Source: Flavobacteriales bacterium
GTDB taxonomy: Bacteria > Bacteroidota > Bacteroidia > CAIKAF01
Length of the DNA stretch: 64,000 nucleotides
Assembly: GCA_018401695.1 (NCBI GenBank)
Contig: JAGYKD010000002.1
Coordinates: 124,001-188,000 of the forward strand
Reading direction: 5' to 3'
The notes beneath the pieces were generated by a model. The model had not been told where the DNA came from. It saw only the letters and a program-made list of their open reading frames with translations, and made no database searches. A program made the translations under genes and the position numbers. Positions 1 to 64,000 of the stretch are shown here, in pieces; positions within the stretch are counted from its first letter, which is position 1; every line of letters starts with the position of its first letter.

Positions 1-322
1 TGACCTCGTACATGGACAGCAGGGGACCATTGATGGACAGGTAGGTTTGTAAATTTTTGATTTGTAATTCTGAAATCAAATTCAGACGTCGTAAATCGTC
101 CGGCTCTGCCTGATTCAAATTGATGGGGTGGTCATAAAAATAACTAAGGTCTTCTACAAAAGTGGTGTAGTCGATTTCGTTTTCTGCGTTTTCCGAAATG
201 GTCTCAATCAACCGCTCAATGATGTTTTCTTTTAGCGGGTCATTACTGCCCCCGCTTTGCCCCCAAAGGTTTGAAGACCCTAGGCAAAGCATTACGCTTA
301 AGCAAACAATAAGGTACCTCAT
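1..322 (-). CDS. Helix-hairpin-helix protein, N-terminal part (runs off the window)
   Basis: The frame opens at an ATG at 322 and stays open to the window edge, giving about 107 residues. Residues 1-21 look like a signal peptide ending in LWGQ. Around residues 68-85 there is an HPINLNQAEPDDLRRL segment typical of ComEA-like helix-hairpin-helix repeats, followed by a second similar unit. Large exported HhH proteins of unknown role are common in Bacteroidota. The start overlaps the stop of the upstream barrel gene by four bases (ATGA), so the two are probably translated together. The function is not known. Confidence 0.75.
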   Translation of the reverse strand, partial: MRYLIVCLSVMLCLGSSNLWGQSGGSNDPLKENIIERLIETISENAENEIDYTTFVEDLSYFYDHPINLNQAEPDDLRRLNLISELQIKNLQTYLSINGPLLSMYEV

Positions 323-1146
323 TTCTTTTTGCGGAATTTGTACGAAAGTCCGATTTGGGGAGAAAAGCCAAGGTTTTGATGCCAGGCAGAGGCCACGTCT
401 AAATTAAATTGCTTAAACTTCAAACCCAATCCAAAACTTGGCGACACCGGATTGGTATTAATACCTCCTCTTAAATACACCGCTTCTACTAAATGATATT
501 CCAAGCCAATGCGCACGGTCGGATCCCGCTCCAAGTCTTTTTCCATTTCAGCGCTTGCCACCAATTTGTCGTCAAAGTTATAGGCTGTGCCTATCCTGAA
601 TATGGTAGCTATTTTTTCTCGATCAAAACTGTTGAGCGGCGTTCGCGTTGGGTTAAATACATGGGCCGCAATGGTCCAATCTTCGGTGGCTTTTACCAAA
701 AAGGAAAGCTCACCCGAAGCAGTAAATAAACTGCCAAAATCCTCACCCATTTGAAAAAAATGGAGGTTTAGCTGCAAGCCTGCCGAAAAAATCTCTCCAA
801 ACTTCCGGCTGTAGGCAAAGCCCATTTTGTTTTCGTTGTAATTGGTGTAGCCAAAACGGTACAGATTTACACCAAAGGTGCCCATCTGTTTTACCGGAAG
901 AGCAAAGGCTGCTCCCTGAGCACCAAGCTCCGGTGTCAAAAAGCGGTTTTCGTAAAATGCTCCTACGGTGGTTTCCTCCAACCAGGCAAGACCTGCCTGA
1001 TTGTTAAAACTCGACCAAATATCGGTAAGGCCAACCGAGGCATGCCCCATAGCAGCTGACCGAACTCCCGCCGGCCAGTTTTGTCCTGCCAAAGTTCCTA
1101 GGCCAAGCCATGCGGCCAAGAGAATAAGGAGTAGTCGTTTTTTCAT
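319..1146 (-). CDS. PorV/PorQ-like outer membrane beta-barrel protein
   Basis: 275 residues with a signal peptide (residues 1-21, ending LAGQ). The mature start has the [20 protein letters not shown] pattern of the PorV/PorQ/UPF0164 barrel group, followed by alternating amphipathic strands and a charged, aromatic-containing C-terminal strand (LSYKFRKKK). Such barrels sit in the outer membrane, and some serve type IX secretion. The exact subgroup cannot be fixed here. It overlaps purE upstream and the HhH gene downstream by four bases each, so it probably belongs to one transcript with purK and purE. Confidence 0.65.
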
Positions 1147-1697
1147 TCCTTTGTTTTGGTTTGGAATGCGGTTTCAGGAACCGGCACTTGTTGCGAATAG
1201 TCAAAGGAATGGAAAGCTGATTGGCTTTCCATTACTTTTTGCGTTAATCCTTTTTTAAATACTTCTAACCTTTCTTGAATGTCTTGCCTATGGCTGCCCA
1301 AAATTCGAGCGGCCAACAGACCCGCATTTTTCGCGCCATTCAAGGCTACCGTGGCCACCGGGATTCCTGCCGGCATTTGCAATATGCTCAGCACCGAATC
1401 CCATCCATCCATGGAGTTGGAAGAGTGTATAGGTACGCCAATTACCGGTAAATTGCTCATGCTTGCCACCATCCCAGGTAGGTGCGCCGCTCCTCCGGCG
1501 CCGGCAATAATAACCTCTATTCCGCGAGAGGCTGCCTGTTGTGCATAGCCATACATTCTTTCAGGGGTGCGGTGCGCCGATACTACCGTCATTTCAAAGG
1601 CAATGCCCAACTCCTCGAGCACCTCGGCGGCCTCTCGCATAACAGAAAGGTCTGAACTGCTGCCCATAATAATGGATACCAAGGCCTTTTTTTCCAT
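1143..1697 (-). CDS. purE: N5-carboxyaminoimidazole ribonucleotide mutase
   Basis: PurE converts N5-CAIR to CAIR in purine synthesis. The 184-residue protein has the GSSSD phosphate-binding motif near residue 12, SAHRTPE near residue 40, and [11 protein letters not shown] and IGVPIHSS further on, all typical of class I PurE. The ATG at 1697 is preceded by a GGAGG ribosome-binding site. An in-frame TTG nine bases upstream is less likely. purK lies 22 bases upstream on the same strand, the usual pair. The stop overlaps the next gene by ATGA. Confidence 0.93.
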
Positions 1698-1719
1698 AGC
1701 CTCCAAATGTAAGCAAAAG

Positions 1720-2859
1720 CTATTTGCCTGCCGTCACTTTTACCTTGGTCGAAATTTCTTTTGCTTTTTGCTCTAAGCCCTTGATATCATCGCTTAGTAA
1801 ACAGATGTGCCCCATTTTGCGGTAAGGTTTTACCTCTGTTTTTCCGTAAAGGTGCACGTAGCAGCCTTCTTCTTTAAATAAGCCTCCCAGTGCACTGTAA
1901 TCCGGTTTTCCATGTGCATTGGGGGCGCCTAATAGGTTCACCAAAGCTGAGGCCCCCGAATTTTTTGTAGCACCGGGAGCTAAGCCTAGCAAAATCCTTA
2001 CATATTGTTCGAACTGCGAGGTGTAGCTCGCTTCAATCGTTTGATGCCCTGAATTATGCGGACGAGGAGCCATTTCATTAATCCATAATTCCCCATCTTT
2101 CAGTAAAAAGAACTCTACGGCCAACAATCCAATTAGCCCAAGCTTTTCCGCTGCCTCAGCCGCTAATTCCTGAGCTTTTTGTGCCTGTTCGCCGCTTATT
2201 CGTGCCGGGCAAAGTTGAAAAGCCAACATATTGGCTTCTTCATGAAACACCATTTCGGTGGGGACCCAATAGCGTGAGCTCCCATCCGGAAAGCGGGCTA
2301 CCATAACCGAAATTTCCCGATCAATAGCTGCCAGTTCTTCAATCAGTAATTCCCCCGAAAATGGCGGCCATTGCTCGACTTTTGGAGCTTCCTTGTATAC
2401 CTTAACACCATATCCATCGTAGCCTCCTTTCCGCAATTTTACCACGCAGGGGACATCCGGCACAGAGCTTCCCTCTTTCAATAAATGAAAAGGTGCAGTA
2501 GGAAGACCGTTTTCCTCCAAAAACTGCTTTTGTTTGCCTTTGTCTTGAATAATGCTCAGCACTTTTGACCCGGGATAGCAGGCAATTCCTTTGGCTTCCA
2601 AGCGCTCCAATCCTTCCAATGAGATGGCCTCAAACTCCAGTCCCACTACATCCATGGTAGAGCCAAAAGCTTCTATTGCATCTGCCGATTGCCAGTCGCC
2701 TTGCACGAATTGCTTACTTAAGCCGGAAACAGGAGCATCTGCTTGGGGATCTAAAAAGTGCAAATCCACCGCCCAAGGGTGTGCTGCTTCCTGCAGCATG
2801 CGTGCCAACTGGCCTCCTCCAATAATTCCAATCCGCTTTTTATTCCATTGCTTTGCCAT
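1720..2859 (-). CDS. purK: N5-carboxyaminoimidazole ribonucleotide synthase
   Basis: PurK is an ATP-grasp enzyme that carboxylates AIR to N5-CAIR for PurE. It has the N-terminal [13 protein letters not shown] motif, an ATP-grasp core with [14 protein letters not shown], and [12 protein letters not shown] near residue 265. Length is 379 residues. The ATG at 2859 (MAKQWNKKR) fits the family start; an in-frame extension to 2946 covers non-conserved sequence. It is divergent from the ECF sigma gene at 2919, so the 60-base gap probably holds promoters for both. Confidence 0.93.
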
Positions 2860-2918
2860 AAAACAAATTTGCGTCAAAAAATTTGAACCTTTGTATAGCT
2901 GAGGTGTAAACCCTATGC

Positions 2919-3548
2919 ATGATGGCCATACAATTCCCTTGGGCAAGAAAGCAATCCATTGATTTAGAGGAATGCAGCGACGCAGTCCTCATGGAGCGCC
3001 TATGCGCCTCCCGAGAGCATTTGGCTTTTCAGGCATTGTATTTACGTTATGGAAAGAGAATTCTTGCTTTTTTGCACCGTATGCTTCCGGGAAAACCCGA
3101 CTTGGTCGAAGATCTGCTTCAAGAAACCTTTGCCAAAGTTTGGGAAAACCCAGGTAGCTACACGCCGGGTAGACCTCTTGCCCCCTGGCTTTTTACCATT
3201 GCCGCCAACCTGGCCAAAAATGAGTGGCGCAAAATGAATGTACGTGCCAAAGTGCACAGCGGAGAGTCGGCTCAAGAACAGTATCAGCTTAAGGACACTG
3301 CCCCAAATCAAGAGCGATTGGTGGATTTGCAGCAATTCAACGCCTCCCTTCAAAAGGCACTTAACCAATTGGAAGAAGCCCACCGTGAAGTTTTTCTCTT
3401 GCGCTACCAACAAGAATTCTCCGTCAAAGAAATAAGTGAGGCACTTCAAGTACCCGAGGGAACCGTAAAATCCAGACTTTTTTACGCCTCTAAAAAATTG
3501 GCCACTATGCTCCAGCATTTACAAAACCTTCAATCCGAAAGCTTATGA
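2919..3548 (+). CDS. ECF RNA polymerase sigma factor (module 1)
   Basis: 209 residues. Region 2 lies near residues 33-85 (LYLRYGKRILAFL, then DLLQETFAKVWENP). Region 4 lies near residues 150-190 with a helix-turn-helix (SVKEISEALQVPEGTVKSRLF). There are two possible ATG starts, at 2919 and 2922. It overlaps the next gene by ATGA, as expected for a sigma factor coupled to its membrane partner. The regulon and signal are unknown. Confidence 0.9.
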   Translation: MMAIQFPWARKQSIDLEECSDAVLMERLCASREHLAFQALYLRYGKRILAFLHRMLPGKPDLVEDLLQETFAKVWENPGSYTPGRPLAPWLFTIAANLAKNEWRKMNVRAKVHSGESAQEQYQLKDTAPNQERLVDLQQFNASLQKALNQLEEAHREVFLLRYQQEFSVKEISEALQVPEGTVKSRLFYASKKLATMLQHLQNLQSESL

Positions 3549-4465
3549 ATCCGGAACTCGATTGGGACTGGTTCGAAGATTGCCTTAAACATAAGGCTTG
3601 GCAACAGCTTTCTGCAGAGGATAAGGAAAAAATCCGTGAGCACTTTACCGAAGAAAGCTATGAAGCCGCACGCCGACAGTTGTTGCGCTCTTGGCAATTG
3701 CTTTCGGAGGATGCTCAAAATCAAGCCTCTTTGCCTCCGCTTCGAAAAACCGGGGCCAAGCCACTGCCTTTTTTGGGAATGGCCGCCGGTTTTCTTTTGC
3801 TGTTGGGACTCGCCTGGATGCTTTGGCCCAAAAGCCAAGATACCAACCTGATTTCTTATGCTCCGGATTCCTCCCTTAAAAAGCCCGCTCCTGTGCGGAG
3901 CAATTCAAGGGAGGAGAGCCGGGCGGAGGAAAGTGAGTCCCTCGCCATTCCGGAAGCAGCCGATGAAGCAGCCCTTAGGTTAGCAGAAGAAAGAGACAAG
4001 CAGTTTCAAGACTCGGAAGAGTCTACACCGGTAGCCCAGGGCCCGTCAAAACGCCTCCATTCTTCCGATCAAGAAAACAGCATCTTTGGAGCGGGTGCCG
4101 CCGCTTCCCGGAACGGTTCATCTCAAGCTTTTTCTACAAATCCGAAGGGGGAGGTCCAAGCCTTTGACGCAGAGGAACCTGCACCTATTCCTGTGACAGA
4201 TATTGAGGAAATGTATAGGGAAACTGCCGACCTAAGCCAAGCGTCACATGCATCCAACTCAGGTGCTACTCCGGCGGTAGCTTCATCAACCCATGTTCGG
4301 GCAACTATGGAGGAATCTATGGTACCTAAGCAAAGGATATCCACCCTACGCGATACCTTTTGGCGGGCCGACACCCTTTGGGTGCGGTTTGGTTCGGCCC
4401 AAAATCCAGACAGCCTCATTTTTCTTAAGGCCATTCCAGAGCCCTGGAAAAAAACAAAACCTTAG
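3545..4465 (+). CDS. Single-pass membrane protein, probable anti-sigma factor (module 1)
   Basis: 306 residues. A cytoplasmic N-terminal part (about 1-75, rich in W and E) is followed by one membrane helix near residues 77-95 (FLGMAAGFLLLLGLAWMLW). A long, polar, low-complexity periplasmic part rich in S, E and A follows. This layout and the four-base overlap with the sigma gene suggest a sigma regulator, although no clear zinc anti-sigma motif is visible. The last 35 residues return to a more structured, aromatic pattern. Confidence 0.6.
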   Translation: MNPELDWDWFEDCLKHKAWQQLSAEDKEKIREHFTEESYEAARRQLLRSWQLLSEDAQNQASLPPLRKTGAKPLPFLGMAAGFLLLLGLAWMLWPKSQDTNLISYAPDSSLKKPAPVRSNSREESRAEESESLAIPEAADEAALRLAEERDKQFQDSEESTPVAQGPSKRLHSSDQENSIFGAGAAASRNGSSQAFSTNPKGEVQAFDAEEPAPIPVTDIEEMYRETADLSQASHASNSGATPAVASSTHVRATMEESMVPKQRISTLRDTFWRADTLWVRFGSAQNPDSLIFLKAIPEPWKKTKP

Positions 4466-4504
4466 CTTTAAACCTCGGCGCATTTTTTTGGGTCAAACCT
4501 TCGC

Positions 4505-5035
4505 ATGGATTCGGATGCCTACATGGTGGAATGTCTTAAAGACCCCAAACGGGCCAACGAAGGCATGCGCCTGCTGCTCCGCAACTATGGATCCAGATTG
4601 TATGGCCTGTTGAGGCCCATGTGCCAAAGCCATGAAGATACGGACGAGGTGTTGCAACGCACCCTAATTAAAGCCTGGAAAGGGGCCGCAAGTTTTCGAG
4701 GAGAAAGCCAAATGTATACTTGGTTGCATCGAATTGCGCTACGTGAAGCTTGGACATTTCTTAAACGAGAAAAGAAAAGCATTTCCATGCAAGGCATGGA
4801 GCTAAGAGAAGCGCAAGGCATAGCTTCCCAAAGTTCTACCGAAATTCAGCAGCTCTTTTTGCAATCCTTGGCGCAGTTGCCGGCCCGGCAGCGTTTGGTG
4901 TTTTTGCTTAGGTACTACGAAGAAATGCCCTTTGAAACCTTGGCACGCATTACCGGTACTTCCCAAGGTAGCCTTAAGGCCTCTTTTCATCATGCAAAAC
5001 TTAAAATCCAAGCATTTTTAAAGGCTCAAGGTTAA
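4505..5035 (+). CDS. ECF RNA polymerase sigma factor (module 2)
   Basis: 176 residues. Region 2 has DEVLQRTLIKAWKGAASFRG and TWLHRIALREAW, the latter being the -10 recognition part. Region 4 has LPARQRLVFLLRYYEEMPFE and the HTH ITGTSQGSLKASFHHAKLK. It lies 39 bases after the module 1 membrane protein and is followed by a second small membrane protein, so two sigma/partner pairs stand in a row. The two sigma proteins differ enough to be separate ECF types rather than a recent duplication. Confidence 0.9.
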   Translation: MDSDAYMVECLKDPKRANEGMRLLLRNYGSRLYGLLRPMCQSHEDTDEVLQRTLIKAWKGAASFRGESQMYTWLHRIALREAWTFLKREKKSISMQGMELREAQGIASQSSTEIQQLFLQSLAQLPARQRLVFLLRYYEEMPFETLARITGTSQGSLKASFHHAKLKIQAFLKAQG

Positions 5036-5068
5036 ACCTTTCGCTCTGTTGTTCGTCAAACCAATACC

Positions 5069-5452
5069 ATGAAGGATAAGGAAGCACATAAAATACCCAA
5101 GCAATGGCCGCAAATGCAGCCTCCATTGGGGTATTGGAATGAACTCGAAGGCCAAATGGAGCAACGGATGCAAAGCGAGGCTCCTAACAAACGAAGGCTT
5201 TGGCCTGTCTTGGCGCTTCCCTTGGCTGCCGCAGTGGCCTTGCTGCTTTGGTTCGGTTTCCCGCAAAGCTCAGAAGGCAATGCCGACCCGGACATTGCCG
5301 CTTACTTGCTTGAGGAAGAAGGCTTAAGCGAAGACATGCTCACTACCGCGCTTTTGGAAGCGGAATGGGAGCAGCACACCCAAGCCATCTTACCCATGTT
5401 GTTGGAAGACAACCAACTTTCTGAAGATGAATTAGAAACATTATTGTTATGA
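5069..5452 (+). CDS. Small single-pass membrane protein, possible anti-sigma factor (module 2)
   Basis: 127 residues. A polar N-terminus (KDKEAHKIPKQWPQMQPPLGYW) is followed by a membrane helix near residues 45-66 (WPVLALPLAAAVALLLWFGF) and an acidic C-terminal tail rich in E, D and L. The start lies 33 bases after the second sigma gene, and the end overlaps the Spy-like gene by ATGA. Position and shape suggest it controls the second sigma factor. No family motif is recognised. Confidence 0.55.
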   Translation: MKDKEAHKIPKQWPQMQPPLGYWNELEGQMEQRMQSEAPNKRRLWPVLALPLAAAVALLLWFGFPQSSEGNADPDIAAYLLEEEGLSEDMLTTALLEAEWEQHTQAILPMLLEDNQLSEDELETLLL

Positions 5453-5931
5453 AAGCGATGACTTATGTTTTGGGCTGCCTTATTTTTTTTGGGTTTAGCC
5501 AGCATATTTTTGCCCAGCGCGGCGAGTTTTTGAAAGAACGTAGGGCCGAATTGGAGGCCGAAAAGCAGGAATTTGTGAACCAAAGGGCTAATTTTAGCGC
5601 AACGGAGGCGAGCTCTTATTGGCAACTTAAGGGGGAATACGAAAAGCAGCGCCAAGATTTGCTTCAAGCCGATCGAAAGCAGCGAAAAACCGGGGTAAAG
5701 TCCGAAAACCTAAGCAATGCGGAGGCCCGAACCTTGATTTTGGCCAAAATGGCGCATCAACGCAGCTTACTCGATTTGCAAGAAGCGCATCTGATGCTGG
5801 CCATGGACCAAATGGGCGCTGCCGCTGTGCTCCGCGGATTGGCTGCCGAAAAGGCTTGGAAGCGCGAGTTGCTCAGGCGTTTGCGCGATAAGCGAAGCTT
5901 GGAGGGCGAAGAGCAAGAGCTTGATTTTTAG
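5449..5931 (+). CDS. Exported helical protein, Spy/CpxP-like
   Basis: 160 residues with a signal peptide (1-22, ending IFAQ). The rest is an all-helical, highly charged protein (LKERRAELEAEKQEFVNQ, then many KR/E heptads). This resembles periplasmic LTxxQ (Spy/CpxP) stress proteins, which often sit in sigma/anti-sigma operons in Bacteroidota and act as chaperones or metal-stress sensors. The exact LTxxQ motif is not clear. It is the last gene of the sigma operon. A hairpin element begins 30 bases later on the opposite strand. Confidence 0.55.
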   Translation: MKAMTYVLGCLIFFGFSQHIFAQRGEFLKERRAELEAEKQEFVNQRANFSATEASSYWQLKGEYEKQRQDLLQADRKQRKTGVKSENLSNAEARTLILAKMAHQRSLLDLQEAHLMLAMDQMGAAAVLRGLAAEKAWKRELLRRLRDKRSLEGEEQELDF

Positions 5932-5960
5932 GGCCCTTCTTTCACTTTTGTTTTTTTAGA

Positions 5961-6101
5961 TTATCCGCGTCTTGCGGCGGCCTGCCTTGTCGGTGCAAGC
6001 ACTGCCAAAGCCCTTGTGGGCGCTTTGCCAAAGGCACCGCGTCCTCAGGGCGGCAGGTGCATGCACCGACTGCGGCCGGGCCTCTGCTGCCGCGGGGGGC
6101 C
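5961..6101 (-). repeat. Structured hairpin element, subfamily 2 (copy D1)
   Basis: GC-rich intergenic island. Read on the minus strand, it starts with GGCCCCCCGCGG, carries the subfamily core CTGAGGACGCGG followed by CCTTTGG and a CCCACAAGG segment, and ends in GCCGCAAGACGCGG. The arms (GTCGGTGCA at about 5990, TGCACCGAC at about 6062) can pair. Its 3' end faces the end of the Spy-like gene at 5931. It stands tail-out beside copy D2, in the opposite orientation. Confidence 0.5.
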
Positions 6102-6130
6102 AAACTAGAAAACTAGTATTCCAGAAAGGA

Positions 6131-6281
6131 GGCACCCGGCCGGCCGCATGCAGGGCAAAGCCAAAGCCTTAGGGCGGAAGGCTGAGGAGGCGTACCTTTG
6201 GGGAGCCACCGCAAGCCTTTTCCGCCCTTGGCTTTGGCGAAGACCGGCAGCAGGCATGGGCCGGAAAGAATACCGGATGCC
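6131..6281 (+). repeat. Structured hairpin element, subfamily 2 (copy D2)
   Basis: The ends pair (GGCACCCGG at 6131 with CCGGATGCC ending at 6281, one mismatch). Inside, GCCAAAGCC pairs with GGCTTTGGC, and AGGGCGGAAGGCT with AGCCTTTTCCGCCCT. The loop begins GAGGAGGCG and ends CCACCGCA. The same layout, with different stem bases, is seen at 48411 and 60235. The 3' end points at the end of gldN (stop at 6301), so the element is antisense to that gene's transcript. No ORF is supported in 5932-6300. Confidence 0.6.
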
Positions 6282-6300
6282 TTATTGAAAGAAAGCCCCC

Positions 6301-7125
6301 TTAATGCGACCACATGTCGGACTCGAAGAGCCTTAAATCTTCTTTGAGTTCGTTGGCTTCGAGCAGGGCTTCGGTGCCTTTGGCGTAGCTTGCGATGTGC
6401 CTGTCCATAGCGTTGTCTTTTTTATAAATTAGGGCTTGGAACATGCGGTTTTTAAAGATGTCTTCGTAGCTGAGCGGTTTGCTGAGGTTCCAAGGGTTGT
6501 AGCATAGGTAAGCCGCAAGTACCGGCCGTAGCTCCTCAAAAGGAATCCAAAACATTTCTTTTCTGTAGCGCAGCTCGCCGGTGGAGGGGTCATGCACGTT
6601 CATAACCGGTGCTATGGCCATGATTCGGAAATCGAGCATGGAACGGCTTCGGTCGAAGAACCATTCTTCTTTGATTTTAAAGAACTGCACGTCTTCGGGA
6701 TGGAGCGGTGTGTGTACGGCCTTGGGTTCGAGGGTATAGGGCGGGTCTTTTTGCGGAATCATAAAGGTGTCGGTTTGGCTCCCCACGGCCAGTGCTTCGG
6801 TGGAGGTCATAGGCTCCTTGAAATCGTCGCGTTTAAACGTGCGCACTTTTTCTTGCCGAATGGCTTCTTGCAGCACCCAAAGCAGGTTGTAGCGCCCATC
6901 GGTTGGTTCAAATGGGAAATAAAGCGGTTGGTTGATTTTTTGCCTTAGGTCTATGATTTGCCAGTAGCGCCCGGCCCAGGTAACATCGGCCTCGCGCACA
7001 TAAGGCGCGGGTACTTTGCGTTGAGGCAGACCGTCGCCCTGATAGCTGCCGTCGGGCAAGGTGATTTGTGCATGTAAGGAGGTGCAGAGCAAGGCTGCAC
7101 CCAGATATAGCGCTGGAGTCTTCAT
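6301..7125 (-). CDS. gldN: Type IX secretion/gliding protein GldN (PorN)
   Basis: GldN is a periplasmic part of the type IX secretion machine that works with the GldK ring and the GldL/GldM motor. The 274-residue protein has a signal peptide (1-19, ending LHAQ), then the diagnostic stretch APYVREADVTWAGRYWQIID followed by INQPLYFP near residues 41-70, and a conserved C-terminal KPLSYEDIFKNRMFQALIYK. gldN usually follows gldKLM, but here it stands alone between a hairpin element and a divergent deacetylase gene. Confidence 0.87.
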   Translation of the reverse strand: MKTPALYLGAALLCTSLHAQITLPDGSYQGDGLPQRKVPAPYVREADVTWAGRYWQIIDLRQKINQPLYFPFEPTDGRYNLLWVLQEAIRQEKVRTFKRDDFKEPMTSTEALAVGSQTDTFMIPQKDPPYTLEPKAVHTPLHPEDVQFFKIKEEWFFDRSRSMLDFRIMAIAPVMNVHDPSTGELRYRKEMFWIPFEELRPVLAAYLCYNPWNLSKPLSYEDIFKNRMFQALIYKKDNAMDRHIASYAKGTEALLEANELKEDLRLFESDMWSH

Positions 7126-7202
7126 GGCTAAATTGAAAATAGTGGGGTAGCTTTGCTTCTAATCAACAAACGAGCCTGAGGGCTGTTTTATTGTGAAATG
7201 TC

Positions 7203-8108
7203 ATGGAGCCCTGGATAGCTTGGTCTGAGATTTATGCGCATCCCTTGCCGGAAAACCATAGGTTTCCCATGGAAAAGTACCAATTGCTACCGGAGCAATT
7301 GTGCTTTGAGGGAACGGTAGCGGATTCGGCTTTTTTTTCGCCCAGGGCTTTGGAGGAGCCACTCATTGCGGAGGTTCACTCCCTGAGCTACTTGCATAAA
7401 ATTAGAGAGGGAAAATTGAGTCCCCCAGAGGAACGCAGGACCGGGTTTCCTTGGAGTCCGGAGCTTTTTAAGCGAGAAGTGGCTATTATGGGAGGCACGG
7501 TAGAAGCAGCGGAACGTGCGCTCCGGTTAGGGGTAGGTATGAATATTGCGGGAGGTACCCATCATGCCTTTAAAGATAGGGGAGAAGGTTTTTGCTTACT
7601 CAACGATTTGGTTTTGGCGGCGCATTGGTTGCTAAAAGGCGGTCATGCCCGACGAATTTTGATTGTAGATTTAGACGTGCATCAGGGCAACGGAACGGCG
7701 GCTTTGTGTGCTGAGCTTCCGGAGGTATTTACCTTTAGTATGCATGGCGAAAAGAATTACCCCTTTCATAAAGAAAAGTCAGATTTGGACATTGGTTTGC
7801 CCAAGGGCATGACGGATGCGGCCTATTTGACCTTACTCGATGGGCATTTGAACCGGGTATTGGATTCCTTTGAACCTGATTTTATACTTTACCAAAGCGG
7901 AGTTGATGTGTTGGCCACAGACAAACTGGGCCATTTGGGCTTAAGCCTGGAAGGGTGCAAGCAGCGCGATAAGTTGGTGCTTGGTGCAGCACACAGACAT
8001 GGCATACCCTTGGTGGCCTCTATGGGCGGTGGTTATTCTCCACACCTACGAGACATTGTGGAAGCCCATGCCAATACCTTTCGTTTGGCTTGTTGGTATT
8101 GGTTTTAG
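7203..8108 (+). CDS. Histone deacetylase-fold hydrolase
   Basis: 301 residues of the arginase/deacetylase superfamily: zinc-dependent removal of acyl groups from amines (acetoin-utilisation/acetylpolyamine amidohydrolase type). Visible active-site motifs are GGTHHAF (histidine pair, about residue 119), DLDVHQGNGT (zinc ligands D and H, about 156), SGVDVLATD (zinc Asp, about 233) and GGGYS. The substrate cannot be told from sequence. A -7-like TAGCTTTG lies at 7148-7155. The stop overlaps the convergent DUF3467 gene by four bases. Confidence 0.85.
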   Translation: MEPWIAWSEIYAHPLPENHRFPMEKYQLLPEQLCFEGTVADSAFFSPRALEEPLIAEVHSLSYLHKIREGKLSPPEERRTGFPWSPELFKREVAIMGGTVEAAERALRLGVGMNIAGGTHHAFKDRGEGFCLLNDLVLAAHWLLKGGHARRILIVDLDVHQGNGTAALCAELPEVFTFSMHGEKNYPFHKEKSDLDIGLPKGMTDAAYLTLLDGHLNRVLDSFEPDFILYQSGVDVLATDKLGHLGLSLEGCKQRDKLVLGAAHRHGIPLVASMGGGYSPHLRDIVEAHANTFRLACWYWF

Positions 8109-8446
8109 GCCATGCCCTGCGGACCTCTAAAAGGAAACGGGAAGCTTTGTTCGTTGCCGCTTTCGGGGTTTCCACCTCTAATTTCACCGAAGGAGTTTTC
8201 GTAGCGTTGAATGTTGTCGCTAAGGGCGGCCAACAAACGTTTGGCGTGCTCTGGAGTCATGACAACACGGGAGCGCACTCTGGCCTTTGGCATGCCGGGC
8301 ATAACGTTTACAAAATCGATAACAAATTCACTGGGCGAATGGGCAATAACGGCCAAATTGGCATAGATGCCTTCGGCCACATCTTCGGTGAGTTCAATAT
8401 TTAACTGTTGCCCTTGTGGGTTATCGTTGTTGTTTTGATTTTCCAT
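8105..8446 (-). CDS. DUF3467 domain protein
   Basis: 113 residues. The conserved part (about 15-85) reads LNIELTEDVAEGIYANLAVI, then SPSEFVIDFV and RSRVVMTPEHAKRLLAAL. This is the DUF3467 pattern of small soluble proteins found mostly in Bacteroidota, with no known function. The N-terminus is Asn/Gln-rich and the C-terminus is a short disordered PFPFRGPQ tail. It is a single-gene unit, convergent with the deacetylase gene. Confidence 0.85.
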   Translation of the reverse strand: MENQNNNDNPQGQQLNIELTEDVAEGIYANLAVIAHSPSEFVIDFVNVMPGMPKARVRSRVVMTPEHAKRLLAALSDNIQRYENSFGEIRGGNPESGNEQSFPFPFRGPQGMA

Positions 8447-8509
8447 GTTGTAAAGTTAGGCAAAGCTTGTCTTTGTACCTTTATTTGATCAAATTTTAAG
8501 GGAATCCTT

Positions 8510-9211
8510 ATGGAAACCTCAGATTCCGAGAGGCTAGGAGAGCAGTTGGCAAAGCCAAGCGGTGCATTTGGATTGGAAGTAGCTCAGATGATGCACAAGG
8601 GCAATGCGGCCATTTGCCACGATGCTTTTAAGGCCTTGGGAGCTTTTGTCCCCAATCGAGTATTGGAACTTGGCATGGGCAATGGGCAACATAGCGCAGC
8701 TTGGGCCGAAAGGCTTAAGGTAGGGCAATGGTTGGGTTTGGATCATGCGCCGGATATGGTTAAGGAAGCGGAGCGGCTCCAAGCAGTGCACGTAGCTGCC
8801 GGGCGCATGGGTTTTTATTTGGCCCAGGCGGAAGGCATGGTGGAGGTATTGGAGGCCAAGGGCCAATTAAAGACAGGCTTTGACGCAGCAATTTCGGTGA
8901 ACACCTTATATTTCTGGGATAATCCCGAGGAGGTATTGGCTCAATTTTTTTCCTTACTAAAGCCGGGTGCTCCTTTAATTCTGGCCTTTAGAAGTGCGGG
9001 CCTGATGCGTCAATTGGAATTTACCCGCAAGGGATTTCGGTTTTGGGAAGCCGATGAACTTTGGCGGTTGCTAGAACAGGGAGGGTTTGTACCTGAGCCA
9101 ATGCAGTATTGGGTGGAACCTGAAATTGAGTTTAAGGGCAAGCCTTTGGCCATGGATCATTGGGTGGCAGTTGCTCTTAAGCCTGTGGATTATTCCGGAG
9201 TGGAATTTTAG
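8510..9211 (+). CDS. Class I SAM-dependent methyltransferase
   Basis: 233 residues with a Rossmann methyltransferase core: motif I VLELGMGNGQHSAAW near residues 50-65, acidic motif LGLDHAPDMV near 77, and motif IV AISVNTLYFWDNPEEVLAQF near 128. The LKPGAPLILAF post-motif follows. It resembles small-molecule (UbiE/COQ5-like) methyltransferases. The substrate is unknown. Its last 35 bases overlap the end of the convergent PAP2 gene. Confidence 0.82.
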   Translation: METSDSERLGEQLAKPSGAFGLEVAQMMHKGNAAICHDAFKALGAFVPNRVLELGMGNGQHSAAWAERLKVGQWLGLDHAPDMVKEAERLQAVHVAAGRMGFYLAQAEGMVEVLEAKGQLKTGFDAAISVNTLYFWDNPEEVLAQFFSLLKPGAPLILAFRSAGLMRQLEFTRKGFRFWEADELWRLLEQGGFVPEPMQYWVEPEIEFKGKPLAMDHWVAVALKPVDYSGVEF

Positions 9212-9809
9212 GACTTTTTACCCTGCCGCAGCCTCCGGAATCTGCCCATTTTCGCCAAAGCCAACCGCTCAAGCTGCCGCATAGGATACCTAACAAGAGG
9301 CCTCCAACCACATCTGAAGGATAATGAACGCCCAAATAAATGCGGGAGTAGGCATTGAGCAAGGGATAGCTGAGTAGGAGCAAAAAGAAAAAGAATTTGC
9401 GGGTAAGTGGCATGTCGTAGCAAAGAATGCCGGTAAACCAAACAAAGCTTGCCAATCCCATGGTATTGGCTGCATGGCTGGAAACAAAACCATACAAACC
9501 TCCACAGCCAGTAGGCGTAGATACCAAATGGCCAAAAAGCAAATTATGACAAGGCCTGTAGCGCTGAATGGTTTCTTTGAACAGGTGAACACTTATTAGG
9601 TCGGTAAGGGCAAAGGTGCCGAAGGCAAAGAGCAGAAACAGGAGCACCCTAAAGCCATATTTTCTAAAGGCCATGCCCATAAGGAAAAGGTAAAACCAAA
9701 TCCAGGCATACTTGTTGCTCACCATAGCCATGAACACATCGAGTAGGGCATGGTGTGCCCCATTGATTATAAAAAAAACATCTCTATCAATCGCCTCAAT
9801 CCACGACAT
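9177..9809 (-). CDS. PAP2-family membrane phosphatase
   Basis: 210 residues, about five or six membrane helices. The three phosphatase motifs are present: KETIQRYRP (about residue 79), FVSSHAAN in place of the usual PSGH (about 108), and [16 protein letters not shown] with the catalytic His (about 154). Family members dephosphorylate lipid phosphates such as undecaprenyl-PP or phosphatidic acid at the membrane. The start overlaps the end of obgE by 14 bases, so it is probably co-transcribed with obgE. Confidence 0.85.
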
Positions 9810-10803
9810 GGCTTGGTGCGTTTAGCATGTGCCAAAGTTGGTCTTTAAGGGCTTGCACGCCTTGCTGACTTACTGAGGAAAGAAAAACAGGATGGAGGTC
9901 TTTTAAATCATGGGCAAGTTCTGCTTGCAGTTCTTGGTCGAGCAAATCGGACTTACTTATGGCCAATAAGCGATCTTTGGCGAGCAGTTCGGGGTTGTGT
10001 CTTCTGAGCTCATCAAGTAGGATTTCATAGGTTTTTCGGTGATCCATTTCGTCGGCAGCCACCATAAAGAGCAACACCGAATTTCGTTCGATATGTCTAA
10101 GGAATCTACTGCCTAATCCTTTGCCTTCGGCTGCGCCTTCAATGATTCCCGGGATATCGGCCATAATAAAGGATTGATGGTCGCGGTAGGAAACAATGCC
10201 AAGGTTAGGCACAAGCGTGGTGAATGGGTAGTCGGCGATTTCGGGTTTAGCGGCAGATACCACGCTAAGCAGGGTGGATTTTCCGGCATTTGGAAAGCCA
10301 ACTAATCCGACATCGGCAAGCACTTTGAGTTCGAGCACCATCCATTCTTCTTGGCCCGGCTCTCCGGGTTGTGCATAGCGTGGAGCTTGGTTGGTGGGCG
10401 ATTTAAAATGGTCGTTACCAAGGCCGCCTCTTCCACCGGAAACCAAGATTTTTTCTTCGCCGTCTTGGGTTATTTCGAAGAGAGGGTTCATGGTTTCGGC
10501 ATGTTTGGCCACGGTGCCTAGAGGTACTTCAAGCACAATATCTTTGCCGTTTTTTCCATGTTTTAGGACTCCAAGTCCCATGCCTCCTGCTTCAGCAATT
10601 ACATGCTTCCTATACTTTAGGTGCAAGAGTGTCCAAAGCTGTTTGTTTCCTCTAAGGATAATGTGTCCTCCTCTTCCGCCGTCGCCGCCGTCGGGTCCGC
10701 CTTTGGCTGTTTTTCGATCCCTGTGAAAGTGCACAGAGCCTGCGCCCCCTTTTCCGGATCTGCAGCAGATTTTAACATAATCTACAAAATTACTACCCGC
10801 CAT
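9796..10803 (-). CDS. obgE: GTPase ObgE/CgtA
   Basis: ObgE is an essential GTPase that binds the large ribosomal subunit and controls its maturation and growth responses. The 335-residue protein has the glycine-rich Obg fold (residues 1-160, [14 protein letters not shown] and GGDGGRGGH), then the G domain: G1 GFPNAGKST near 168, G3 DIPGIIEGA near 213, and G4 SKSDLLD near 285. There is no long C-terminal extension. The PAP2 gene follows and overlaps. Confidence 0.95.
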
Positions 10804-10806
10804 GGC

Positions 10807-11655
10807 TTAAGGTTCATTGGTTTTATTGGGGGTGGTTTGTAGGCTGTCGTTGGGTGCCAATTCAGGAAAGGCTTTCACGAATTCGTCATGGCACCGGCCC
10901 AAGGCTATCATTAAATCGTAGGTGGTTGCTGTGGCCACAAACTCTTTGCCCATATCGCAAAAGCGCACAAATTCATCCAAATCTTCTTTGCTCATACCGG
11001 TAACCGATTCAATCAACTCAGGAGTAAGTTTGGATTGGGCCACGGCAGCCTGATTTTCGTTGTTGAGCAATTCTTGAAGTTTAGCCATTTCTCTGGCTTG
11101 CCGGCTAAACTTATTGTACAAGCGGGTAAAGGGCCCAGACAGCAAAATACCGGTACCGGGCCGGGATAAATAGACTCCTTTAGCCAGGTTTTCGTCGGTT
11201 AGGGTTGCTGCTTTTTCGTCTACCCCCATTTGCCGTATTTTTTCAACAACTCGGGCGTAGTTGAATTGGTTAAAATCGTAGGTTTCCAAATCGTAACGAA
11301 TGGGTTTAAGCAAAACGTTATAGGAAAAATAATCTGAGCTTATACCGGTTGGGAGCCCAAAATGAACGACCTCAAAACCTATGGCGCTAAATTCAAGGCT
11401 GTCTTTGGCCTCAATAAGGATATTGTAAAAGCCACTGGCATCTGAAATAACCCCCAGTCGGTTGCTTGGAATAAGCACATGGGCAAAAGGAATGGGTCTT
11501 AAGTTTTCGCTTTCGAGAATAAAGCCGCTTACCTGAATAAAATGTTTTTGGTTGTCGGTTTCTTGGGCGTGCAAATTATTCTTGAGGCACCCCAAGCCGC
11601 AAAAAATAAACATTAAAGCGCCGATAAACGCCTTGTGAGATAAAAACGCGTGCAT
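10807..11655 (-). CDS. Exported protein with CarboxypepD_reg-like domain
   Basis: 282 residues from the ATG at 11655; a TTG 24 bases upstream is the alternative. The ATG is preferred because a promoter-like TAATTTTG lies at 11677-11684, which would place the transcript start beyond the TTG. After a signal peptide (ending LHAQ), residues about 38-115 form a CarboxypepD_reg-like beta domain (VSGFILESENLRPIPFAHV, DASGFY). The rest is helical and of unknown function. Three bases separate it from obgE. Confidence 0.7.
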   Translation of the reverse strand: MHAFLSHKAFIGALMFIFCGLGCLKNNLHAQETDNQKHFIQVSGFILESENLRPIPFAHVLIPSNRLGVISDASGFYNILIEAKDSLEFSAIGFEVVHFGLPTGISSDYFSYNVLLKPIRYDLETYDFNQFNYARVVEKIRQMGVDEKAATLTDENLAKGVYLSRPGTGILLSGPFTRLYNKFSRQAREMAKLQELLNNENQAAVAQSKLTPELIESVTGMSKEDLDEFVRFCDMGKEFVATATTYDLMIALGRCHDEFVKAFPELAPNDSLQTTPNKTNEP

Positions 11656-11704
11656 ATGAATCTTTGGCCTAGGCTTCAAAATTACGTATAATAAGGACAG
11701 GGTA

Positions 11705-11733
11705 TAAAAAAAGCCCGAAAATTCGGGCCTTTA
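11705..11733 (-). terminator. Intrinsic terminator, minus strand
   Basis: GCCCGAA pairs with TTCGGGC around a two-base AT centre (11713-11728), followed on the minus strand by seven T. No protein gene on the minus strand ends here: upstream lies the start of a plus-strand gene (11966). It may therefore end a short untranslated RNA made from about 11740-11930. Confidence 0.75.
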
Positions 11734-11930
11734 GTACAAAGTGTTTCGCCAAAAACAGTTGCAATTTATCTCACTAGGCCCAATTAGACAAGCCTAAGTT
11801 GGGGGGTGTTGAAAAGTTGCTTGGGGGTATATTGGCAATTAACTGTCTTTTAATTGATTATATATTTAGGGATGGCATAGGAGTTTTTCTTGTTGAAAAC
11901 TTTAGCCTAGGGGAGTATGTTTAGCATATA
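11734..11930 (-). ncRNA. Possible small RNA ending at the 11705 terminator
   Basis: A 230-base gap with no ORF, ending in a clean minus-strand terminator that no coding gene needs. On the minus strand, CTAGGC at about 11908 can pair with GCCTAG at about 11775, closing most of the region as a long imperfect hairpin, a shape seen in 6S-like RNAs. No 6S consensus was confirmed and the 5' end is unknown. It could also be a leader or attenuator of the CarboxypepD_reg gene. Confidence 0.3.
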
Positions 11931-11965
11931 GACGAAGCTGTGATGCCTTTTTTTACTTTTGTCCT

Positions 11966-12400
11966 ATGACTATTAAATGCTATTTTTTACTCTTAAGCCT
12001 GCTAAGCCTTTTTGCAGCATGTGGTCCCAAATCAGGGGGTGAAACAAGCCCATTAACAGAGTCTGATATTCAACTTTTGGAAGAAAAAGTAATGCGTCTT
12101 CACGATTCGGTGATGCCCCAGACCGCCGAAGTTATGCGTTACAAACGAAAGTTTCAGGAAAAGGCAGAGCTTTTAGAAGACACCTTGAGTTCGCAACCCT
12201 TTAGAGAAGCTGCCTTAGCACTGGAGCAAGCCTACCATCTCATGATGGATTGGATGCAAGCGTATCATGCCCCGGACCCTCAAAGCGCTTTGGAGGCGCG
12301 TGAGGCTTATTTATTAGACGAGTTAAATAAGGTACAAGAGGTGGTTGATGCCTATACCGAGGCCCTTGAACAGGCTCATTCATTGGACAGCTTGCCATGA
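11966..12400 (+). CDS. Small helical lipoprotein
   Basis: 144 residues. The signal peptide ends in a lipobox LFAAC (Cys at about 18), so the protein is lipid-anchored. The mature part is all helical and charged (LEEKVMRLHDSVMPQTAEVM), with no known domain. A -7-like TAnnTTTG (TACTTTTG) lies at 11954-11961, only four bases before the ATG, which implies a very short or absent leader. It overlaps the SCO gene by ATGA and probably shares a transcript with it and the cytochrome gene. Confidence 0.75.
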   Translation: MTIKCYFLLLSLLSLFAACGPKSGGETSPLTESDIQLLEEKVMRLHDSVMPQTAEVMRYKRKFQEKAELLEDTLSSQPFREAALALEQAYHLMMDWMQAYHAPDPQSALEAREAYLLDELNKVQEVVDAYTEALEQAHSLDSLP

Positions 12401-13086
12401 ATTTATCCCCTTTATTAATGGCGGTTTTGCTGCTCATCTGGTCTTGTGGAAACGGCAACTCCAAAGCACAAAAAGAGGCCGGGCATTTACCTTTTTTTGG
12501 AGAGCCTATGCTGATTCAAAACGACCGGGGAATTGCCGATACCTTGTGGCCGGCGCTTCCTCCATTTACTTTAGCTTCCCATACCGGCGATAGCTTAACC
12601 CAACTGGACTTGGTCGGTAAAATCCGAGTGGCTGATTTTTTCTTTACTTCTTGTCCTACCATTTGCCCTATGATGTCGGCTCAAATGTTGAGAATACATG
12701 AGCGCTTTGGTTCCAACAAAGAAGTTGTTTTGATAAGCCACAGTATAGATCCGGAGCACGATAGCGTTTCGGTTTTGGCCGATTATGCGGAAAAGCTTGG
12801 GGCTTCTGCACCGGGTTGGTTCTTTTTGACCGGCAATATGGACCTCATATTTTCGCTCGCCGATGCCTATGGTTCATTTGCAGAAAAGGACCCCAATGCT
12901 CCCGGAGGCTTTGCCCATAGTGGAGCACTTACGCTTGCCGACCGGCAGGGCAGAATCCGTGGAGTATATGACGGAACCAATCCCGAGGAAGTAGATCGGC
13001 TGATTTTGGACATGGAGCGTTTGTTGGCTGAGGCACCCGATTATGGTCCCGAAGCAGTACCTGTTGGATTAGATTATGCGCAGTAA
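12397..13086 (+). CDS. SCO family copper-binding protein (SenC-like)
   Basis: 229 residues with a lipoprotein signal (LIWSC). The thioredoxin-like fold carries the copper site FFTSCPTICPMM (CxxxC, about residue 85) and the distal His in GGFAHSGALTL (about 172). SCO proteins deliver copper to the CuA site of cytochrome oxidase or act as thiol reductants. The next gene encodes a c-type cytochrome and overlaps by 11 bases, supporting a respiratory role. Confidence 0.9.
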   Translation: MNLSPLLMAVLLLIWSCGNGNSKAQKEAGHLPFFGEPMLIQNDRGIADTLWPALPPFTLASHTGDSLTQLDLVGKIRVADFFFTSCPTICPMMSAQMLRIHERFGSNKEVVLISHSIDPEHDSVSVLADYAEKLGASAPGWFFLTGNMDLIFSLADAYGSFAEKDPNAPGGFAHSGALTLADRQGRIRGVYDGTNPEEVDRLILDMERLLAEAPDYGPEAVPVGLDYAQ

Positions 13087-13519
13087 GTCAAACCTGTTAT
13101 TGCTTTTAGGAGCATTTTTCATCCTAGGCTTTGGAGCCCTGGTTTTAGGCATACCAAAAGGTGAGGGAGCCACGGTAAAAAGGGGCGAAAAGCTGTATAT
13201 GGAGCAATGCATGAACTGCCATGGTAAAGACGGTAAAGGCTTAGGGAAACTCATTCCCGGATTACACCATGCGGAATTGCTTCAAAAAGAACGGCTCATT
13301 TGTGCCATTCGTTACGGAAAATCAGGTCCTTTGGAAGTGGATGGACAAGTATATAACGGACAAATGCCTCCGAACTTTGCTTTAGACGATGGGGAGATTC
13401 GTGATATTGTGAATTTCGTGTATGCACAATTCGCGGAAATACCTATAAGCCTAGACTTACCTGAAGTACAAGACAAGCTGAGAAATTGTGCGCAAGCGAA
13501 TCCTCGTTTGCAATGGTAG
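13076..13519 (+). CDS. Membrane-anchored c-type cytochrome
   Basis: 147 residues. An N-terminal helix (LLLLLGAFFILGFGALVLG) serves as an uncleaved anchor or signal. The haem-binding motif is CMNCHG (about residue 45), and the likely axial Met is in GQMPPNF (about 99), so it is a mono-haem class I cytochrome. It probably carries electrons in the periplasm near the oxidase that the SCO neighbour would help to assemble. Confidence 0.9.
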   Translation: MRSKSNLLLLLGAFFILGFGALVLGIPKGEGATVKRGEKLYMEQCMNCHGKDGKGLGKLIPGLHHAELLQKERLICAIRYGKSGPLEVDGQVYNGQMPPNFALDDGEIRDIVNFVYAQFAEIPISLDLPEVQDKLRNCAQANPRLQW

Positions 13520-13521
13520 GT

Positions 13522-14661
13522 TTAGCGAATGAGCTCAATAACTACCCGGCGATTTAAATACCTGCCCTCCGGGGTGGAGTTGTCCGCTGCCGGTCGGTGT
13601 GGCCCATACCATTTGGTCAGAATCCGTTCAGAGGCCAAACCTTGAGCCAGCAAATACAAGCGCACTTGCATGGCCCTTTTCTCAGAAAGGTTCATATTAT
13701 AATCTGTAATGCCCACCGAGTCCGTATGCCCTGCCAGCATAATGCGCACCTGGGGCCGGTCGCTTAAATAGCGATACAACCGTTTCAACCTATTTTCCAT
13801 TTCCGGTTCTAAATCAAACCGATCGTGGCCAAAATGGACTTGAGTAATAAGGTCTATCTCCTGTTGGTTCTTTTTTAAATAATCAGCCATTTGGGCGTCT
13901 AAGGGCCATAAAGCCACGTCGTCAATCAAGTAATAGGCCCTTTGCTTTACCTGATACATAATGTCTAAAGGAGGGTCGTTGCTTGGCTTAATAGCTTCAA
14001 ACCGGGTGTCTTTATCTGTTCTAAAGTTTCCAATGGTCAAATAGCGGTAAGGCTCAGAAAAAACCACCGTGTCAAAAAAACGGTACCATTTCCCTTTGGT
14101 GCTAAGCAATTCGGTGCACTCAATTTGGGGGTTGAAATCCAAGGGCTTGTAGCTGCTTTGGTGAGGTCTTTCGATTGAGAAAAAGAAGCCCAGGTTGCCA
14201 GAGGCAATACTGCTGGAGGGTTTTAAACAAATCCAGGCTTCAAGCAAGTAAGGTTTCCCTGGTACAATGGGCATAACCAATTGCGTTTGCACGTATTCCC
14301 GCCAACTGCCTTGTCCTTTGCTATAGCCATACGTAAACAAACCTAAGGCGGATTGACCTCGATGGGGTTTAAGGCCGGTTTTGTTGCCCGAACCAATATA
14401 GTTGGGGCAGTTGGGGCCTACAAAGGCAGAATGAATATCGGGGGTAGTTCGTGTGGGGATATACCAAGAATTTACATTGAATTCATTGGGCTCTACAACC
14501 CATCCACAGGGTATGGGACCTCTGAAAACCTCAAAACCTCCATTGTTCAAAAGGTTTTGGGCGGTCATGGGCAATATCATGAGCCCTATAAGCGCTCCAA
14601 AAAAGCATAGGAAAAGGGGCACCCTTTTAAAACGAGCATTATGCCGGTTCGGTATACTCAA
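13522..14661 (-). CDS. OmpA-family protein with N-terminal beta domain
   Basis: 379 residues. A signal segment (VPLFLCFFGALIGLMILPMTAQ) is followed by a galactose-binding-like beta region (about 35-245, NGGFEVFRGPIPCGW, GQSALGL). The C-terminal OmpA peptidoglycan-binding domain (about 265-378) has LAGHTDSVGITDYNMNLSEKRA. The only start that keeps the whole signal peptide is a TTG at 14661, which overlaps the rsgA stop (TTGA). It probably links the outer membrane to peptidoglycan. Confidence 0.75.
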   Translation of the reverse strand: MSIPNRHNARFKRVPLFLCFFGALIGLMILPMTAQNLLNNGGFEVFRGPIPCGWVVEPNEFNVNSWYIPTRTTPDIHSAFVGPNCPNYIGSGNKTGLKPHRGQSALGLFTYGYSKGQGSWREYVQTQLVMPIVPGKPYLLEAWICLKPSSSIASGNLGFFFSIERPHQSSYKPLDFNPQIECTELLSTKGKWYRFFDTVVFSEPYRYLTIGNFRTDKDTRFEAIKPSNDPPLDIMYQVKQRAYYLIDDVALWPLDAQMADYLKKNQQEIDLITQVHFGHDRFDLEPEMENRLKRLYRYLSDRPQVRIMLAGHTDSVGITDYNMNLSEKRAMQVRLYLLAQGLASERILTKWYGPHRPAADNSTPEGRYLNRRVVIELIR

Positions 14662-15584
14662 CGCTTGTAATTGCTTTGGTTCGTCTCCAGCATTTGAACA
14701 TAGTTCAAATACCTGTTTTCGGCTATTTTTCCGGCCTCAACCGCACTAATTACGGCACAATCAGGCTCGTGGGTGTGCAAACAATTTTGAAATTTACAGG
14801 CCTTGCTAGTCCTAAAGATTTCCGGAAAAAAATGCGATATCTGGGCAGCTGCCATATCGTATAATCCAAACTCTTTTATTCCGGGGGTATCAATAATGGC
14901 CGTGGAATCGTCCAAAAAAAACATTTCGGCAAAGGTGGTGGTGTGCTTGCCTTTATTGTGCTTGGACGAAATACCCCCGGTGCGTAGGGCTAAATGAGGG
15001 GCAAGCGCATTAATTAAGGTCGATTTCCCCGCTCCTGAATGGCCTGAAAAAAGACAAACCTTGTCTTGAATCAAAGCTCGGACCCTTTCCATATCTTCCG
15101 GTGCAAACGCAGATATAGGATACAGCGGATAGCCTGCGCCTGCATAAGTTTCTTTCCACGCTTCCAAAATCAGCTGTTCCTTTTCCTTCTTTAGTAGGTC
15201 CACTTTATTCACCAACAATATGGCCGGAATGTCGTAAGCTTCGGCGCTCACCAACAATCGATCCAAAAAACCCGTGGATGTTCTGGGTTGACTTATGGAG
15301 GCTACAATAACCAATAAATCAATGTTGCTGGCTATGATTTGAGTTTCTTTACTCAGTTTGGTTGACTTTCGAATCAAATAGTTTTTACGACCCTCCACTT
15401 CGGTTATAAGCCATTCGCCATTTTGATCGTCGTTTTGAACCCATACCTGGTCACCCACAGCAACGGGGTTTGTATGCCTGTGGTCCAAAAGACGCAAACG
15501 ACCACCCAGGCGCGCATCTTTAATCCCTTCAGGAGTTTTTAATCGATAAAAACTTCCTGTTGAACGTAAAACAAGTCCTCTCAT
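14658..15584 (-). CDS. rsgA: Ribosome small subunit-dependent GTPase A
   Basis: RsgA releases assembly factors from the nearly mature 30S subunit. The 308-residue protein has an OB fold (1-70), then the circularly permuted GTPase order: G4 LVNKVDLL near 120, G1 GHSGAGKSTLINAL near 178, and G3 DTPGIKEFG near 225. The C-terminal zinc site is CKFQNCLHTHEPDC. The ATG at 15584 fits the family; an in-frame 147-base extension belongs to the upstream gene. It overlaps that gene by ATGA. Confidence 0.94.
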   Translation of the reverse strand: MRGLVLRSTGSFYRLKTPEGIKDARLGGRLRLLDHRHTNPVAVGDQVWVQNDDQNGEWLITEVEGRKNYLIRKSTKLSKETQIIASNIDLLVIVASISQPRTSTGFLDRLLVSAEAYDIPAILLVNKVDLLKKEKEQLILEAWKETYAGAGYPLYPISAFAPEDMERVRALIQDKVCLFSGHSGAGKSTLINALAPHLALRTGGISSKHNKGKHTTTFAEMFFLDDSTAIIDTPGIKEFGLYDMAAAQISHFFPEIFRTSKACKFQNCLHTHEPDCAVISAVEAGKIAENRYLNYVQMLETNQSNYKR

Positions 15585-16000
15585 ATTCCGGGAATAGGAA
15601 AGCTTGTGAACATGTAGGTGGTTAACCCGGCCGTGGCCAAAACCAAGAAAGAAAGCGTATTGCCTAAAATTCCATTGACCCAACTGCTTCTTGGATAGGT
15701 GAAAATCATAAGCAAGGTTTCGAAAAGCCACATGGACCCAACAACCAAACCAAGGCTGGCAACCAAAAGGGGGTGTAAGGGAAGCCGCAAATACAACATT
15801 ACTCCGGCTCCTGTAAAGGAAAGAATCCCTGCAATTAATGAAAAGTAAAGGGAGCCTTGAATACTTCGGAAACCGGCAGCAGATAATAGCATAGATCGCA
15901 ACACACAGAATACAATAAATATACTTCCTGCCATCACCCAGTTTAGGGGTCGTTGTATAAACTCAAAAAATGCATCGTAAAGAATAACAGACTCCTGCAT
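15581..16000 (-). CDS. Four-helix membrane protein of unknown function
   Basis: 139 residues with four hydrophobic segments (about 20-40, 50-70, 78-98 and 112-132) and short polar loops. No family motif is recognised. It stands between valS (25 bases upstream) and rsgA (ATGA overlap), so it is probably co-transcribed with both. Confidence 0.65.
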   Translation of the reverse strand: MQESVILYDAFFEFIQRPLNWVMAGSIFIVFCVLRSMLLSAAGFRSIQGSLYFSLIAGILSFTGAGVMLYLRLPLHPLLVASLGLVVGSMWLFETLLMIFTYPRSSWVNGILGNTLSFLVLATAGLTTYMFTSFPIPGI

Positions 16001-16025
16001 GCCTAAAAGTAAGGATTTTATTCCA

Positions 16026-18659
16026 TCAGCCCTTCAGGCGAACCAATTGCTCCTCAATGGATTTTAGCTTGGTCTCTGCATCGGCCGCTTTTTGCCTTTC
16101 ATTGGCCACTATTTCCGGCTTGGCGTTTTGCACAAATCGATCATTGCTAAGTTTCTTTTCCACGCTTTTAAGAAAACCTTCCAAATAGGCCTTTTCCTTG
16201 GTTAACTTTTCTTCTTCGGCTTCCAGATTTACCAAATGACCTGCCGGAATTTGCACCGACCATTGCTTCACTTGAAAACTAAAGCAGGGACCATCGTAAC
16301 GCTCATTTATTTTTACCTCCGAAATCCCTGCCATGTGTTGCAACAAAGCACCAAAATGATCTTTCCAAGAGTGGTCTTTATCGCTTATCCATGCCTCCAA
16401 AGGCTCTTTAAATGAAATGCCTTGATTTTGCCGAATGGCGCGAACTTCGGTAATAAAATTGCCGAGCTTTTCGGCATCTTGAAGCAGTATTTCATCTATT
16501 TCACCCATTGCCCCAATGGAGGTTTCCATTAAAAAGCGACCTTGCTTTTCTTGAGTTAAGCCTTGCCAAATTTCTTCCGTAATAAAAGGCATAAATGGGT
16601 GGGCAATGCCACAAAGGGTTTCAAAAAAGGAGCTTGCCTTCTTTACTGTGGCTATTGGAATGGATTGCCCGGCGGGCGGTTTAATCCATTCTAAGTACCA
16701 GCTGCAGTAATCATCCCAAATGAGCTTGTAAACAGTCATGAGGGCATCGCTGATTCTAAACTGCGCATAATGAGTTTCTATCTTTTCTCTAGCTTGGCTT
16801 AACTTGCTTTCAAACCATTGGTGTGCCCAAATTTGACGTTCGTTTTCTTCTGTATCTTCCCCCTTTCCCCAATGGCTAACCAAGCGATATGCGTTCCATA
16901 GTTTGTTGCTGAAATTTCTTCCCTGACCGCATAATGCTTCGTCAAACAATAAGTCGTTTCCGGCTGGGGCACTCAATAGCATGCCCACACGAACTCCATC
17001 CGCACCATACTGCTGAATCAAATCCAGTGGATCCGGCGAGTTACCCAAGGATTTCGACATTTTTCTGCGTTGCTGGTCTCTTACAATCCCGGTGTAATAC
17101 ACATTTCTAAATGGACGCTCCCCTTTAAAGGCATAGCCGGCCATAATCATGCGGGCGACCCAAAAGAACATGATTTCCGGAGCCGTCACCAAGTCATTGG
17201 TAGGGTAGTAGTAGCCTATTTCAGGATTGTTGGGCGATTTGAAACCATCAAACACAGAAATGGGCCAAAGCCAAGAGCTGAACCATGTATCCAAAACATC
17301 CTCGTCTTGCCTTAGTTCTTTACGCTGCAAGTTGGGCTGCTTTTGCTGCAATTGTTCAAGAGCCTCTTCAGGACTTTGAGCCACCGCATAGCTTCCGTCG
17401 GGAGCATACCAAGCGGGAATCCGCTGGCCCCACCAAAGCTGACGGCTTATGCACCAATCCTTGATATTCTCTATCCAATACTTGTAGGTGTTTTTGAATT
17501 TAGGAGGGTGAAATTGAATTTTATCCTCCATAACGTCAGACAAAACTTCCGGATGAGCCTCCATAAACGCCTTCATGTCCACAAACCATTGCATGGACAG
17601 CTTAGGCTCAATTACTGCGTCTGTGCGCTCCGAATGCCCTATTTGAGTGGGGTATGCTTCACTCTTTTCCAACATCCCCGCCTTCTCCAGGTCTTTTACA
17701 ATGGCCTTGCGGGCCTCAAAACGATCCAAACCTGCATATTTTCCGGCATGCGCGTTCATGGTACCGTCGTCGTTTATACTGTCAATTACTCCTAAGCCAT
17801 GTTTTTGTCCTATGGCGTAATCGTTTGGATCATGGGCAGGCGTTACCTTTAAACATCCTGTACCAAAGTCCATTGCAATGTATGTGTCTGTAATAATGGG
17901 TACTTCACGCTCGGTAAAAGGAACCCGTACTTTTTTCCCATGCAAGGCCAAATACCTCGAATCTTCGGGATGCACACAAACGGCGGTATCGGCAGGAATG
18001 GTTTCAGGCCGACTGGTGGCAATGGTAAGAGAACCACTACCATCTGCCAAAGGATACTGCACATAGTAAAGCACACCCTGCGTTTCTTTGTGTACGACTT
18101 CCTCATCAGATAAGGCTGTTTTTCCCGCCGGATCCCAATGTACCATGCGAATGCCCCGGTAAATCAAGCCCCGCTTATGGAGTGTTACAAATACTTCCTG
18201 AACCGCCGCCGATAAGTTTTCTTCCATGGTAAACCGGGTTCTGCTCCAATCGCAGCTGGCTCCCAGTTTTTTGAGTTGCTCTAGGATAATTCCTCCATAC
18301 TTTTCCTTCCAAGCCCAGGCATGCTCTAAAAAGGCATCTCGGCCTATTTCGGTCTTGCTTAAGCCTTGAGATTTGAGCAGTTGCACTACCTTCGCCTCCG
18401 TAGCAATAGAGGCATGGTCCGTCCCCGGAACCCAACAGGCGTTTTTGCCTTGCATCCTTGCCCGCCTCACCAATACATCCTGAATGGTATTGTTTAGCAT
18501 GTGTCCCATGTGCAAAACTCCCGTCACATTTGGAGGTGGAATTACTACGGTGTAGGCCTCCCGGTCATCAGGGGTGGAATTAAAGCAGCCCTTTGCTTGC
18601 CATAAGGAATACCAATACGCTTCTCTTTCCCGGTGGTTAAAACTCTTGCTAATCTCCAT
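16026..18659 (-). CDS. valS: Valyl-tRNA synthetase
   Basis: ValS charges tRNA-Val. The 877-residue protein has the HIGH-type motif in PPNVTGVLHMGHML (about residue 45), an editing domain with TSRPETIPADTAV (about 210), KMSKS in RRKMSKSLGNSPDP (about 525), an anticodon-binding domain, and a C-terminal coiled coil (EEEKLTKEKAYLEGFL). The ATG at 18659 starts MEISKSFNHREREAYWY; upstream in-frame residues are not conserved. A -7-like TACCTTTG lies at 18679-18686. Confidence 0.95.
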   Translation of the reverse strand: MEISKSFNHREREAYWYSLWQAKGCFNSTPDDREAYTVVIPPPNVTGVLHMGHMLNNTIQDVLVRRARMQGKNACWVPGTDHASIATEAKVVQLLKSQGLSKTEIGRDAFLEHAWAWKEKYGGIILEQLKKLGASCDWSRTRFTMEENLSAAVQEVFVTLHKRGLIYRGIRMVHWDPAGKTALSDEEVVHKETQGVLYYVQYPLADGSGSLTIATSRPETIPADTAVCVHPEDSRYLALHGKKVRVPFTEREVPIITDTYIAMDFGTGCLKVTPAHDPNDYAIGQKHGLGVIDSINDDGTMNAHAGKYAGLDRFEARKAIVKDLEKAGMLEKSEAYPTQIGHSERTDAVIEPKLSMQWFVDMKAFMEAHPEVLSDVMEDKIQFHPPKFKNTYKYWIENIKDWCISRQLWWGQRIPAWYAPDGSYAVAQSPEEALEQLQQKQPNLQRKELRQDEDVLDTWFSSWLWPISVFDGFKSPNNPEIGYYYPTNDLVTAPEIMFFWVARMIMAGYAFKGERPFRNVYYTGIVRDQQRRKMSKSLGNSPDPLDLIQQYGADGVRVGMLLSAPAGNDLLFDEALCGQGRNFSNKLWNAYRLVSHWGKGEDTEENERQIWAHQWFESKLSQAREKIETHYAQFRISDALMTVYKLIWDDYCSWYLEWIKPPAGQSIPIATVKKASSFFETLCGIAHPFMPFITEEIWQGLTQEKQGRFLMETSIGAMGEIDEILLQDAEKLGNFITEVRAIRQNQGISFKEPLEAWISDKDHSWKDHFGALLQHMAGISEVKINERYDGPCFSFQVKQWSVQIPAGHLVNLEAEEEKLTKEKAYLEGFLKSVEKKLSNDRFVQNAKPEIVANERQKAADAETKLKSIEEQLVRLKG

Positions 18660-18849
18660 GATAATCTCTATCTTGCTACAAAGGTAACAAAGGTGCCGCT
18701 TCCCTTGGCTTGCTTTTGCCATTTGACGCCATTTTACAGCTCACTTGGCCATCTTCAAACCACAGATGCCCGGCTGTTAAACTTTTGTTAATGGGAATTT
18801 GTCCCCCCCTTTTTGCATAATTTTGGGATAGCACAATAGAAAACGCATT

Positions 18850-19314
18850 ATGAAAAAACTAGTTGGAACTTTTTTGTTGGCCCTCAGTCTTGGTTTTGGC
18901 GTTCACGCTCAAGACGGCAATGGCCCTAAGTTTTCCGCAGAATCAATGGTGGTTGATTACGGCGAAGTCGCCTACAAAGGCGATGGCGTTCGCGAATTTG
19001 TGTTTACAAATACCGGCAACCAACCGCTCATGATTACCAATGCCAAAGGATCCTGCGGGTGCACCGTACCCGAATGGCCTAAGGAGCCTATCCGTCCCGG
19101 CGGAGAAGGCGTTATTAAAATCAAATACGATACCGGTCGTTCCGGCATGATTTCCAAAACAGTTACCGTCACCACCAACGAAGTAGAAAAAAGCGACGAT
19201 GCCGGAAATCCGCAATACAAACAACATGTAGTGCGCATCACCGGAAGCGTAAAAACGCCCCCCGCAAACGATGGACTCCCCGTAAATAACTCGGGAGCCG
19301 TACCTACAGAATAA
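18850..19314 (+). CDS. DUF1573 protein (first of two paralogues)
   Basis: 154 residues with a signal peptide (ending VHAQ). One DUF1573 immunoglobulin-like domain covers about 30-130, with the typical VDYGEVAYKGDGVREFVFTN, GNQPLMITNAKGSCGCTVPE and PGGEGVIKIKYDT. Such exported proteins are common in Bacteroidota and have no firm function. TAATTTTG, a -7 element, lies at 18818-18825. A terminator follows at 19341. The gene at 19607 is a paralogue. Confidence 0.88.
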   Translation: MKKLVGTFLLALSLGFGVHAQDGNGPKFSAESMVVDYGEVAYKGDGVREFVFTNTGNQPLMITNAKGSCGCTVPEWPKEPIRPGGEGVIKIKYDTGRSGMISKTVTVTTNEVEKSDDAGNPQYKQHVVRITGSVKTPPANDGLPVNNSGAVPTE

Positions 19315-19340
19315 TAGAATTAGGTTTGTTAGAGCACTAA

Positions 19341-19368
19341 ACCACTCCAAATTTGGGGTGGTTTTTTT
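19341..19368 (+). terminator. Intrinsic terminator of the first DUF1573 gene
   Basis: ACCACTCCAAATTTGGGGTGGT hairpin parts (ACCACTCCA with TGGGGTGGT) followed by a run of seven T. The 3' end of hairpin element G, on the opposite strand, begins right after the T run. Confidence 0.88.
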
Positions 19369-19369
19369 G

Positions 19370-19513
19370 CGGCCTAACGGGCTGCTTGCTCCAAGCTGTG
19401 TCGTAACGCCCACAAAGCACCAACGCATGGCCGGGGCTTGCTGTGCGCCGCCGCGGCCATGCGGGTGCTTTTGGGGCGTTTCTTCCACAGGCTTTTCACA
19501 GCATCCCTGGCCG
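19370..19513 (-). repeat. Structured hairpin element, subfamily 1 (copy G)
   Basis: Minus-strand order: CGGCC end, a GGATGC-GTG-AAAGCC flank, outer stem GCCCCAAAAGCACC pairing with GGTGCTTTGTGGGC (12 of 14), inner stem CGCATGGCCG with CGGCCATGCG, 12-base loop GGCGCACAGCAA, then CTTGG-GCAGCC and a GGCCG end. Loop and flanks match copies A (28119) and B (38533), while the stems differ but still pair. No ORF is supported. It lies between the two DUF1573 genes, antisense to them. Confidence 0.65.
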
Positions 19514-19606
19514 ACCCAACCCGCAAAGCCATTTTAACCAATTTTTTGGAATTTTTAGGGTAACCCTTGCCGCGGCATAACGTATATTTAACCAAACATT
19601 TTTGCC

Positions 19607-20014
19607 ATGACTCGACTCTTATCTTTTTTGGCTTTCCTTTCCTTTGCGGCAACAAGTTCAGCCCAAATAGCTATTGGACCAAAATTAAGCGCCGCTAGTT
19701 TTGAAGTGGATTTTGGAGAAATTAAAAAGGGCGAAAAGCATGTTACCACCTATGTTATAAAAAACACAGGGAATCAACCTCTGCTAATAAAGGATGCCAA
19801 AGGCTCCTGCGATTGCACCGTGCCCAAATACCCCCAAAGCCCCATTCGTCCGGGAGGAACCGCAGAACTCGAAATTTCTTACGATGCTAAATCGGCCGGC
19901 CCATTCAATAAAACCGTAACACTCACAACCAACGAACAAGAAGGAAAAGACAGCTTCGGCAGCGTAATCTATAAAAAGCACGAAATCGAAGTTAAAGGTA
20001 TTGTTGTGGATTAA
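19607..20014 (+). CDS. DUF1573 protein (second paralogue)
   Basis: 135 residues with a signal peptide (ending SSAQ). The DUF1573 domain (about 25-130) has VDFGEIKKGEKHVTTYVIKN, GNQPLLIKDAKGSCDCTVPK and RPGGTAELEISYD, clearly related to the gene at 18850. One cysteine of the SCGC motif is replaced (SCDC). A -7-like TATATTTA lies at about 19583-19590. A terminator follows at 20040. Confidence 0.88.
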   Translation: MTRLLSFLAFLSFAATSSAQIAIGPKLSAASFEVDFGEIKKGEKHVTTYVIKNTGNQPLLIKDAKGSCDCTVPKYPQSPIRPGGTAELEISYDAKSAGPFNKTVTLTTNEQEGKDSFGSVIYKKHEIEVKGIVVD

Positions 20015-20039
20015 GGGTTTTTGGTTGCTCTTAATATAA

Positions 20040-20067
20040 AAGCCTCCCTGAACAGGGAGGCTTTTTT
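20040..20067 (+). terminator. Intrinsic terminator of the second DUF1573 gene
   Basis: AAGCCTCCCTG pairs with CAGGGAGGCTT around a short loop, followed by six T. A weaker A/T-flanked hairpin at about 20099-20128 (AAGC with GCTT) may serve the convergent fasciclin gene. Confidence 0.88.
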
Positions 20068-20136
20068 GTTGCTTAAAGAATGGGAAAATAATAGACAAAA
20101 AAAAGCTATGAAGCGGCTTTTTTTTATATCTAGATA

Positions 20137-20928
20137 TTAATTTCCACCTCCTCTCGAGGTAGGAGCCGTGTTGTTGGTGCCGTCACCGCTGCGTCCGGTT
20201 GGGGCAGTATTGTTCGACCCGTCGCCGGTTCTTCCGGTTGGTTGCCCTCCGCGAGTAGAACTCCCTTCATTGGTGCTGCGATCCACATCCACGTCTACAT
20301 TCGGAGTTGGGTCTACCACCTTAGGCGCTTTTGCTTTTCCTTTTTTGGCAGGAGGAGTCATAACTGCATCTACCACGTGCAAGATACCGTTGGTAGCTGC
20401 GATGTCGGCTTCTACTACATTAGCTCCACCAACCACGGTGCTTCCTTCGGCCACTTTTACTTGGATTACCTTTTCATCCAATGCGTCCAACTCGGTATAA
20501 TTGGACAAATCACCGGCAGAAAGGCGGCCACTCACTACGTGGTAGGTAAGAATGTCGGTCAAGTCTTGACGACGCTTCAAATCGTTTTTAAGGGCTTCAA
20601 GCTCAGCGGCATCAAGAGCAGCGAATGCTTCATTGGTAGGAGCAAATACGGTAAAATTCTTGGTTGTATCGCTTAAGGTCTCTACCAAACCGGCGGCAGA
20701 AATTAATTCTACCAAGGTGCTGAAACGCTCATCTTTCATAGCGGTTTCAACTACATTTACGGGAGCATTTGCCGCGGCAATGCTGTCCAAGCGGGCTTGC
20801 TCAACAGCAGCCAATGAATCCTGGCGTGCTTTTTCAGCATCTGCATCAGATGTACCTTTACCTCCGCAAGAAGAAAGGGCTACCGCCGTGGCTAGGCCAA
20901 AAACGGCTAAAGTGTTGTGAATTGCCAT
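20137..20928 (-). CDS. Fasciclin-domain lipoprotein
   Basis: 263 residues from the ATG at 20928; further in-frame sequence upstream is not coding-like. The lipobox is ALSSC (Cys about 21). A helical linker (about 25-60) leads to one FAS1 domain (about 62-190) with FTVFAPTNEAFAALDAAELE and YHVVSGRLSAGDL. The tail has a repeated GDG-NNTAPT unit (GRTGDGSNNTAPT, GRSGDGTNNTAPT). FAS1 proteins act in adhesion or matrix binding at the surface. The family fit is clear; the ligand is unknown. Confidence 0.88.
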   Translation of the reverse strand: MAIHNTLAVFGLATAVALSSCGGKGTSDADAEKARQDSLAAVEQARLDSIAAANAPVNVVETAMKDERFSTLVELISAAGLVETLSDTTKNFTVFAPTNEAFAALDAAELEALKNDLKRRQDLTDILTYHVVSGRLSAGDLSNYTELDALDEKVIQVKVAEGSTVVGGANVVEADIAATNGILHVVDAVMTPPAKKGKAKAPKVVDPTPNVDVDVDRSTNEGSSTRGGQPTGRTGDGSNNTAPTGRSGDGTNNTAPTSRGGGN

Positions 20929-20959
20929 AATAACTATTTTGGTTTTTGGTATTGTAAAG

Positions 20960-20991
20960 CAAAGGTAACAAGTGATGGCACATTTTTGCAA
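20960..20991 (-). promoter_or_regulatory. Promoter of the fasciclin gene
   Basis: On the minus strand, TTG (20991-20989), 21 bases, then TACCTTTG (20967-20960), close to the Bacteroidota form TTG, 19-21 bases, TAnnTTTG. It leaves a leader of about 25 bases before the ATG at 20928. Confidence 0.55.
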
Positions 20992-21140
20992 TAAATACAG
21001 CGACAAGTGAAAGTTTCTGCTTAACGGTTTACCGGCTTTAAATTTTTTTAGTATTCATGCAACCTACTTTTAATAGTCTGCGTCTATACAGAGGCAAATA
21101 AACCTTACTTTTGCTCAAACTTTAAAACAAACCACACATT

Positions 21141-21641
21141 ATGAAGCGTTTAGTTTCCAATTTCCAAATTTTAGGTGCTGTTGCTCTTATCGGTGGCGCC
21201 TTTGCTCTACAATCTTGCGGCGCTGAAAAAGGCTGTACCGACATGCGTGCCGACAACTATGTGGCTACTGCCGAAGAAGACGACGGTACGTGCAACGAAT
21301 CTGAAACCGAAACAAAGTTCGACGGACTTTGGACGTTTACCATTGCCGGTGGTACCAGTACTTACAGCGTGGACGTTGATCCTAGTAGCGTAGAGGGCGA
21401 TTACCGCATCACTGCCCAAACCACCCTTGGTCTGAACAACATCAATCCTGTAACCATTAATTTGAATGTAAACCAGGCCATTGCTACCTCAGGAATGGTT
21501 GATGTACCAAATATCAATGGTCAAATCGATACCTTGACTTTGACTTACAACTCTGCTACCTCTGCTACCTTAGCAGGCTCACTTAGCGGATTTGATGCAG
21601 CAGGTTTGAATGGATCATTCTCCGACAACGGAACAAAATAA
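21141..21641 (+). CDS. Small lipoprotein with a GCTD...DDGTC motif
   Basis: 166 residues. The lipobox is LQSC (Cys about 26). Residues about 31-51 carry GCTDMRADNYVATAEEDDGT with a closing Cys, the short Cys-bounded motif seen in many Bacteroidota surface proteins (GCmDstAxNYxxxAxxDDGSC). A beta-rich domain with repeated Ser/Thr strands follows. A -7 element TACTTTTG lies at 21106-21113. Function unknown. Confidence 0.75.
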   Translation: MKRLVSNFQILGAVALIGGAFALQSCGAEKGCTDMRADNYVATAEEDDGTCNESETETKFDGLWTFTIAGGTSTYSVDVDPSSVEGDYRITAQTTLGLNNINPVTINLNVNQAIATSGMVDVPNINGQIDTLTLTYNSATSATLAGSLSGFDAAGLNGSFSDNGTK

Positions 21642-21663
21642 TTGCACGGTATTTGCAATACAA

Positions 21664-21690
21664 AGGGGTGGAATGTCCACCCCTTTTTTT
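21664..21690 (+). terminator. Intrinsic terminator touching the next start codon
   Basis: AAGGGGTGGA pairs with TCCACCCCTT, with seven T running to 21690. The ATG of the DUF4294 gene is the next base (21691), so readthrough or an internal promoter must supply that gene. Confidence 0.85.
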
Positions 21691-22335
21691 ATGCGCATTA
21701 TTTTTCTTACATATCTGCTCTTCTTTTTTTGCCTGAGTTCAGGGGCTCAAATTGTGGTGTTACCCAAGGATTCATCTCAAAACCGACCACCTACAGGAAG
21801 GTTTGGTGATAATTTTGATAGGGATACGGTTTTGTTGGACTCTTCTGTGGTATTGTTTAAAAAACTTGAGGCAGTAGAACTTTTATCCCTAAGAACGTTC
21901 AAGCATAAAAGAAACCAACGCAGGTACAATCGACTGGTTGAACGGGTAAAACGCACCTATCCCTTGGCTAAGTTAGCCGCACAAAAAATGGAGCTTTACG
22001 GTCAAACCTTAGCCAACGGAACCCGAAAAGACCGCAAAGCGCTCATCCGGCAATTTGAAAAAGAACTAAAAGAAGAACATGGAGCAAAGTTAAGGCGCAT
22101 GTCCTTTGCCGATGGGCGCATATTACTTCGGTTAATAGATAGAGAAACCCAAAACACCCCTTTCGAGTTGGTGAAAGATTTAAAAGGTTCTTTTCAAGCC
22201 GTGTTTTGGCAGGGAGTAGCTAATATTTTTGATTACGACCTCAAAGCTCCTTTTGACCCAAGCCAAAAAGAAGAGGATTTGTACATCGATGAAATCTGTC
22301 GAATGATTGATGCCGGCATTATTTCCATGCCTTAA
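21691..22335 (+). CDS. DUF4294 exported protein
   Basis: 214 residues with a signal peptide (MRIIFLTYLLFFFCLSSGAQ). The body has VKRTYPLAKLAAQKMELYG, KEELKEEHGAKLRRMSFADG-type text and QTLANGTRKDRK, typical of DUF4294, a family found mostly in Bacteroidota with no known role. In-frame upstream starts (21610, 21673) lie inside the terminator or the previous gene, so the ATG at 21691 is chosen. It ends in a four-base overlap with bshA, which is convergent. Confidence 0.8.
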   Translation: MRIIFLTYLLFFFCLSSGAQIVVLPKDSSQNRPPTGRFGDNFDRDTVLLDSSVVLFKKLEAVELLSLRTFKHKRNQRRYNRLVERVKRTYPLAKLAAQKMELYGQTLANGTRKDRKALIRQFEKELKEEHGAKLRRMSFADGRILLRLIDRETQNTPFELVKDLKGSFQAVFWQGVANIFDYDLKAPFDPSQKEEDLYIDEICRMIDAGIISMP

Positions 22336-23471
22336 ATGGCTTGGGTCTTGGCCTCCAACACCTTTTGGTAGAGTGCTTCGTATTGAGGCACAATAGTATT
22401 TAAATGAAACAGCTCTGCCCGCTTTTTTGAAGCAGCACTAAACAACGCATAGCGAGCTTCGTTGGTTAACAAATCTAAGGCATTTTTGGCCATATCTTCA
22501 TAATCTCCTACGTTACTAAGGTACCCTGTTTGGCCATGAATTTGTACCTCGGGCATGCCGCCTGCCCGTGTTGCAATTACAGGAACCCCACAGGCCATGG
22601 CCTCTAAGGCCGAAAGTCCAAAACTTTCGGAATCAGAAGGCAAAAAGAATAAATCAGAACAGGGAAGCACCTGGGTACTGTTCTTGATTTTTCCAACAAA
22701 TACGGTATCGTCGTGGACTCCCAAGTCCCTCGCTAAACTTTCCGCCATATTGCGTTCCGGACCATCGCCCACCATGAGCAAACGTACGGGGGTTTCTTTA
22801 CGAATTAAAGCAAAGGCTTTAACAATATCTTGCACCCGCTTAACTTTTCGGAAATTGGAAATATGGGTTATTATCTTTTCTCCATGGGGTGCGGTGTAGC
22901 GTTTTAAGCAATCGTCGCCGGGCGCTTGGTATTGTTCGGGCTCAATAAAATTGTACACTACCTGGATTTCTCTATCTACATCAAAATGCTTTAGCGTTTC
23001 TTCTTTCAAATAATTTGAAACGGCCGTAAGGCAATCCGACTGATTCATGGCGAAACTAATCACCGGTTCATAGCTTTGGTCTTTGCCAACCAAAGTAATG
23101 TCTGTGCCATGCAATGTGGTAATAAATGGAACATTTAGCCCCTTTTTCTTTAGAATCTCTCGGGCCATGAATGCGGCCGGGGCATGAGGAATGGCATAGT
23201 GTACATGAATAAGGTCTAAAGACTCAAACAAAGCCGTACGCACCAAAGTGGAGGTTAACGCAACCTCGTAGGGCGCAAAATCAAACAGTGGGTAGGAGGG
23301 AATATTTACCTCATGAAAAAATACATTCTCTTGAAATGCATCCATCCGCACCGGTTGACTGTAGGAGATAAAATGTACCTGATGTCCCTTTTTGGCCAAA
23401 GCTTTCCCAAGTTCGGTGGCTACTACCCCGCTACCTCCAAAAGTGGGGTACAAAACGATTCCTATGCGCAT
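22332..23471 (-). CDS. bshA: N-acetyl-alpha-D-glucosaminyl L-malate synthase BshA
   Basis: BshA joins GlcNAc from UDP-GlcNAc to L-malate, the first step of bacillithiol synthesis. The 379-residue GT4 protein has YPTFGGSGVVATELGKAL at the N-terminus, HVHYAIPHAPAA and TTLHGTDITLVG (about 90-130), and the donor-site SDSESFGLSALEAMACGVPV motif (about 280). It starts next to the divergent repressor gene. Bacillithiol is the main low-molecular-weight thiol in many Bacteroidota. Confidence 0.93.
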   Translation of the reverse strand: MRIGIVLYPTFGGSGVVATELGKALAKKGHQVHFISYSQPVRMDAFQENVFFHEVNIPSYPLFDFAPYEVALTSTLVRTALFESLDLIHVHYAIPHAPAAFMAREILKKKGLNVPFITTLHGTDITLVGKDQSYEPVISFAMNQSDCLTAVSNYLKEETLKHFDVDREIQVVYNFIEPEQYQAPGDDCLKRYTAPHGEKIITHISNFRKVKRVQDIVKAFALIRKETPVRLLMVGDGPERNMAESLARDLGVHDDTVFVGKIKNSTQVLPCSDLFFLPSDSESFGLSALEAMACGVPVIATRAGGMPEVQIHGQTGYLSNVGDYEDMAKNALDLLTNEARYALFSAASKKRAELFHLNTIVPQYEALYQKVLEAKTQAI

Positions 23472-23543
23472 GCCTTCAATATTGTTGACAGCTCAAATGA
23501 ATGAAAACTATTACTTTTAACCTATAGTCTTAAGTTTATTTAA

Positions 23544-24227
23544 ATGGCCACGCAAGCGGAGGAGAATTATTTAAAGGCAATTTTTAAGTTGTCCGGGGCA
23601 GTAGAACGAAGTGTTTCTACCAATGCCTTGGCCGATGCCCTAGACACCAAGGCTTCTTCGGTTACGGACATGGTCAAAAAGCTTTCCGATAAAAAGTGGG
23701 TGAATTACCAACCCTACCAAGGTGTAACCCTTTCTAACAAGGGAAAAAAAATGGCCATTCAGGTCATCCGAAAGCATAGGTTATGGGAAGTGTTTTTGGT
23801 AAATCAATTGCATTTTAGGTGGGACGAGATTCATGAGATTGCCGAACAACTGGAGCATATTCAATCCGACAAGCTTATTGATCGGCTAGATCAGTTTTTG
23901 GGTTTCCCCCAGTTTGATCCGCATGGAGATCCTATTCCCACAGCCGATGGAAAAATTCGTCATCATAAAGACGAAACGCTCAAAGACATGAACCCGGGTG
24001 ATGTTTGCGAGGTAGTAGGCGTAAAAGCGCACGAAGCTGATTTTTTGCAATACCTGGATGGCATGAATTTAATTCCGGGGGTAAGGGTAGAAGTGAAGAA
24101 AAGGTATGCCTACGATCAAAGCCTAGTGATATCTGTAGATCAAGGCACCGATATTATGGTTAGCAGCACCGTTAGCCGGCAACTCCTTGTGCGCAAGAAA
24201 AGCCAAACGGCTTTAGCCCACCCTTAA
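23544..24227 (+). CDS. DtxR/MntR-family metal-dependent repressor
   Basis: 227 residues. The winged HTH (about 1-65, AEENYLKAIFKL, ALADALDTKASSVTDMVKKL) is followed by the dimerisation and metal domain (HRLWEVFLVNQL, then EIAEQLEHIQSD, FDPHGDPIP) and a C-terminal FeoA/SH3-like domain (about 155-225, LIPGVRVEVKKRYAYDQ). It should bind Mn2+ or Fe2+ and repress uptake genes. The convergent metal ABC operon is its obvious target; their ends overlap by 15 bases. Confidence 0.9.
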   Translation: MATQAEENYLKAIFKLSGAVERSVSTNALADALDTKASSVTDMVKKLSDKKWVNYQPYQGVTLSNKGKKMAIQVIRKHRLWEVFLVNQLHFRWDEIHEIAEQLEHIQSDKLIDRLDQFLGFPQFDPHGDPIPTADGKIRHHKDETLKDMNPGDVCEVVGVKAHEADFLQYLDGMNLIPGVRVEVKKRYAYDQSLVISVDQGTDIMVSSTVSRQLLVRKKSQTALAHP

Positions 24228-25064
24228 GGTTGACTTTCGTTGCCACAACAGACTCAAAAGAAAGAAGGTTCCGGATACCAAAACCATGGTAGTGGATGGG
24301 TCTAAATTTATCCACCAAGCCAATGCATAACCTCCTATGGCACTTAGGGCGGCTAAAGCAATAGACAAAGCCAGCATGTGCTCCAGCCTTTTGACCCACA
24401 ACCAAGCAGTGGCTGCAGGAAGCAACATAAAACCCATAACCAGAATAGCCCCTACGGCTTCAAAACTCCACACGGTACTGAGAGAAACCAATGCGAGCAA
24501 TTGCAGATTCTTGCGCTCCACATTTAAACCTTGGGTGCGAGCAAAATCTATATCGAAGCTTATGGATTTCCAAATTGGCCAAGAGGGGAGCAGTAATATG
24601 GCCCACAAACCAAGCAACACCAGCTGTTGCCAAACAGCCCAGGGCGCAAAATCCAAAAATGTGCCACTAAGTGGACGCCGAAAAGGAATCCAAAGCAATT
24701 CGCCATACAAAATGCAATCGGTGTCTAAATCTGCATTTTCACCAAAGAGGGTAACTCCTAAAATCCCAAGGGCAAAAAAAGAAGTGTAAACCATGCCTGT
24801 GCTTGCTTCTACCCAAACATTCAGGTACTTGTTGAGCCAATAAATCAAAAGGGTTACCAACAGGCCGGTAGCGGCTGCAAAGAGCGTAATAAGGGGGGAG
24901 CTTCGGCTTTCTGCTAAAAGGTAGCCTATTACTAGTCCCGGTAAAATCGCATGTGCAATAGCATCGGTGAGCATTCCCATGCGCCGTAGTACCAAAAAGG
25001 TGCCACCAATGCTAGCGTTTATGGCTATGAGCAAAGAGGTGATTAAAACGGCTGCACTAATCAT
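24213..25064 (-). CDS. Metal ABC transporter permease (YtgD/ZnuB-type)
   Basis: 283 residues, about eight membrane helices. The N-terminal GGTFLVLRRMGMLTDAIAHAI motif and the later VGAILVMGFMLLPAATAWLW mark an ABC-3 family permease for Mn, Zn or Fe. It overlaps the upstream permease-repressor gene by ATGA and is the last gene of the operon, with order SBP, ATPase, permease-repressor, permease. Confidence 0.92.
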   Translation of the reverse strand: MISAAVLITSLLIAINASIGGTFLVLRRMGMLTDAIAHAILPGLVIGYLLAESRSSPLITLFAAATGLLVTLLIYWLNKYLNVWVEASTGMVYTSFFALGILGVTLFGENADLDTDCILYGELLWIPFRRPLSGTFLDFAPWAVWQQLVLLGLWAILLLPSWPIWKSISFDIDFARTQGLNVERKNLQLLALVSLSTVWSFEAVGAILVMGFMLLPAATAWLWVKRLEHMLALSIALAALSAIGGYALAWWINLDPSTTMVLVSGTFFLLSLLWQRKSTLRVG

Positions 25065-26302
25065 GATTTCTTGTAGGGAATTTGAGATTGGTGCGGATCT
25101 TGTTCAGGCTTACTCAGTATAGCTTCTAAGCGACTTTCTAATTCATCGGTGAGCAGGTGCTCTACAATTTCTGCGTTGTCGTGCAAGTGATCGGCAGGCA
25201 AGTTTAGCCGCTCGTGCAAATAGCTTTCCCAGAGCCGGTGCCTACGCACTACGGAACTGGCTTTTTCTTGGCCTAATCTGCTTAAGGTCCAGCTTCCTTT
25301 TTCTTTGTCAATGAGGCCTTGTTGAACCATACTTCTTTTTATCCGTAAGCTTTTGGCATCGCTAATGCCACACCTAAACGCCAGTTCTTGATCAGATAAC
25401 CCCCTTGCTTTCCAAAGTTCTTTAAGGATGTTCTCTTGAATCCACCGCTTCTTTTCCAGCTGGCTAATCCAATAGCGGCTTAAGTAGCCTAGGTTGGGCC
25501 AAGCCAATAGTACAAAAAAGGCGAACAGCGAAAGCAATACCACCATAGCGGCTCCGGTAGAAATTCCCGGTTGGTAAGCCGACCACCAAGCTGCCAATGC
25601 CCCGGAAAAGCCGGCACTAAGCATGGAAATGCCAATCATGTATTTGGGCTTAAAGCTTAAAAAGTGCCCTATGGCCGCCGGAGTAATGAGCAGTGCGGCC
25701 GTTAAAACCATGCCAATAGAGCGGATGGATGCGGTAACTACCAAGGCAACCCATAGGTTAAGGAACCACTCGGTTTGTCGCATAGGCATGCCTGAAGACT
25801 GGGCAAATTCCGGGTCAAAGCAAAAAAGCCAAAGAGGCCTAAACAACAGCCAGGCAAGGATTAAGGCCAAAATAAATAAGCCTCCAAGCACATATACTTC
25901 GCTGGGTAACATAGCGGCAGCTTTACCCATAATAAGGTGCTGAACGCCTGAATTTCCAAAGCCCGCCCTTTGCATGCTGCTTAAAAGTGCCAAGCCTAAA
26001 CCAAAGAACAATACCAGGCTAATTCCGGTGGCTCCGTCCTCGGGGATTTTAGACCGTTTTTGAATGGCATTTATCAAGGCAATACTCAAAAGCCCCGTTC
26101 CGGTTCCGGCCAAATACACCAGCCAATGGTCGCGGTAGCCACTCAGCCAAATGCCCAAACAAACTCCCGGAAGCAGGGCATGTGCCAGGGCATCCCCTGC
26201 CAGCGACTGCCTTCGCAAATACATGGGAATGCCGGTTAAGGCCGTAAGCAAACCGCTTAGACTACAGCCTATAAATACCCAGACAGCATTACTCAAATCC
26301 AT
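25061..26302 (-). CDS. Metal ABC permease fused to a DtxR-type repressor domain (YtgCR-like)
   Basis: 413 residues. Residues 1-275 are an ABC-3 permease (RRQSLAGDALAHALLPGV, SIGMVLTAALLITPAAIGHF). After a short basic linker (KKRWIQENIL), residues about 290-413 form a winged HTH (LSDQELAFRCGISDAKSL) and a metal-binding domain (RRHRLWESYLHERL, EIVEHLLTDELESRL, QDPHQSQIP) like that of the separate repressor at 23544. It lacks the SH3-like C-terminus. The same fusion and gene order occur in chlamydial YtgABCD, where cleavage frees an iron-dependent repressor. Confidence 0.9.
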   Translation of the reverse strand: MDLSNAVWVFIGCSLSGLLTALTGIPMYLRRQSLAGDALAHALLPGVCLGIWLSGYRDHWLVYLAGTGTGLLSIALINAIQKRSKIPEDGATGISLVLFFGLGLALLSSMQRAGFGNSGVQHLIMGKAAAMLPSEVYVLGGLFILALILAWLLFRPLWLFCFDPEFAQSSGMPMRQTEWFLNLWVALVVTASIRSIGMVLTAALLITPAAIGHFLSFKPKYMIGISMLSAGFSGALAAWWSAYQPGISTGAAMVVLLSLFAFFVLLAWPNLGYLSRYWISQLEKKRWIQENILKELWKARGLSDQELAFRCGISDAKSLRIKRSMVQQGLIDKEKGSWTLSRLGQEKASSVVRRHRLWESYLHERLNLPADHLHDNAEIVEHLLTDELESRLEAILSKPEQDPHQSQIPYKKS

Positions 26303-27097
26303 TTAGCTCTTTTGATTTCTTGGGTCCTTAAACCTACCCGGATTTCGAGTTACTAAATCAATGACATCGGACAAAATGCTCAGGTCACTTCCGTACGTTG
26401 CCGATAAATTCTCGTGATTAAACACTTCCGAAACAGGGCCTGAAGCTACAAGTCGGGTATTTAATAAAATAGCATTATCCAGAATTTTGCCCGCAGATAC
26501 CAAATCGTGGTGCACCATTACAATACTTTTTCCCTGCTCAATGAGCAGCTTAAGCATATGCAAAATCCGTTCTGCAGACCCTGCATCTACTCCTGCAAAG
26601 GGCTCATCCAAAAATAAGAGGGATGGTTCTCGGGCCAAAGCTCGAGCTAAAAATACACGCTGCCTTTGTCCTCCGCTTAGTTGTCCGATTTGCCGATTCG
26701 CTAAATGGTTCATGCCTGTTTGTTCGAGCCAATACAAGGCGGCTTCCTTGTCTTTTTTGCCTAGCCTTTGCCAAAACCTACCGGGACGATACCGCCCCAT
26801 AAGGACCACATCCATTACCGTTGCAGGGAAATTCCAGTCGACACTCTCTTTTTGTGGAACGTAGGCAATGCGGTGCCGTACCTTATCTACATTTTGTCCC
26901 CACAAATGTGCATAACCGGTATAAGGCGTAATTTGCCCCAAAAGGCATTTTAAAAGGGTGGACTTTCCACTGCCGTTTGGACCTAAAATACCCGTGAATT
27001 TACCTTCTTGTATCTGAAAATCTAAATTCCAGATGGCCGGTCTGCGCCGATAGCCTGCGGTAAGGTTGTGGACGTCTACAATAGGCTTGCTTTCCAT
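26303..27097 (-). CDS. Metal ABC transporter ATP-binding protein
   Basis: 264 residues with Walker A GPNGSGKST (about 40), signature LSGGQRQRV (about 138), Walker B LLFLDEPFAGVD (about 160) and H-loop VMVHHDL (about 195). It powers the two permeases in uptake of Mn, Zn or Fe. Its end abuts the permease-repressor gene with no gap. Confidence 0.94.
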   Translation of the reverse strand: MESKPIVDVHNLTAGYRRRPAIWNLDFQIQEGKFTGILGPNGSGKSTLLKCLLGQITPYTGYAHLWGQNVDKVRHRIAYVPQKESVDWNFPATVMDVVLMGRYRPGRFWQRLGKKDKEAALYWLEQTGMNHLANRQIGQLSGGQRQRVFLARALAREPSLLFLDEPFAGVDAGSAERILHMLKLLIEQGKSIVMVHHDLVSAGKILDNAILLNTRLVASGPVSEVFNHENLSATYGSDLSILSDVIDLVTRNPGRFKDPRNQKS

Positions 27098-27099
27098 AT

Positions 27100-28023
27100 T
27101 TATGGGTTACTGGCTAAGGATTCTGCCAAGTGAAGGGCATTTTTTTGAAGCATGCTGCTCCAGGTGTCTGCCAGGCTGCCTTCGGGCCCCGGGGCATCGG
27201 CGTATAAAGTGGCACCTTGGATTAATTGGTGCCCTTGAGCAGCACAGCCACGGACTACTGCCTCCATAGACCTTCGGCTTTGTCCGGTTTCTGTAAATAC
27301 GGCAGGAATGCTTTGCTTTACCACATAATCTACCATGTCTTGAACCTCAAAAACGCCAAACTCTGCGGTGGTTGAAACCCCTTGCAACGATTTGACTTCC
27401 AAGCCATACCTTCGGCCAAAATAGGCAAAGGCGTCGTGTACGGTAAGGAGTACCCGTCGGCGGACCGGTATAGTTTCTATGCGACACATTACTTCTTGAT
27501 CCAAGCCTAAGCAAAATTTCTTTAAGCGCTCTTTTCTGAGGTGGAGGGTGTCTTGAGGAATACGCAATAGGGGAGCTAGTTGGTCCACTGCCTGAAACAT
27601 GCACTGCATCCAAAGGATAGGGTCGAACCAGAAATGGGGGTCGTAATGGTAACCGTCGGCCGGAATAGCTGCCTGAGGAGCTAATGCATCCGATAGCCGC
27701 ACCGAAAAAGCTTGTAAGTGGGGGCTTTCGAGCATGGAAGTCATGTTTCCTTCGAGGTAAAAACCATTGAATACCACGGCTTGGGCGTTTTCTAAGGCAG
27801 AAAGATCTCCGGGGACCGGGCGATAGCTGTGTGGATCTGAGCCCGGCCCCATAAGCACTTGAATTTCTGCGTAGTCTTTGATTAATGGCTCCAAGCCATC
27901 TCGAATCATTGCGGTAGTGGTTACCACCAGAGGACGTGTGCCTCCTTTAGGTGCGTTTTTGCATGCCCAAAGGCAAAGCAAAAGCAACAAAGCAAAGAGG
28001 CTAAAGCGCATTTGGTGAAACAT
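27100..28023 (-). CDS. Metal ABC transporter substrate-binding lipoprotein (TroA/ZnuA type)
   Basis: 307 residues from the ATG at 28023 (ATG at 28011 also possible). The lipobox is CLWAC. Cluster A-1 metal ligands are visible: GSDPHSYRP (His about 64), HYDPHFWFDP (His about 122), TVHDAFAYFGRRYG (His about 190) and LADTWSSM (Asp about 275). The metal may be Mn, Zn or Fe. A longer in-frame start up to 28317 would translate hairpin element A and should be rejected. First gene of the operon. Confidence 0.9.
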   Translation of the reverse strand: MFHQMRFSLFALLLLLCLWACKNAPKGGTRPLVVTTTAMIRDGLEPLIKDYAEIQVLMGPGSDPHSYRPVPGDLSALENAQAVVFNGFYLEGNMTSMLESPHLQAFSVRLSDALAPQAAIPADGYHYDPHFWFDPILWMQCMFQAVDQLAPLLRIPQDTLHLRKERLKKFCLGLDQEVMCRIETIPVRRRVLLTVHDAFAYFGRRYGLEVKSLQGVSTTAEFGVFEVQDMVDYVVKQSIPAVFTETGQSRRSMEAVVRGCAAQGHQLIQGATLYADAPGPEGSLADTWSSMLQKNALHLAESLASNP

Positions 28024-28059
28024 GGGGTAAAGGTAGTTTTTGCAAACAGAATTTGAAAA

Positions 28060-28074
28060 TTTGGCTTGTCTAAA
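28060..28074. promoter_or_regulatory. Possible repressor site upstream of the metal ABC operon
   Basis: TTTGGCTTGTCTAAA is an imperfect palindrome (TTTGG, five bases, CTAAA) 36 bases before the start of the substrate-binding gene. DtxR-type sites have this general form, but the match is weak. A -7-like TACCTTTA lies nearer the gene at 28028-28035. Confidence 0.25.
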
Positions 28075-28118
28075 AATGCCTATGTCTTTTTTTAAAATGT
28101 ATTTAATACGGAGCTTAA

Positions 28119-28261
28119 GCGCCCCGGATGCGGTGGAAAGCCCGGAGGACCGAGGCCTAGCTTTTGCAGGAGGAAAGGAGTGGCGCGCAGCAAACTCCCT
28201 TTCCGACACGCAAAAGCAGGCTGAGGGCCGAGGACTTGAAACCGGCAGCCGGAAAAGGCGC
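28119..28261 (+). repeat. Structured hairpin element, subfamily 1 (copy A)
   Basis: The ends pair (GCGCC at 28119, GGCGC at 28257). Order: CCCCGGATGCGGTGGAAAGC flank, outer stem GCTTTTGC (28160) with GCAAAAGC (28210), inner stem GGAAAGGAGT (28172) with ACTCCCTTTCC (28194, one bulge), 12-base loop GGCGCGCAGCAA, and the GAGGACTTGAAACCGGCAGC flank. Copies at 19370 and 38533 share loop and flanks but have other stem bases that still pair. Its 3' end abuts the terminator of the next gene, antisense to it. Confidence 0.7.
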
Positions 28262-28272
28262 CCAAAAAAATC

Positions 28273-28307
28273 AAAAAAAAAGCCTCCACAAGGGAGGCTT
28301 AAAAAAA
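28273..28307 (-). terminator. Intrinsic terminator of the T9SS cargo gene
   Basis: On the minus strand, AAGCCTCCCTTGTGGAGGC (stem GCCTCC with GGAGGC) followed by a run of nine T. Hairpin element A lies just beyond it. Confidence 0.88.
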
Positions 28308-28320
28308 CTAGGACCAAAGC

Positions 28321-29277
28321 TTAGTGAGCCACAGTAATCTTTTGGCGTCCAATGCGTTTAAAATCGGTCTGAACTACCAAAATATACTGACCATTGCTCA
28401 GGTCTTGGAGGTCCATGCTCAGTTGATCGGCTTGGTTCCGTACCTCGCGGACGAGTTGACCATTGAGGTTGTAAAGACGCAAGCGTACGGGTTCGTTGAT
28501 GTCTTGTACCTGCACCTGAATGCGGTCGGCAGCAGGATTGGGGAATACCTGAATGTTGGCATTATCGGTTTCTTCAAAGGAAGAAGTAAATTCAAAAGAA
28601 AGGTCGTCCAAAGAGAGTGCAGAACCTATTTGTCCGGCACTGTTTTGCAGGTTTACCAAATCGTAGCCTGCACTGGAAGACATAATGATGTTGATGGAAT
28701 CGGGGTTGAATTGGGACGTGTAATTGATGTCCACCGAAAATTGAGTCCAAGCATTTTGTGCTGATGTAATCACTAAGTTGCCGGTTCCAAGCACCATTTT
28801 GGTTTGGTTTAGGGCGTCGTATACCGTCAGCTCCACAAAGAAGGCAGCAGAATCTCCGCTCACGGGGGCATACTGGTAGTAGCCTGTCATGCGCAAAGGC
28901 CTTTGGGTGTAGGGACGTCCCAAATAAATGGTTTGGTTGGCAATGTCCACATCGCCGGTGCCTAAATAACCGGGCACGATGATGGCACCGGCCACCGCGT
29001 CGGTAACCACTTGTAAGGAATAATTGCCATTATAAGCATTTGCTGCGTCCAACCTAAAGGCAGAAGGGGAGGTAAGGGGAGCTTCCAAGATGGCGTTTAG
29101 GGTGCGCAAGAAATTCTGGGTGCGGTCTTGATTTGGTCCTAAGTCGTTGTAGGTTTGTGCACCGCCGGTTTGGTAGCTGTTCCATTGCTCCATATCGCCA
29201 TTAGGCATAAGTGTTTGAGCGGTAAGTCCAATGCTCAATACTAAAGAAGAAATAGTAACAATTGATTTCATATCCAT
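28321..29277 (-). CDS. Secreted protein with type IX sorting domain (type A)
   Basis: 318 residues (a second Met two codons in is equally likely). The signal peptide ends GLTAQ. The central region (about 25-235) is beta-rich, like carbohydrate-binding or jelly-roll modules (NGDMEQWNSYQTGG, YSLQVVTDAVAG). The last 80 residues are a T9SS type A sorting domain (VFPNPAADRIQVQV, LYNLNGQLV, LSNGQYILVV). It should be exported by the GldN-containing machine. TATCTTTG (-7) lies at 29291-29298. It follows the TonB receptor gene. Confidence 0.85.
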   Translation of the reverse strand: MDMKSIVTISSLVLSIGLTAQTLMPNGDMEQWNSYQTGGAQTYNDLGPNQDRTQNFLRTLNAILEAPLTSPSAFRLDAANAYNGNYSLQVVTDAVAGAIIVPGYLGTGDVDIANQTIYLGRPYTQRPLRMTGYYQYAPVSGDSAAFFVELTVYDALNQTKMVLGTGNLVITSAQNAWTQFSVDINYTSQFNPDSINIIMSSSAGYDLVNLQNSAGQIGSALSLDDLSFEFTSSFEETDNANIQVFPNPAADRIQVQVQDINEPVRLRLYNLNGQLVREVRNQADQLSMDLQDLSNGQYILVVQTDFKRIGRQKITVAH

Positions 29278-29328
29278 GCAGATTTAAGTGCAAAGATAAT
29301 TCAGGAAATCGGAATGCGGTGTTTTGCT

Positions 29329-31863
29329 CTAAAAAGTGAAGCCAATTTGGAGGGTGGTTAGCCTGGGAGGTGCCACTCCCAAGGGGCGAACGCTGTATTC
29401 GGCGTTGAAGAGGTTTTCGCAAATTAGCCCTACTCTGAGCCATTTCCATGCATAATTGATGCGTGCGTCAAATACCCAAGCTCCGGCTCCGGCTCTGTCC
29501 AAAAACTCTTGAAGCCCTCCAAACTGGCTGGAGGTGCCGGGCAATACAAAAAAGCGGTCAATTACCTGCATGGTGCTGTAGTAACGCGCGGTGTAGCCCA
29601 GCGAAAATCCTTTAAAGTTGATCTGTACATCTCCGTTTACTAAATGTTGGACTCTGTACTTGAGGATGTTATTACCGCTTGAGGTATCGGTTGCCGTTTG
29701 GTTGTACGATAGATTAAATGTGTCCAATTGTCCACCGGGAACATTGATGTTGTTTTCGATGGAGGTGGCGTAGGCTAAATCCGGCTCCAAGGTTTGAGGC
29801 AAGCTGTAGGTATAGCCAGCGTTGATGTCTATGCTCCAATTTTTGTGTAGCAGCAATTGGGTATACAAAATGGCTTCTGTACCACGAATGCGTGCTTTTC
29901 CGGTGTTGAAGAATCGAAAACCGGAGAGGTTTTTTTGGATGTCAGAAAGGCCTACAAAGGCAAACTCCACAAAGTTTTCGTATTCCTGCCAGAATCCGGA
30001 AATATCCACAAAGCCACGCAGCTTTTTACCGAAACGGTAGAGTTGTTTCACCCCAATTTCGCCGCTCCAACTGGTTTCGGGCTCCAAATCCGGATTGGCA
30101 AAGAATCCGCTACCTCCGCTAAAGGTGGAGATGAAGCGTTCGCCGATGGTGGGAAAGCGGAATCCTTGTCCCCAAGAGGCGCGTAAGAAGGTGCCGTCGG
30201 TGAGCCTAAAGTTGCTGCCAACCCGAAACACAGGTTGTGCTTCGGTAATGTGGTTTACTTGAAAATACTCATACCTTCCACCGGCGGTTAAGGTGAGTCG
30301 TTTAAAGAATTTTTTCTCTAGTTGCACATAGGCCGCAGCATTCAAGGCATTGGAGGTGGAGTCACCGGTGCCTGTAGCGCTAAAAACGCCTCCGGTGCTC
30401 CAGGTATGGCTCATGCTAAGTCCAGCGGTAATGGACAAATCCTTGGTAACGAATGGAAGGACACCTGTAGATGAAAAGTCTCTGCTAAACTGGTATTCCG
30501 CAAAAGAAGTCCTGGACCTGGAATCTTGTCCTTGTTGTAGGCTGTCGTTTTGCCCGTTGACATCTCCATCAGACCAGCTGCCAAACAGACGCGCTCGAAG
30601 AATATGTTTGGCTCCCTTTTTGCCGGAATACATGAGGTATGGATCTAAATAGGCAAAGAAATTGTTGAAATTGGTTAGGCTTCCCGGAAGCATGCGATAC
30701 ATGTTGGTATCGGCATCCTGCCAGAAAAAGCTTTGGCTTTCGTTTAGAACAATAGCGTTTCCGTTTAATCCAAAGCTAATTCCGTCCCATTTTTTTATTC
30801 TAAACCGGGTATTGAAGTTCATCCGAATGCTTCGTTCGTATTCTCCAATATTGGTGCGGGTGGTATCGAATGGTCCGGAGGTAAAGCCCCCCTCAAGAGG
30901 TTCTCCTCCCTTGAATCCTTGATCCCAAAGGGCTTGACCTCCAAGCACCAGGTCTACTTCAAAGGTTTCGCTTTTGGGCTTAATGATGCGGGAGTGCAGG
31001 AAGTTCATACCCGATTTGAGGGGATTAAACCCTGTCCAAGGTTTTTTGTAACTGTCGTTTGGGCCGCTGTAGATTCCGGTAAACAGGTTTATTTTGGTTA
31101 AGGGTTTACCGGTAGGGTAGGCTGTTCTAATGTTGATTACTCCATTGGAAGCTCCCGAGCCGTAAAGCACCGAAGAGGCTCCTTTTACTACTTCTATTTG
31201 AGAGGTGTTTTCCATGGGGTAGAAGCTCCACATAGGGCGGCCTGCGTCGGCCCTCAAAATGGGCATACCATCAATAAGAATGAGCACTCTACTGCCCAAT
31301 CCGGAGCTAAAACCGGACCCTCCGCGGATTTGTGGTTCTGCATCCACAATGGTTACGCCGGGAATTTGTTCAATTACCAAATCGGCGGAGGTGGCGTTTC
31401 GATTTCGAATCAGTTCCGGCTTAACCAGACTGATGGAGACGGTAGATTCCTCTATTTTTTGGGGGTTTCGGCTTTCGGCATATACGACTTCGTTTAGCTC
31501 CAGCATGCTAGGTTCCAACACCATGTCTTTGAATAAAATTTCTCCGGCTTTGATAATAATGGTGTCTGTGGCTGCTTTAAACCCAACAGCAGAATAGTGT
31601 AATAGATAGGTGCCGGACTTATTTTCTAAGCGATAAAAACCATTGAAGTCCGAAATGGCGCCTTTGAGTGAGGACTCGGTGGGTATGTCCCCTTGGTTGG
31701 CTCCAAGTTCCGTTAAATACACCGTAACCAAAGGAACCGGTTCTTTTTCTGTGGAGCCTGTTATGGTGCCTTGAACAGATCCGTTTTGTGCATGTAAATT
31801 CGTTTCGAGGGCGTTACTTAGAGCCAAACCCAAGGCCAAATAGGTTACAACAGTTTTTATCAT
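29329..31863 (-). CDS. TonB-dependent receptor with CarboxypepD_reg-like domain
   Basis: 844 residues. After a signal peptide comes a CarboxypepD_reg-like domain (about 27-115, VQGTITGSTEKEPVPLVTVY), a plug domain (about 130-235, IPGVTIVDAEPQIRGGSGF, VEVVKGASSVLYGSGA-like) and a 22-strand barrel ending in LTTLQIGFTF. It imports a substrate across the outer membrane using TonB energy; neighbours do not reveal which. No SusD partner is present. The leader upstream may be structured (31864-31960). Confidence 0.92.
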   Translation of the reverse strand: MIKTVVTYLALGLALSNALETNLHAQNGSVQGTITGSTEKEPVPLVTVYLTELGANQGDIPTESSLKGAISDFNGFYRLENKSGTYLLHYSAVGFKAATDTIIIKAGEILFKDMVLEPSMLELNEVVYAESRNPQKIEESTVSISLVKPELIRNRNATSADLVIEQIPGVTIVDAEPQIRGGSGFSSGLGSRVLILIDGMPILRADAGRPMWSFYPMENTSQIEVVKGASSVLYGSGASNGVINIRTAYPTGKPLTKINLFTGIYSGPNDSYKKPWTGFNPLKSGMNFLHSRIIKPKSETFEVDLVLGGQALWDQGFKGGEPLEGGFTSGPFDTTRTNIGEYERSIRMNFNTRFRIKKWDGISFGLNGNAIVLNESQSFFWQDADTNMYRMLPGSLTNFNNFFAYLDPYLMYSGKKGAKHILRARLFGSWSDGDVNGQNDSLQQGQDSRSRTSFAEYQFSRDFSSTGVLPFVTKDLSITAGLSMSHTWSTGGVFSATGTGDSTSNALNAAAYVQLEKKFFKRLTLTAGGRYEYFQVNHITEAQPVFRVGSNFRLTDGTFLRASWGQGFRFPTIGERFISTFSGGSGFFANPDLEPETSWSGEIGVKQLYRFGKKLRGFVDISGFWQEYENFVEFAFVGLSDIQKNLSGFRFFNTGKARIRGTEAILYTQLLLHKNWSIDINAGYTYSLPQTLEPDLAYATSIENNINVPGGQLDTFNLSYNQTATDTSSGNNILKYRVQHLVNGDVQINFKGFSLGYTARYYSTMQVIDRFFVLPGTSSQFGGLQEFLDRAGAGAWVFDARINYAWKWLRVGLICENLFNAEYSVRPLGVAPPRLTTLQIGFTF

Positions 31864-31962
31864 GGTAGTCTGTTTTCCGGTCCACCGGAGTTTCGGTCGC
31901 TGTGTTCATGGTTTAGCCATGGCAAAGCAAAATGTAAAACCTAATACCCCGGTTGACTACTG
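31864..31962 (-). promoter_or_regulatory. Possibly structured leader of the TonB receptor gene
   Basis: GTAGTC beside the start codon (31865-31870) can pair with GACTAC (31955-31960). Between them are two perfect small hairpins, CCGG-tcca-CCGG (about 31876-31887) and CATGG-ttta-g-CCATG (about 31905-31920). It matches no riboswitch consensus known to the annotator. Part of the 280-base gap 31864-32143. Confidence 0.3.
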
Positions 31963-32036
31963 CAAATATGGTTAAAGCCAAAGAATTTTAGTTTGGTAAT
32001 TTATGCTTAATGAGATTTGAGCCAAATTTGGTTAAG

Positions 32037-32084
32037 TTTTAGCTCCATTATGAAAACGTGTGGTTATTTTTGCTCCATTATGAA
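32037..32084. repeat. Two 13-base direct repeats, 30 bases apart
   Basis: GCTCCATTATGAA occurs at 32042-32054 and 32072-32084, each preceded by a T run. The gap lies between the divergent TonB receptor and MATE genes, so the repeats may be a protein-binding site. Confidence 0.5.
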
Positions 32085-32143
32085 GGCTTAACTGTTCATC
32101 TCAACCATCTGTAGTCCTTAGTTTTATCGGTATTTGCATAGGT

Positions 32144-33613
32144 ATGCCTTCTTCTTTTGTGGAATTTTTTTGGAATGGTTTGCGCCGGGCCTTCAGGCTA
32201 GATGAGTGGGGTGGTTTAGGTTTTCGTGATTTTCTTTCATGGACCCGGCAAGGCCTGAGTGGAAAAGAAGATGCCAAAGAACTTACCCATGGATTGTTGT
32301 GGAAATCGGTGGTGCTGCTTTCCATACCTATGATGGCAGAAATGCTCATGGAGTCCGTTTTTGCAGTAGTCGACATGTATTTTGTTTCAAAGCTAGGCGT
32401 ACAAGAACCGGCTATTGTAGGCATTACCGAATCCGTTTTAATGCTTATGTATTCTCTTGCCGTAGGTTTATCGGTGGGGCTGACGGCTATGATAAGCCGA
32501 AGGGTAGGTGAGGGGCGTTACCATCAAGCCGGGTTGACAGCCGTGCAGGGCCTGGCCTTATCGCTTGGGTTGAGTTTGGTTTTGGCCCTTCCGGGCATAT
32601 GGTTTGCCGGAGATGTGTTGCAACTTATGGGCGCAAACCCCGGTTTGATTGCAAAGGGGGAGCGCTTTGCCGCCATAATGTATGGTGGGAATTTGTCTAT
32701 TCTGTGGCTCTTTGCCTTAAATGCCATTTTTAGGGGAGCAGGTAATGCAAGTTTGGCCATGCGAACCCTCATTTTGGCTAATGGGTTAAACCTGGTGTTG
32801 GATCCCCTGTTTATTTTTGGCCTTGGTTCTTGGGAAGGCATGGGCTTGGAAGGCGCTGCTGTGGCCACCAATATGGGAAGGTTTGCAGGGGTTGCTTATC
32901 AATTGTATTATTTTTTGGGCGGCAAAAGCCGGGTGCGGATTTTTAAGCAGCAGCTGCGATTGAATGCTTTTCTGTTAAATCGATTGGTTAAGCTTTCCTC
33001 CGGGGGAGTGGTTCAATTTCTCATAGAATCAGCCAGTTGGATGTTTTTAATCCGTGTTATGACAGGCTTTGGTGATGCGGCTCTTGCTGCATACACCATC
33101 GCATTTCGAATTATTGTGTTTACCATTTTACCCGGCTGGGGCTTGGCCAATGCTGCGGCTACCCTGGCAGGCCAAAATATTGGAGCCGGTTTTCCTCAAA
33201 GGGCCCGGGAGGCAGTCATGTTATGTCTTAGGTTAAATGTAGCCTTTTATGGTCTCCTTTCTCTTTTCCTGTGGTGGGCCTCCCCCTGGTTGGCGCAACA
33301 GTTCAATCCGAATCCGGAGGTGGTTAAAACAGCCACCTTAGGCTTACGGGTAATTTCATTAGGCTATATTTTCTTTTCGGCCGGAATGGTTTTTGGCCAG
33401 TCTCTAAATGGAGCCGGTGATACCAAATCGCCCATGTTCATTAATCTTATTGCCTTTTGGGCCATTCAAATACCCTTGGCCTTTGTTCTTGCCAACACTT
33501 TGCAATTGGGGCCGTTGGGTGTTTATGCATCGATTGCTTTTTGCCATTCTTTGTATGCCCTCATGGCCGGTTGGGTGTTTAGAAAGGGCCGCTGGGCCAA
33601 GATAAGCGTTTAG
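32144..33613 (+). CDS. MATE-family multidrug/Na+ exporter
   Basis: 489 residues, about twelve membrane helices after a 50-residue cytoplasmic N-terminus. Family-typical segments are SIPMMAEMLMESVFAVVDMY and FVSKLG (about 65-90), GITESVLMLMYSLAVGLSVG, RGAGNASLAM and NGAGDTKSPM. Members expel cationic drugs or metabolites using Na+ or H+. The long N-terminal part may include a later true start. It ends four bases into the convergent MBL-like gene. Confidence 0.9.
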   Translation: MPSSFVEFFWNGLRRAFRLDEWGGLGFRDFLSWTRQGLSGKEDAKELTHGLLWKSVVLLSIPMMAEMLMESVFAVVDMYFVSKLGVQEPAIVGITESVLMLMYSLAVGLSVGLTAMISRRVGEGRYHQAGLTAVQGLALSLGLSLVLALPGIWFAGDVLQLMGANPGLIAKGERFAAIMYGGNLSILWLFALNAIFRGAGNASLAMRTLILANGLNLVLDPLFIFGLGSWEGMGLEGAAVATNMGRFAGVAYQLYYFLGGKSRVRIFKQQLRLNAFLLNRLVKLSSGGVVQFLIESASWMFLIRVMTGFGDAALAAYTIAFRIIVFTILPGWGLANAAATLAGQNIGAGFPQRAREAVMLCLRLNVAFYGLLSLFLWWASPWLAQQFNPNPEVVKTATLGLRVISLGYIFFSAGMVFGQSLNGAGDTKSPMFINLIAFWAIQIPLAFVLANTLQLGPLGVYASIAFCHSLYALMAGWVFRKGRWAKISV

Positions 33614-34290
33614 TCCAAGCTTATGGATTGCCCGGCGCTTAAGGACTTCCAATCGGCAATATTTTCCGGTTCTTCCCTTTGGGTCCATTTTCTAAGCCAT
33701 CCTTTGCCTTCTTTATCCCGGTCATGGGTTCGAATCAACACCTTGGGCTGAAGCATAGGCAATAGCTGTGTTTGGTGCTGTATGGCCAAGGCAACAGTGC
33801 CGCCCAACCACCAGGGCAAATGATAGGCTCTAACCGAAGTAATCCAGGCCTGTGGTTTAGGCTTGGGAAATACATGCTTTTCTTTCCATTTAAAGCCATG
33901 AGGGCTGTAAAGAATCCGCTGCCCCTGGCCTTTATGTTCAATCTCCCAAGCTTTTTGCAAAGGGTGTTTGCCATAAGCGCGCAGGGTAAAAGGACCTAGC
34001 TGTAGTTCCTTTTTATGCTTGAATCCTAATACAGGGGCATGCCCTCTGGCTCGTAATGCTTCTAGGCTAGGCTTGTGGCAATGATCTCCAAAGGGAAAGG
34101 CCACAAAAATATGTGCATGCTGTGGAATGGATTGTATGCCTTTTCCGTAATTCTTCAGCCATTCTTCCGAAAACCAGGACGGACCATTTTTTTGGCTGCC
34201 CCACAACCATGGGTCAATTACCAAAAAGTCGTTCCCGACTTGCCACAGCCAACTGCTGTCTTCATTCAAGGCTTGCAGGCGACTGCTCAT
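33610..34290 (-). CDS. Metallo-beta-lactamase-fold-like protein with degenerate motif
   Basis: 226 residues. The start (WLWQVGNDFLVIDPWLWG) and FPFGDHCHKPSLEALRARG near residue 68 resemble UlaG-type beta-lactamase-fold hydrolases, where HxHxDH binds metal; here only part of that motif is kept. Further strands include ILYSPHGF and VLIRTHDRDKEG. Activity is uncertain. It overlaps the end of the DUF1295 gene upstream by 29 bases. Confidence 0.55.
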   Translation of the reverse strand: MSSRLQALNEDSSWLWQVGNDFLVIDPWLWGSQKNGPSWFSEEWLKNYGKGIQSIPQHAHIFVAFPFGDHCHKPSLEALRARGHAPVLGFKHKKELQLGPFTLRAYGKHPLQKAWEIEHKGQGQRILYSPHGFKWKEKHVFPKPKPQAWITSVRAYHLPWWLGGTVALAIQHQTQLLPMLQPKVLIRTHDRDKEGKGWLRKWTQREEPENIADWKSLSAGQSISLD

Positions 34291-35203
34291 GCACTACTTT
34301 GTTTTTGATTTTCCATGGAATGAGTGCCGGTACTTCCTTTTGATACTTGGTATAGTCTTGCTTCCTCGTCTTTTGCCTTTGTTCCATCATTGGAATGCTC
34401 ACAAAGGCAAATAGTAAGGTTAAGGACAAAGGCCCGGCAAAGGTCCACCAATAATCCGGACTTGCTGCCATGCCTACGGCATAAACGCCCCACCAAAACA
34501 GCAATTCACCCAGGTAGTTGGGATGTCTGCTAATGGCCCAAAGCCCTTTTCTAAACACCAAACCGGGCTTAAGCAAGCCACGTTGTTTGGCACCATGCAT
34601 TTGGTCGTCGGCTATGGTTTCCAAAAATAACCCGAGAAAACATAAGCCAAGGCCTATGAAATCTAAGGCCTGTAATTTAAATCCCCCGGAACTCGGGTTA
34701 AATATGGCCCAAAAGGGCAAACACATGGCAAATACAATAAGGGTAGGAAATAAATGAATGCCTAAAAACGAAACCGGCCAATACATCGCTCCCGTCTTTT
34801 TCCTAAAATCTTGGTATCTCCAATCTTCATGATCTAGACCCGTCCACCCTCGTGCCCAATTGTAGGTGAGTCTCCAAGCCCAAAAACTAACCAGCATAAA
34901 GCATAAACCTACCCTTACCATGGCCACCGGACCGGGTTCCAACAGCAGCGAAGTATCTGCCTGACCCATCCAAAACAAAAACAAAAAGGGAGGAGCTACA
35001 CTCCAATAGGCGTCGTAAAAGGAAGAGTTGTTAAATCCCAAACTAAATAAAAAAATAACCAAGGTAGCCAGCACATCTACCGATAAAAGCTGCACCATAG
35101 GATGCATAAACTCCAAATAGGGTAAGGCAACGGCCGCGGCTGCCAAACAACTTAAGTAAGCAATAAATACCCAAAACAGGGCAACGTATCTATTTTGCTC
35201 CAT
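34262..35203 (-). CDS. DUF1295/steroid reductase-like membrane protein
   Basis: 313 residues, about seven helices. The C-terminal third has QRGLLKPGLVFRKGLWAISRHPNYLGELLFWWG, split here as RKGLWAISRHPNYLGELLFW and WGVYAVG, which is the DUF1295 motif shared with steroid 5-alpha reductases and isoprenylcysteine methyltransferases. The substrate is unknown, perhaps a lipid. It lies four bases after dnaX. Confidence 0.85.
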   Translation of the reverse strand: MEQNRYVALFWVFIAYLSCLAAAAVALPYLEFMHPMVQLLSVDVLATLVIFLFSLGFNNSSFYDAYWSVAPPFLFLFWMGQADTSLLLEPGPVAMVRVGLCFMLVSFWAWRLTYNWARGWTGLDHEDWRYQDFRKKTGAMYWPVSFLGIHLFPTLIVFAMCLPFWAIFNPSSGGFKLQALDFIGLGLCFLGLFLETIADDQMHGAKQRGLLKPGLVFRKGLWAISRHPNYLGELLFWWGVYAVGMAASPDYWWTFAGPLSLTLLFAFVSIPMMEQRQKTRKQDYTKYQKEVPALIPWKIKNKVVHEQSPASLE

Positions 35204-35207
35204 TATT

Positions 35208-37034
35208 TTACTTAAAATCTAGGCCCAATTTAGTTTTAAGTTCCAAAAGCGCCGGGTTTTTTCGACACATTTCTTCGAACTTTTCTTGATTGGTGTATGG
35301 TTTAGCGCTGTTTTCCTGAACACGCACTTCGGTTTTAAACTCAATAAAATCGTTGCTTAGTTTTTCCCGGACATGGGCCAACAACTCTTGCCGCACTTCG
35401 TCAAAACTTTGCTCCTGTCCTCCATAATGCAAAACCACCAAAAATTCGGTTTCGGAGGCTTGTTCAAGCAAGCACTGACTCAATAAGGTTTGCAACATGG
35501 GGCGTTCCGACAGACCCGAACAAAAATCATGAACGGCAGCTTCCAATGCTTCCTTGGTAAAGGACTCTTTGGCTTTGGGTTCCCAGTTTATATCACCGGC
35601 AGCTTTTTGTTCCTGAATTCCTTTAATGGACAAACCTCGGCTTACAGCTTGCCTGCGCCGAGGTTTGTCCCTTGTTTCTTGATCCCCGGAATCGGGCGGG
35701 GGAGCTTTGGGTTGTTCTATCGGTGGAGGCAATTTTTCCTCCACCTTGGCCTCATGCTTTTTTTCTATCTCCTGCGGCTCTCCTGAAGAGGCCGCAAAAG
35801 TGCCTGAATTAGATACTTCTTTTTCCTGACTCAATGCCTGAGCAGCACCGGAGCTGCTGCTACCGGGCCTGAGGTCTTCGGAACTTTTCGGGCTTTGACT
35901 TCCTTGGCTTTTTTCTCCCTCCGTCCCCGGTCCGGGATCAGGATTGAGCAAACGCACCAAAAGCAGCATGGACAATTCCAAATGCAAACGTTTGTTGTTG
36001 GCATTACGGTATTGCCCTTCGGATTGGGCAATATGCTCCAACATGGCTACTTTCTTGTCCAGTCCAATGGTGGCTGACTGAGCAACATATCGCTCCTTTA
36101 CCTCATCCGTTGCTTCCAGCAGTTTTGCCGTTTCGGGGCGGTCTACCACCAATAAATTACGTATATGTTCTGCCAGTCCGGCCAACAAGTGCCCTCCGTC
36201 AAAGCCAAGATTCAGAACCTCGTTTACCAGCAACAACAAGTCCGTTCTTTGGGCGTCTCTAGCCATGGCCACCATTTTAAAATGGTAGTCATAATCCAAA
36301 ACATTCAGGTTCTCAATCACCTGCTGGTAGCCAAAACTAGTGCCGGAAAAGGTTACAATTCGGTCAAAAATACTCAGTGCATCGCGCAATGCGCCATCGG
36401 CTTTTTGGGCAATAATATGCAGCCCTTGGTCTTCGGCTTCTATGTTTTCTTTTACCGCAATTCGAGCCAGGTGACCGGTAATATCATTTACGGTAATTCT
36501 TTTAAAATCAAATATTTGACACCTAGATAGGATGGTTGGCAGAATTTTATGCTTTTCGGTAGTGGCCAAGATAAAAATGGCATGCTTGGGCGGCTCCTCC
36601 AAGGTTTTTAAAAAGGCATTAAAAGCCTGTTGGCTGAGCATGTGCACCTCATCAATGATATACACCGCATAACTGCCCACCTGCGGAGCCATCCGCACCT
36701 GATTGATAAGGTCTCGAATGTCGTCTACCGAATTGTTCGAAGCCGCATCCAATTCATGTATATTGAAGGAATGGGAAGTCTGAAATCCTACACAACTTTC
36801 GCATTTACCGCAGGGTTCCATTTCCGTAGAAGGGCTCATGCAGTTGAGCGATTTGGCTAAAATTCGGGCACAGGTGGTTTTGCCCACCCCGCGTGGACCA
36901 CAAAACAATAGCGCATGAGGAATTTTCTTGCTTTTTAAAGCATTCCGCAAGGTGCTGGTAATGTGGGTCTGGCCAACTACGTCATCAAAAGATATGGGCC
37001 TATATTTCCTGGCCGATACTACAAAATCCTCCAT
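35208..37034 (-). CDS. dnaX: DNA polymerase III subunit gamma/tau
   Basis: DnaX forms the clamp loader. The 608-residue protein has KYRPISFDDVVGQTHI at the start, Walker A GPRGVGKTT (about 47), a zinc module C...CGKCESC (about 65-80), the DEVHML Walker B and SRC sensor (LSRCQIF, about 168). Domain III is followed by a Pro/Ser/Glu-rich linker (about 370-470) and a tau-like C-terminal domain. No obvious slippery frameshift site was found on quick reading. Confidence 0.95.
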   Translation of the reverse strand: MEDFVVSARKYRPISFDDVVGQTHITSTLRNALKSKKIPHALLFCGPRGVGKTTCARILAKSLNCMSPSTEMEPCGKCESCVGFQTSHSFNIHELDAASNNSVDDIRDLINQVRMAPQVGSYAVYIIDEVHMLSQQAFNAFLKTLEEPPKHAIFILATTEKHKILPTILSRCQIFDFKRITVNDITGHLARIAVKENIEAEDQGLHIIAQKADGALRDALSIFDRIVTFSGTSFGYQQVIENLNVLDYDYHFKMVAMARDAQRTDLLLLVNEVLNLGFDGGHLLAGLAEHIRNLLVVDRPETAKLLEATDEVKERYVAQSATIGLDKKVAMLEHIAQSEGQYRNANNKRLHLELSMLLLVRLLNPDPGPGTEGEKSQGSQSPKSSEDLRPGSSSSGAAQALSQEKEVSNSGTFAASSGEPQEIEKKHEAKVEEKLPPPIEQPKAPPPDSGDQETRDKPRRRQAVSRGLSIKGIQEQKAAGDINWEPKAKESFTKEALEAAVHDFCSGLSERPMLQTLLSQCLLEQASETEFLVVLHYGGQEQSFDEVRQELLAHVREKLSNDFIEFKTEVRVQENSAKPYTNQEKFEEMCRKNPALLELKTKLGLDFK

Positions 37035-37083
37035 AAGGCAATGCGCTCTGCTTCAAAGATACAATCCCTCCGCCAATCTTTAC

Positions 37084-37596
37084 CTAAATTGTTTCGGCAT
37101 TGGCTGTGCCGGAAAGGGAACCCATTTCTTTGTCAATAAGATACAAGCCGTTGGCCTCCAGTCCAATAAGCTTTATTTTGTCCTGTATGCTTCGCGCTAA
37201 AGTCTCCTCTTCGTGCTGCTCTTCTACATACCATTGCAAAAAGTTAAGGGTCGTGTAGTCCTTTTCTTGGGTGGCTATATACACCAATTTATTAATGCCC
37301 TGAGATACTTTTACCTCGCCTTCCAAAAAGCAGTCCACTACCTCCATGATGTCCTTAAAGTGCAACTGAACCTTGTCCGGTGCCGGTGTTAAGGCGTGAC
37401 CACCCGAGTCGTTGATGTATTTAAACAAGCGAAGCATGTGCAGGCGCTCCTCATCGGATTGCTTATAAAAAAAGCGCGCCGCTCCTTCCATTCCTTTCAC
37501 TTCGCACCAAGAGGCCATGGCCAAATAGCTGTAAGAACTTTGGCACTCTACTTCAATTTGCTCATTTAGAGCTTCTTCTACTATTTTGGTAAGCAT
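37084..37596 (-). CDS. Ferritin
   Basis: 170 residues, four-helix ferritin. The ferroxidase ligands are visible in NEQIEVECQSSYSYLAMASW (Glu about 17), SDEERLHMLRLF (Glu and His about 49-52) and VEEQHEEETLARSI (about 126-130). It stores iron in a 24-subunit cage. The ATG at 37596 fits the family; the longer in-frame start reads into rnz. It lies eight bases after the end of rnz, so they may share a transcript. Confidence 0.93.
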   Translation of the reverse strand: MLTKIVEEALNEQIEVECQSSYSYLAMASWCEVKGMEGAARFFYKQSDEERLHMLRLFKYINDSGGHALTPAPDKVQLHFKDIMEVVDCFLEGEVKVSQGINKLVYIATQEKDYTTLNFLQWYVEEQHEEETLARSIQDKIKLIGLEANGLYLIDKEMGSLSGTANAETI

Positions 37597-37604
37597 AATC
37601 TTAT

Positions 37605-38528
37605 TTATGTGGTTTGTGGTAAGATAATTCGATATCCGTTTTCTGCCAAGCGGCAATCCGCAAAAATGGACCTGGCCTCCTCCAAGACAGGTGCCAAGTC
37701 GCGGTACCGCACCGAAAAATGACCCAAAAGAAGGGAGCCAACGCCCCATTGACGGGCCAACTCAGCCGCCTCCTTGGCCGTCGAATGCCCGGTTTTTTTA
37801 GCCCTCGTTTTATGCATTTCCATAAACGTAGCCTCATGATATAAAATATCTACAGCATCGTATTTGTTCACGCTGTCTAACCTTGGGCGGGTATCTGTAA
37901 GGTAACCATAGGACCGAACTTGAGCTGGCGGATCCGTTACCTCATCGCTCAAAATTACAGTGCCATTTTCCAAGCAAACATCTTTTCCTTGTTTGAGTTG
38001 CTTTAGGGCCTGAACACCAGGATGATTTGCCTCAACCCAATCTTTTTTGAGCTTGCGGCCTCCCACTTTTTCATAAAATAAAAAACCATGGCAGGGCACA
38101 GGGTGCGTCAGTGGAACAGCATAGCATTGCAGACCCTTATCTTCAAAAAGCAATCCCTCAAAATCCGGTTCTAAAACTTGCAACTGTAACTCAAACCGAA
38201 AGACATTGCCGGTTATGGAAATATAGTAGTCCAAAAAATCCAACACCGCTTTGGGAGCAAATAAGCGCAAGGGCTGCCTGCGGTCTAGCAAATCCATGGT
38301 CGACAAAAGCCCCGGTAGTCCCAGAAAATGATCGGCATGCGCATGCGAAATCAACAAACATTGCAAGCGTTGCATGGGCAGTTTCTCCTGCCGAATCCGA
38401 ATTTGTGTACCCTCTCCACAATCCAATAAGTAATGACGGTGATGCACGGTAAGCCATTGACTACTAAGCCAGCGTTTAGCCGTAGGAATAGCAGAACTGC
38501 AACCAAGTATGGTAATTTCAAAATTCAT
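37605..38528 (-). CDS. rnz: Ribonuclease Z
   Basis: RNase Z removes the 3' trailer of tRNA precursors. None of the tRNA genes here encodes CCA, so such processing is needed. The 307-residue protein starts MNFEITILGCSSAIPT and has SHAHADHFLGLPGLL (HxHxDH, about 62), PLTHPVPCHGF (about 137), ILSDEVTD, HEATF and GHSTAKEAA, and GHFSVRY. A 47-residue in-frame extension would translate hairpin element B and is rejected. STAS and ferritin genes are nearby. Confidence 0.95.
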   Translation of the reverse strand: MNFEITILGCSSAIPTAKRWLSSQWLTVHHRHYLLDCGEGTQIRIRQEKLPMQRLQCLLISHAHADHFLGLPGLLSTMDLLDRRQPLRLFAPKAVLDFLDYYISITGNVFRFELQLQVLEPDFEGLLFEDKGLQCYAVPLTHPVPCHGFLFYEKVGGRKLKKDWVEANHPGVQALKQLKQGKDVCLENGTVILSDEVTDPPAQVRSYGYLTDTRPRLDSVNKYDAVDILYHEATFMEMHKTRAKKTGHSTAKEAAELARQWGVGSLLLGHFSVRYRDLAPVLEEARSIFADCRLAENGYRIILPQTT

Positions 38529-38532
38529 GTTT

Positions 38533-38680
38533 GGCGGCCTTTTCCGGCTGCCCGCTTCAAGTCCTCGGCCCTCGGCCCGGCAGGCTATACCGCACAGGGA
38601 GTTTGCTGCGCTCCACTCCTGTGCGGCAAGCCTGCCAGAGCCTCGTGCCTCCGGGCTTTTCGCTTGCATCCGGGGCCGGT
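38533..38680 (-). repeat. Structured hairpin element, subfamily 1 (copy B)
   Basis: Read on the minus strand: GGCCCCGGATGC flank, GAAAAGCCCGGAGG, outer stem GGCAGGCT (38636-38629) with AGCCTGCC (38586-38579), inner stem CCGCACAGGAGT with ACTCCCTGTGCGG, 12-base loop GGAGCGCAGCAA, then GAGGACTTGAAGCGGGCAGC and GGAAAAGGCC. Stems differ from copy A in most bases yet pair perfectly. Its 3' end is five bases from the rnz start codon, so here it could act as a leader. Confidence 0.7.
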
Positions 38681-38800
38681 CGAAAGTACAATTTTAATGG
38701 CACTCTACGGCAATTGGCTAGGGCTTGCGCCCATAGGCTCCTTTTTTTGTTCAATATGGGTCTCTAATTGGTGCTTTCTTTGCTCAGGCGGAAACAGGCA

Positions 38801-38870
38801 CCATGTAGAGATTTTAAACCTAAAATAGTAATGATAATCAATGACTTATGTATTTCCATGTAGAGATTTT
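38801..38870. repeat. Direct repeat around a Fur-box-like site
   Basis: CCATGTAGAGATTTT occurs at 38801-38815 and 38856-38870. Between them AATGATAATCAATGAC (about 38829-38844) resembles one and a half Fur half-sites (GATAATGATAATCATTATC). No gene starts close by except rnz, beyond element B. The rest of 38700-38885 shows nothing. Confidence 0.3.
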
Positions 38871-38885
38871 TCCAAATAACGGATT

Positions 38886-39055
38886 GGGACCCTTGACGCG
38901 TTGTGTTTTCAAGTTTATATCCCTGACCAAGGCGTCAGGGACCTAGTTCCTGACCGGAGCGTCAGGAGACAATTAGGGCACGGACAAATGGAAAGTCTCC
39001 TGACGCTGCGGTCAGGACAGGATCGCCGCCAGAATAACAGCGCGTCAACGGTCTC
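38886..39055 (-). repeat. MITE-like element (copy M1)
   Basis: Terminal inverted repeats GGGACCCTTGACGCG (left) and CGCGTCAACGGTCTC (right). Inside are perfect small hairpins such as CCTGACCGCAGCGTCAGG and CCCTGACCAAGGCGTCAGGG, plus the family segment ACTTTCCATTTGTCCGTGCC (minus strand) and TATTCTGGCGGC near one end. GGATTGG and GGATGGG flank it, an imperfect possible target duplication. No ORF inside. Confidence 0.75.
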
Positions 39056-39108
39056 GGATGGGTTTAAGTAAGCAAAAGACACCCAAATACACCCCTAAAA
39101 TCTTACCC

Positions 39109-39138
39109 AAAAAAAAAGCCTGCATAACGCAGGCCTTT
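39109..39138 (-). terminator. Intrinsic terminator of the T9SS cargo gene at 39158
   Basis: On the minus strand AAAGGCCTGCGTTATGCAGG (stem GCCTGC with GCAGGC), then a run of nine T. Confidence 0.88.
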
Positions 39139-39157
39139 AAAATCGTTTTAAGCAGAA

Positions 39158-40027
39158 TTAATGCTTTACCATTAACTTATCTACAACTTGTGTTCCGTTA
39201 AGGTTTAGGCTAAGTCCATAGATTCCGTTGCTCAAAGTGCTTGTAGGAATGCTTAAGCGTTGGGTACCAACCTGCACGGAATATGCTTGCTCAAACACTA
39301 CACGTCCCAAAGCATCGGTGATAGCGATTTGAGCCATTCCGGCGCTAGGAGCATAGATGGGCAATTCGGTGTAATTGTGCGCAGGGTTTGGTTGCAAGGG
39401 CAAAAGTTGTAGTCCATTGCCCTCACCAAAGTTTTCTACCGAGGCAGTAGCACAAACAGGCATGGCAATGTTAAAAGACAACACCCCATCGGTTCCGGGA
39501 ACGTCGTTGCAACCGAGTCCGAGAGGGTCAATACGCCCCCTCACATCTACCTTAAAATAGATGGTATCGCAAGGATTATTGATAGGGCTAGGAACATTGG
39601 TAGAACTCAAGCGCAAGCAAACTCTTTTAATATTTGTGTTAGGCGCAATTTCAATGGGGGTGTTTTGGGAATTGGCCGGGGTAATGGCAGGGCTTTGAGC
39701 ATCTTGCCATACCTCCCAGTCAAAATTGAAATTGGCAGGAATATTTTGGTTGTAAGAGGCCGCCGTATCAAGGCTAACGCTCAGGATTTTGATTCCACAT
39801 AATGCAATGGAATCGCCCGGAGTTTGAGTTAGCGTGTTATCGACCTGCCCGGGAAGCACCACGGTGTTTTGGTGGTTATAATTGGTGCCGGTAACCGCTT
39901 CGGGTATGGGGTTGGGATTGAAACCAAGCTCCGTTGCGGCAGGATCGGGAGGAAAGGGGGAGCAAATTTGTGCTTGGAGGGCAGAGCCTAGGCACAGGGC
40001 TACGAAAAGGGTATGTGTTTTATTCAT
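39158..40027 (-). CDS. Secreted protein with type IX sorting domain (type A)
   Basis: 289 residues. The signal peptide ends ALQAQ. The middle (about 25-205) is a Pro/Asn/Thr-rich beta region with four spaced cysteines and no named domain. Residues about 210-289 are a T9SS type A sorting domain (LLPLQPNPAHNYTELPI, ITDALGRVVFEQAY, LSNGIYGLSLN, DKLMVKH). It should be exported and attached or released at the surface. Confidence 0.82.
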   Translation of the reverse strand: MNKTHTLFVALCLGSALQAQICSPFPPDPAATELGFNPNPIPEAVTGTNYNHQNTVVLPGQVDNTLTQTPGDSIALCGIKILSVSLDTAASYNQNIPANFNFDWEVWQDAQSPAITPANSQNTPIEIAPNTNIKRVCLRLSSTNVPSPINNPCDTIYFKVDVRGRIDPLGLGCNDVPGTDGVLSFNIAMPVCATASVENFGEGNGLQLLPLQPNPAHNYTELPIYAPSAGMAQIAITDALGRVVFEQAYSVQVGTQRLSIPTSTLSNGIYGLSLNLNGTQVVDKLMVKH

Positions 40028-40048
40028 AAAACAGAAATTAAAAAAATA

Positions 40049-40432
40049 TTAACGGTCGTTTTCTTCTTGACTAAGGTCGTTGGCGATGTTATCCATAATA
40101 ATGAAATCTTCGATTTCGTTGGGGTTATGGATAATGTTAAGGATGCTGTCGAGTTGAGAGATGGTTATCAACTTCATAACCGATTCAGATACCCCAGTAA
40201 TTACCAAGACTCCTTGTGCTGTTTTGCACAGGCGGTTGGCCACCAAAATAGAGGAGAGGCCACTGGAGTCAATGTACTTCACCTCGCTCAAATCAATCAC
40301 CAAATTTTTTACCCCCTTTCCATTTTGGAATACGATTTCGGATTTAAGATCCGGAGAAACCACACTATCGAGTTTGTCGGTTTCTATTTTTAGGGATACA
40401 AAATGATTTTGAGGATTGGTTGCAATACTCAT
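40049..40432 (-). CDS. STAS-domain protein (anti-sigma factor antagonist type)
   Basis: 127 residues. A STAS domain covers about 10-105 with VKNLVIDLSEVKYIDSSGLS (the phosphorylatable Ser region DSSGLSSIL, about 56-64). Such proteins bind anti-sigma kinases or other regulators. The C-terminus is an acidic tail. No kinase gene is next to it, so its partner lies elsewhere. A -7-like TAACTTTG lies at 40449-40456. Confidence 0.88.
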   Translation of the reverse strand: MSIATNPQNHFVSLKIETDKLDSVVSPDLKSEIVFQNGKGVKNLVIDLSEVKYIDSSGLSSILVANRLCKTAQGVLVITGVSESVMKLITISQLDSILNIIHNPNEIEDFIIMDNIANDLSQEENDR

Positions 40433-40478
40433 TTTTGGGAATTTTAGGCAAAGTTAACAAAAAACAAAGGGCAGAGCA

Positions 40479-41423
40479 CTATGGGCGGCTTGCCAATAGA
40501 AATAAAACCGCCATGCGCACGGCAACTCCGTTTTCTACTTGATCTAAGATTAAAGATTCAGGGCGGTCGGCCACCTCTGAACTAATCTCTACGCCTCTAT
40601 TCATCGGGCCCGGGTGCAACACCAAAGGAGGCCTGTCTATCCCTAGCAAATGCTGTTGTTGCAGACCATAGAAACGCGCATATTCATAATTTCCCGGGAA
40701 GTAGCTACCTTCTTGTCTTTCTTTTTGAATGCGCAACATGTTGAGTGCATCGTGGCTGTTAACCACATCTTGCAGTCTATGATAAACCTTCACTCCCAGC
40801 TGCTCTATATGTTTTGGAATTAAGGTAGGGGGACCACATACGCTAACTTTTGCCCCGAGTTTTTGTAAGCATCGAATATTGCTCAAGGCCACCCTGCTGT
40901 GCAAAATATCCCCAACTATGGCAATGCGTTTTTCTGCCAAATTGCCCAAATGCTCTTGTAGGGTAAAGGCGTCAAGAAGTGCCTGGGTGGGATGTTCGTG
41001 GGTGCCATCTCCGGCATTTATGATTTGGGCATGCTTGCTTTTGGGAAAACCGGCCAGACGCTTGGCCAAAAAATGACTGGATCCCGGTGCCGAATGGCGA
41101 ATAACCACCATGTCCACTTTCATGGCTAAAATATTGTTGGCTGTATCTACCAGGGTTTCCCCTTTGGCCAGGCTGGATTGACTCCCGGAAAAGTTGAGCA
41201 CATCGGCACTAAGGCGCTTTTGGGCCAATTCAAAGCTAAGCTTGGTACGTGTGGAGTTTTCGAAAAATAGGTTTGCTATGGTAATGTCTCTTAGCGAGGG
41301 AACTTTTTTTATTGGCCGTTGAAGCACTTCTTTAAATTCAGTGGCTGTGCTCAAAATGCGCTGAATATCTTCGCTATTCAGCTCATTAATCCCTAAAAGA
41401 TGCCGCACAGAAAGACTATTCAT
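40479..41423 (-). CDS. pyrB: Aspartate carbamoyltransferase catalytic subunit
   Basis: PyrB joins carbamoyl phosphate and aspartate in pyrimidine synthesis. The 314-residue protein has FFENSTRTKLSFELA (STRT carbamoyl-phosphate loop, about 55), GTHEHPTQALLD (about 130) and VLHPGPMNRGVEI (about 268). The ATG at 41423 starts MNSLSVRHLLG; upstream residues lie in pyrR. It overlaps pyrR by four bases. The short chain suggests the trimer form without a PyrI subunit. Confidence 0.95.
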   Translation of the reverse strand: MNSLSVRHLLGINELNSEDIQRILSTATEFKEVLQRPIKKVPSLRDITIANLFFENSTRTKLSFELAQKRLSADVLNFSGSQSSLAKGETLVDTANNILAMKVDMVVIRHSAPGSSHFLAKRLAGFPKSKHAQIINAGDGTHEHPTQALLDAFTLQEHLGNLAEKRIAIVGDILHSRVALSNIRCLQKLGAKVSVCGPPTLIPKHIEQLGVKVYHRLQDVVNSHDALNMLRIQKERQEGSYFPGNYEYARFYGLQQQHLLGIDRPPLVLHPGPMNRGVEISSEVADRPESLILDQVENGVAVRMAVLFLLASRP

Positions 41424-41968
41424 GGCGTATTGTCGTTGGCAACAAGAATTTGATCTTGTCCGTGAAACTCTTCCCATTCCACCAAAATCTTTTGATGGGA
41501 TTGAGATTCGGCTTTGAAACCCACAAAATCAGCTTGTATGGGCAATTCTCGGGTCAATCGACGGTCAACCAACACCAACAATTGAACCGAAGAAGGCCGT
41601 CCAAAGGACTGGAGGGCATCCAGGGCGGCACGAATGGTTCTACCGGTGTAAAGAACATCGTCTATTAAAATTACCCTTCGGTTTTCCAAGCTAACCGAAA
41701 GTTGGGTAGCAGCAGGTTCAGCGGGCTTATTGCGCCTTCTAAAGTCGTCCCTATGGAAGGTAATGTCCAGAAGTCCGAAATCCCAAGAAAGCTCTGGGGC
41801 CAGTTGTGCCAGCGCCTCTTGAATTCGATGGGCCAAAAAGGTTCCCCGTGGCTGAACGCCAATTAATACCGGATTAGGGTATTGAGCATGAAACTCAAGC
41901 ACCTGAATGGCAAGCCGCTGAATGCGTTCTTGCATGTGTTTTCCATTCCAGAGTAACCGGGATTGCAT
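41420..41968 (-). CDS. pyrR: PyrR: pyr regulator/uracil phosphoribosyltransferase
   Basis: 182 residues with the PRPP loop VILIDDVLYTGRTIRAALD (about 97-115), GVQPRGTFLAHRI (about 37) and a C-terminal VGFKAESQ. In many bacteria PyrR binds pyr mRNA and controls attenuation, and it also makes UMP. No PyrR-binding attenuator is evident in the 20-base leader here. The ATG at 41968 is preferred to the GTG one codon earlier. It is followed by pyrB. Confidence 0.93.
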   Translation of the reverse strand: MQSRLLWNGKHMQERIQRLAIQVLEFHAQYPNPVLIGVQPRGTFLAHRIQEALAQLAPELSWDFGLLDITFHRDDFRRRNKPAEPAATQLSVSLENRRVILIDDVLYTGRTIRAALDALQSFGRPSSVQLLVLVDRRLTRELPIQADFVGFKAESQSHQKILVEWEEFHGQDQILVANDNTP

Positions 41969-41988
41969 CACTGAATTTGGATAAAGGT

Positions 41989-42020
41989 AAAAAAAAGCCC
42001 CCCAAATATTGGGGGGCTTA
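41989..42020 (-). terminator. Intrinsic terminator of rpsA
   Basis: On the minus strand, a stem of GCCCCCC with GGGGGGC (41997-42003, 42011-42017), then eight T. It separates rpsA from pyrR. Confidence 0.9.
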
Positions 42021-42025
42021 TGGGC

Positions 42026-43831
42026 TTACTTTTTATCCTCGTCCTTTTCGTTTTCCTCAAGCTCTTTCTTGAGGTCGGAAAGGGCGCTGATGTCTCCCAG
42101 CGTGGTAACCTCCACCTTAGAGGTTTTGGCTGTGGAGCCTTTGCTCTTGGCTTTTGTAGGCTTCTCGTCCAGTTTGATTTCTTCTCGGTTGCCGTCCCAG
42201 GTGCGGGAATGCGAAACCAAGATTTTTTTGTCGTCCTTGGAGAATTCCAAAATGGCAAATTCGAGTTGATCCTCTAGGTTTGCCTTGCTTCCATCTTCTT
42301 TTTTAAGATGCTTCATTGGAGCAAAGCCTTCAATACCATAAGCTAGAGCCACAACACCACCTTTGTCGTTGAGTTCAATAATGGTTCCTTTGTGGTTCTC
42401 TTCGGGCTTAAACACAGAAGCAAAAACTTCCCAAGGATCCTCTTCGAGCTGTTTGTGTCCAAGACTCAACTTGCGATTTTCCTTATCGATGTCAAGCACA
42501 ACCACTTGAATTTTGTCTTCGATTTTAGTAAAATCACTTGGATGCTTGATTTTCTTGGTCCAGCTCAAGTCAGAAATATGAATAAGGCCATCGATGCCTT
42601 CTTCCAATTCTACGAAAATACCATAGTTGGTGAAGTTCTTAACCGTAGCTTCATGTTTAGAACTTACAGGGTAGCGCACCTCAATATCTTCCCAAGGATC
42701 TTTGGTAAGCTGCTTCATGCCCAAGGACATTTTGCGGTCTTCCCGATCGATGCTCAAGATGGTAGCTTCTACCTCGTCGCCCACTTTAAGGAAGTCTTGG
42801 GCCGACCGTAAATGCTGCGACCAGCTCATTTCGGAAACGTGAATCAGACCTTCAACACCAGCAGCAATCTCTACAAATGCGCCGTAATCGGCAAGTACTA
42901 CTACACGACCTTTAACTACATCGCCTTCTTTAATGTTGGCATCCAAAGCCTCCCAAGGATGAGCGCTAAGCTGCTTGAGGCCAAGGGCGATTCGACGTTT
43001 TTCGTCGTCGTAATCCAATACCACCACATTGATTTTTTGGTCGAGTTCCACCACCTCTTCGGGGTGAGAAATGCGGCCCCAGCTCAAATCGGTGATGTGG
43101 ATAAGTCCGTCTACACCCCCTAAGTCTACAAATACACCATAAGAGGTAATGTTTTTTACGATGCCTTCGAGAACCTGACCTTTCTCCAATTTGGAAATGA
43201 TATGCTTCTTTTGTTCTTCGAGCTCCTCTTCCAGAAGGACCTTGTGGGAAACAACCACGTTCTTAAATTCTTGGTTAATTTTCACTACCTTGAATTCCAT
43301 GGTCTTCCCTACGTAGATATCGTAATCACGGATGGGTTTAACATCAATTTGGCTGCCGGGTAGGAAAGCCTCAATACCAAATACATCTGCAATAAGTCCA
43401 CCTTTGGTACGGCACTTAATGACACCCGTAATAACTTCGTCTTTTTGGTGTACTTCGTTCACGCGATCCCAGGCACGAATAGCACGGGCCTTGCGGTGAC
43501 TCAATACCAACTGACCGTTTTTGTCTTCCAGATGGTCAATGTACACCTCTACCGTGTCTCCAATAGCCAATTCGGAATTGTAGCGGAATTCGGTGCGGGC
43601 CACAATGCCTTCAGATTTGTAACCAATATTGATTACTACGTCTTTGGGAGTGAGCATGACCACTTTGCCGTCAACAATTTCAGATTCAGCAACGCTGTTT
43701 AATGTACCATCGTACATTTCGGTAAGGCTTTCCCGCTCCTGCGTTGAGTAATTGTCGCCTTTTTTACTTACCGAGTTCCAGTCAAACTCTTGTACGACAG
43801 ACGCTGCCGTGTTTTGTTGTTCTTCTGACAT
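42026..43831 (-). CDS. rpsA: 30S ribosomal protein S1
   Basis: S1 helps mRNA bind to the 30S subunit. The 601-residue protein has six S1 repeats, seen from recurring YGVFVDLGGVDGLIHITDLS-type units (about 230, 315, 400 and others), and a Lys/Glu-rich C-terminal tail (about 560-601). The N-terminus includes a Bacteroidota-type 45-residue extension. A strong promoter and a foldable leader lie upstream (43832-43978), so it may regulate its own translation. Confidence 0.95.
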   Translation of the reverse strand: MSEEQQNTAASVVQEFDWNSVSKKGDNYSTQERESLTEMYDGTLNSVAESEIVDGKVVMLTPKDVVINIGYKSEGIVARTEFRYNSELAIGDTVEVYIDHLEDKNGQLVLSHRKARAIRAWDRVNEVHQKDEVITGVIKCRTKGGLIADVFGIEAFLPGSQIDVKPIRDYDIYVGKTMEFKVVKINQEFKNVVVSHKVLLEEELEEQKKHIISKLEKGQVLEGIVKNITSYGVFVDLGGVDGLIHITDLSWGRISHPEEVVELDQKINVVVLDYDDEKRRIALGLKQLSAHPWEALDANIKEGDVVKGRVVVLADYGAFVEIAAGVEGLIHVSEMSWSQHLRSAQDFLKVGDEVEATILSIDREDRKMSLGMKQLTKDPWEDIEVRYPVSSKHEATVKNFTNYGIFVELEEGIDGLIHISDLSWTKKIKHPSDFTKIEDKIQVVVLDIDKENRKLSLGHKQLEEDPWEVFASVFKPEENHKGTIIELNDKGGVVALAYGIEGFAPMKHLKKEDGSKANLEDQLEFAILEFSKDDKKILVSHSRTWDGNREEIKLDEKPTKAKSKGSTAKTSKVEVTTLGDISALSDLKKELEENEKDEDKK

Positions 43832-43845
43832 ACAATCAGAACTGC

Positions 43846-43935
43846 CGAATAACTTTGAAAACTTCCTGGAACAGTCGGCGTGGGAAGTTTTGTCCGTTAT
43901 TCGTAGGTTTTACATGAATTAAACCCGACTGTCCC
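43846..43935 (-). promoter_or_regulatory. rpsA leader, possible pseudoknot
   Basis: In plus coordinates, CGAATAAC (43846-43853) pairs with GTTATTCG (43896-43903), and AAAACTTCC (43858-43866) with GGAAGTTTT (43883-43891), giving a long hairpin. Its 16-base loop contains GGAACAGTCGG (43868-43878), which can pair with CCGACTGTCCC (43925-43935; one G-U in RNA). The result is a pseudoknot or an either/or switch 15-105 bases upstream of the start codon. Confidence 0.6.
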
Positions 43936-43948
43936 TTCAATTGGGCTG

Positions 43949-43978
43949 CAAATATAGCCTTTATATGCTATCTGTCAA
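43949..43978 (-). promoter_or_regulatory. Promoter of rpsA
   Basis: On the minus strand TTG (43978-43976), 19 bases, then TATATTTG (43956-43949), an exact Bacteroidota-type promoter. The transcript should begin near 43942, giving a leader of about 110 bases. Confidence 0.8.
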
Positions 43979-44080
43979 GTTTTTGTGACATGTTTTTCAA
44001 CACATCCTTTTTTTTAAGATTGGGTAGGATGATCTAAAATATTTTTTGTAATTTTAATTAACATCAAAACTCCCACTCTG

Positions 44081-44296
44081 ATGAATACTTACACACGTTG
44101 CATTATTCCCTTTGCTTTTTTGCTTGCTTTAGCCCTTCTACCTTCTTGCGCAAGTCAAGAATTTGCTAAAGCACATCAACCGGGGACTGACCGATCCTAT
44201 TTACTAGACGCTTCTCTCCAAGCCGAGGATTTTACGGGTTTGCCACCCCACAACGGGGGGGCAAATAGCCCTGAATTGACGCGCAGTAAAAAGTAA
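44081..44296 (+). CDS. Small lipoprotein
   Basis: 71 residues. Signal peptide and lipobox LLPSC (Cys about 23) are followed by a short polar chain with a possible FTGLPPHNGG turn and a Lys-rich end. No known family. It could be a small outer-membrane lipoprotein; expression is not certain. Confidence 0.5.
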   Translation: MNTYTRCIIPFAFLLALALLPSCASQEFAKAHQPGTDRSYLLDASLQAEDFTGLPPHNGGANSPELTRSKK

Positions 44297-44379
44297 GCGG
44301 GAACTTCGGTTTTCCGGAAAGGCTTTACCCGTTTCCTCCCTTGGCATTGTCCGGGCCAACATTGGGAATCTAAAGCAAT

Positions 44380-44578
44380 GAGACTGTTGACGCGCTGCTA
44401 TGCTGGCGGCAATCCTGTCCTGACCCCAGCGTCAGAGGGCCTTTCGATTTGTCCGTGCCTTAATTCGCACCGGCGCTGCGTAATGACGCTTCGGTCAGCA
44501 TCTTTGTGCCGGCATCGAAGGACTCCGGACGCTTCGGTCCGGAACTAAATCGTGAAAACACAACACGTCAACGGTCAC
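44380..44578 (+). repeat. MITE-like element (copy M2)
   Basis: Ends GAGACTGTTGACGCG and CACGTCAACGGTCAC are imperfect inverted repeats. Family segments TATGCTGGCGGCAATCCTGT, CTGACCCCAGCGTCAG, ATTTGTCCGTGCCTTAATT and CTGACG-CTTC-GGTCAG are present, plus a TCCGGACGCTTCGGTCCGGA hairpin. The rest of the 44297-44806 gap shows no gene. TAAGTTTG at 44773-44780 may be the -7 of the next gene. Confidence 0.75.
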
Positions 44579-44806
44579 AACGGGCTTTGGTTCGGGTACC
44601 TTTTCTTAAACCCACCGGGCATTAACGCAAACTTTACTAAGTAAGGGGATTGTCCCTTGGGTTGGATTTAGAAATTAGAAGAGCACATAGGGGACAGCCC
44701 TTTTTTCTCTGCTTTTCATAGCCGATTTTTAATTTTTTTTCACATTGTTTCGGGATTTGGCCAAAAAGGCAGTAAGTTTGGCCTCCTTATCATATACTAT
44801 AGCTGC

Positions 44807-46015
44807 ATGAGCAAACATCCATTGGATTTCATTGAGCCCAAAACACCTTCAGCCGGGCGCAAGTACAAGGCCGGAGGAGGCAAAAAGGTGCCTTTTTCGG
44901 AGTTCGTCCACGACTATGTAAACGGAGACGTTGACATTAAAGGAGATTTTATAGAGTTCATGGAATGTCGGAGCGAATATTTCGATTACCGACTAACCTG
45001 GAAACACATTAAATTTTTCTTCGGACGCATGATTCCCGAAGTGGTTATTCACAGCAAATCGCAAGATGAGCGTATTGTACGCGACCACTACGATCGCGGA
45101 AACGATTTCTTTTCTTCGTTTTTGGGACCACGCATGATTTATACCTCCGGTTTCTGGAACGATCCAGCTACCGAAACGTTGGAGCAGGCTCAGGACCGCA
45201 AGATGACCATGGTATGTGACAAACTACACATGCAACCCGGCCACAAGCACCTGGATATTGGTTGCGGTTGGGGTACTTTGGTGGCTTATGCTTCTAAGTT
45301 TTATGGAACAGATTCCACCGGTATTACCTTGGCCCAAGACGGTACCGATCATGGCAATAAGCAAATTGCGGATCACGGTGTTGCCGACAAAGCCCGGATT
45401 TTGCGCATGGATTACCGCGATATGATTACTCCCGGTAAGAACGACTTGAAATTTAACGCCATTACCTGCTTGGAAATGGGTGAGCACGTGGGCCTTCGTA
45501 AATTTCCTAAGTTCATCAAGAATATTTACGATAAGCTGGAAGAGGATGGCCTATTTTACATTCAACAAGCCGGTCTTCGTGCCAACCCTGGTCTTTTGGC
45601 CAAAGGGGAGCACTGGGAGGACTTGGTTTGGGGTTTGTTTATGAACCAATACATTTTCTCCGGAGCAGATGCCTCCACTCCACTTGCTTTCTTAGTGAAG
45701 TGTTTGCAGAATGCCAATTTTGAGGTTCAAAGCGTGGAGAACATCGGAATTCATTACTCACATACCATGACTTGCTGGTACCACAATTGGGAAAGCAACA
45801 AGGAGTACATCCTTAAAACATATGGTGAGTGGTGGTACCGCATTTGGCGCGTATTCTTGTACTGGTCTGTAATTGTAGCTCGCCAGGGAAGCTCTACTTG
45901 CTGGAGCATCGTAGCTCATAAAAACCTAAACAGTGTTGACCGTAACCGCTACATAGGAAGAGTCAACTTGGGAGAACGGATGGACTTGAATTCCGTTAAG
46001 GAGTTTGCGGTTTAA
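44807..46015 (+). CDS. Cyclopropane-fatty-acyl-phospholipid synthase family methyltransferase
   Basis: 402 residues. The SAM-binding motif is HLDIGCGWGTLVAYASKFYG (about 146), followed by TGITLAQDG, TCLEMGEHVG (about 220) and FYIQQAGLR. The HxxxHxW region HYSHTMTCWYHNW (about 320) is also typical. CFA enzymes add a methylene or methyl to unsaturated lipid chains in the membrane. The nearby desaturase could supply the double bonds. A terminator follows. Confidence 0.9.
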   Translation: MSKHPLDFIEPKTPSAGRKYKAGGGKKVPFSEFVHDYVNGDVDIKGDFIEFMECRSEYFDYRLTWKHIKFFFGRMIPEVVIHSKSQDERIVRDHYDRGNDFFSSFLGPRMIYTSGFWNDPATETLEQAQDRKMTMVCDKLHMQPGHKHLDIGCGWGTLVAYASKFYGTDSTGITLAQDGTDHGNKQIADHGVADKARILRMDYRDMITPGKNDLKFNAITCLEMGEHVGLRKFPKFIKNIYDKLEEDGLFYIQQAGLRANPGLLAKGEHWEDLVWGLFMNQYIFSGADASTPLAFLVKCLQNANFEVQSVENIGIHYSHTMTCWYHNWESNKEYILKTYGEWWYRIWRVFLYWSVIVARQGSSTCWSIVAHKNLNSVDRNRYIGRVNLGERMDLNSVKEFAV

Positions 46016-46034
46016 CGCCCAATTTTATTTTTTG

Positions 46035-46067
46035 AAAGGACAGCATTTTTTGCTGTCCTTTTTTTTT
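46035..46067 (+). terminator. Intrinsic terminator of the CFA synthase-like gene
   Basis: AAAGGACAGCA pairs with TGCTGTCCTTT around a short T-rich loop, followed by at least nine T. Confidence 0.9.
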
Positions 46068-46188
46068 GTAAGGGTGAGACCGATGGTCTGTAGCCATTTA
46101 GTCGACGAACCTGGCTTGACTAAGGCGCCAGGGTTACCTATTATATTAAAACCAGCGCAGTCCGGTTTAGCCATTGAAGGGAATGAAA

Positions 46189-47148
46189 CTAAACCCTTGT
46201 CGGAGACTTTGTTGCTTCGGCCATATCTTCGGCCTCCAGTGGGCCATTTAGCGTTTCTAAAACCCAGTCTTTGTCTTTAATTTTAGGAAGATTGGGTAAA
46301 GGTTGCCCCAAATAATCCAGCCTTTTTCCGGGGTAAATGCAGCTTTGCCAAAGATATTTAAGTATGCTTGGCTGGTTTAGGTTTGGGTGTATATAGGGAG
46401 CAATGTGCTTTTGGTGGAATTCCGGATAAAGGGACCAATGCAGGGCAGGGCGCATGTGATGTGCTCCATGATACCCATTGTTGCACACCAGGTAATTGAA
46501 AAGTTTTCCGGTAAAGTTTCTGGAATGGTTGTAAGGGTGTTTTTCGTCGCAACCATCGTGCTGCCAAAAGTTGGTTCCAAAAATTCCCCAAACGGCGTAC
46601 ACATTTGGTATAATGAGCCAAAGCAATGCCAATTTCCAGTCCAGGGCAAACCATAAGATTTTCCAAGCGCAAGCAAAAGCAAGCTCGGTATAGTAGCGCT
46701 TGGCCCAAATCGGTTTTTGGGGAGCAACATGTGTAACAAACCGATTTTCGGTACGAATAATCCCGGGAATCATAACAAAGAAAAACAGGAGTTGATTCAA
46801 CAAATTCCAACGGAACCTCATTTTCCAAGTTCTGGTATTGTCTTTTTGAGTCTGTAGGTGTTTGTGGTGGCTTAAATTATGTCCCGGTACATATCCTGTG
46901 GCCGGGCTTCCAAAGGCTAGGGTGAGTAATATTTGATGTACACGATTGAGGAGGGAATTGTAAAAAATAGGACAGTGGATGGAATTGTGAATGGTAATGG
47001 CCACCATAAAATTTAAGACACAAAGCGTCCCAAGGGTTGGGATAACCCAAGCCCAAGAGCGCGGAACAAAAAACCAAGCTCCAATGAAGACCACAAAATA
47101 GAGGCCCAGAAACAGGAGCGATCTTAAATCTGCACGAAAGCGTAGCAT
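46189..47148 (-). CDS. Membrane fatty acid desaturase
   Basis: 319 residues, about four helices. The three His boxes that bind the di-iron site are HNSIH (about 54), HNLSHHKH (about 87) and GYHGAHH with ALHW (about 226-238). It puts a double bond into fatty acyl chains using oxygen. It is convergent with the CFA gene; between them, at 46109-46133, is a CCTGGC-to-GCCAGG hairpin like those inside the MITE-like elements. Confidence 0.88.
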   Translation of the reverse strand: MLRFRADLRSLLFLGLYFVVFIGAWFFVPRSWAWVIPTLGTLCVLNFMVAITIHNSIHCPIFYNSLLNRVHQILLTLAFGSPATGYVPGHNLSHHKHLQTQKDNTRTWKMRFRWNLLNQLLFFFVMIPGIIRTENRFVTHVAPQKPIWAKRYYTELAFACAWKILWFALDWKLALLWLIIPNVYAVWGIFGTNFWQHDGCDEKHPYNHSRNFTGKLFNYLVCNNGYHGAHHMRPALHWSLYPEFHQKHIAPYIHPNLNQPSILKYLWQSCIYPGKRLDYLGQPLPNLPKIKDKDWVLETLNGPLEAEDMAEATKSPTRV

Positions 47149-47276
47149 AGTCTAAATAGGCTAACTCAAAAGTATGAAAATGAACTAAATGTGGGTATTT
47201 GCAAAATGAATTTGCTCCAAAAAAATAAGAACAAGGGGTGCTATTCCACAAAAAACAAGGCAATTTGTAAAAAAAG

Positions 47277-47307
47277 TTTGTGAGAAATGGGTCAATGCGT
47301 ACATTTG
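47277..47307 (+). promoter_or_regulatory. Promoter of the tRNA-Ser/tRNA-Pro unit
   Basis: TTTG (47277-47280), 19 bases, TACATTTG (47300-47307), an exact Bacteroidota-type promoter. The transcript should begin a few bases before tRNA-Ser. Confidence 0.85.
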
Positions 47308-47318
47308 CATCCCGCCGA

Positions 47319-47406
47319 GGTGAGGTGGGTGAGTGGCTTAAACCAGCAGTTTGCTAAACTGCCGTACTCGAACAGGGTACCGGGGGTTCGAATCCCCCCC
47401 TCACCG
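47319..47406 (+). tRNA. tRNA-Ser (GCT)
   Basis: 88 bases with acceptor stem GGTGAGG/CCTCACC, anticodon stem GCAGT/ACTGC around loop TTGCTAA (anticodon GCT), a long variable arm and T arm GGGGG-TTCGAAT-CCCCC. No CCA is encoded. Confidence 0.96.
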
Positions 47407-47412
47407 CAGCAA

Positions 47413-47487
47413 CGGGGTGTAGCGTAGCCCGGTTATCGCGCCTGCTTTGGGAGCAGGAGGTCGCAAGTTCGAATCTTGCCACCCCGA
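47413..47487 (+). tRNA. tRNA-Pro (TGG)
   Basis: 75 bases with acceptor CGGGGTG/CACCCCG, anticodon stem CCTGC/GCAGG with loop TTTGGGA (anticodon TGG) and T loop TTCGAAT. No CCA is encoded. It is six bases after tRNA-Ser, so they share a transcript. Confidence 0.96.
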
Positions 47488-47492
47488 CTTGT

Positions 47493-47529
47493 ACAAGGGT
47501 TGTGGTTTTACCATAACCCTTGTTTTTTT
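47493..47529 (+). terminator. Intrinsic terminator after tRNA-Pro
   Basis: CAAGGGTT-g-TGG pairs with CCA-t-AACCCTTG, then seven T. tRNA-Arg follows eight bases later, so it must have its own start or depend on readthrough. Confidence 0.85.
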
Positions 47530-47536
47530 GAGCCAT

Positions 47537-47610
47537 GGTCCCATAGCTCAGCTGGATAGAGCAACTGCCTTCTAAGCAGTAGGTCTCAGGTTCGAATCCT
47601 GATGGGATCA
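47537..47610 (+). tRNA. tRNA-Arg (TCT)
   Basis: 74 bases with acceptor GGTCCCA/TGGGATC, anticodon stem ACTGC/GCAGT with loop CTTCTAA (anticodon TCT) and T arm around TTCGAAT. No CCA is encoded. Its last 16 bases (AATCCTGATGGGATCA) are repeated three times downstream. Confidence 0.96.
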
Positions 47611-48130
47611 CTAAGAAAGTCCACCGAAAGTCTTTAATGTTCCAAATTCCGGGGAAAAGGGCATGCTTGCATGCTCCTGTTGACCGGAATTTGGAACCAT
47701 TTGTTGCTAAAGGCAGCAAATGGACTTTCGGAATTCGGAGCTTACAGGATCAGGTACTAATCCTGATGGGATCACTAAGAAAGTCCACCGAAAGTCTTTA
47801 ATGTTCCAAATTCCGGGGAAAAGGGCATGCTTGCATGCTCCTGTTGACCGGAATTTGGAACCATTTGTTGCCAAAGGCAGCAAATGGACTTTCGGAATTC
47901 GGAGCTTACAGGATCAGGTACTACTCCTGATGGGATCACTAAGAAAGTCCACCGAAAGTCTTTAATGTTCCAAATTCCGGGAAAAGGGGCATGCTTGCAT
48001 GTGATCATATAAGGGCTTTTGGTATTTGATGGTGAAGGCACTGACGCTTCGGTCAGCATTAAACCCCGAGGCTTCAGGGAACTTTCGGAATTCGGAGCTT
48101 ACAGGATCAGGTACTACTCCTGATGGGATT
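47595..48130 (+). repeat. Tandem palindromic units bounded by copies of the tRNA-Arg 3' end
   Basis: Two complete units of exactly 164 bases (tRNA-end copies at 47601, 47765 and 47929 by their GATGGGATCA part) and a third altered unit ending at 48122-48130. Each unit is a nested palindrome: CCGAAAGTC with GACTTTCGG, GTTCCAAATTCCGG with CCGGAATTTGGAAC, CATTTGTTGC with GCAGCAAATG, and GCATGCTTGCATGC. In the third unit the centre is replaced (about 48001-48080) by other sequence. There is no credible ORF, no integrase in view. Confidence 0.85.
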
Positions 48131-48182
48131 AGGGCGGTCGGGATTTTGGAAAGAAGCCCCAATCCCTCCCTCATTTCATTAG

Positions 48183-48353
48183 GAGACCGTTGACGCGTTG
48201 CTATTCTGGCGGCAATTCTGTCCTGACCGCAGCGTCAGGGTTTGCATTACGGCCAAATCTCAAGTATTTAATCCTGACTCAAAGATGCTGACCGCAGCGT
48301 CAGCATGCAGCGTCAGGGTTATAAACTAGAAAACAGAACGCGTCAACGGCCTC
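48183..48353 (+). repeat. MITE-like element (copy M3)
   Basis: Near-perfect inverted ends GAGACCGTTGACGCG and CGCGTCAACGGCCTC. Inside are TATTCTGGCGGCAATTCTGT, the hairpins CCTGACCGCAGCGTCAGG and TGCTGACCGCAGCGTCAGCA, and AAACTAGAAAACAGAACGCG before the right end. TCATTAGG and TCATAAGG flank it, an imperfect possible target duplication. No ORF inside. Confidence 0.8.
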
Positions 48354-48410
48354 ATAAGGCTTAGAAAATTTAAAATCAAAAGACCGAGGAATGAGCCATC
48401 TTAGTAAAAT

Positions 48411-48580
48411 GGCCCCCCTGCCCGGCGGAGGGGCCGCTGCCACCAAAACCCGCAGGGGCAGGACTGAGGAGGCCCGACGCATGGAGGAGACCCCGCAAGC
48501 CTTGCCCATGCGTGGTTTTGGTGGTAGCGCACCGGAGTAGGGGCAGGAGATGTACCTAGGGTGTTATTGGAAGGAGGGCC
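48411..48580 (+). repeat. Structured hairpin element, subfamily 2 (copy C)
   Basis: The ends GGCCCCCC and GGAGGGCC pair with one mismatch. CTGCCACCAAAACC (48437) pairs with GGTTTTGGTGGTAG (48514), followed inward by CGCA with TGCG and GGGGCAGG with CCTTGCCC. The loop begins GAGGAGGCC and ends CCCCGCA, as in D2 and F. The tail has CCTAGGGTGTTATTGGAAGG, close to D2's CCGGATGCCTTATTGAAAGA. Its 3' end faces the end of the glycine-rich gene. Confidence 0.65.
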
Positions 48581-48619
48581 CAAGGTTTAATTACTCCTTA
48601 AGTGGAAAAATACTGTAGA

Positions 48620-50311
48620 TTAAGGGCAAATTCTAGTGATTTGAATCGACCCCTGCCCCGTATTCCAGGTATTCAAGTTTTGGATATTTCCGTTAAAGGA
48701 AGAAGAGGAATTGTATTGTCCATTGGAAGAGGCCACATTGTTGGCGCCGGAGGCTATGAATGAGCCGCCGCCACCGCCGCCGCCGCCGTTGGAACCGCCG
48801 CCTCCGCCGCTGTATCCGCCGCCGCCGGCCCCGCCAGTGGAGCTGCAGCCGCCGCCGCCGCCAAAACCTCCAACGGCTTGAGTGCCCGGTCCTCCTTGGC
48901 TTCCGTTGGCAAAGGCTTTGCCAAAGAAGATATCCGAGCTGTAGTTGTACACGGTATTGCCATCGGTTTGAAAACCTCCGGCTCCACCGCCTCGTGTGCC
49001 GTTGCCGCCTCCGTTTCCTGGACTACCACCCCACATGCCCTGGTTGTAGCCGTAGTCGGACCAAAGGTTGTTGTTGTCGTTGCAAGTATTGTACCCGTTA
49101 TTGCCCCTTATTAGCGTGGTGCCATCGCTTCGGCAACCGTTTTGGGCAGAACGCCCATCTCCGCCGCCGCCGCCGGCCACAATAATGGGCTGGGCATTGC
49201 TCACCACATAAGTGCCACCTCCGCCGCTTCCGTTATTGTCGGTGCCGGTGGCTCCCTGTTGGCCCACTACCATTTGCAGGTTTTGACCGGCACTTAGACT
49301 AAAATCTGCGGCCAAAACAACACCTCGACCGGGGTTAGCACCTCCGCCGGAGGCGCCTCGTACGGTAATTCGATACACCCCACTGCTGGGAACGGACCAA
49401 GTTTGGATGCCATTATTTACAGTTACTACACCGCTTCCATAGCTGCTGTTGCACTGGCTTTGGCCGGGGCCGTTTTGGCCGTTTGCGCCGCAGGGGCTAA
49501 AGGTTTGATTCACCGAAATGCAAGAAGTTACTTGAACCATAGAGTCCAGGGTGCTGGAACAACCGTCGGCGTCGGTAATGGTTAAACTGGCTTGGTAGGT
49601 ACCGGTATTGGTAAAACTCACTGCGGGGCTTTGCAGGTTGGAGGAAGCGGGTGAGCCGTTTTGAAAGGTCCAAGCATAGGTAGCACCATTTTGGATGGCA
49701 CTAAAGGTGGAAGGAGCCTGGGTGCTAATGGGATAGGGTGTAATGGTGTAATTGGAGTCCGGATTGCTAACGTCAACCAACAAAGAAACCGGTGAAGAGC
49801 TTCCACAAGCATTTAGAGCTACCACTTGCAGGGTTCTTTGCCCTTGAACTCCTGAAAAATTTACGGTTATGGCGTTAGATCCCTGTCCGCTAAGCAAGGT
49901 ATCTTGAGCGGGAACGGTCCATTGGTAGGATGTAGCACCTTGTACAGGGGCTATGGAAAAGCTAAGGTTTGTATCGGCCCGGCAAACGTGGTTTTGGCCT
50001 TGAATGGAGGAAGGGCTAGGAGGCGGGTTTTGGCAATCGCAAACGATGGCTTTCCAACCGGTTGAAAAGTAGGCTTCAATGCAGTCGGTATCGGTATTGT
50101 AAATTTGTAGTCCAAAGGGAGGCGTTGGAAGCGCATTTCTTTGCTGGGTGTTCAATCTTGAGAGCAGGAATCCACCTTGGGTTGATTGCAAATCCAGCAC
50201 TGCGGCCGAGTCGGGTGCCTGATTGGAGCCAATGGTTACTCCCTGAGCCATGCCGGAAATGGAGGAAAAAAGAACAAAGGAAAAAATACAAATACGTAGT
50301 GCGTAGTTCAT
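48620..50311 (-). CDS. Secreted glycine-rich protein with PKD-like repeats
   Basis: 563 residues. Signal peptide (ending GMAQ), then VTIGSNQAPDSAAVLDLQST, as in Bacteroidota surface and tail-fibre-like proteins. Two Ig/PKD-like domains (about 105-265) follow. The C-terminal third (about 285-560) is very Gly-rich with GGGGGYSGGGGGSNGGGG and Asn/Ser turns, like the glycine-rich (ALK-type, Gly_rich) domain that packs as polyglycine helices. It is next to a TolC/HlyD/ABC exporter, which may secrete it, though no T9SS sorting domain is seen. Confidence 0.75.
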   Translation of the reverse strand: MNYALRICIFSFVLFSSISGMAQGVTIGSNQAPDSAAVLDLQSTQGGFLLSRLNTQQRNALPTPPFGLQIYNTDTDCIEAYFSTGWKAIVCDCQNPPPSPSSIQGQNHVCRADTNLSFSIAPVQGATSYQWTVPAQDTLLSGQGSNAITVNFSGVQGQRTLQVVALNACGSSSPVSLLVDVSNPDSNYTITPYPISTQAPSTFSAIQNGATYAWTFQNGSPASSNLQSPAVSFTNTGTYQASLTITDADGCSSTLDSMVQVTSCISVNQTFSPCGANGQNGPGQSQCNSSYGSGVVTVNNGIQTWSVPSSGVYRITVRGASGGGANPGRGVVLAADFSLSAGQNLQMVVGQQGATGTDNNGSGGGGTYVVSNAQPIIVAGGGGGDGRSAQNGCRSDGTTLIRGNNGYNTCNDNNNLWSDYGYNQGMWGGSPGNGGGNGTRGGGAGGFQTDGNTVYNYSSDIFFGKAFANGSQGGPGTQAVGGFGGGGGCSSTGGAGGGGYSGGGGGSNGGGGGGGGSFIASGANNVASSNGQYNSSSSFNGNIQNLNTWNTGQGSIQITRICP

Positions 50312-50362
50312 AGCTTGTGCATCTACTCAAATGTAGGGTTCAAAGTTTAATGAGCCAAACAA

Positions 50363-51754
50363 TTAAGGCACAAGTCTTCCGGCTACAAAATCGACGTAAA
50401 GCGCAGATTTGAGAAGTTTACGCTTTACATCGGCCTGTTTTACGTTGGCGTCAATCCACTTTAGTTCTCGTTGATTAATGACAAAAATGGTAGTTTCTCC
50501 AAATCCAAATTTAATGCGTTCTGCATTTAATATGGTTTGGTAGTTTACCGTCATTTGATTGAACAAGTCAATCTGTCCTCTCAAGTTTTCGTAAATCTGA
50601 AACCGATTCCTCAATTCGTTTCTGGTTTCTAGGGTAGATTGTTCGAAAGCCCAAGCGGTTTGTTGAAGTTTGGCCTTTACGGCTTTAAGTTTGCCTCGTT
50701 CTTTGCGGAGCATGATGGGCATGTAAAACTGAATGCCAAATTTGTAATTGTCGGTAAAATACACCGGGGAATCGTCGTTGTAGAGAAAGTTGTAAGAGGC
50801 GTTCAGGACGGGCAACAGTTCATTTTGCCTCAATTTTTTTTCAATAGACAATACTTCTACCTCATATCCCAATTGAGCCAGTGCGGGGTTTAGGGTTCGG
50901 ATATTGGTTTGCATAAGGGCTATAGAGTCTGAGGTGAGGCTCAGTTGGGGTATGGCATCTAAAATGGGTTGGGGAACAATACTGTCTTGAATTTCCATAG
51001 GCACGCGTCCATTTTGCCATAAAAAGTTGGATAGGTGCAATCGGGCTTGTTCTATTTCCCAGAGGGCTTCTGCCAGCCGGGCTTGTCGGTCTTGGAGCAA
51101 AAGTAAGGCATCTAGGGTATCAATGGCAGGTCTGTCGCCTTGTTGGTAACTGATTCTGGCTGCATCCATTTGACGTTCGCCGGCTTCCACAGCGGTTTGC
51201 AACACTTCTTTTTTTCGGAAAGTAAATGCCCAATCCCAATAGGCACTACCTGCTTTTAGGAGCAACTCGTTCCATTTTTGTCGTCGTTCTTCTTCGCCAA
51301 CTTTGCGCATCCACTGAGCTTGTCTAAGAGCGGCTCTGCGTTCGTCCATAAGCAAACCACGGGCCAGGGAAACCTCTAACCCGGCAGAGGGCAGTCCCAT
51401 TTCGGGGTTGGTTCTGGAGGGGTCCAAGAAGGTTCCTCTATACAATTCGTAGCCTGCCTGAGCGCTGATGCCGTACCAAGTGGGGATTTTGAGTTTTGTT
51501 TCCCAAAGTTGCCAGTAGTTTTTGTCGTCGAAATCTTTTTGGTCGTAGTTGCTGCTCAATACAGGGTCGAATGCCCCCCGTGCTTGCAAAAGCTCTCCTG
51601 CTCTTAGTTCCGGATATTGATTGGCCAAATGCGCAAAAGGGTGGTGGCTCTTTACCAATTCCATCACTTCTTGGTAGCTCAATTCTTGCTTTTGACCCAA
51701 AAGCAGGGCATGGCAGACCAAGGCCAAGGTTAAAAAATACCAACGCGGGGTCAT
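50363..51754 (-). CDS. TolC-family outer membrane efflux protein
   Basis: 463 residues with a signal peptide (ending LLGQ). Two repeats of long amphipathic helices (ELLQARGAFDPVLSSNYDQK, then LRNRFQIYENLRGQIDLFNQ) are typical of TolC channels. It forms the outer-membrane exit of the exporter encoded upstream; its start overlaps the HlyD gene by four bases. Confidence 0.88.
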   Translation of the reverse strand: MTPRWYFLTLALVCHALLLGQKQELSYQEVMELVKSHHPFAHLANQYPELRAGELLQARGAFDPVLSSNYDQKDFDDKNYWQLWETKLKIPTWYGISAQAGYELYRGTFLDPSRTNPEMGLPSAGLEVSLARGLLMDERRAALRQAQWMRKVGEEERRQKWNELLLKAGSAYWDWAFTFRKKEVLQTAVEAGERQMDAARISYQQGDRPAIDTLDALLLLQDRQARLAEALWEIEQARLHLSNFLWQNGRVPMEIQDSIVPQPILDAIPQLSLTSDSIALMQTNIRTLNPALAQLGYEVEVLSIEKKLRQNELLPVLNASYNFLYNDDSPVYFTDNYKFGIQFYMPIMLRKERGKLKAVKAKLQQTAWAFEQSTLETRNELRNRFQIYENLRGQIDLFNQMTVNYQTILNAERIKFGFGETTIFVINQRELKWIDANVKQADVKRKLLKSALYVDFVAGRLVP

Positions 51755-53130
51755 TTTCCTTCAGATTTTTTGCCCCCGGTTTCCTCCAACATGGGCAAAT
51801 CTTGGCCTGAAGTATAATAATCGGGTGGGAAACCATTGATTTGCCGCCACAATTCATACCAAACAGGAACGTCTTTGAGAAGGGCGAAGCCTTGGGCTCC
51901 TGCACCTACCCGAATGGCATTGGGCCATGCTTGTTCGGTGGGGTCTTCCTGAATCAACACTCGGTATCGGCCGTTGGAAGATATGTCGGAATCTACCGAA
52001 AAAACGCGACCGCCAAAAGTTCCATAAGATGCGCCGGGCCAGCCGGAGAAAACAATGGTTGGCCAACCGTCAAAAATGATACGTACCGGTGCGCCAATTT
52101 TCATAAGGGGCAAATCCAATGGTTTTACGTACATCTCAACGGCCATTCTTGGTCTTAGTGCGGTTATAGAAACCAGGGGCTCTCCTGCTTTTACATTTTC
52201 TCCGATACCGGATTTCAATACTTTAACGATTTGTCCTTCTTTGGGTGCGGTAATGTACCAAAATCGACTTCGAATGCTGTAGTTGGCGTATTGGTTGTTG
52301 AGTTTTGCAATTTCTTCATCGGCCTTAAACAGCTCTGAATTTGCGGTTTGAATTTCGGATTCGATTTTAAATATTTTACTTAGGTATTCGGCTTCGATGC
52401 TGTTTAATTCAATGGTTGCATTTATGAGTTCCCGGTTGGCATTATCCAATTTATTCTCTGCAGAAACCAATTTGGCGGCCGCCTCTTGGGCTTTGTTTCG
52501 CCTAGCCTCTAAGTCACGTAAAGAAAGGATTCCATCTTTTTCGTACATAATTTGGCCTCTCCTGAGCTGTTCGTCTGCAATTTCATAGCCAATTTTTGCC
52601 ATTTCCACTTCGGCGCTATCGATTCTAACTTTTCTTCGGCCAATTTCTACTTTGTTTCTTGCCTTATTTAAGCTGTAGTCTAAGTTGGCGCGCTCGGCTC
52701 GGATTTGACTTTCCAGGTTTTTAATTTTTTCTTGATATGCCATGGCCCCTCCTTCTTTGGCTACCAATTGTTCACGCGTTCTAAGCAATAGTTGAGGGTC
52801 AAAATATTGGTCTTTGATTTCACTAATAAACACAATAGTGTCGCCTTCTTGTACGGTATCGCCCTCCTGAATGTACCATTTCTCCACACGGCCGTCGATG
52901 CGCGATTGCAGGGTTTGCGGTCGATCGGAGGGGGTAAGCGTGGTTACTTTTCCTTTGGCTCGGATGTTTTGTGTCCAAGGCAAAAACATAAGAATCACCA
53001 AAATACCCAAAATTCCCAACAGCCAATAGGAAAGCAAACGGGCTGTTCTGGGATTGGTCACTTTCCGAAATGCCCCAAAGTCCTCCTGCTTAATATCTAC
53101 CGGCGTTTTATGTTGTGAAATATCCAGCAT
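51751..53130 (-). CDS. HlyD-family membrane fusion protein
   Basis: 459 residues. One N-terminal membrane helix (about 35-55, YWLLGILGILVILMFLP) is followed by a biotinyl-lipoyl-like half (IDGRVEKWYIQEGDTVQEGD), a long coiled-coil hairpin (about 105-290), the second half (APKEGQIVKVLKSGIGENVK) and a beta-barrel domain (VRIIFDGWPTIVFSG). It links the ABC pump to TolC across the periplasm. Five bases after the ABC gene. Confidence 0.9.
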   Translation of the reverse strand: MLDISQHKTPVDIKQEDFGAFRKVTNPRTARLLSYWLLGILGILVILMFLPWTQNIRAKGKVTTLTPSDRPQTLQSRIDGRVEKWYIQEGDTVQEGDTIVFISEIKDQYFDPQLLLRTREQLVAKEGGAMAYQEKIKNLESQIRAERANLDYSLNKARNKVEIGRRKVRIDSAEVEMAKIGYEIADEQLRRGQIMYEKDGILSLRDLEARRNKAQEAAAKLVSAENKLDNANRELINATIELNSIEAEYLSKIFKIESEIQTANSELFKADEEIAKLNNQYANYSIRSRFWYITAPKEGQIVKVLKSGIGENVKAGEPLVSITALRPRMAVEMYVKPLDLPLMKIGAPVRIIFDGWPTIVFSGWPGASYGTFGGRVFSVDSDISSNGRYRVLIQEDPTEQAWPNAIRVGAGAQGFALLKDVPVWYELWRQINGFPPDYYTSGQDLPMLEETGGKKSEGK

Positions 53131-53135
53131 ATCAA

Positions 53136-55313
53136 TTAATGTAGAAATGGATGAAGTAGCCCCAAGGATTTTAAATTTGCCGGACTGTCGTCTGCAAAAA
53201 CCCTACCGTCTTTGAGTATAATGATTCGGTCGCATTGTTCGGCAAAGGCTAAATTACGTGACACCGCCAATAGGGTAGTTCCCGGCATTTTTTTGACCAG
53301 TAGCAGGGTCAATTGCTCTTGTTCTTCGGCATCTAAGCTGCCCAAAAACTCATCCAACAGCAGCAATTTGGGATTGTCTACCAAACAGCGTGCCAGGTTG
53401 ATTTTCTGAATCATGGTGGAGGATAAGCCTTTCTTTTCCGGTATCAATAGCGTGTCAAAGCCGTTTTTTAGGTTCTGAATAATGGGGGTTAAGCCCACCA
53501 GGTCTGCGGCTTTGGCAACTTCGGTAAAGCCCACGTAGGGCCTTCCCAGGCTAATATTTTCTAATACTGTACCGTAGAAAACATCGTTTTCCAGAAAATT
53601 CTCCCCAATTAGGGTATGCACATCTAGGGCGTCTAAGTTTTCCAACGGAATACCTTCCATAATTACTTTCCCCGATACCGGTTTGTGTAAGCCGGTAACT
53701 ATGGACAGAATGGTAGATTTCCCACTGCCTTCCAAACCGGTAATGCACACTTTTTCGCCTCGATTCAATTTGAAACTTAGCCCGTTCAATACCGGGGTTC
53801 CGCACAAACTACTATTGAATTTGATGTCTCGCACTTCTACCGCCATGCCTTCTTTGCCGATCAATCCGGTAAGCCTTCGACCCGATTGAATCTCCAAGGG
53901 AAAGTCGGTAAAAAGTCCTAGTTTTTCTGTACCTGTAAGCACTTCATATATGCTTTCCAGCCCTTGAATGATTTTCTCTACCGAGTTAATAATCAAAATG
54001 ATTACAATTTCTCCCGCCACAAATTGCCCTATATTTATTTGCTGATCTACCACCAAGGAACCTCCAAGTATCAACAGCCCGGCGGTAATCAACATTTTAA
54101 ACATCACTACATACCAGTTTTGACTAATGATTACCCGGAATTTTTTGCGCCGGAAATGAATGTAGTCGCCCACCAACTTATCGGTTTTTTCGAGCGGAAG
54201 ACTGCTGTTTCCTGTTAGCTTAAACAGGTTCATATTTCGACCGATTTCTTCCAACCAGTGCGCAGTTTTGTATTTGTAGGTCGATTCCTTTAAGCTGGCT
54301 TCCATGGCTTTAGGACTGGTGACCCTAAAAATGATATACAAAATCAGCGAAAGAAAAATCCCGAAGAACACAAAGGTCCAGTGGTAGAAGGCAAGCAATA
54401 GCATTCCAAAAACAATTTGCAAACCCGCACCCGTAAGTTCTATCAATAGTTTTGGAAGTCCCTTTTGTACGGTTAGAATATCAAAAAACCGATTCACCAT
54501 TTCGGGAGGATATTGGTCCTCTAGCTTATCCAAACGCATTCTTGGAATGCGCCAGGCAAATTCAAAACTGGCTCGGGCAAACAAACGTTGTTGCATGGCT
54601 TCTACAATCCACAACTGCATAATTTGCAAGCCACCGGTTATTAGTACGCCCAACAGCACCAAGCTAATCATTAATACTAGAGAGGTGGATATTTGCGCAC
54701 CCATCAATAGCGATATAATGGCCTGTATGCCCAAAGGTAAGCTCAAGGTCGCCAATCCGTGCAGCAATGCATACACGTATAAGAGCATCACTTCTTTGCG
54801 CTCTTGGTGCATCATTCTAAAAAAGCGCCGTATGGGCTTAGAGGTTAAGTCCTTTTTGGTGTCGCCCAAATCGGCAAAGAGAGGCTCCATGGGCGCATAC
54901 AACAAAATAGGAAAGCGACCATTTTCTTGAAAAAAATCTTCTACCGGAAGCTCATTGCACGTATGTCCATGACTTTTTAACTCCTCTCCGCGCTCAAAGT
55001 TTGCAATTACATACCCCTTTTTATTGCGCTCTACCCATATAAATCCCTCTCGATTTATTGAATAAAAAACCACCGGGTAGTCGGGAAGATCGCACAGGGA
55101 ACGCAGCTGCTCGGTAGACGAAATCGACTCTTTTAGGGCAAGCCTTGAAAGGGCCGCAGCATTCCTTAGGACATCCAAGGTGTCTTCCAAAGCAACCCTT
55201 TCCTCGTCGGAATGGTCGTTCCAAAAATCAACCAACTCAGGTTGAACCTCCTTGTCTTTGCCAAAAAATGCCGCTGCACGTTCTGACAACAGGCGTAACT
55301 GGATGCTTTTCAT
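53136..55313 (-). CDS. ABC exporter with degenerate ATPase motifs
   Basis: 725 residues. Residues 1-145 contain a possible C39-like domain without an obvious catalytic Cys (YPVVFYSINREGFIWVERN). Six membrane helices span about 180-460. In the ATPase part, Walker A (GLEGSGKSTI, about 535) and Walker B (LLLLDEFLGSLD) look intact, but the Q-loop reads GENFL instead of Q, the LSGGQ signature reads LSSTM, and the H-loop reads AVSRN instead of a His. Hydrolysis may be altered. First gene of an operon with HlyD and TolC. Confidence 0.82.
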   Translation of the reverse strand: MKSIQLRLLSERAAAFFGKDKEVQPELVDFWNDHSDEERVALEDTLDVLRNAAALSRLALKESISSTEQLRSLCDLPDYPVVFYSINREGFIWVERNKKGYVIANFERGEELKSHGHTCNELPVEDFFQENGRFPILLYAPMEPLFADLGDTKKDLTSKPIRRFFRMMHQERKEVMLLYVYALLHGLATLSLPLGIQAIISLLMGAQISTSLVLMISLVLLGVLITGGLQIMQLWIVEAMQQRLFARASFEFAWRIPRMRLDKLEDQYPPEMVNRFFDILTVQKGLPKLLIELTGAGLQIVFGMLLLAFYHWTFVFFGIFLSLILYIIFRVTSPKAMEASLKESTYKYKTAHWLEEIGRNMNLFKLTGNSSLPLEKTDKLVGDYIHFRRKKFRVIISQNWYVVMFKMLITAGLLILGGSLVVDQQINIGQFVAGEIVIILIINSVEKIIQGLESIYEVLTGTEKLGLFTDFPLEIQSGRRLTGLIGKEGMAVEVRDIKFNSSLCGTPVLNGLSFKLNRGEKVCITGLEGSGKSTILSIVTGLHKPVSGKVIMEGIPLENLDALDVHTLIGENFLENDVFYGTVLENISLGRPYVGFTEVAKAADLVGLTPIIQNLKNGFDTLLIPEKKGLSSTMIQKINLARCLVDNPKLLLLDEFLGSLDAEEQEQLTLLLVKKMPGTTLLAVSRNLAFAEQCDRIIILKDGRVFADDSPANLKSLGLLHPFLH

Positions 55314-55378
55314 GATGTCTGAGCTCTGGGTTCAAACCCCCGTTACACGCAATTGTTCACGGAGCTACAAACCCAGGA

Positions 55379-55409
55379 CAAAAGTACGGAGAACCGAAAC
55401 CACCACAAA
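55379..55409 (-). promoter_or_regulatory. Promoter of the ABC/HlyD/TolC operon
   Basis: On the minus strand, TTTG (55409-55406), 19 bases, TACTTTTG (55386-55379), an exact match to the Bacteroidota promoter. It predicts a leader of about 58 bases, within which TGGGTT and AACCCA can pair. Confidence 0.82.
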
Positions 55410-55496
55410 ATCTACCGGTTTAACTAAGTCTTGGCCTTTCGAATGCCTTATTCAGCCTTTTTACCCTCACCAAAATAAGCCTTTGGGGAAGGGCTT

Positions 55497-55661
55497 GGGC
55501 CCTAGCTTTTAAAAAAACACCCTTCCAAATCCGGCCCCGTTTCCGGACTCCCTTGCCTTCCCAAGCCCCGGCAGCCTCCGGTGGTTCCGCTAAGCTTCAC
55601 CTCCTCGGCCTCCCGGGGCTAAGGGGCGGCTGCGGGCGGTCCTCCTACCGGCCGGGGGGCC
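55497..55661 (-). repeat. Structured hairpin element, subfamily 2 (copy E)
   Basis: Read on the minus strand: GGCCCCCCGGCCGG start, TTAGCCCCGG pairing with CCGGGGCTTGG, loop GAGGAGGTGAAGC ... GGAACCACCGGA, then CCGGATTTGGAAGGGTGTTT and a GGGCC(C) end that pairs with the start. Features match C, D1, D2 and F. Here the 3' end faces a gene start (ABC operon) and the 5' end faces the CAP gene end, unlike most other copies. The gap 55314-55496 holds the operon promoter and nothing else visible. Confidence 0.6.
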
Positions 55662-55677
55662 ATGCTTTGGAGTATTT

Positions 55678-56274
55678 CTACTCTTTGGGCCAATCCATTC
55701 TTTTGCTTCCCCTGGAATACAAGTCAGTTCCCCACACTTTCCCCTCCTGAACCGCAAATGCAACCCCATGCTTACCATGCTGTTTCCCGGTCATGTTTTC
55801 ATGGTGCGGTTTGGATTTTTTCCATTGGTTAAACGAAAATTCGGCAATATGCCGGGCTATTTTGTCCATATCCCCCACAACTCCGGCAGAAAAATTCATT
55901 AATACATTTTCTCCCGACCAGGCATCGGGTGCCATACCTCCTGCTGCCCAAGCGTATCGATCTCCCGGCATTTCGCCGGTAAAAAATGCGTTTTTGTCCT
56001 CTTGATTGTGCCCTAAACGCCCCAAATTGCGCATGTAAACGGAATGGTTGTAAGCGGCCAGCCAGACCAGAGGATCAAAAGCCAGGGTATCTAATTTCTT
56101 TTGGGAGCGGTAGTCATTCAATAGTTCGTGGAAATGTAAGGCTGCACGGTACTCCAGTTGCATTAGGCTGTCTTTTTCCATGCGGTTTAGCCAAACATTC
56201 ACTTCCGACCAACGGTAAACCTGGGCTTGCAGGCAAACAGGAAAAATACAAAGCAACAACATCCACCGAACCAT
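55678..56274 (-). CDS. Exported CAP (SCP/PR1)-domain protein
   Basis: 198 residues with a signal peptide (ending LQAQ). The CAP domain covers about 45-190: HELLNDYRSQKKLDTLAFDP (LNxxR-type start), AAYNHSVYMRNLGRLGHNQE (NHSxYM, LGH motif) and HHENMTGKQHGKHGVAFAVQ (HxxN and the G-x-A-F core). The two His and Glu of the CAP cavity look present. The role of bacterial CAP proteins is unclear. A hairpin element starts just after its stop. Confidence 0.87.
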   Translation of the reverse strand: MVRWMLLLCIFPVCLQAQVYRWSEVNVWLNRMEKDSLMQLEYRAALHFHELLNDYRSQKKLDTLAFDPLVWLAAYNHSVYMRNLGRLGHNQEDKNAFFTGEMPGDRYAWAAGGMAPDAWSGENVLMNFSAGVVGDMDKIARHIAEFSFNQWKKSKPHHENMTGKQHGKHGVAFAVQEGKVWGTDLYSRGSKRMDWPKE

Positions 56275-56317
56275 AGATTTTTTTAGTTAAAACGCAAAAA
56301 GCGCCGGAATTGGTATG

Positions 56318-56590
56318 CTATGACTTTAGTTTTTGCCTTACCATAAAAGGTCCCCAAGGCAGCAAACTCATGGCCATTACTTTTATTGTTTTCCAAAGAG
56401 TCCATTGGAGCTGAAGGCCTAAATAAAATGCAGCCAAAATATAGACTACAAACAAGAATCCATGCGCTGCTCCTACATAGCGCACCGCCTCCGGAACACC
56501 AGCCAAATACTTTAGCGGCATGGCAATCAACAACAAAATTACATAGGATATGCCTTCCATTAAGGCAATCCACATAAAGGCTTTTTTCAT
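56318..56590 (-). CDS. DUF3817 small membrane protein
   Basis: 90 residues with three hydrophobic segments (about 5-28, 38-58 and 60-80). It matches DUF3817: MEGISYVILLLIAMPLKY, AVRYVGAAHGFLFVVYI and LPWGPFMVRQKL. Function unknown. It lies two bases after the exported protein gene at 56593. Confidence 0.85.
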   Translation of the reverse strand: MKKAFMWIALMEGISYVILLLIAMPLKYLAGVPEAVRYVGAAHGFLFVVYILAAFYLGLQLQWTLWKTIKVMAMSLLPWGPFMVRQKLKS

Positions 56591-56592
56591 GT

Positions 56593-57120
56593 TTATTCCT
56601 CCATAACCAAACGCACTTCTTGTCCTTGCAAATACAGGGTGAATTCTACAGGATCAAAATATTCCGGATCAAAATCCCACTGCCGGGGAATTCTGCCGGT
56701 TCTGGAAAAAATATCTCGGTCGGCATCAATCAAATAAACCACATAGTAGGGTTCGTCCTTTAAATACCTAAGCACAAAGGCACTGATTTCCTGAGTGAAT
56801 GGATTATTGGGTACAATGGTAAGCGAATCGGTGCTTGCCATTGGAAAGCGAAATACATAACGGTCCAGGCGGTCGTAAATGATGTTGAGGGCCCATTCTT
56901 TTCTTTTGGCAATAGGCCCTACTTCGATATGGTAATTGGCCCGTGGTGAAGACCCGTTTAAGCTGTCTGTAATGGCAATTCCTGCACAGGTTTCGGCGTA
57001 AAAATTCCAAATATAATCTTCGTCTTTGGGACCGGTTGGTCTTTTTTCGGTTTGTGCAACCCCTGCATTTGAAATCATACTAAAAACCAAGCCGAGCGCA
57101 TATAAAGATAGCTTTTTCAT
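56593..57120 (-). CDS. Exported protein of unknown function
   Basis: 175 residues from the ATG at 57120; further in-frame sequence upstream overlaps pyrF and is not used. Signal peptide ends GVAQ. A beta-rich single domain with no known motif (YHIEVGPIAKRKEWALNIIY, YYVVYLIDADRD) follows. It may fold like small periplasmic beta-barrels, but that is a guess. Probably co-transcribed with the DUF3817 gene. Confidence 0.6.
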   Translation of the reverse strand: MKKLSLYALGLVFSMISNAGVAQTEKRPTGPKDEDYIWNFYAETCAGIAITDSLNGSSPRANYHIEVGPIAKRKEWALNIIYDRLDRYVFRFPMASTDSLTIVPNNPFTQEISAFVLRYLKDEPYYVVYLIDADRDIFSRTGRIPRQWDFDPEYFDPVEFTLYLQGQEVRLVMEE

Positions 57121-57148
57121 AGTGTTTTCCTTTGGTTTGGTGATGAAA

Positions 57149-57967
57149 TTACATAAATCGAGCCATTTCTTGTTGCAGTCTCTGGGCTGCTTCACCGGCC
57201 TTTTGGTCAAAATCTTTCTCCATACCGGCATGCATAATGCTTCGGCTGGCATTTATAAGGACTCTGGGAGTCCTTCCCGGATGTTCTGCCCGCATCACAT
57301 CTTCTACTTTACCACCCTGCGCTCCAATGCCGGGCACCAGCAATACATGGTCAGGAACTATGCGTCTAATCTCTAAAAATGCTGACGGTCGGGTGGCCCC
57401 TACCACCATCATGAGTTTTTGTGGGCCGGCTTTTTGGGCCAATTGACGCAAAACCTCCAGATATACAGGGGTTCCGTCGTTTAGTAATTTTCCTTGAATA
57501 TCTTCCGCTCCGGGGTTGCTGGTGAACCCTAGGGCAATGGTAAAGGTATTTTCCATTGCCAGGTATGGGTTTAGGGTTTCCATACCCATGTAGGGCGATA
57601 CAGTAAGGGCGTCAAAGGGCCAATGCTGCAACCAGGCTTTGGCATAGGCTTCGGCTGTATTGCCAATGTCCCCGCGCTTGGCGTCGGCAATCACCAAAAT
57701 AGATGCGTTTTGGCTTTTTATGAAATTCAGGGTTTTTTCCAAGCTTAGCAACCCTTGAATGCCCTGTGCCTCATAAAAAGCGGTGTTCAATTTAAAGGCC
57801 ACCGCATAGGGTAGGGTAGCCTCAACAATGCGCCTATTGAATTCAAATACCGCATCGTCGGCGTAGCTTAGGCTTTCCGGGAGTTTATTGGGGTCGGTGT
57901 CGAGACCAACACACAAACAACTCTGCTTGGTCGACATTTGGTCCAAAAGCAGCTCCAGCTTATCCAT
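57149..57967 (-). CDS. pyrF: Orotidine 5'-phosphate decarboxylase
   Basis: PyrF makes UMP, the last step of pyrimidine synthesis. The 272-residue protein is the longer type-2 form with CLCVGLDTDPNKLP at the start and the catalytic DAKRGDIGNTAEAYA (Asp-Lys pair, about 94-97) and LVPGIGAQGG. It overlaps prfA by eight bases. Confidence 0.94.
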   Translation of the reverse strand: MDKLELLLDQMSTKQSCLCVGLDTDPNKLPESLSYADDAVFEFNRRIVEATLPYAVAFKLNTAFYEAQGIQGLLSLEKTLNFIKSQNASILVIADAKRGDIGNTAEAYAKAWLQHWPFDALTVSPYMGMETLNPYLAMENTFTIALGFTSNPGAEDIQGKLLNDGTPVYLEVLRQLAQKAGPQKLMMVVGATRPSAFLEIRRIVPDHVLLVPGIGAQGGKVEDVMRAEHPGRTPRVLINASRSIMHAGMEKDFDQKAGEAAQRLQQEMARFM

Positions 57968-59039
57968 GCAGTTCTTCCTGAAGTTTTTCGGCTTGCTCTG
58001 TGGTTTGCAAGGCCTTTATAATGGGCATCAAATGGCCGTTCATGATTTCCGGTAAGTTATAGACCGACAAATGGATGCGGTGGTCGGTGAGTCGGCTTTG
58101 CGGAAAGTTGTACGTGCGGATTTTAGCACTTCGGTCTCCGGTGCTAACCATTGATTTCCTTTTTCCTGAAAGTTCGGCCTGCTTTTCGCGCAAGGCTTTT
58201 TCGAACAGACGGGAGCGCAATACCTGCATGGCCTTGTCAAAATTGCGCAATTGCGAGCGTTCGTCCTGACAAGAAACCACCAATCCGGTAGGTAAGTGGG
58301 TCAAACGAACGGCAGAATAGGTAGTATTTACAGACTGCCCACCGGCACCGGAGGAGCAAAAGGTATCTTTTCGGATATCCTTGGCATCGATATGCACATC
58401 TACCTCATCGGCTTCGGGCAAAACCACCACCGTAGCTGCTGAGGTGTGGATGCGTCCTTGGGTTTCGGTAGCCGGTACCCGTTGCACGCGATGAACCCCG
58501 CTTTCGAACTTTAGGGTACCATAGGCCATATTGCCTTCAATGTTTACAATAACCTCTTTGTAGCCACCGGAAGTTCCGGGGGTGGCGTCTACGTGCACTA
58601 CTTTAAACCCTTCGTTTTCGCAAAAGCGTTCGTACATGCGCAGCAAATCGCCGGCAAAAATGGCCGCTTCGTCCCCACCGGTTCCCCCTCGAATTTCCAA
58701 CACGGCATTGCGGTGATCTTCGGGGTCTTTTGGAACCAACAGCAAGCGGAGTTTTTCTTCTTGGGTTTCTATGGTTTGTTCTAATTGCTCAATTTCTTCT
58801 TTGGCCAGGGTACGTAAATCCTCGTCCTTTTCTTCGCGCAACAGCGCCTTAGCCGATTCCATGTGTTGTTTGGCTTCTTTCCAAAGGGCGCCTTCTTTGC
58901 AGATGGCTTCGGTTTCGCCATAGGCTCTTTGGAGGGCCACAAAGGCTTTAACGTCTGCCGCTATTTGAGGGTCAGACAATTGAGTTTCAAGCTCTTCTTT
59001 TTTTTCTTGAAAATGGGCTATGCGTGCTTCTAAATTCAT
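57960..59039 (-). CDS. prfA: Peptide chain release factor 1
   Basis: RF1 reads UAA and UAG stops. The 359-residue protein has the GGQ motif in SSGAGGQSVNTTYSAV (about 231), a PCRF domain before it and the codon-recognition part near IHVDATPGTSGG... and RIHTSAATVV. PxT-type recognition residues were not located by eye; assignment to RF1 rather than RF2 rests on length, overall sequence and lack of an internal frameshift. It overlaps pyrF and the purM-like gene. Confidence 0.92.
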   Translation of the reverse strand: MNLEARIAHFQEKKEELETQLSDPQIAADVKAFVALQRAYGETEAICKEGALWKEAKQHMESAKALLREEKDEDLRTLAKEEIEQLEQTIETQEEKLRLLLVPKDPEDHRNAVLEIRGGTGGDEAAIFAGDLLRMYERFCENEGFKVVHVDATPGTSGGYKEVIVNIEGNMAYGTLKFESGVHRVQRVPATETQGRIHTSAATVVVLPEADEVDVHIDAKDIRKDTFCSSGAGGQSVNTTYSAVRLTHLPTGLVVSCQDERSQLRNFDKAMQVLRSRLFEKALREKQAELSGKRKSMVSTGDRSAKIRTYNFPQSRLTDHRIHLSVYNLPEIMNGHLMPIIKALQTTEQAEKLQEELHG

Positions 59040-60202
59040 TCGGTATAGCTAAATGTGCCAAAATCGGTTTCCAATACCACTTCTGCTTTTTCGGAGGCTT
59101 GCACATAGCCACTAATGGTGGCGTCTAATCCAAAAGGGCGACAAGCGGCAACAAACTCTTCGGCCACTGAGGGCGGCATAAAAAGCTCCAAGCGGCTGCC
59201 CATATTAAAAACGGTATACATTTCTTGCCAATCGGTTCCGGATTGCCTTTGAATGGCTCTAAACAACGGTGGGATTGGGAGCATTTGGTTTTTAACCACC
59301 TTGTGTCCCTTCAAAAATTTTAGAACTTTGGTATGTGCTCCACCCGTGAGGTGAATAATGCCATGAATTTGCGGCCTGAAAATGGGCAGCAATTCTTTAA
59401 GAATGGGCAAATAGGTACGGGTGGGCGATAAAGCTAAGCGGCCATAGTCGATTCCGGTAGAAGGTTCGGTATCGGTTAGGCTTAATTTGCCCGAATACAA
59501 ATACTGGGAAGAAATGAGCGGGTCAAAGGTTTCCGGATATTCGCGCAGGTAACTTTTATTAAATAAATCGTGTCGTGCAGAAGTTAAGCCATTGCAGCCA
59601 ATGCCGCTATTGTATTGGTTTTCGTACTTGGTTTGGCCGTAGCTTGCCAAGGAAACCACCGCATCGCCGGCCTGAGGGTTAATCTCAATCACTTGGTTTC
59701 TTTGCATACGCCCCATTACTGTAAATCCTACGTCAAGGGTGCGCACCAAATCGCCCACGTCTGCTGTTTCTCCTCCGGCATGTTGAATGTTTAATCCAAG
59801 GGCATTCCATTCCTTAATCAGTTCCGCGGTTCCTTGGATAAGCGCTTCTAAAACGCTGCCTGGAATTAGGGTTTTGTTTCGGGCAATGGTAGAAGAGACA
59901 ATAAAACCCTCTGTCATGCCGGCACAGGCCATATCGTCCAGGTTCATTACTAAAGCATCTTGGGCAATGTGTTTCCAAACGGAAAGGTCACCGGTGATTT
60001 TCCAGTACAAATAGGCCAAAATGGGCTTGGTACCTGCGGTATCTGCATGCATAATGAGGGCATGATCGGGAGAACCGCAGAGCACATCAGGAAGGATTTT
60101 ACAAAAAGCTTGGGGGTACAAGCCTTTGTCAAAATCTCGAATAGCTTGGTGTACCTCTTGTTTGTCGGAGGAGACACCTCGTGCAGCATAGCGATTGCTC
60201 AT
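59036..60202 (-). CDS. purM: AIR synthase-related protein (PurM type)
   Basis: 388 residues. PurM makes aminoimidazole ribonucleotide from FGAM. Segments such as HADTAGTKPILAYLYWKITG, NLDDMACAGMTEGFIVSSTI and GGETADVGDLVRTLDVGFTV match the PurM fold (ATP-binding, magnesium and substrate parts). Length is near the family norm of about 350, with extra residues near 55-75. Overlaps prfA by ATGA. Confidence 0.82.
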   Translation of the reverse strand: MSNRYAARGVSSDKQEVHQAIRDFDKGLYPQAFCKILPDVLCGSPDHALIMHADTAGTKPILAYLYWKITGDLSVWKHIAQDALVMNLDDMACAGMTEGFIVSSTIARNKTLIPGSVLEALIQGTAELIKEWNALGLNIQHAGGETADVGDLVRTLDVGFTVMGRMQRNQVIEINPQAGDAVVSLASYGQTKYENQYNSGIGCNGLTSARHDLFNKSYLREYPETFDPLISSQYLYSGKLSLTDTEPSTGIDYGRLALSPTRTYLPILKELLPIFRPQIHGIIHLTGGAHTKVLKFLKGHKVVKNQMLPIPPLFRAIQRQSGTDWQEMYTVFNMGSRLELFMPPSVAEEFVAACRPFGLDATISGYVQASEKAEVVLETDFGTFSYTE

Positions 60203-60234
60203 AATGCAAAGGTCAACATTTTTTGGAAGATAAA

Positions 60235-60525
60235 GCGCCCCGGCCTGAACGGACAGCTGCCCGAAGTAGGCCTTTAGTCCGCCTTTGGAGACCGTTGAGG
60301 GGAGGCGTTTTCAAGGCAGATTAAGGCACGGACAAATGGAAAGTCCGCAGTTTAATGACTGTAAATGAGGAACTTTAGATTTGGCCGTAACGCAAAGATG
60401 CCGCCAGAATAGCTTTCCCTCAACGGGCTCCTTTGGCGAGGAGGTGGAGCCTTAAGCGAACCCCCGCAGCCTTAGGCGGACTTAAGGCCTGCAAGGGCAC
60501 TGGAAGTGGAGGACGGAACAGGCGC
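60235..60525 (+). repeat. Structured hairpin element, subfamily 2, interrupted (copy F)
   Basis: The ends GCGCC (60235) and GGCGC (60521) pair. GGCCTT-t-AGTCCGCCT (60270-60284) pairs with AGGCGGACT-t-AAGGCC (60474-60488). A MITE-like element (60289-60429) sits inside this stem, flanked by CCTTTGG on both sides. Without it and one CCTTTGG, the stem continues to GGC/GCC, and the loop begins GAGGAGGTGGAGCC and ends CCCCGCA, as in C and D2. The 3' end abuts the terminator of the next gene. No ORF in 60203-60580. Confidence 0.7.
60289..60429 (-). repeat. MITE-like element (copy M4) inside hairpin element F
   Basis: Ends AGACCGTTGAGGG and CCCTCAACGGGCT match 12 of 13 as inverted repeats. Minus-strand segments GCTATTCTGGCGGCATC, TTACGGCCAAATCTAAAG (as in M3) and GGACTTTCCATTTGTCCGTG (as in M1) are family signatures. 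The CCTTTGG flanks at 60282-60288 and 60430-60436 look like a 7-bp target duplication. Shortest copy (141 bases). Confidence 0.78.
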
Positions 60526-60527
60526 CC

Positions 60528-60560
60528 AAAAAAAAAGGTCATCTCGAAAGATGACCTTTT
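60528..60560 (-). terminator. Intrinsic terminator of the PorE-like gene
   Basis: On the minus strand, GGTCATCTTTCGAGATGACC (8-bp stem), then nine T. Hairpin element F ends three bases beyond. Confidence 0.9.
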
Positions 60561-60580
60561 ATGCTTAGGTGTTTTTTGAA

Positions 60581-62677
60581 TTACTCGCCTTCGGGTTTGG
60601 GTGTGCCTTCTTCGTTTTCGTTTTTGGGCGTGCCGCTTTTGAAGTCCTCAGAGAGAATTTTGAGGGTTACGCGACGGTTGATTCGGTGGGCGTCTTCGAA
60701 AACCTCCTCGCCTTCGCTGCTGCGTAGTGCGTTGATGTACTCCTCGGCCATTACGGTATCTTGTTTGAAGATATAGCCGGTTTTGAGGCCTTTCATGTCT
60801 TTGAGTAGTTTCCGCGGCTCGGTTTCGCCGTAGCCATTGGGAACCAATCGATTGGGGTCGATTCCTGCGTCTACCAGGAGACGTACGATTTCGTTGGCAC
60901 GACGCTCAGAAAGTTTGCGGTTGTATTCGTCGTTACCTCTGGCATCGGTGTGTGCTCCAATCTCAACCTTTAGGCTTGGGTTGTCCTCTAGAATCAAGAG
61001 TAGGTTTTTGACGGTATCTACGTATTCAGGCTCAACAATTTCCTTGTCAAAAACGAACTGGATTTCGAATTCAAGGTTAACCTTAGTGGTTTTCAAAGCA
61101 AAATCTGCCACGATATTGGTGTCTTTGCAGGTTTTGAGTGGGTCAAGCCCCATAGAAGAGGCACGGTTTACATCGTTGTAATAGTTTTCTCTGGTGGCTT
61201 GCATGTCGTAAGTAACACCAAAAGGGATGTCCATTTTGTAGAAGCCCATTTTATCGGTGGTTATGGTCTTTTTTTCACCCTCGGGGTTGGTAAGTTCTAC
61301 GGTGGCATTTTCCAATGGTTCTCTAGTGTCTACGTCTACAACGGTTCCGCTAAGGGTAATGGTTGCGGTAGGGATAGAGAAGGCCCAAATGTCGTCGAGA
61401 CCTCGGCTTCCTTCGCGGTTAGAAGATAAATATCCTTTTTCTTGACCGCGTTCAAACATGATTCCGAAATCGTCTTTGGGGGAGTTGATGGGGTACATCA
61501 TGTTTTCTACTTTGCCCCAGGTTTTGTCTCCGGTGAGTTCGGCTTTGTAGATATCAAGTCCACCCATGCCTTCGGGGCGGCTTGAGGAGAAATAAAGGGT
61601 TCCGTCAAGTTTTAGGTGAGGGTAAACCTCATTGTCGGTGGTGTTGATTTCGTCTCCCAAATTTTTGGGTTCTACAAAGGTTTTGGCGCGGCGTTGGTAT
61701 TCGGCCACCCAAAGGTCCATACCGCCTTTAGTTCCGGTCATGTTGGAAGAAAATACCATGTATTTTCCATCTCCTGAGATGGTTGGGTGTGCGGTTACAA
61801 AGCTATCGGGAGCGATTTCAATGTTTTCGGGTTCTGCCCATTTGGTGCCCATTCGGCGTGTTTTAAGGATGCGGCAACCGGAGCCATTCTTTTTGTCTTG
61901 AAAACAACGGGTAAAGTACATGTAGCTGTAGCGGTTATCCATGGCACCGGCGCCTTCGGAGTGTTCAGAAGAAAGACCTTCCAATCGCTTGGGTTCTTTC
62001 CATGCATTGGAGCGTCGTTCGGCTTCAACCAGGTACAAATCTTCGGGAACACCACCATGGGTTCCCCATTCCTTGCCTGCGCCTTTGCCTTTGAATTTCC
62101 GGTTGGAAGTAAAAATGATTTCGTCTTGACGGCGTGAAGAAATAAATGGAGAGAACTCCATATCTCTTGTATTCCAGGCTTTAACGTTTTCTACTTGATA
62201 GCAAGTAGGGTTATTTTTCCATTGGATAGCCAGTTCGCAGGATTTAACGCCCAATTCGCCACGCGGGTCGTTGGGTTCCATTTCCTTGTATTTTTTGAAC
62301 TCGCTCATAGCCTCTTCGTATTCACCTTCGGCTTTGAGTAAGCTGGCGTATGCGTAGATGGCACCGGCGTTTTTAGGGTCATAGCGCAGCACTTTTTTTA
62401 GCTGGCTTGTGGCTCTCCTGTATTCGTTCATTTTAAGGTAGCACTTGGCTACCATAAACGATACGCAAGCCTTCATGGACTTGTCTTTGCCCACTTTTCC
62501 GGAGGCTTTTTGGTAGAGCTTGATTGCTTCAGGGAAATTGTTGCTTATGTAAGCAAAGTCAGCTTTAGCAGTGCCTTTGTGCCCACATTGAGCCGTCACC
62601 GGCTGGGCTGCCATAAGCGCTAAACCGACCATTAGGCCGGCAGTTCGGGTCAGTGCGTTGGTCTTTGTTCTCGCCAT
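60581..62677 (-). CDS. PorE-like T9SS protein: TPR, PD40 propeller, CRD and OmpA domains
   Basis: 698 residues. A signal peptide (ending VTAQ) precedes TPR-like helices (about 35-145, ISNNFPEAIKLYQKASGKVG), a PD40/WD40-like propeller (about 165-435, MEFSPFISSRRQDEIIFTSN, GTLYFSSSRPEGMGGLDIYK), a CarboxypepD_reg-like domain (about 445-520, SGTVVDVDTREPLENATVEL), and an OmpA domain (about 545-680, KVEIGAHTDARGNDEYNRKL). This is the layout of PorE, which anchors the secretion machine to peptidoglycan. A Glu-rich tail ends the protein. Confidence 0.85.
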   Translation of the reverse strand: MARTKTNALTRTAGLMVGLALMAAQPVTAQCGHKGTAKADFAYISNNFPEAIKLYQKASGKVGKDKSMKACVSFMVAKCYLKMNEYRRATSQLKKVLRYDPKNAGAIYAYASLLKAEGEYEEAMSEFKKYKEMEPNDPRGELGVKSCELAIQWKNNPTCYQVENVKAWNTRDMEFSPFISSRRQDEIIFTSNRKFKGKGAGKEWGTHGGVPEDLYLVEAERRSNAWKEPKRLEGLSSEHSEGAGAMDNRYSYMYFTRCFQDKKNGSGCRILKTRRMGTKWAEPENIEIAPDSFVTAHPTISGDGKYMVFSSNMTGTKGGMDLWVAEYQRRAKTFVEPKNLGDEINTTDNEVYPHLKLDGTLYFSSSRPEGMGGLDIYKAELTGDKTWGKVENMMYPINSPKDDFGIMFERGQEKGYLSSNREGSRGLDDIWAFSIPTATITLSGTVVDVDTREPLENATVELTNPEGEKKTITTDKMGFYKMDIPFGVTYDMQATRENYYNDVNRASSMGLDPLKTCKDTNIVADFALKTTKVNLEFEIQFVFDKEIVEPEYVDTVKNLLLILEDNPSLKVEIGAHTDARGNDEYNRKLSERRANEIVRLLVDAGIDPNRLVPNGYGETEPRKLLKDMKGLKTGYIFKQDTVMAEEYINALRSSEGEEVFEDAHRINRRVTLKILSEDFKSGTPKNENEEGTPKPEGE

Positions 62678-62731
62678 GTTTATCCAATTGGATTACTTTG
62701 TCCTTTAACGTCCAAATATGCAGCATATTTT

Positions 62732-63391
62732 TTAAAATCCCAATTTCGGAGACAGGATAAAGACAAGATTTAAGCTTGCAAAGAAGAAAACTTGTAAAAA
62801 GAACACGGCCAATGCAATGGGATTTGCCCTGGGAGGACTGATTTTTTGAAAGCCCCAATGAAATACAAAGGCAAGCCCAAACCAACAAACATAATTGAAC
62901 ATGGGAATAGTTCCTCCGGCCCAATGCCAATAATCAAAGCGTATGGCCACTTGTTCCAAAAGCACATCGTAGGCCGTCATGGTGCCGGCAGCAAGCAAGG
63001 GCCTCCATTTGGGTTCAATGGTCCGCCATAAAACCTGAGTCATCCAAACCATAAGTACCCAATTGACCCCAATCATAATTGGGATTCCTTGGATTTTCCA
63101 ACCAAGTGCCTCTCCATAATCGTAATTTCCAAAAAGAAGCCCGGTGTGGACCCCAAGCCATTCGGCAAAGAAGCCTCCTGTAAAAGGTATAAGGACAGCT
63201 ATCCAACGGGCTTTAGACCAAGGATACTCCCAGCCAATAAGCAAACCAAAAGCCAATAAAAGGTTTGCCACGGTGAGCGAGGCGGTTAGTGTTCGGGTGG
63301 GAGGGTATATGAGGCCTACCAAACCTACCAAATAAATAATGGTCAAAAAAAAGATGATTTTTTTTGCCCCAATTTTTTTTAGGCCCTTCAT
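62732..63391 (-). CDS. Carotenoid biosynthesis protein, DUF422 (CruF-like)
   Basis: 219 residues, about seven helices. GGFFAEWLGVHTGLLFGNYD and YGEALGWKIQGIPIMIGVNW are the DUF422 signature of membrane enzymes that modify carotenoid ends (CruF hydratases and relatives). It overlaps the upstream crtI-like gene by four bases, so it likely works on the same pathway. Confidence 0.85.
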   Translation of the reverse strand: MKGLKKIGAKKIIFFLTIIYLVGLVGLIYPPTRTLTASLTVANLLLAFGLLIGWEYPWSKARWIAVLIPFTGGFFAEWLGVHTGLLFGNYDYGEALGWKIQGIPIMIGVNWVLMVWMTQVLWRTIEPKWRPLLAAGTMTAYDVLLEQVAIRFDYWHWAGGTIPMFNYVCWFGLAFVFHWGFQKISPPRANPIALAVFFLQVFFFASLNLVFILSPKLGF

Positions 63392-64000
63392 GCGTCCGGG
63401 ATTTCATTGGCTGCGATGGCAGCAGAATTTAAACATAAGGGAATTCCTCCGCCGGGGTGCACACTCCCTCCCGTAAAATACAGGTTTTTGAATCGACGCG
63501 AAAAATTGGGGTGGCGGTTAAAGGCAGCCATGCGTTGGTTACTCGCACTGCCATACAAAGCTCCATCGGGCGAACCGGTTCGATTGGCAATCCCTTTGGG
63601 GTTTAGAATCCATTCGGCTCGAATCTTGGATTCAATCGGTCGATTCAATATCCGTTCTAATTTTTGCAAGATGCTTTTTCTTGCCTGGTTTTGTGCTTCC
63701 CGGCTTAGCGGTTTGTCGCCCGGAAGGTTGATCATGGTGAACCAATTTTCATGGCCCTTGGGGGCATCTCCTTCCACCTTTTTGCTAGAGATGTATATGT
63801 AAATGGTGGGATCGTCCGGTGCGCCGGATTGGGTTTCCAATTGTTCAAACTCTTTTTGGTAATCGTCCGAAAAGAAAATATTGTGGAGTTCCAGCTCCGG
63901 GAATGCTCCCTCTACTCCCCAATTAAAAACCAGAGCCGAGGTGCTTCGGTCGGCCTCTTTTATGCGTTTTGGGAGGGTTTCCTTAGGAGAGAGTAGGGGG
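63388..64000 (-). CDS. crtI: Phytoene desaturase family protein, C-terminal part
   Basis: The frame is open from the window edge at 64000 and gives about 203 residues. ADRSTSALVFNWGVEG, then LHNIFFSDDYQKEFE, YIYISSK and the C-terminal YFTGGSVHPGGGIPLCLNSA are the CrtI pattern (FAD-binding end of the fold). It dehydrogenates phytoene or a later carotene. The start lies outside the window; a TTG at 63840 is not the start. Overlaps the DUF422 gene by ATGA. Confidence 0.9.
   Translation of the reverse strand, partial: PLLSPKETLPKRIKEADRSTSALVFNWGVEGAFPELELHNIFFSDDYQKEFEQLETQSGAPDDPTIYIYISSKKVEGDAPKGHENWFTMINLPGDKPLSREAQNQARKSILQKLERILNRPIESKIRAEWILNPKGIANRTGSPDGALYGSASNQRMAAFNRHPNFSRRFKNLYFTGGSVHPGGGIPLCLNSAAIAANEIPDA

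Follow-up and report, generated by a model that had tools for sequence, protein, structure and literature searches.

IS5-type MITEs have been described in Porphyromonas gingivalis (MITEPgRS/MITE464 and BrickBuilt, with ISPg4, ISPg1 and ISPg9), where they form strong stem-loops and are linked by the identity of their ends to IS5-family elements (PMC4596501). The ends of the IS5-family element ISPg4 and of MITEPgRS read GAGACTGTTGCA, and BrickBuilt copies vary in the number of a 23-nt internal unit (PMC4596501). The BOX elements of Streptococcus pneumoniae are likewise composite, dispersed and stem-loop forming, and strains differ by gain or loss of internal modules (boxB), which leaves the rest of the fold undisturbed (PMC3049150). 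Correia/NEMIS, RUP and ERIC are dispersed palindromic MITEs of about 100-150 bp; Correia elements occur in forms with and without a 50-bp internal segment, and RUP, which is linked to an IS via shared ends, inserts in other mobile elements (PMC2229807).

Our analysis revealed a family of comparable elements, here called M, in the genome of a Flavobacteriales bacterium, a member of the same phylum as P. gingivalis (Bacteroidota). One of its copies, M4, lies in the 64,000-nucleotide stretch of DNA that was analysed (the window) and is a real nested MITE insertion, interrupting a member of another, older hairpin family (Table 1). M shares the strong stem-loops, comparable ends (GAGACYGTTGACGCG in M, GAGACTGTTGCA and TGCAACGGTCTC there) and the end identity to an IS5-family element with the P. 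gingivalis MITEs, whereas its interior, a single covarying hairpin, is unrelated as far as the published text permits comparison, its mini-hairpins are dispersed over four fixed positions and not arranged in one tandem array, and its target duplication is a regular 5 bp where those reported for BrickBuilt vary (PMC4596501). The modular make-up of M recalls that of BOX, but sequence and phylum are different, and the modules of M occupy four places in both arms, mostly one each. The ends of RUP correspond to those of IS630-Spn1, and TA is found in its targets, in contrast to the IS5-type ends and 5-bp duplication of M (PMC2229807). An IS5-type MITE is a known kind of element; the socketed interior with one-strand covariation makes M an unusual variant of it.

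Table 1. Features of the M4 locus and related copies in the window (positions are those of the window).
Feature	Position	Strand	Remarks
AIR synthase related protein gene	59036..60202	-	Pfam AIRS and AIRS_C
Left half of split host hairpin	60235..60287	+	outer arm and 5' stem side, up to left target copy
Target duplication CTTTG, left copy	60283..60287	.	5 bp
M4, IS5-type MITE	60288..60430	+	143 bp, internal sockets empty
M4 left terminal inverted repeat	60288..60306	+	GAGACCGTTGAGGGGAGGC; read from sequence and inverted-repeat search
M4 right terminal inverted repeat	60412..60430	+	GCTTTCCCTCAACGGGCTC; read from sequence and inverted-repeat search
Target duplication CTTTG, right copy	60431..60435	.	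5 bp
Right half of split host hairpin	60436..60525	+	loops GAGGAGG 60438-60444 and CCGCA 60464-60468
Intrinsic-terminator-like hairpin after ompA-like gene	60533..60560	.	inverted repeat
OmpA-family protein gene	60581..62677	-	TPR and PD40 repeats (Pfam)
Host family members	6136-6260, 48418-48547	+	host model
Host family members	55531-55654, 5965-6094	-	host model
Host family member, half-broken by M4	60383-60516	+	host model
Three other M copies	38886-39055, 44380-44578, 48183-48353		several mini-hairpins each; one nested in another

The window's own genome (G000; 2.99 Mb on 19 contigs) was searched for further copies, which returned dozens of relatives of the inner part of the locus and a different set for its outer part. 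A covariance model of M gave 70 listed matches in G000 and 84 in the sister species G002, the MAG JAUHWY01 (Bacteroidia bacterium isolate 2_bin.4; 100% identity at two loci), these counts including a few second-strand hits of the same palindrome. The model had no match in four other congeners, M as a DNA query found nothing in 38 further genomes, and a scan of GTDB contigs for the terminal-inverted-repeat pattern matched JAUHWY01 only. An Rfam search of eight loci gave nothing at gathering score, with just a chance-level SNORA68 match, far under the cut-off, at the M4 locus. Nearly all M copies, which range from 93 to 284 bp, carry terminal inverted repeats (GAGACYGTTGAYGC...) at both ends. 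When all copies are centred on the duplication, at least 30 of them repeat exactly 5 bp; about one in two of the copies found lacks an exact duplication, which may reflect age or later change.

The sequence-only reading had claimed that M elements move or once moved. For 25 G000 copies, the two flanks were joined and the resulting sequence was looked up in G002, where seven orthologous sites (L115, L014, L119, L008, L015, L032 and L004) proved to be empty with a single target copy and aligned through the junction over 112-122 columns; an eighth, L013, shows a deletion in G002. Past mobility is established by these cross-species empty sites, and the label MITE-like that the same reading had given can be made firm, as M elements are short and dispersed, have inverted ends and a duplication of constant length, and occur as occupied and empty alleles at orthologous sites.

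At M4 itself, CCTTTGG is indeed found on both sides (60282-60288 and 60430-60436) with 141 bp in between, from which a 141-base element with a 7-bp duplication had been proposed. Other copies of M begin with G (GAGAC) and end with C (GTCTC), and side-by-side comparison gives a repeat unit GAGACC/T ... G/AGTCTC that is one base wider on each side. Elsewhere in the family, then, the outer G and C are element ends, with exactly 5 bp duplicated outside them in at least 30 copies; M4 is accordingly 143 bp long (GAGACCGTTGA...CAACGGGCTC) and is flanked by CTTTG. The 7-bp duplication was rejected for this reason; the earlier reading had itself named the possibility that other copies contain the flanks as element sequence, and this is what was found for the outermost base on either side. 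The 7-bp appearance arises because a C-N5-G target is preferred: the duplicated 5 bp are preceded by C in 20 of 30 copies and followed by G in 15, with both present in 11 of the 30 copies with exact duplication. Either count requires the removal of 148 bp to recreate the empty site. Over its full length M4 is 87% identical to the family consensus; its identity to the nearest copy in its own genome is 85%, and its covariance model score is 145 bits.

M4 also occurs at the same site in G002, with the same unusual paired ends (GAGGGGAGGC / GCTTTCCCTC), so that the insertion is older than the split of this species and JAUHWY01. Gene conversion from a known paralogue was considered for the G002 form of M4 and is not supported, the closest other copy being only 80% identical. 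The comparison of genomes proposed earlier for finding the empty site was successful at the seven other sites named above but not at M4, where the sole relative with a shared locus (G002) also has the element. In the more distant congeners G001, G003 and G005 neither M4 nor the host hairpin is present between the two flanking genes.

Removal of the 148 bp gives GGCCTT-t-AGTCCGCCT-tt-GGC / GCC-tt-AGGCGGACT-t-AAGGCC, which matches exactly the refolded host hairpin that had been drawn from the sequence. On folding, the left host half pairs with the right half once M4 is removed, and the rejoined 77-nt core forms a single hairpin of the GAGGAGG...CCGCA type with all stem pairs listed earlier, at -47.2 kcal/mol (z = -6.9; none of 200 shuffles equally good). 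As a control, 148 bp were removed at each position across 60240-60525 before folding; the optimum of this deletion scan, -75.8 kcal/mol against a mean of -58.9 over all deletions, was reached at 60282-60289, that is at M4, in agreement with the earlier claim that deleting M4 restores the host hairpin. M4 alone folds at -61.5 kcal/mol. A repeat search independently recovered the two nested inverted repeats, that of the split host (60268-60284 / 60474-60490) and that of M4 (60288-60306 / 60412-60430), and the right half was matched by the host model R1 (60383-60516, 39.9 bits, E 1.5e-5).

With M4 in place, the region likewise gives a stable fold over its whole length (-67.5 kcal/mol as DNA, z = -6.8), and the locus is better conserved between the two species (94-97%) than the neighbouring genes (85-87%). 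Both would suit a single complex hairpin RNA or DNA element whose internal domain is absent from other copies, without any insertion. Such an origin is nevertheless extremely improbable, given that M, with duplications of its own, stands at scores of unrelated sites, forms empty/occupied pairs between species and also occurs in non-hairpin contexts, while over 100 host copies are without M.

At least two further M copies sit in GAGGAGG hairpins. A GAGGAGG...CCGCA hairpin is interrupted by M at L024, and its flanks CCCACAAGC..AGCAAGG and CCTTGCTTGGCTTGTGGG face each other once M is omitted; at L075, in the sister species, the rejoined flanks fold across the junction. Together with M4 and the covarying host stems, these hairpin-splitting insertions bear out the earlier claim that the insertion supports the host fold independently. 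A strong preference of M for hairpin targets was considered and rejected: an energy below -55 kcal/mol was obtained for 13 of the 63 empty sites that were reconstructed, compared with 2.9% of random window positions, but this random background includes coding DNA, and intergenic bias may explain the figure.

The host hairpin is a genus-wide family with covarying stems. A covariance model, in which 24 of the 27 consensus pairs show changes in both partners, was built with 15 host copies; it has 131 listed matches in G000, 135 in G002 and 24-51 in each of four other congeners, with essentially none in the other genera tested. The internal loops (GAGGAGG, CCGCA, GGAGGGCC and GACCGG) are conserved, and the stems vary almost freely, yet remain paired. 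A strand bias of clear sign was not seen in the host stems; an excess of A-C (24 vs 8) was discarded as a sign of such a bias, the count being inflated by a fixed core mismatch. Of all features in the window, this family is probably the one of greatest interest. Another hairpin family, about 124 bp long (...CAAGGAGCTTCCTTTGGTCGCTCTTGGCCGGGC...), was observed in at least 28 copies in G002 (loci L151-L172), and the flanks of L128 show M inserted in one of its copies in G000.

The host element lies directly past the T run of the terminator of the ompA-like gene (minus strand), and congeners have a terminator at the same place without the host element. The left and right host halves are 94% and 97% identical to those of G002, compared with 85-92% for the flanking coding DNA; the OmpA-family protein is 96% identical. 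Besides, the 32 bases before the AIRS-like gene (60203-60234) are identical in both species while the gene itself is 85% identical, which suggests a conserved promoter or leader.

A possible source of the transposase was sought by scanning exact GAGACYGTTGA sites for inward-facing pairs. One pair was found, spanning 1302 bp (G000:C1:161131-162432, equal to L111:332-1633), with the ends GAGACCGTTGACG and GAGACTGTTGACGCGT. It encodes a DDE transposase frame (Pfam DDE_Tnp_1, E 2e-24; NCBIfam transpos_IS5_4, E 4e-70), and M ends share 13-16 bp with it. This IS5-type element is a single copy in the genome, its flanks (ACTAG / AAAAT) show no target duplication, an in-frame TAA interrupts the frame at codon 14, and G002 gave no such element; the link to the transposase therefore rests on end identity. 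Given the matching ends of this element and the parallel of ISPg4 and MITEPgRS, the best inference is that M was mobilised in trans by an IS5-type transposase, probably supplied by the C1 element or by a lost relative of it.

A different enzyme could be imagined, of the Y1 (RAYT) type, for which M would be a REP-like single-strand element. Each species has three to four Y1 transposase genes, and one strand of M has a strong fold. The REP/REPIN palindromes of Y1 (RAYT) enzymes are also dispersed and intergenic and occur in the same genomes. However, M is without Y1-type features: it has inverted terminal repeats and 5-bp duplications, and the Y1 genes inspected (L188, L189 and L191) stand among other palindromes, flanked by CAGCTCCGTAGGAGCG or CCGACCCCGAAGGGGTCG, which have no relation to either M or the host family. 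To our knowledge Y1 transposition makes no target duplications. A REP/REPIN origin of M was rejected on these grounds and has next to no probability.

With an IS5-family DDE transposase the events at this locus would be as follows. Acting in trans on a copy of the M family, the enzyme would have inserted the 143-bp M4 into the 5' stem of an older intergenic hairpin, at a C-N5-G target. The staggered cut would then have been filled in, leaving the 5 bp CTTTG on both sides. The host hairpin would thereby have been split, with both halves staying recognisable and the empty-site sequence able to refold, before the divergence of this species and its sister JAUHWY01. Taken as a whole, this account of M4 as an IS5-type MITE inserted in an older host hairpin before the species split appears to us very probable.

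The fold of M was examined in 31 ungapped 143-bp copies with a 49-pair hairpin, a short alignment in which conversion between copies is possible. In it 97.2% of the cells are paired, and 20 of the 49 pairs show changes on both sides, which no shuffle or slide control approaches. On the tree of these copies, 36 double changes preserve a Watson-Crick pair, many of them in the terminal repeats. This pattern could be purely mutational, with template switching between the arms correcting imperfect palindromes so that both arms change together; the host stems, which vary freely and remain paired without clear strand bias, would agree with such a process. Correction of this kind is strand-blind, yet single changes from a Watson-Crick pair led to G-T 33 times and to A-C 9 times (p = 0.0003), and in all 31 copies, which are related, the fold of the plus strand is the more stable of the two, by a mean of 11.9 kcal/mol. 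We regard correction alone, which would be strand-symmetric, as rather unlikely, and the G-T excess and the plus-strand advantage point to selection of the M fold on one strand.

ERIC and Correia elements have proposed roles in mRNA processing or stability, and M might similarly be kept as a transcribed RNA element acting in neighbouring mRNAs. The one-strand covariation would agree with this, as would the placement of M4 between two co-directional genes and of M in general, with 15 of 35 contexts being convergent gaps and 3 divergent ('inside ORF' classes of M sites are mechanical assignments, which include M4's own intergenic site). But no orientation bias relative to genes is seen in tandem contexts, where M has the same orientation as the genes in 9 cases and the opposite one in 8 and hence has no fixed transcribed strand, and the better-folding strand of M4 is antisense to both neighbours. 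A role in a neighbouring gene's mRNA is not favoured, given the missing tandem bias together with the preference for convergent gaps, and we consider it improbable. Selection on one strand would have shaped the internal fold in the course of the element's own life and not for the benefit of the cell.

The lengths of M increase stepwise (93, 120, 143, 167-171, 194-195, 218-223 and 246 bp). The extra DNA of the longer forms is a mini-hairpin, CCTGAC-N6-GTCAGG with short flanks (about 25 bp), which occurs in four fixed sockets, after CAAG(G), AAAGTCC, GAGGA and CGCAAA. The pattern CTGACSNNNSSGTCAG was found about 90 times in G000 and about 110 times in G002, where control matches were zero in both, and never in four other congeners. 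While M4 has all sockets empty in G000, sockets 3 and 4 are filled in G002. A second orthologous insertion inside another hairpin (L027:1443-1636 in G000, L076:1501-1643 in G002) carries mini-hairpins in sockets 1 and 4 in G000, whereas all its sockets are empty in G002; the sequence in between is nearly identical. The two loci thus differ in opposite directions between the species. Gains, losses or short conversion tracts could each account for these differences. Tandem mini-hairpin arrays with a spacing of 26-27 bp were also observed within M-like elements of G002 (L182:490-590 and L183:210-470). It is possible, and we propose it tentatively, that the interior of M, selected on one strand as RNA or single-stranded DNA, acts as a scaffold with four sockets for mini-hairpins of about 25 bp. 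There would then be two levels of mobility, that of the hairpin modules inside a MITE and that of the MITE itself inside a larger hairpin family.

As a natural experiment, the nested insertion proves the architecture of the host hairpin independently. It also allows relative dating, with the host family present genus-wide, M only in the two sister species, and M4 inserted before their split. At orthologous copies the turnover of sockets can be followed, as short hairpins come or go at fixed positions. With many copies in two species, compensatory changes and strand asymmetry, the M family is suited to ask of bacterial MITEs whether selection acts on their stems, as one folded strand, or whether these stems simply follow from the inverted ends.
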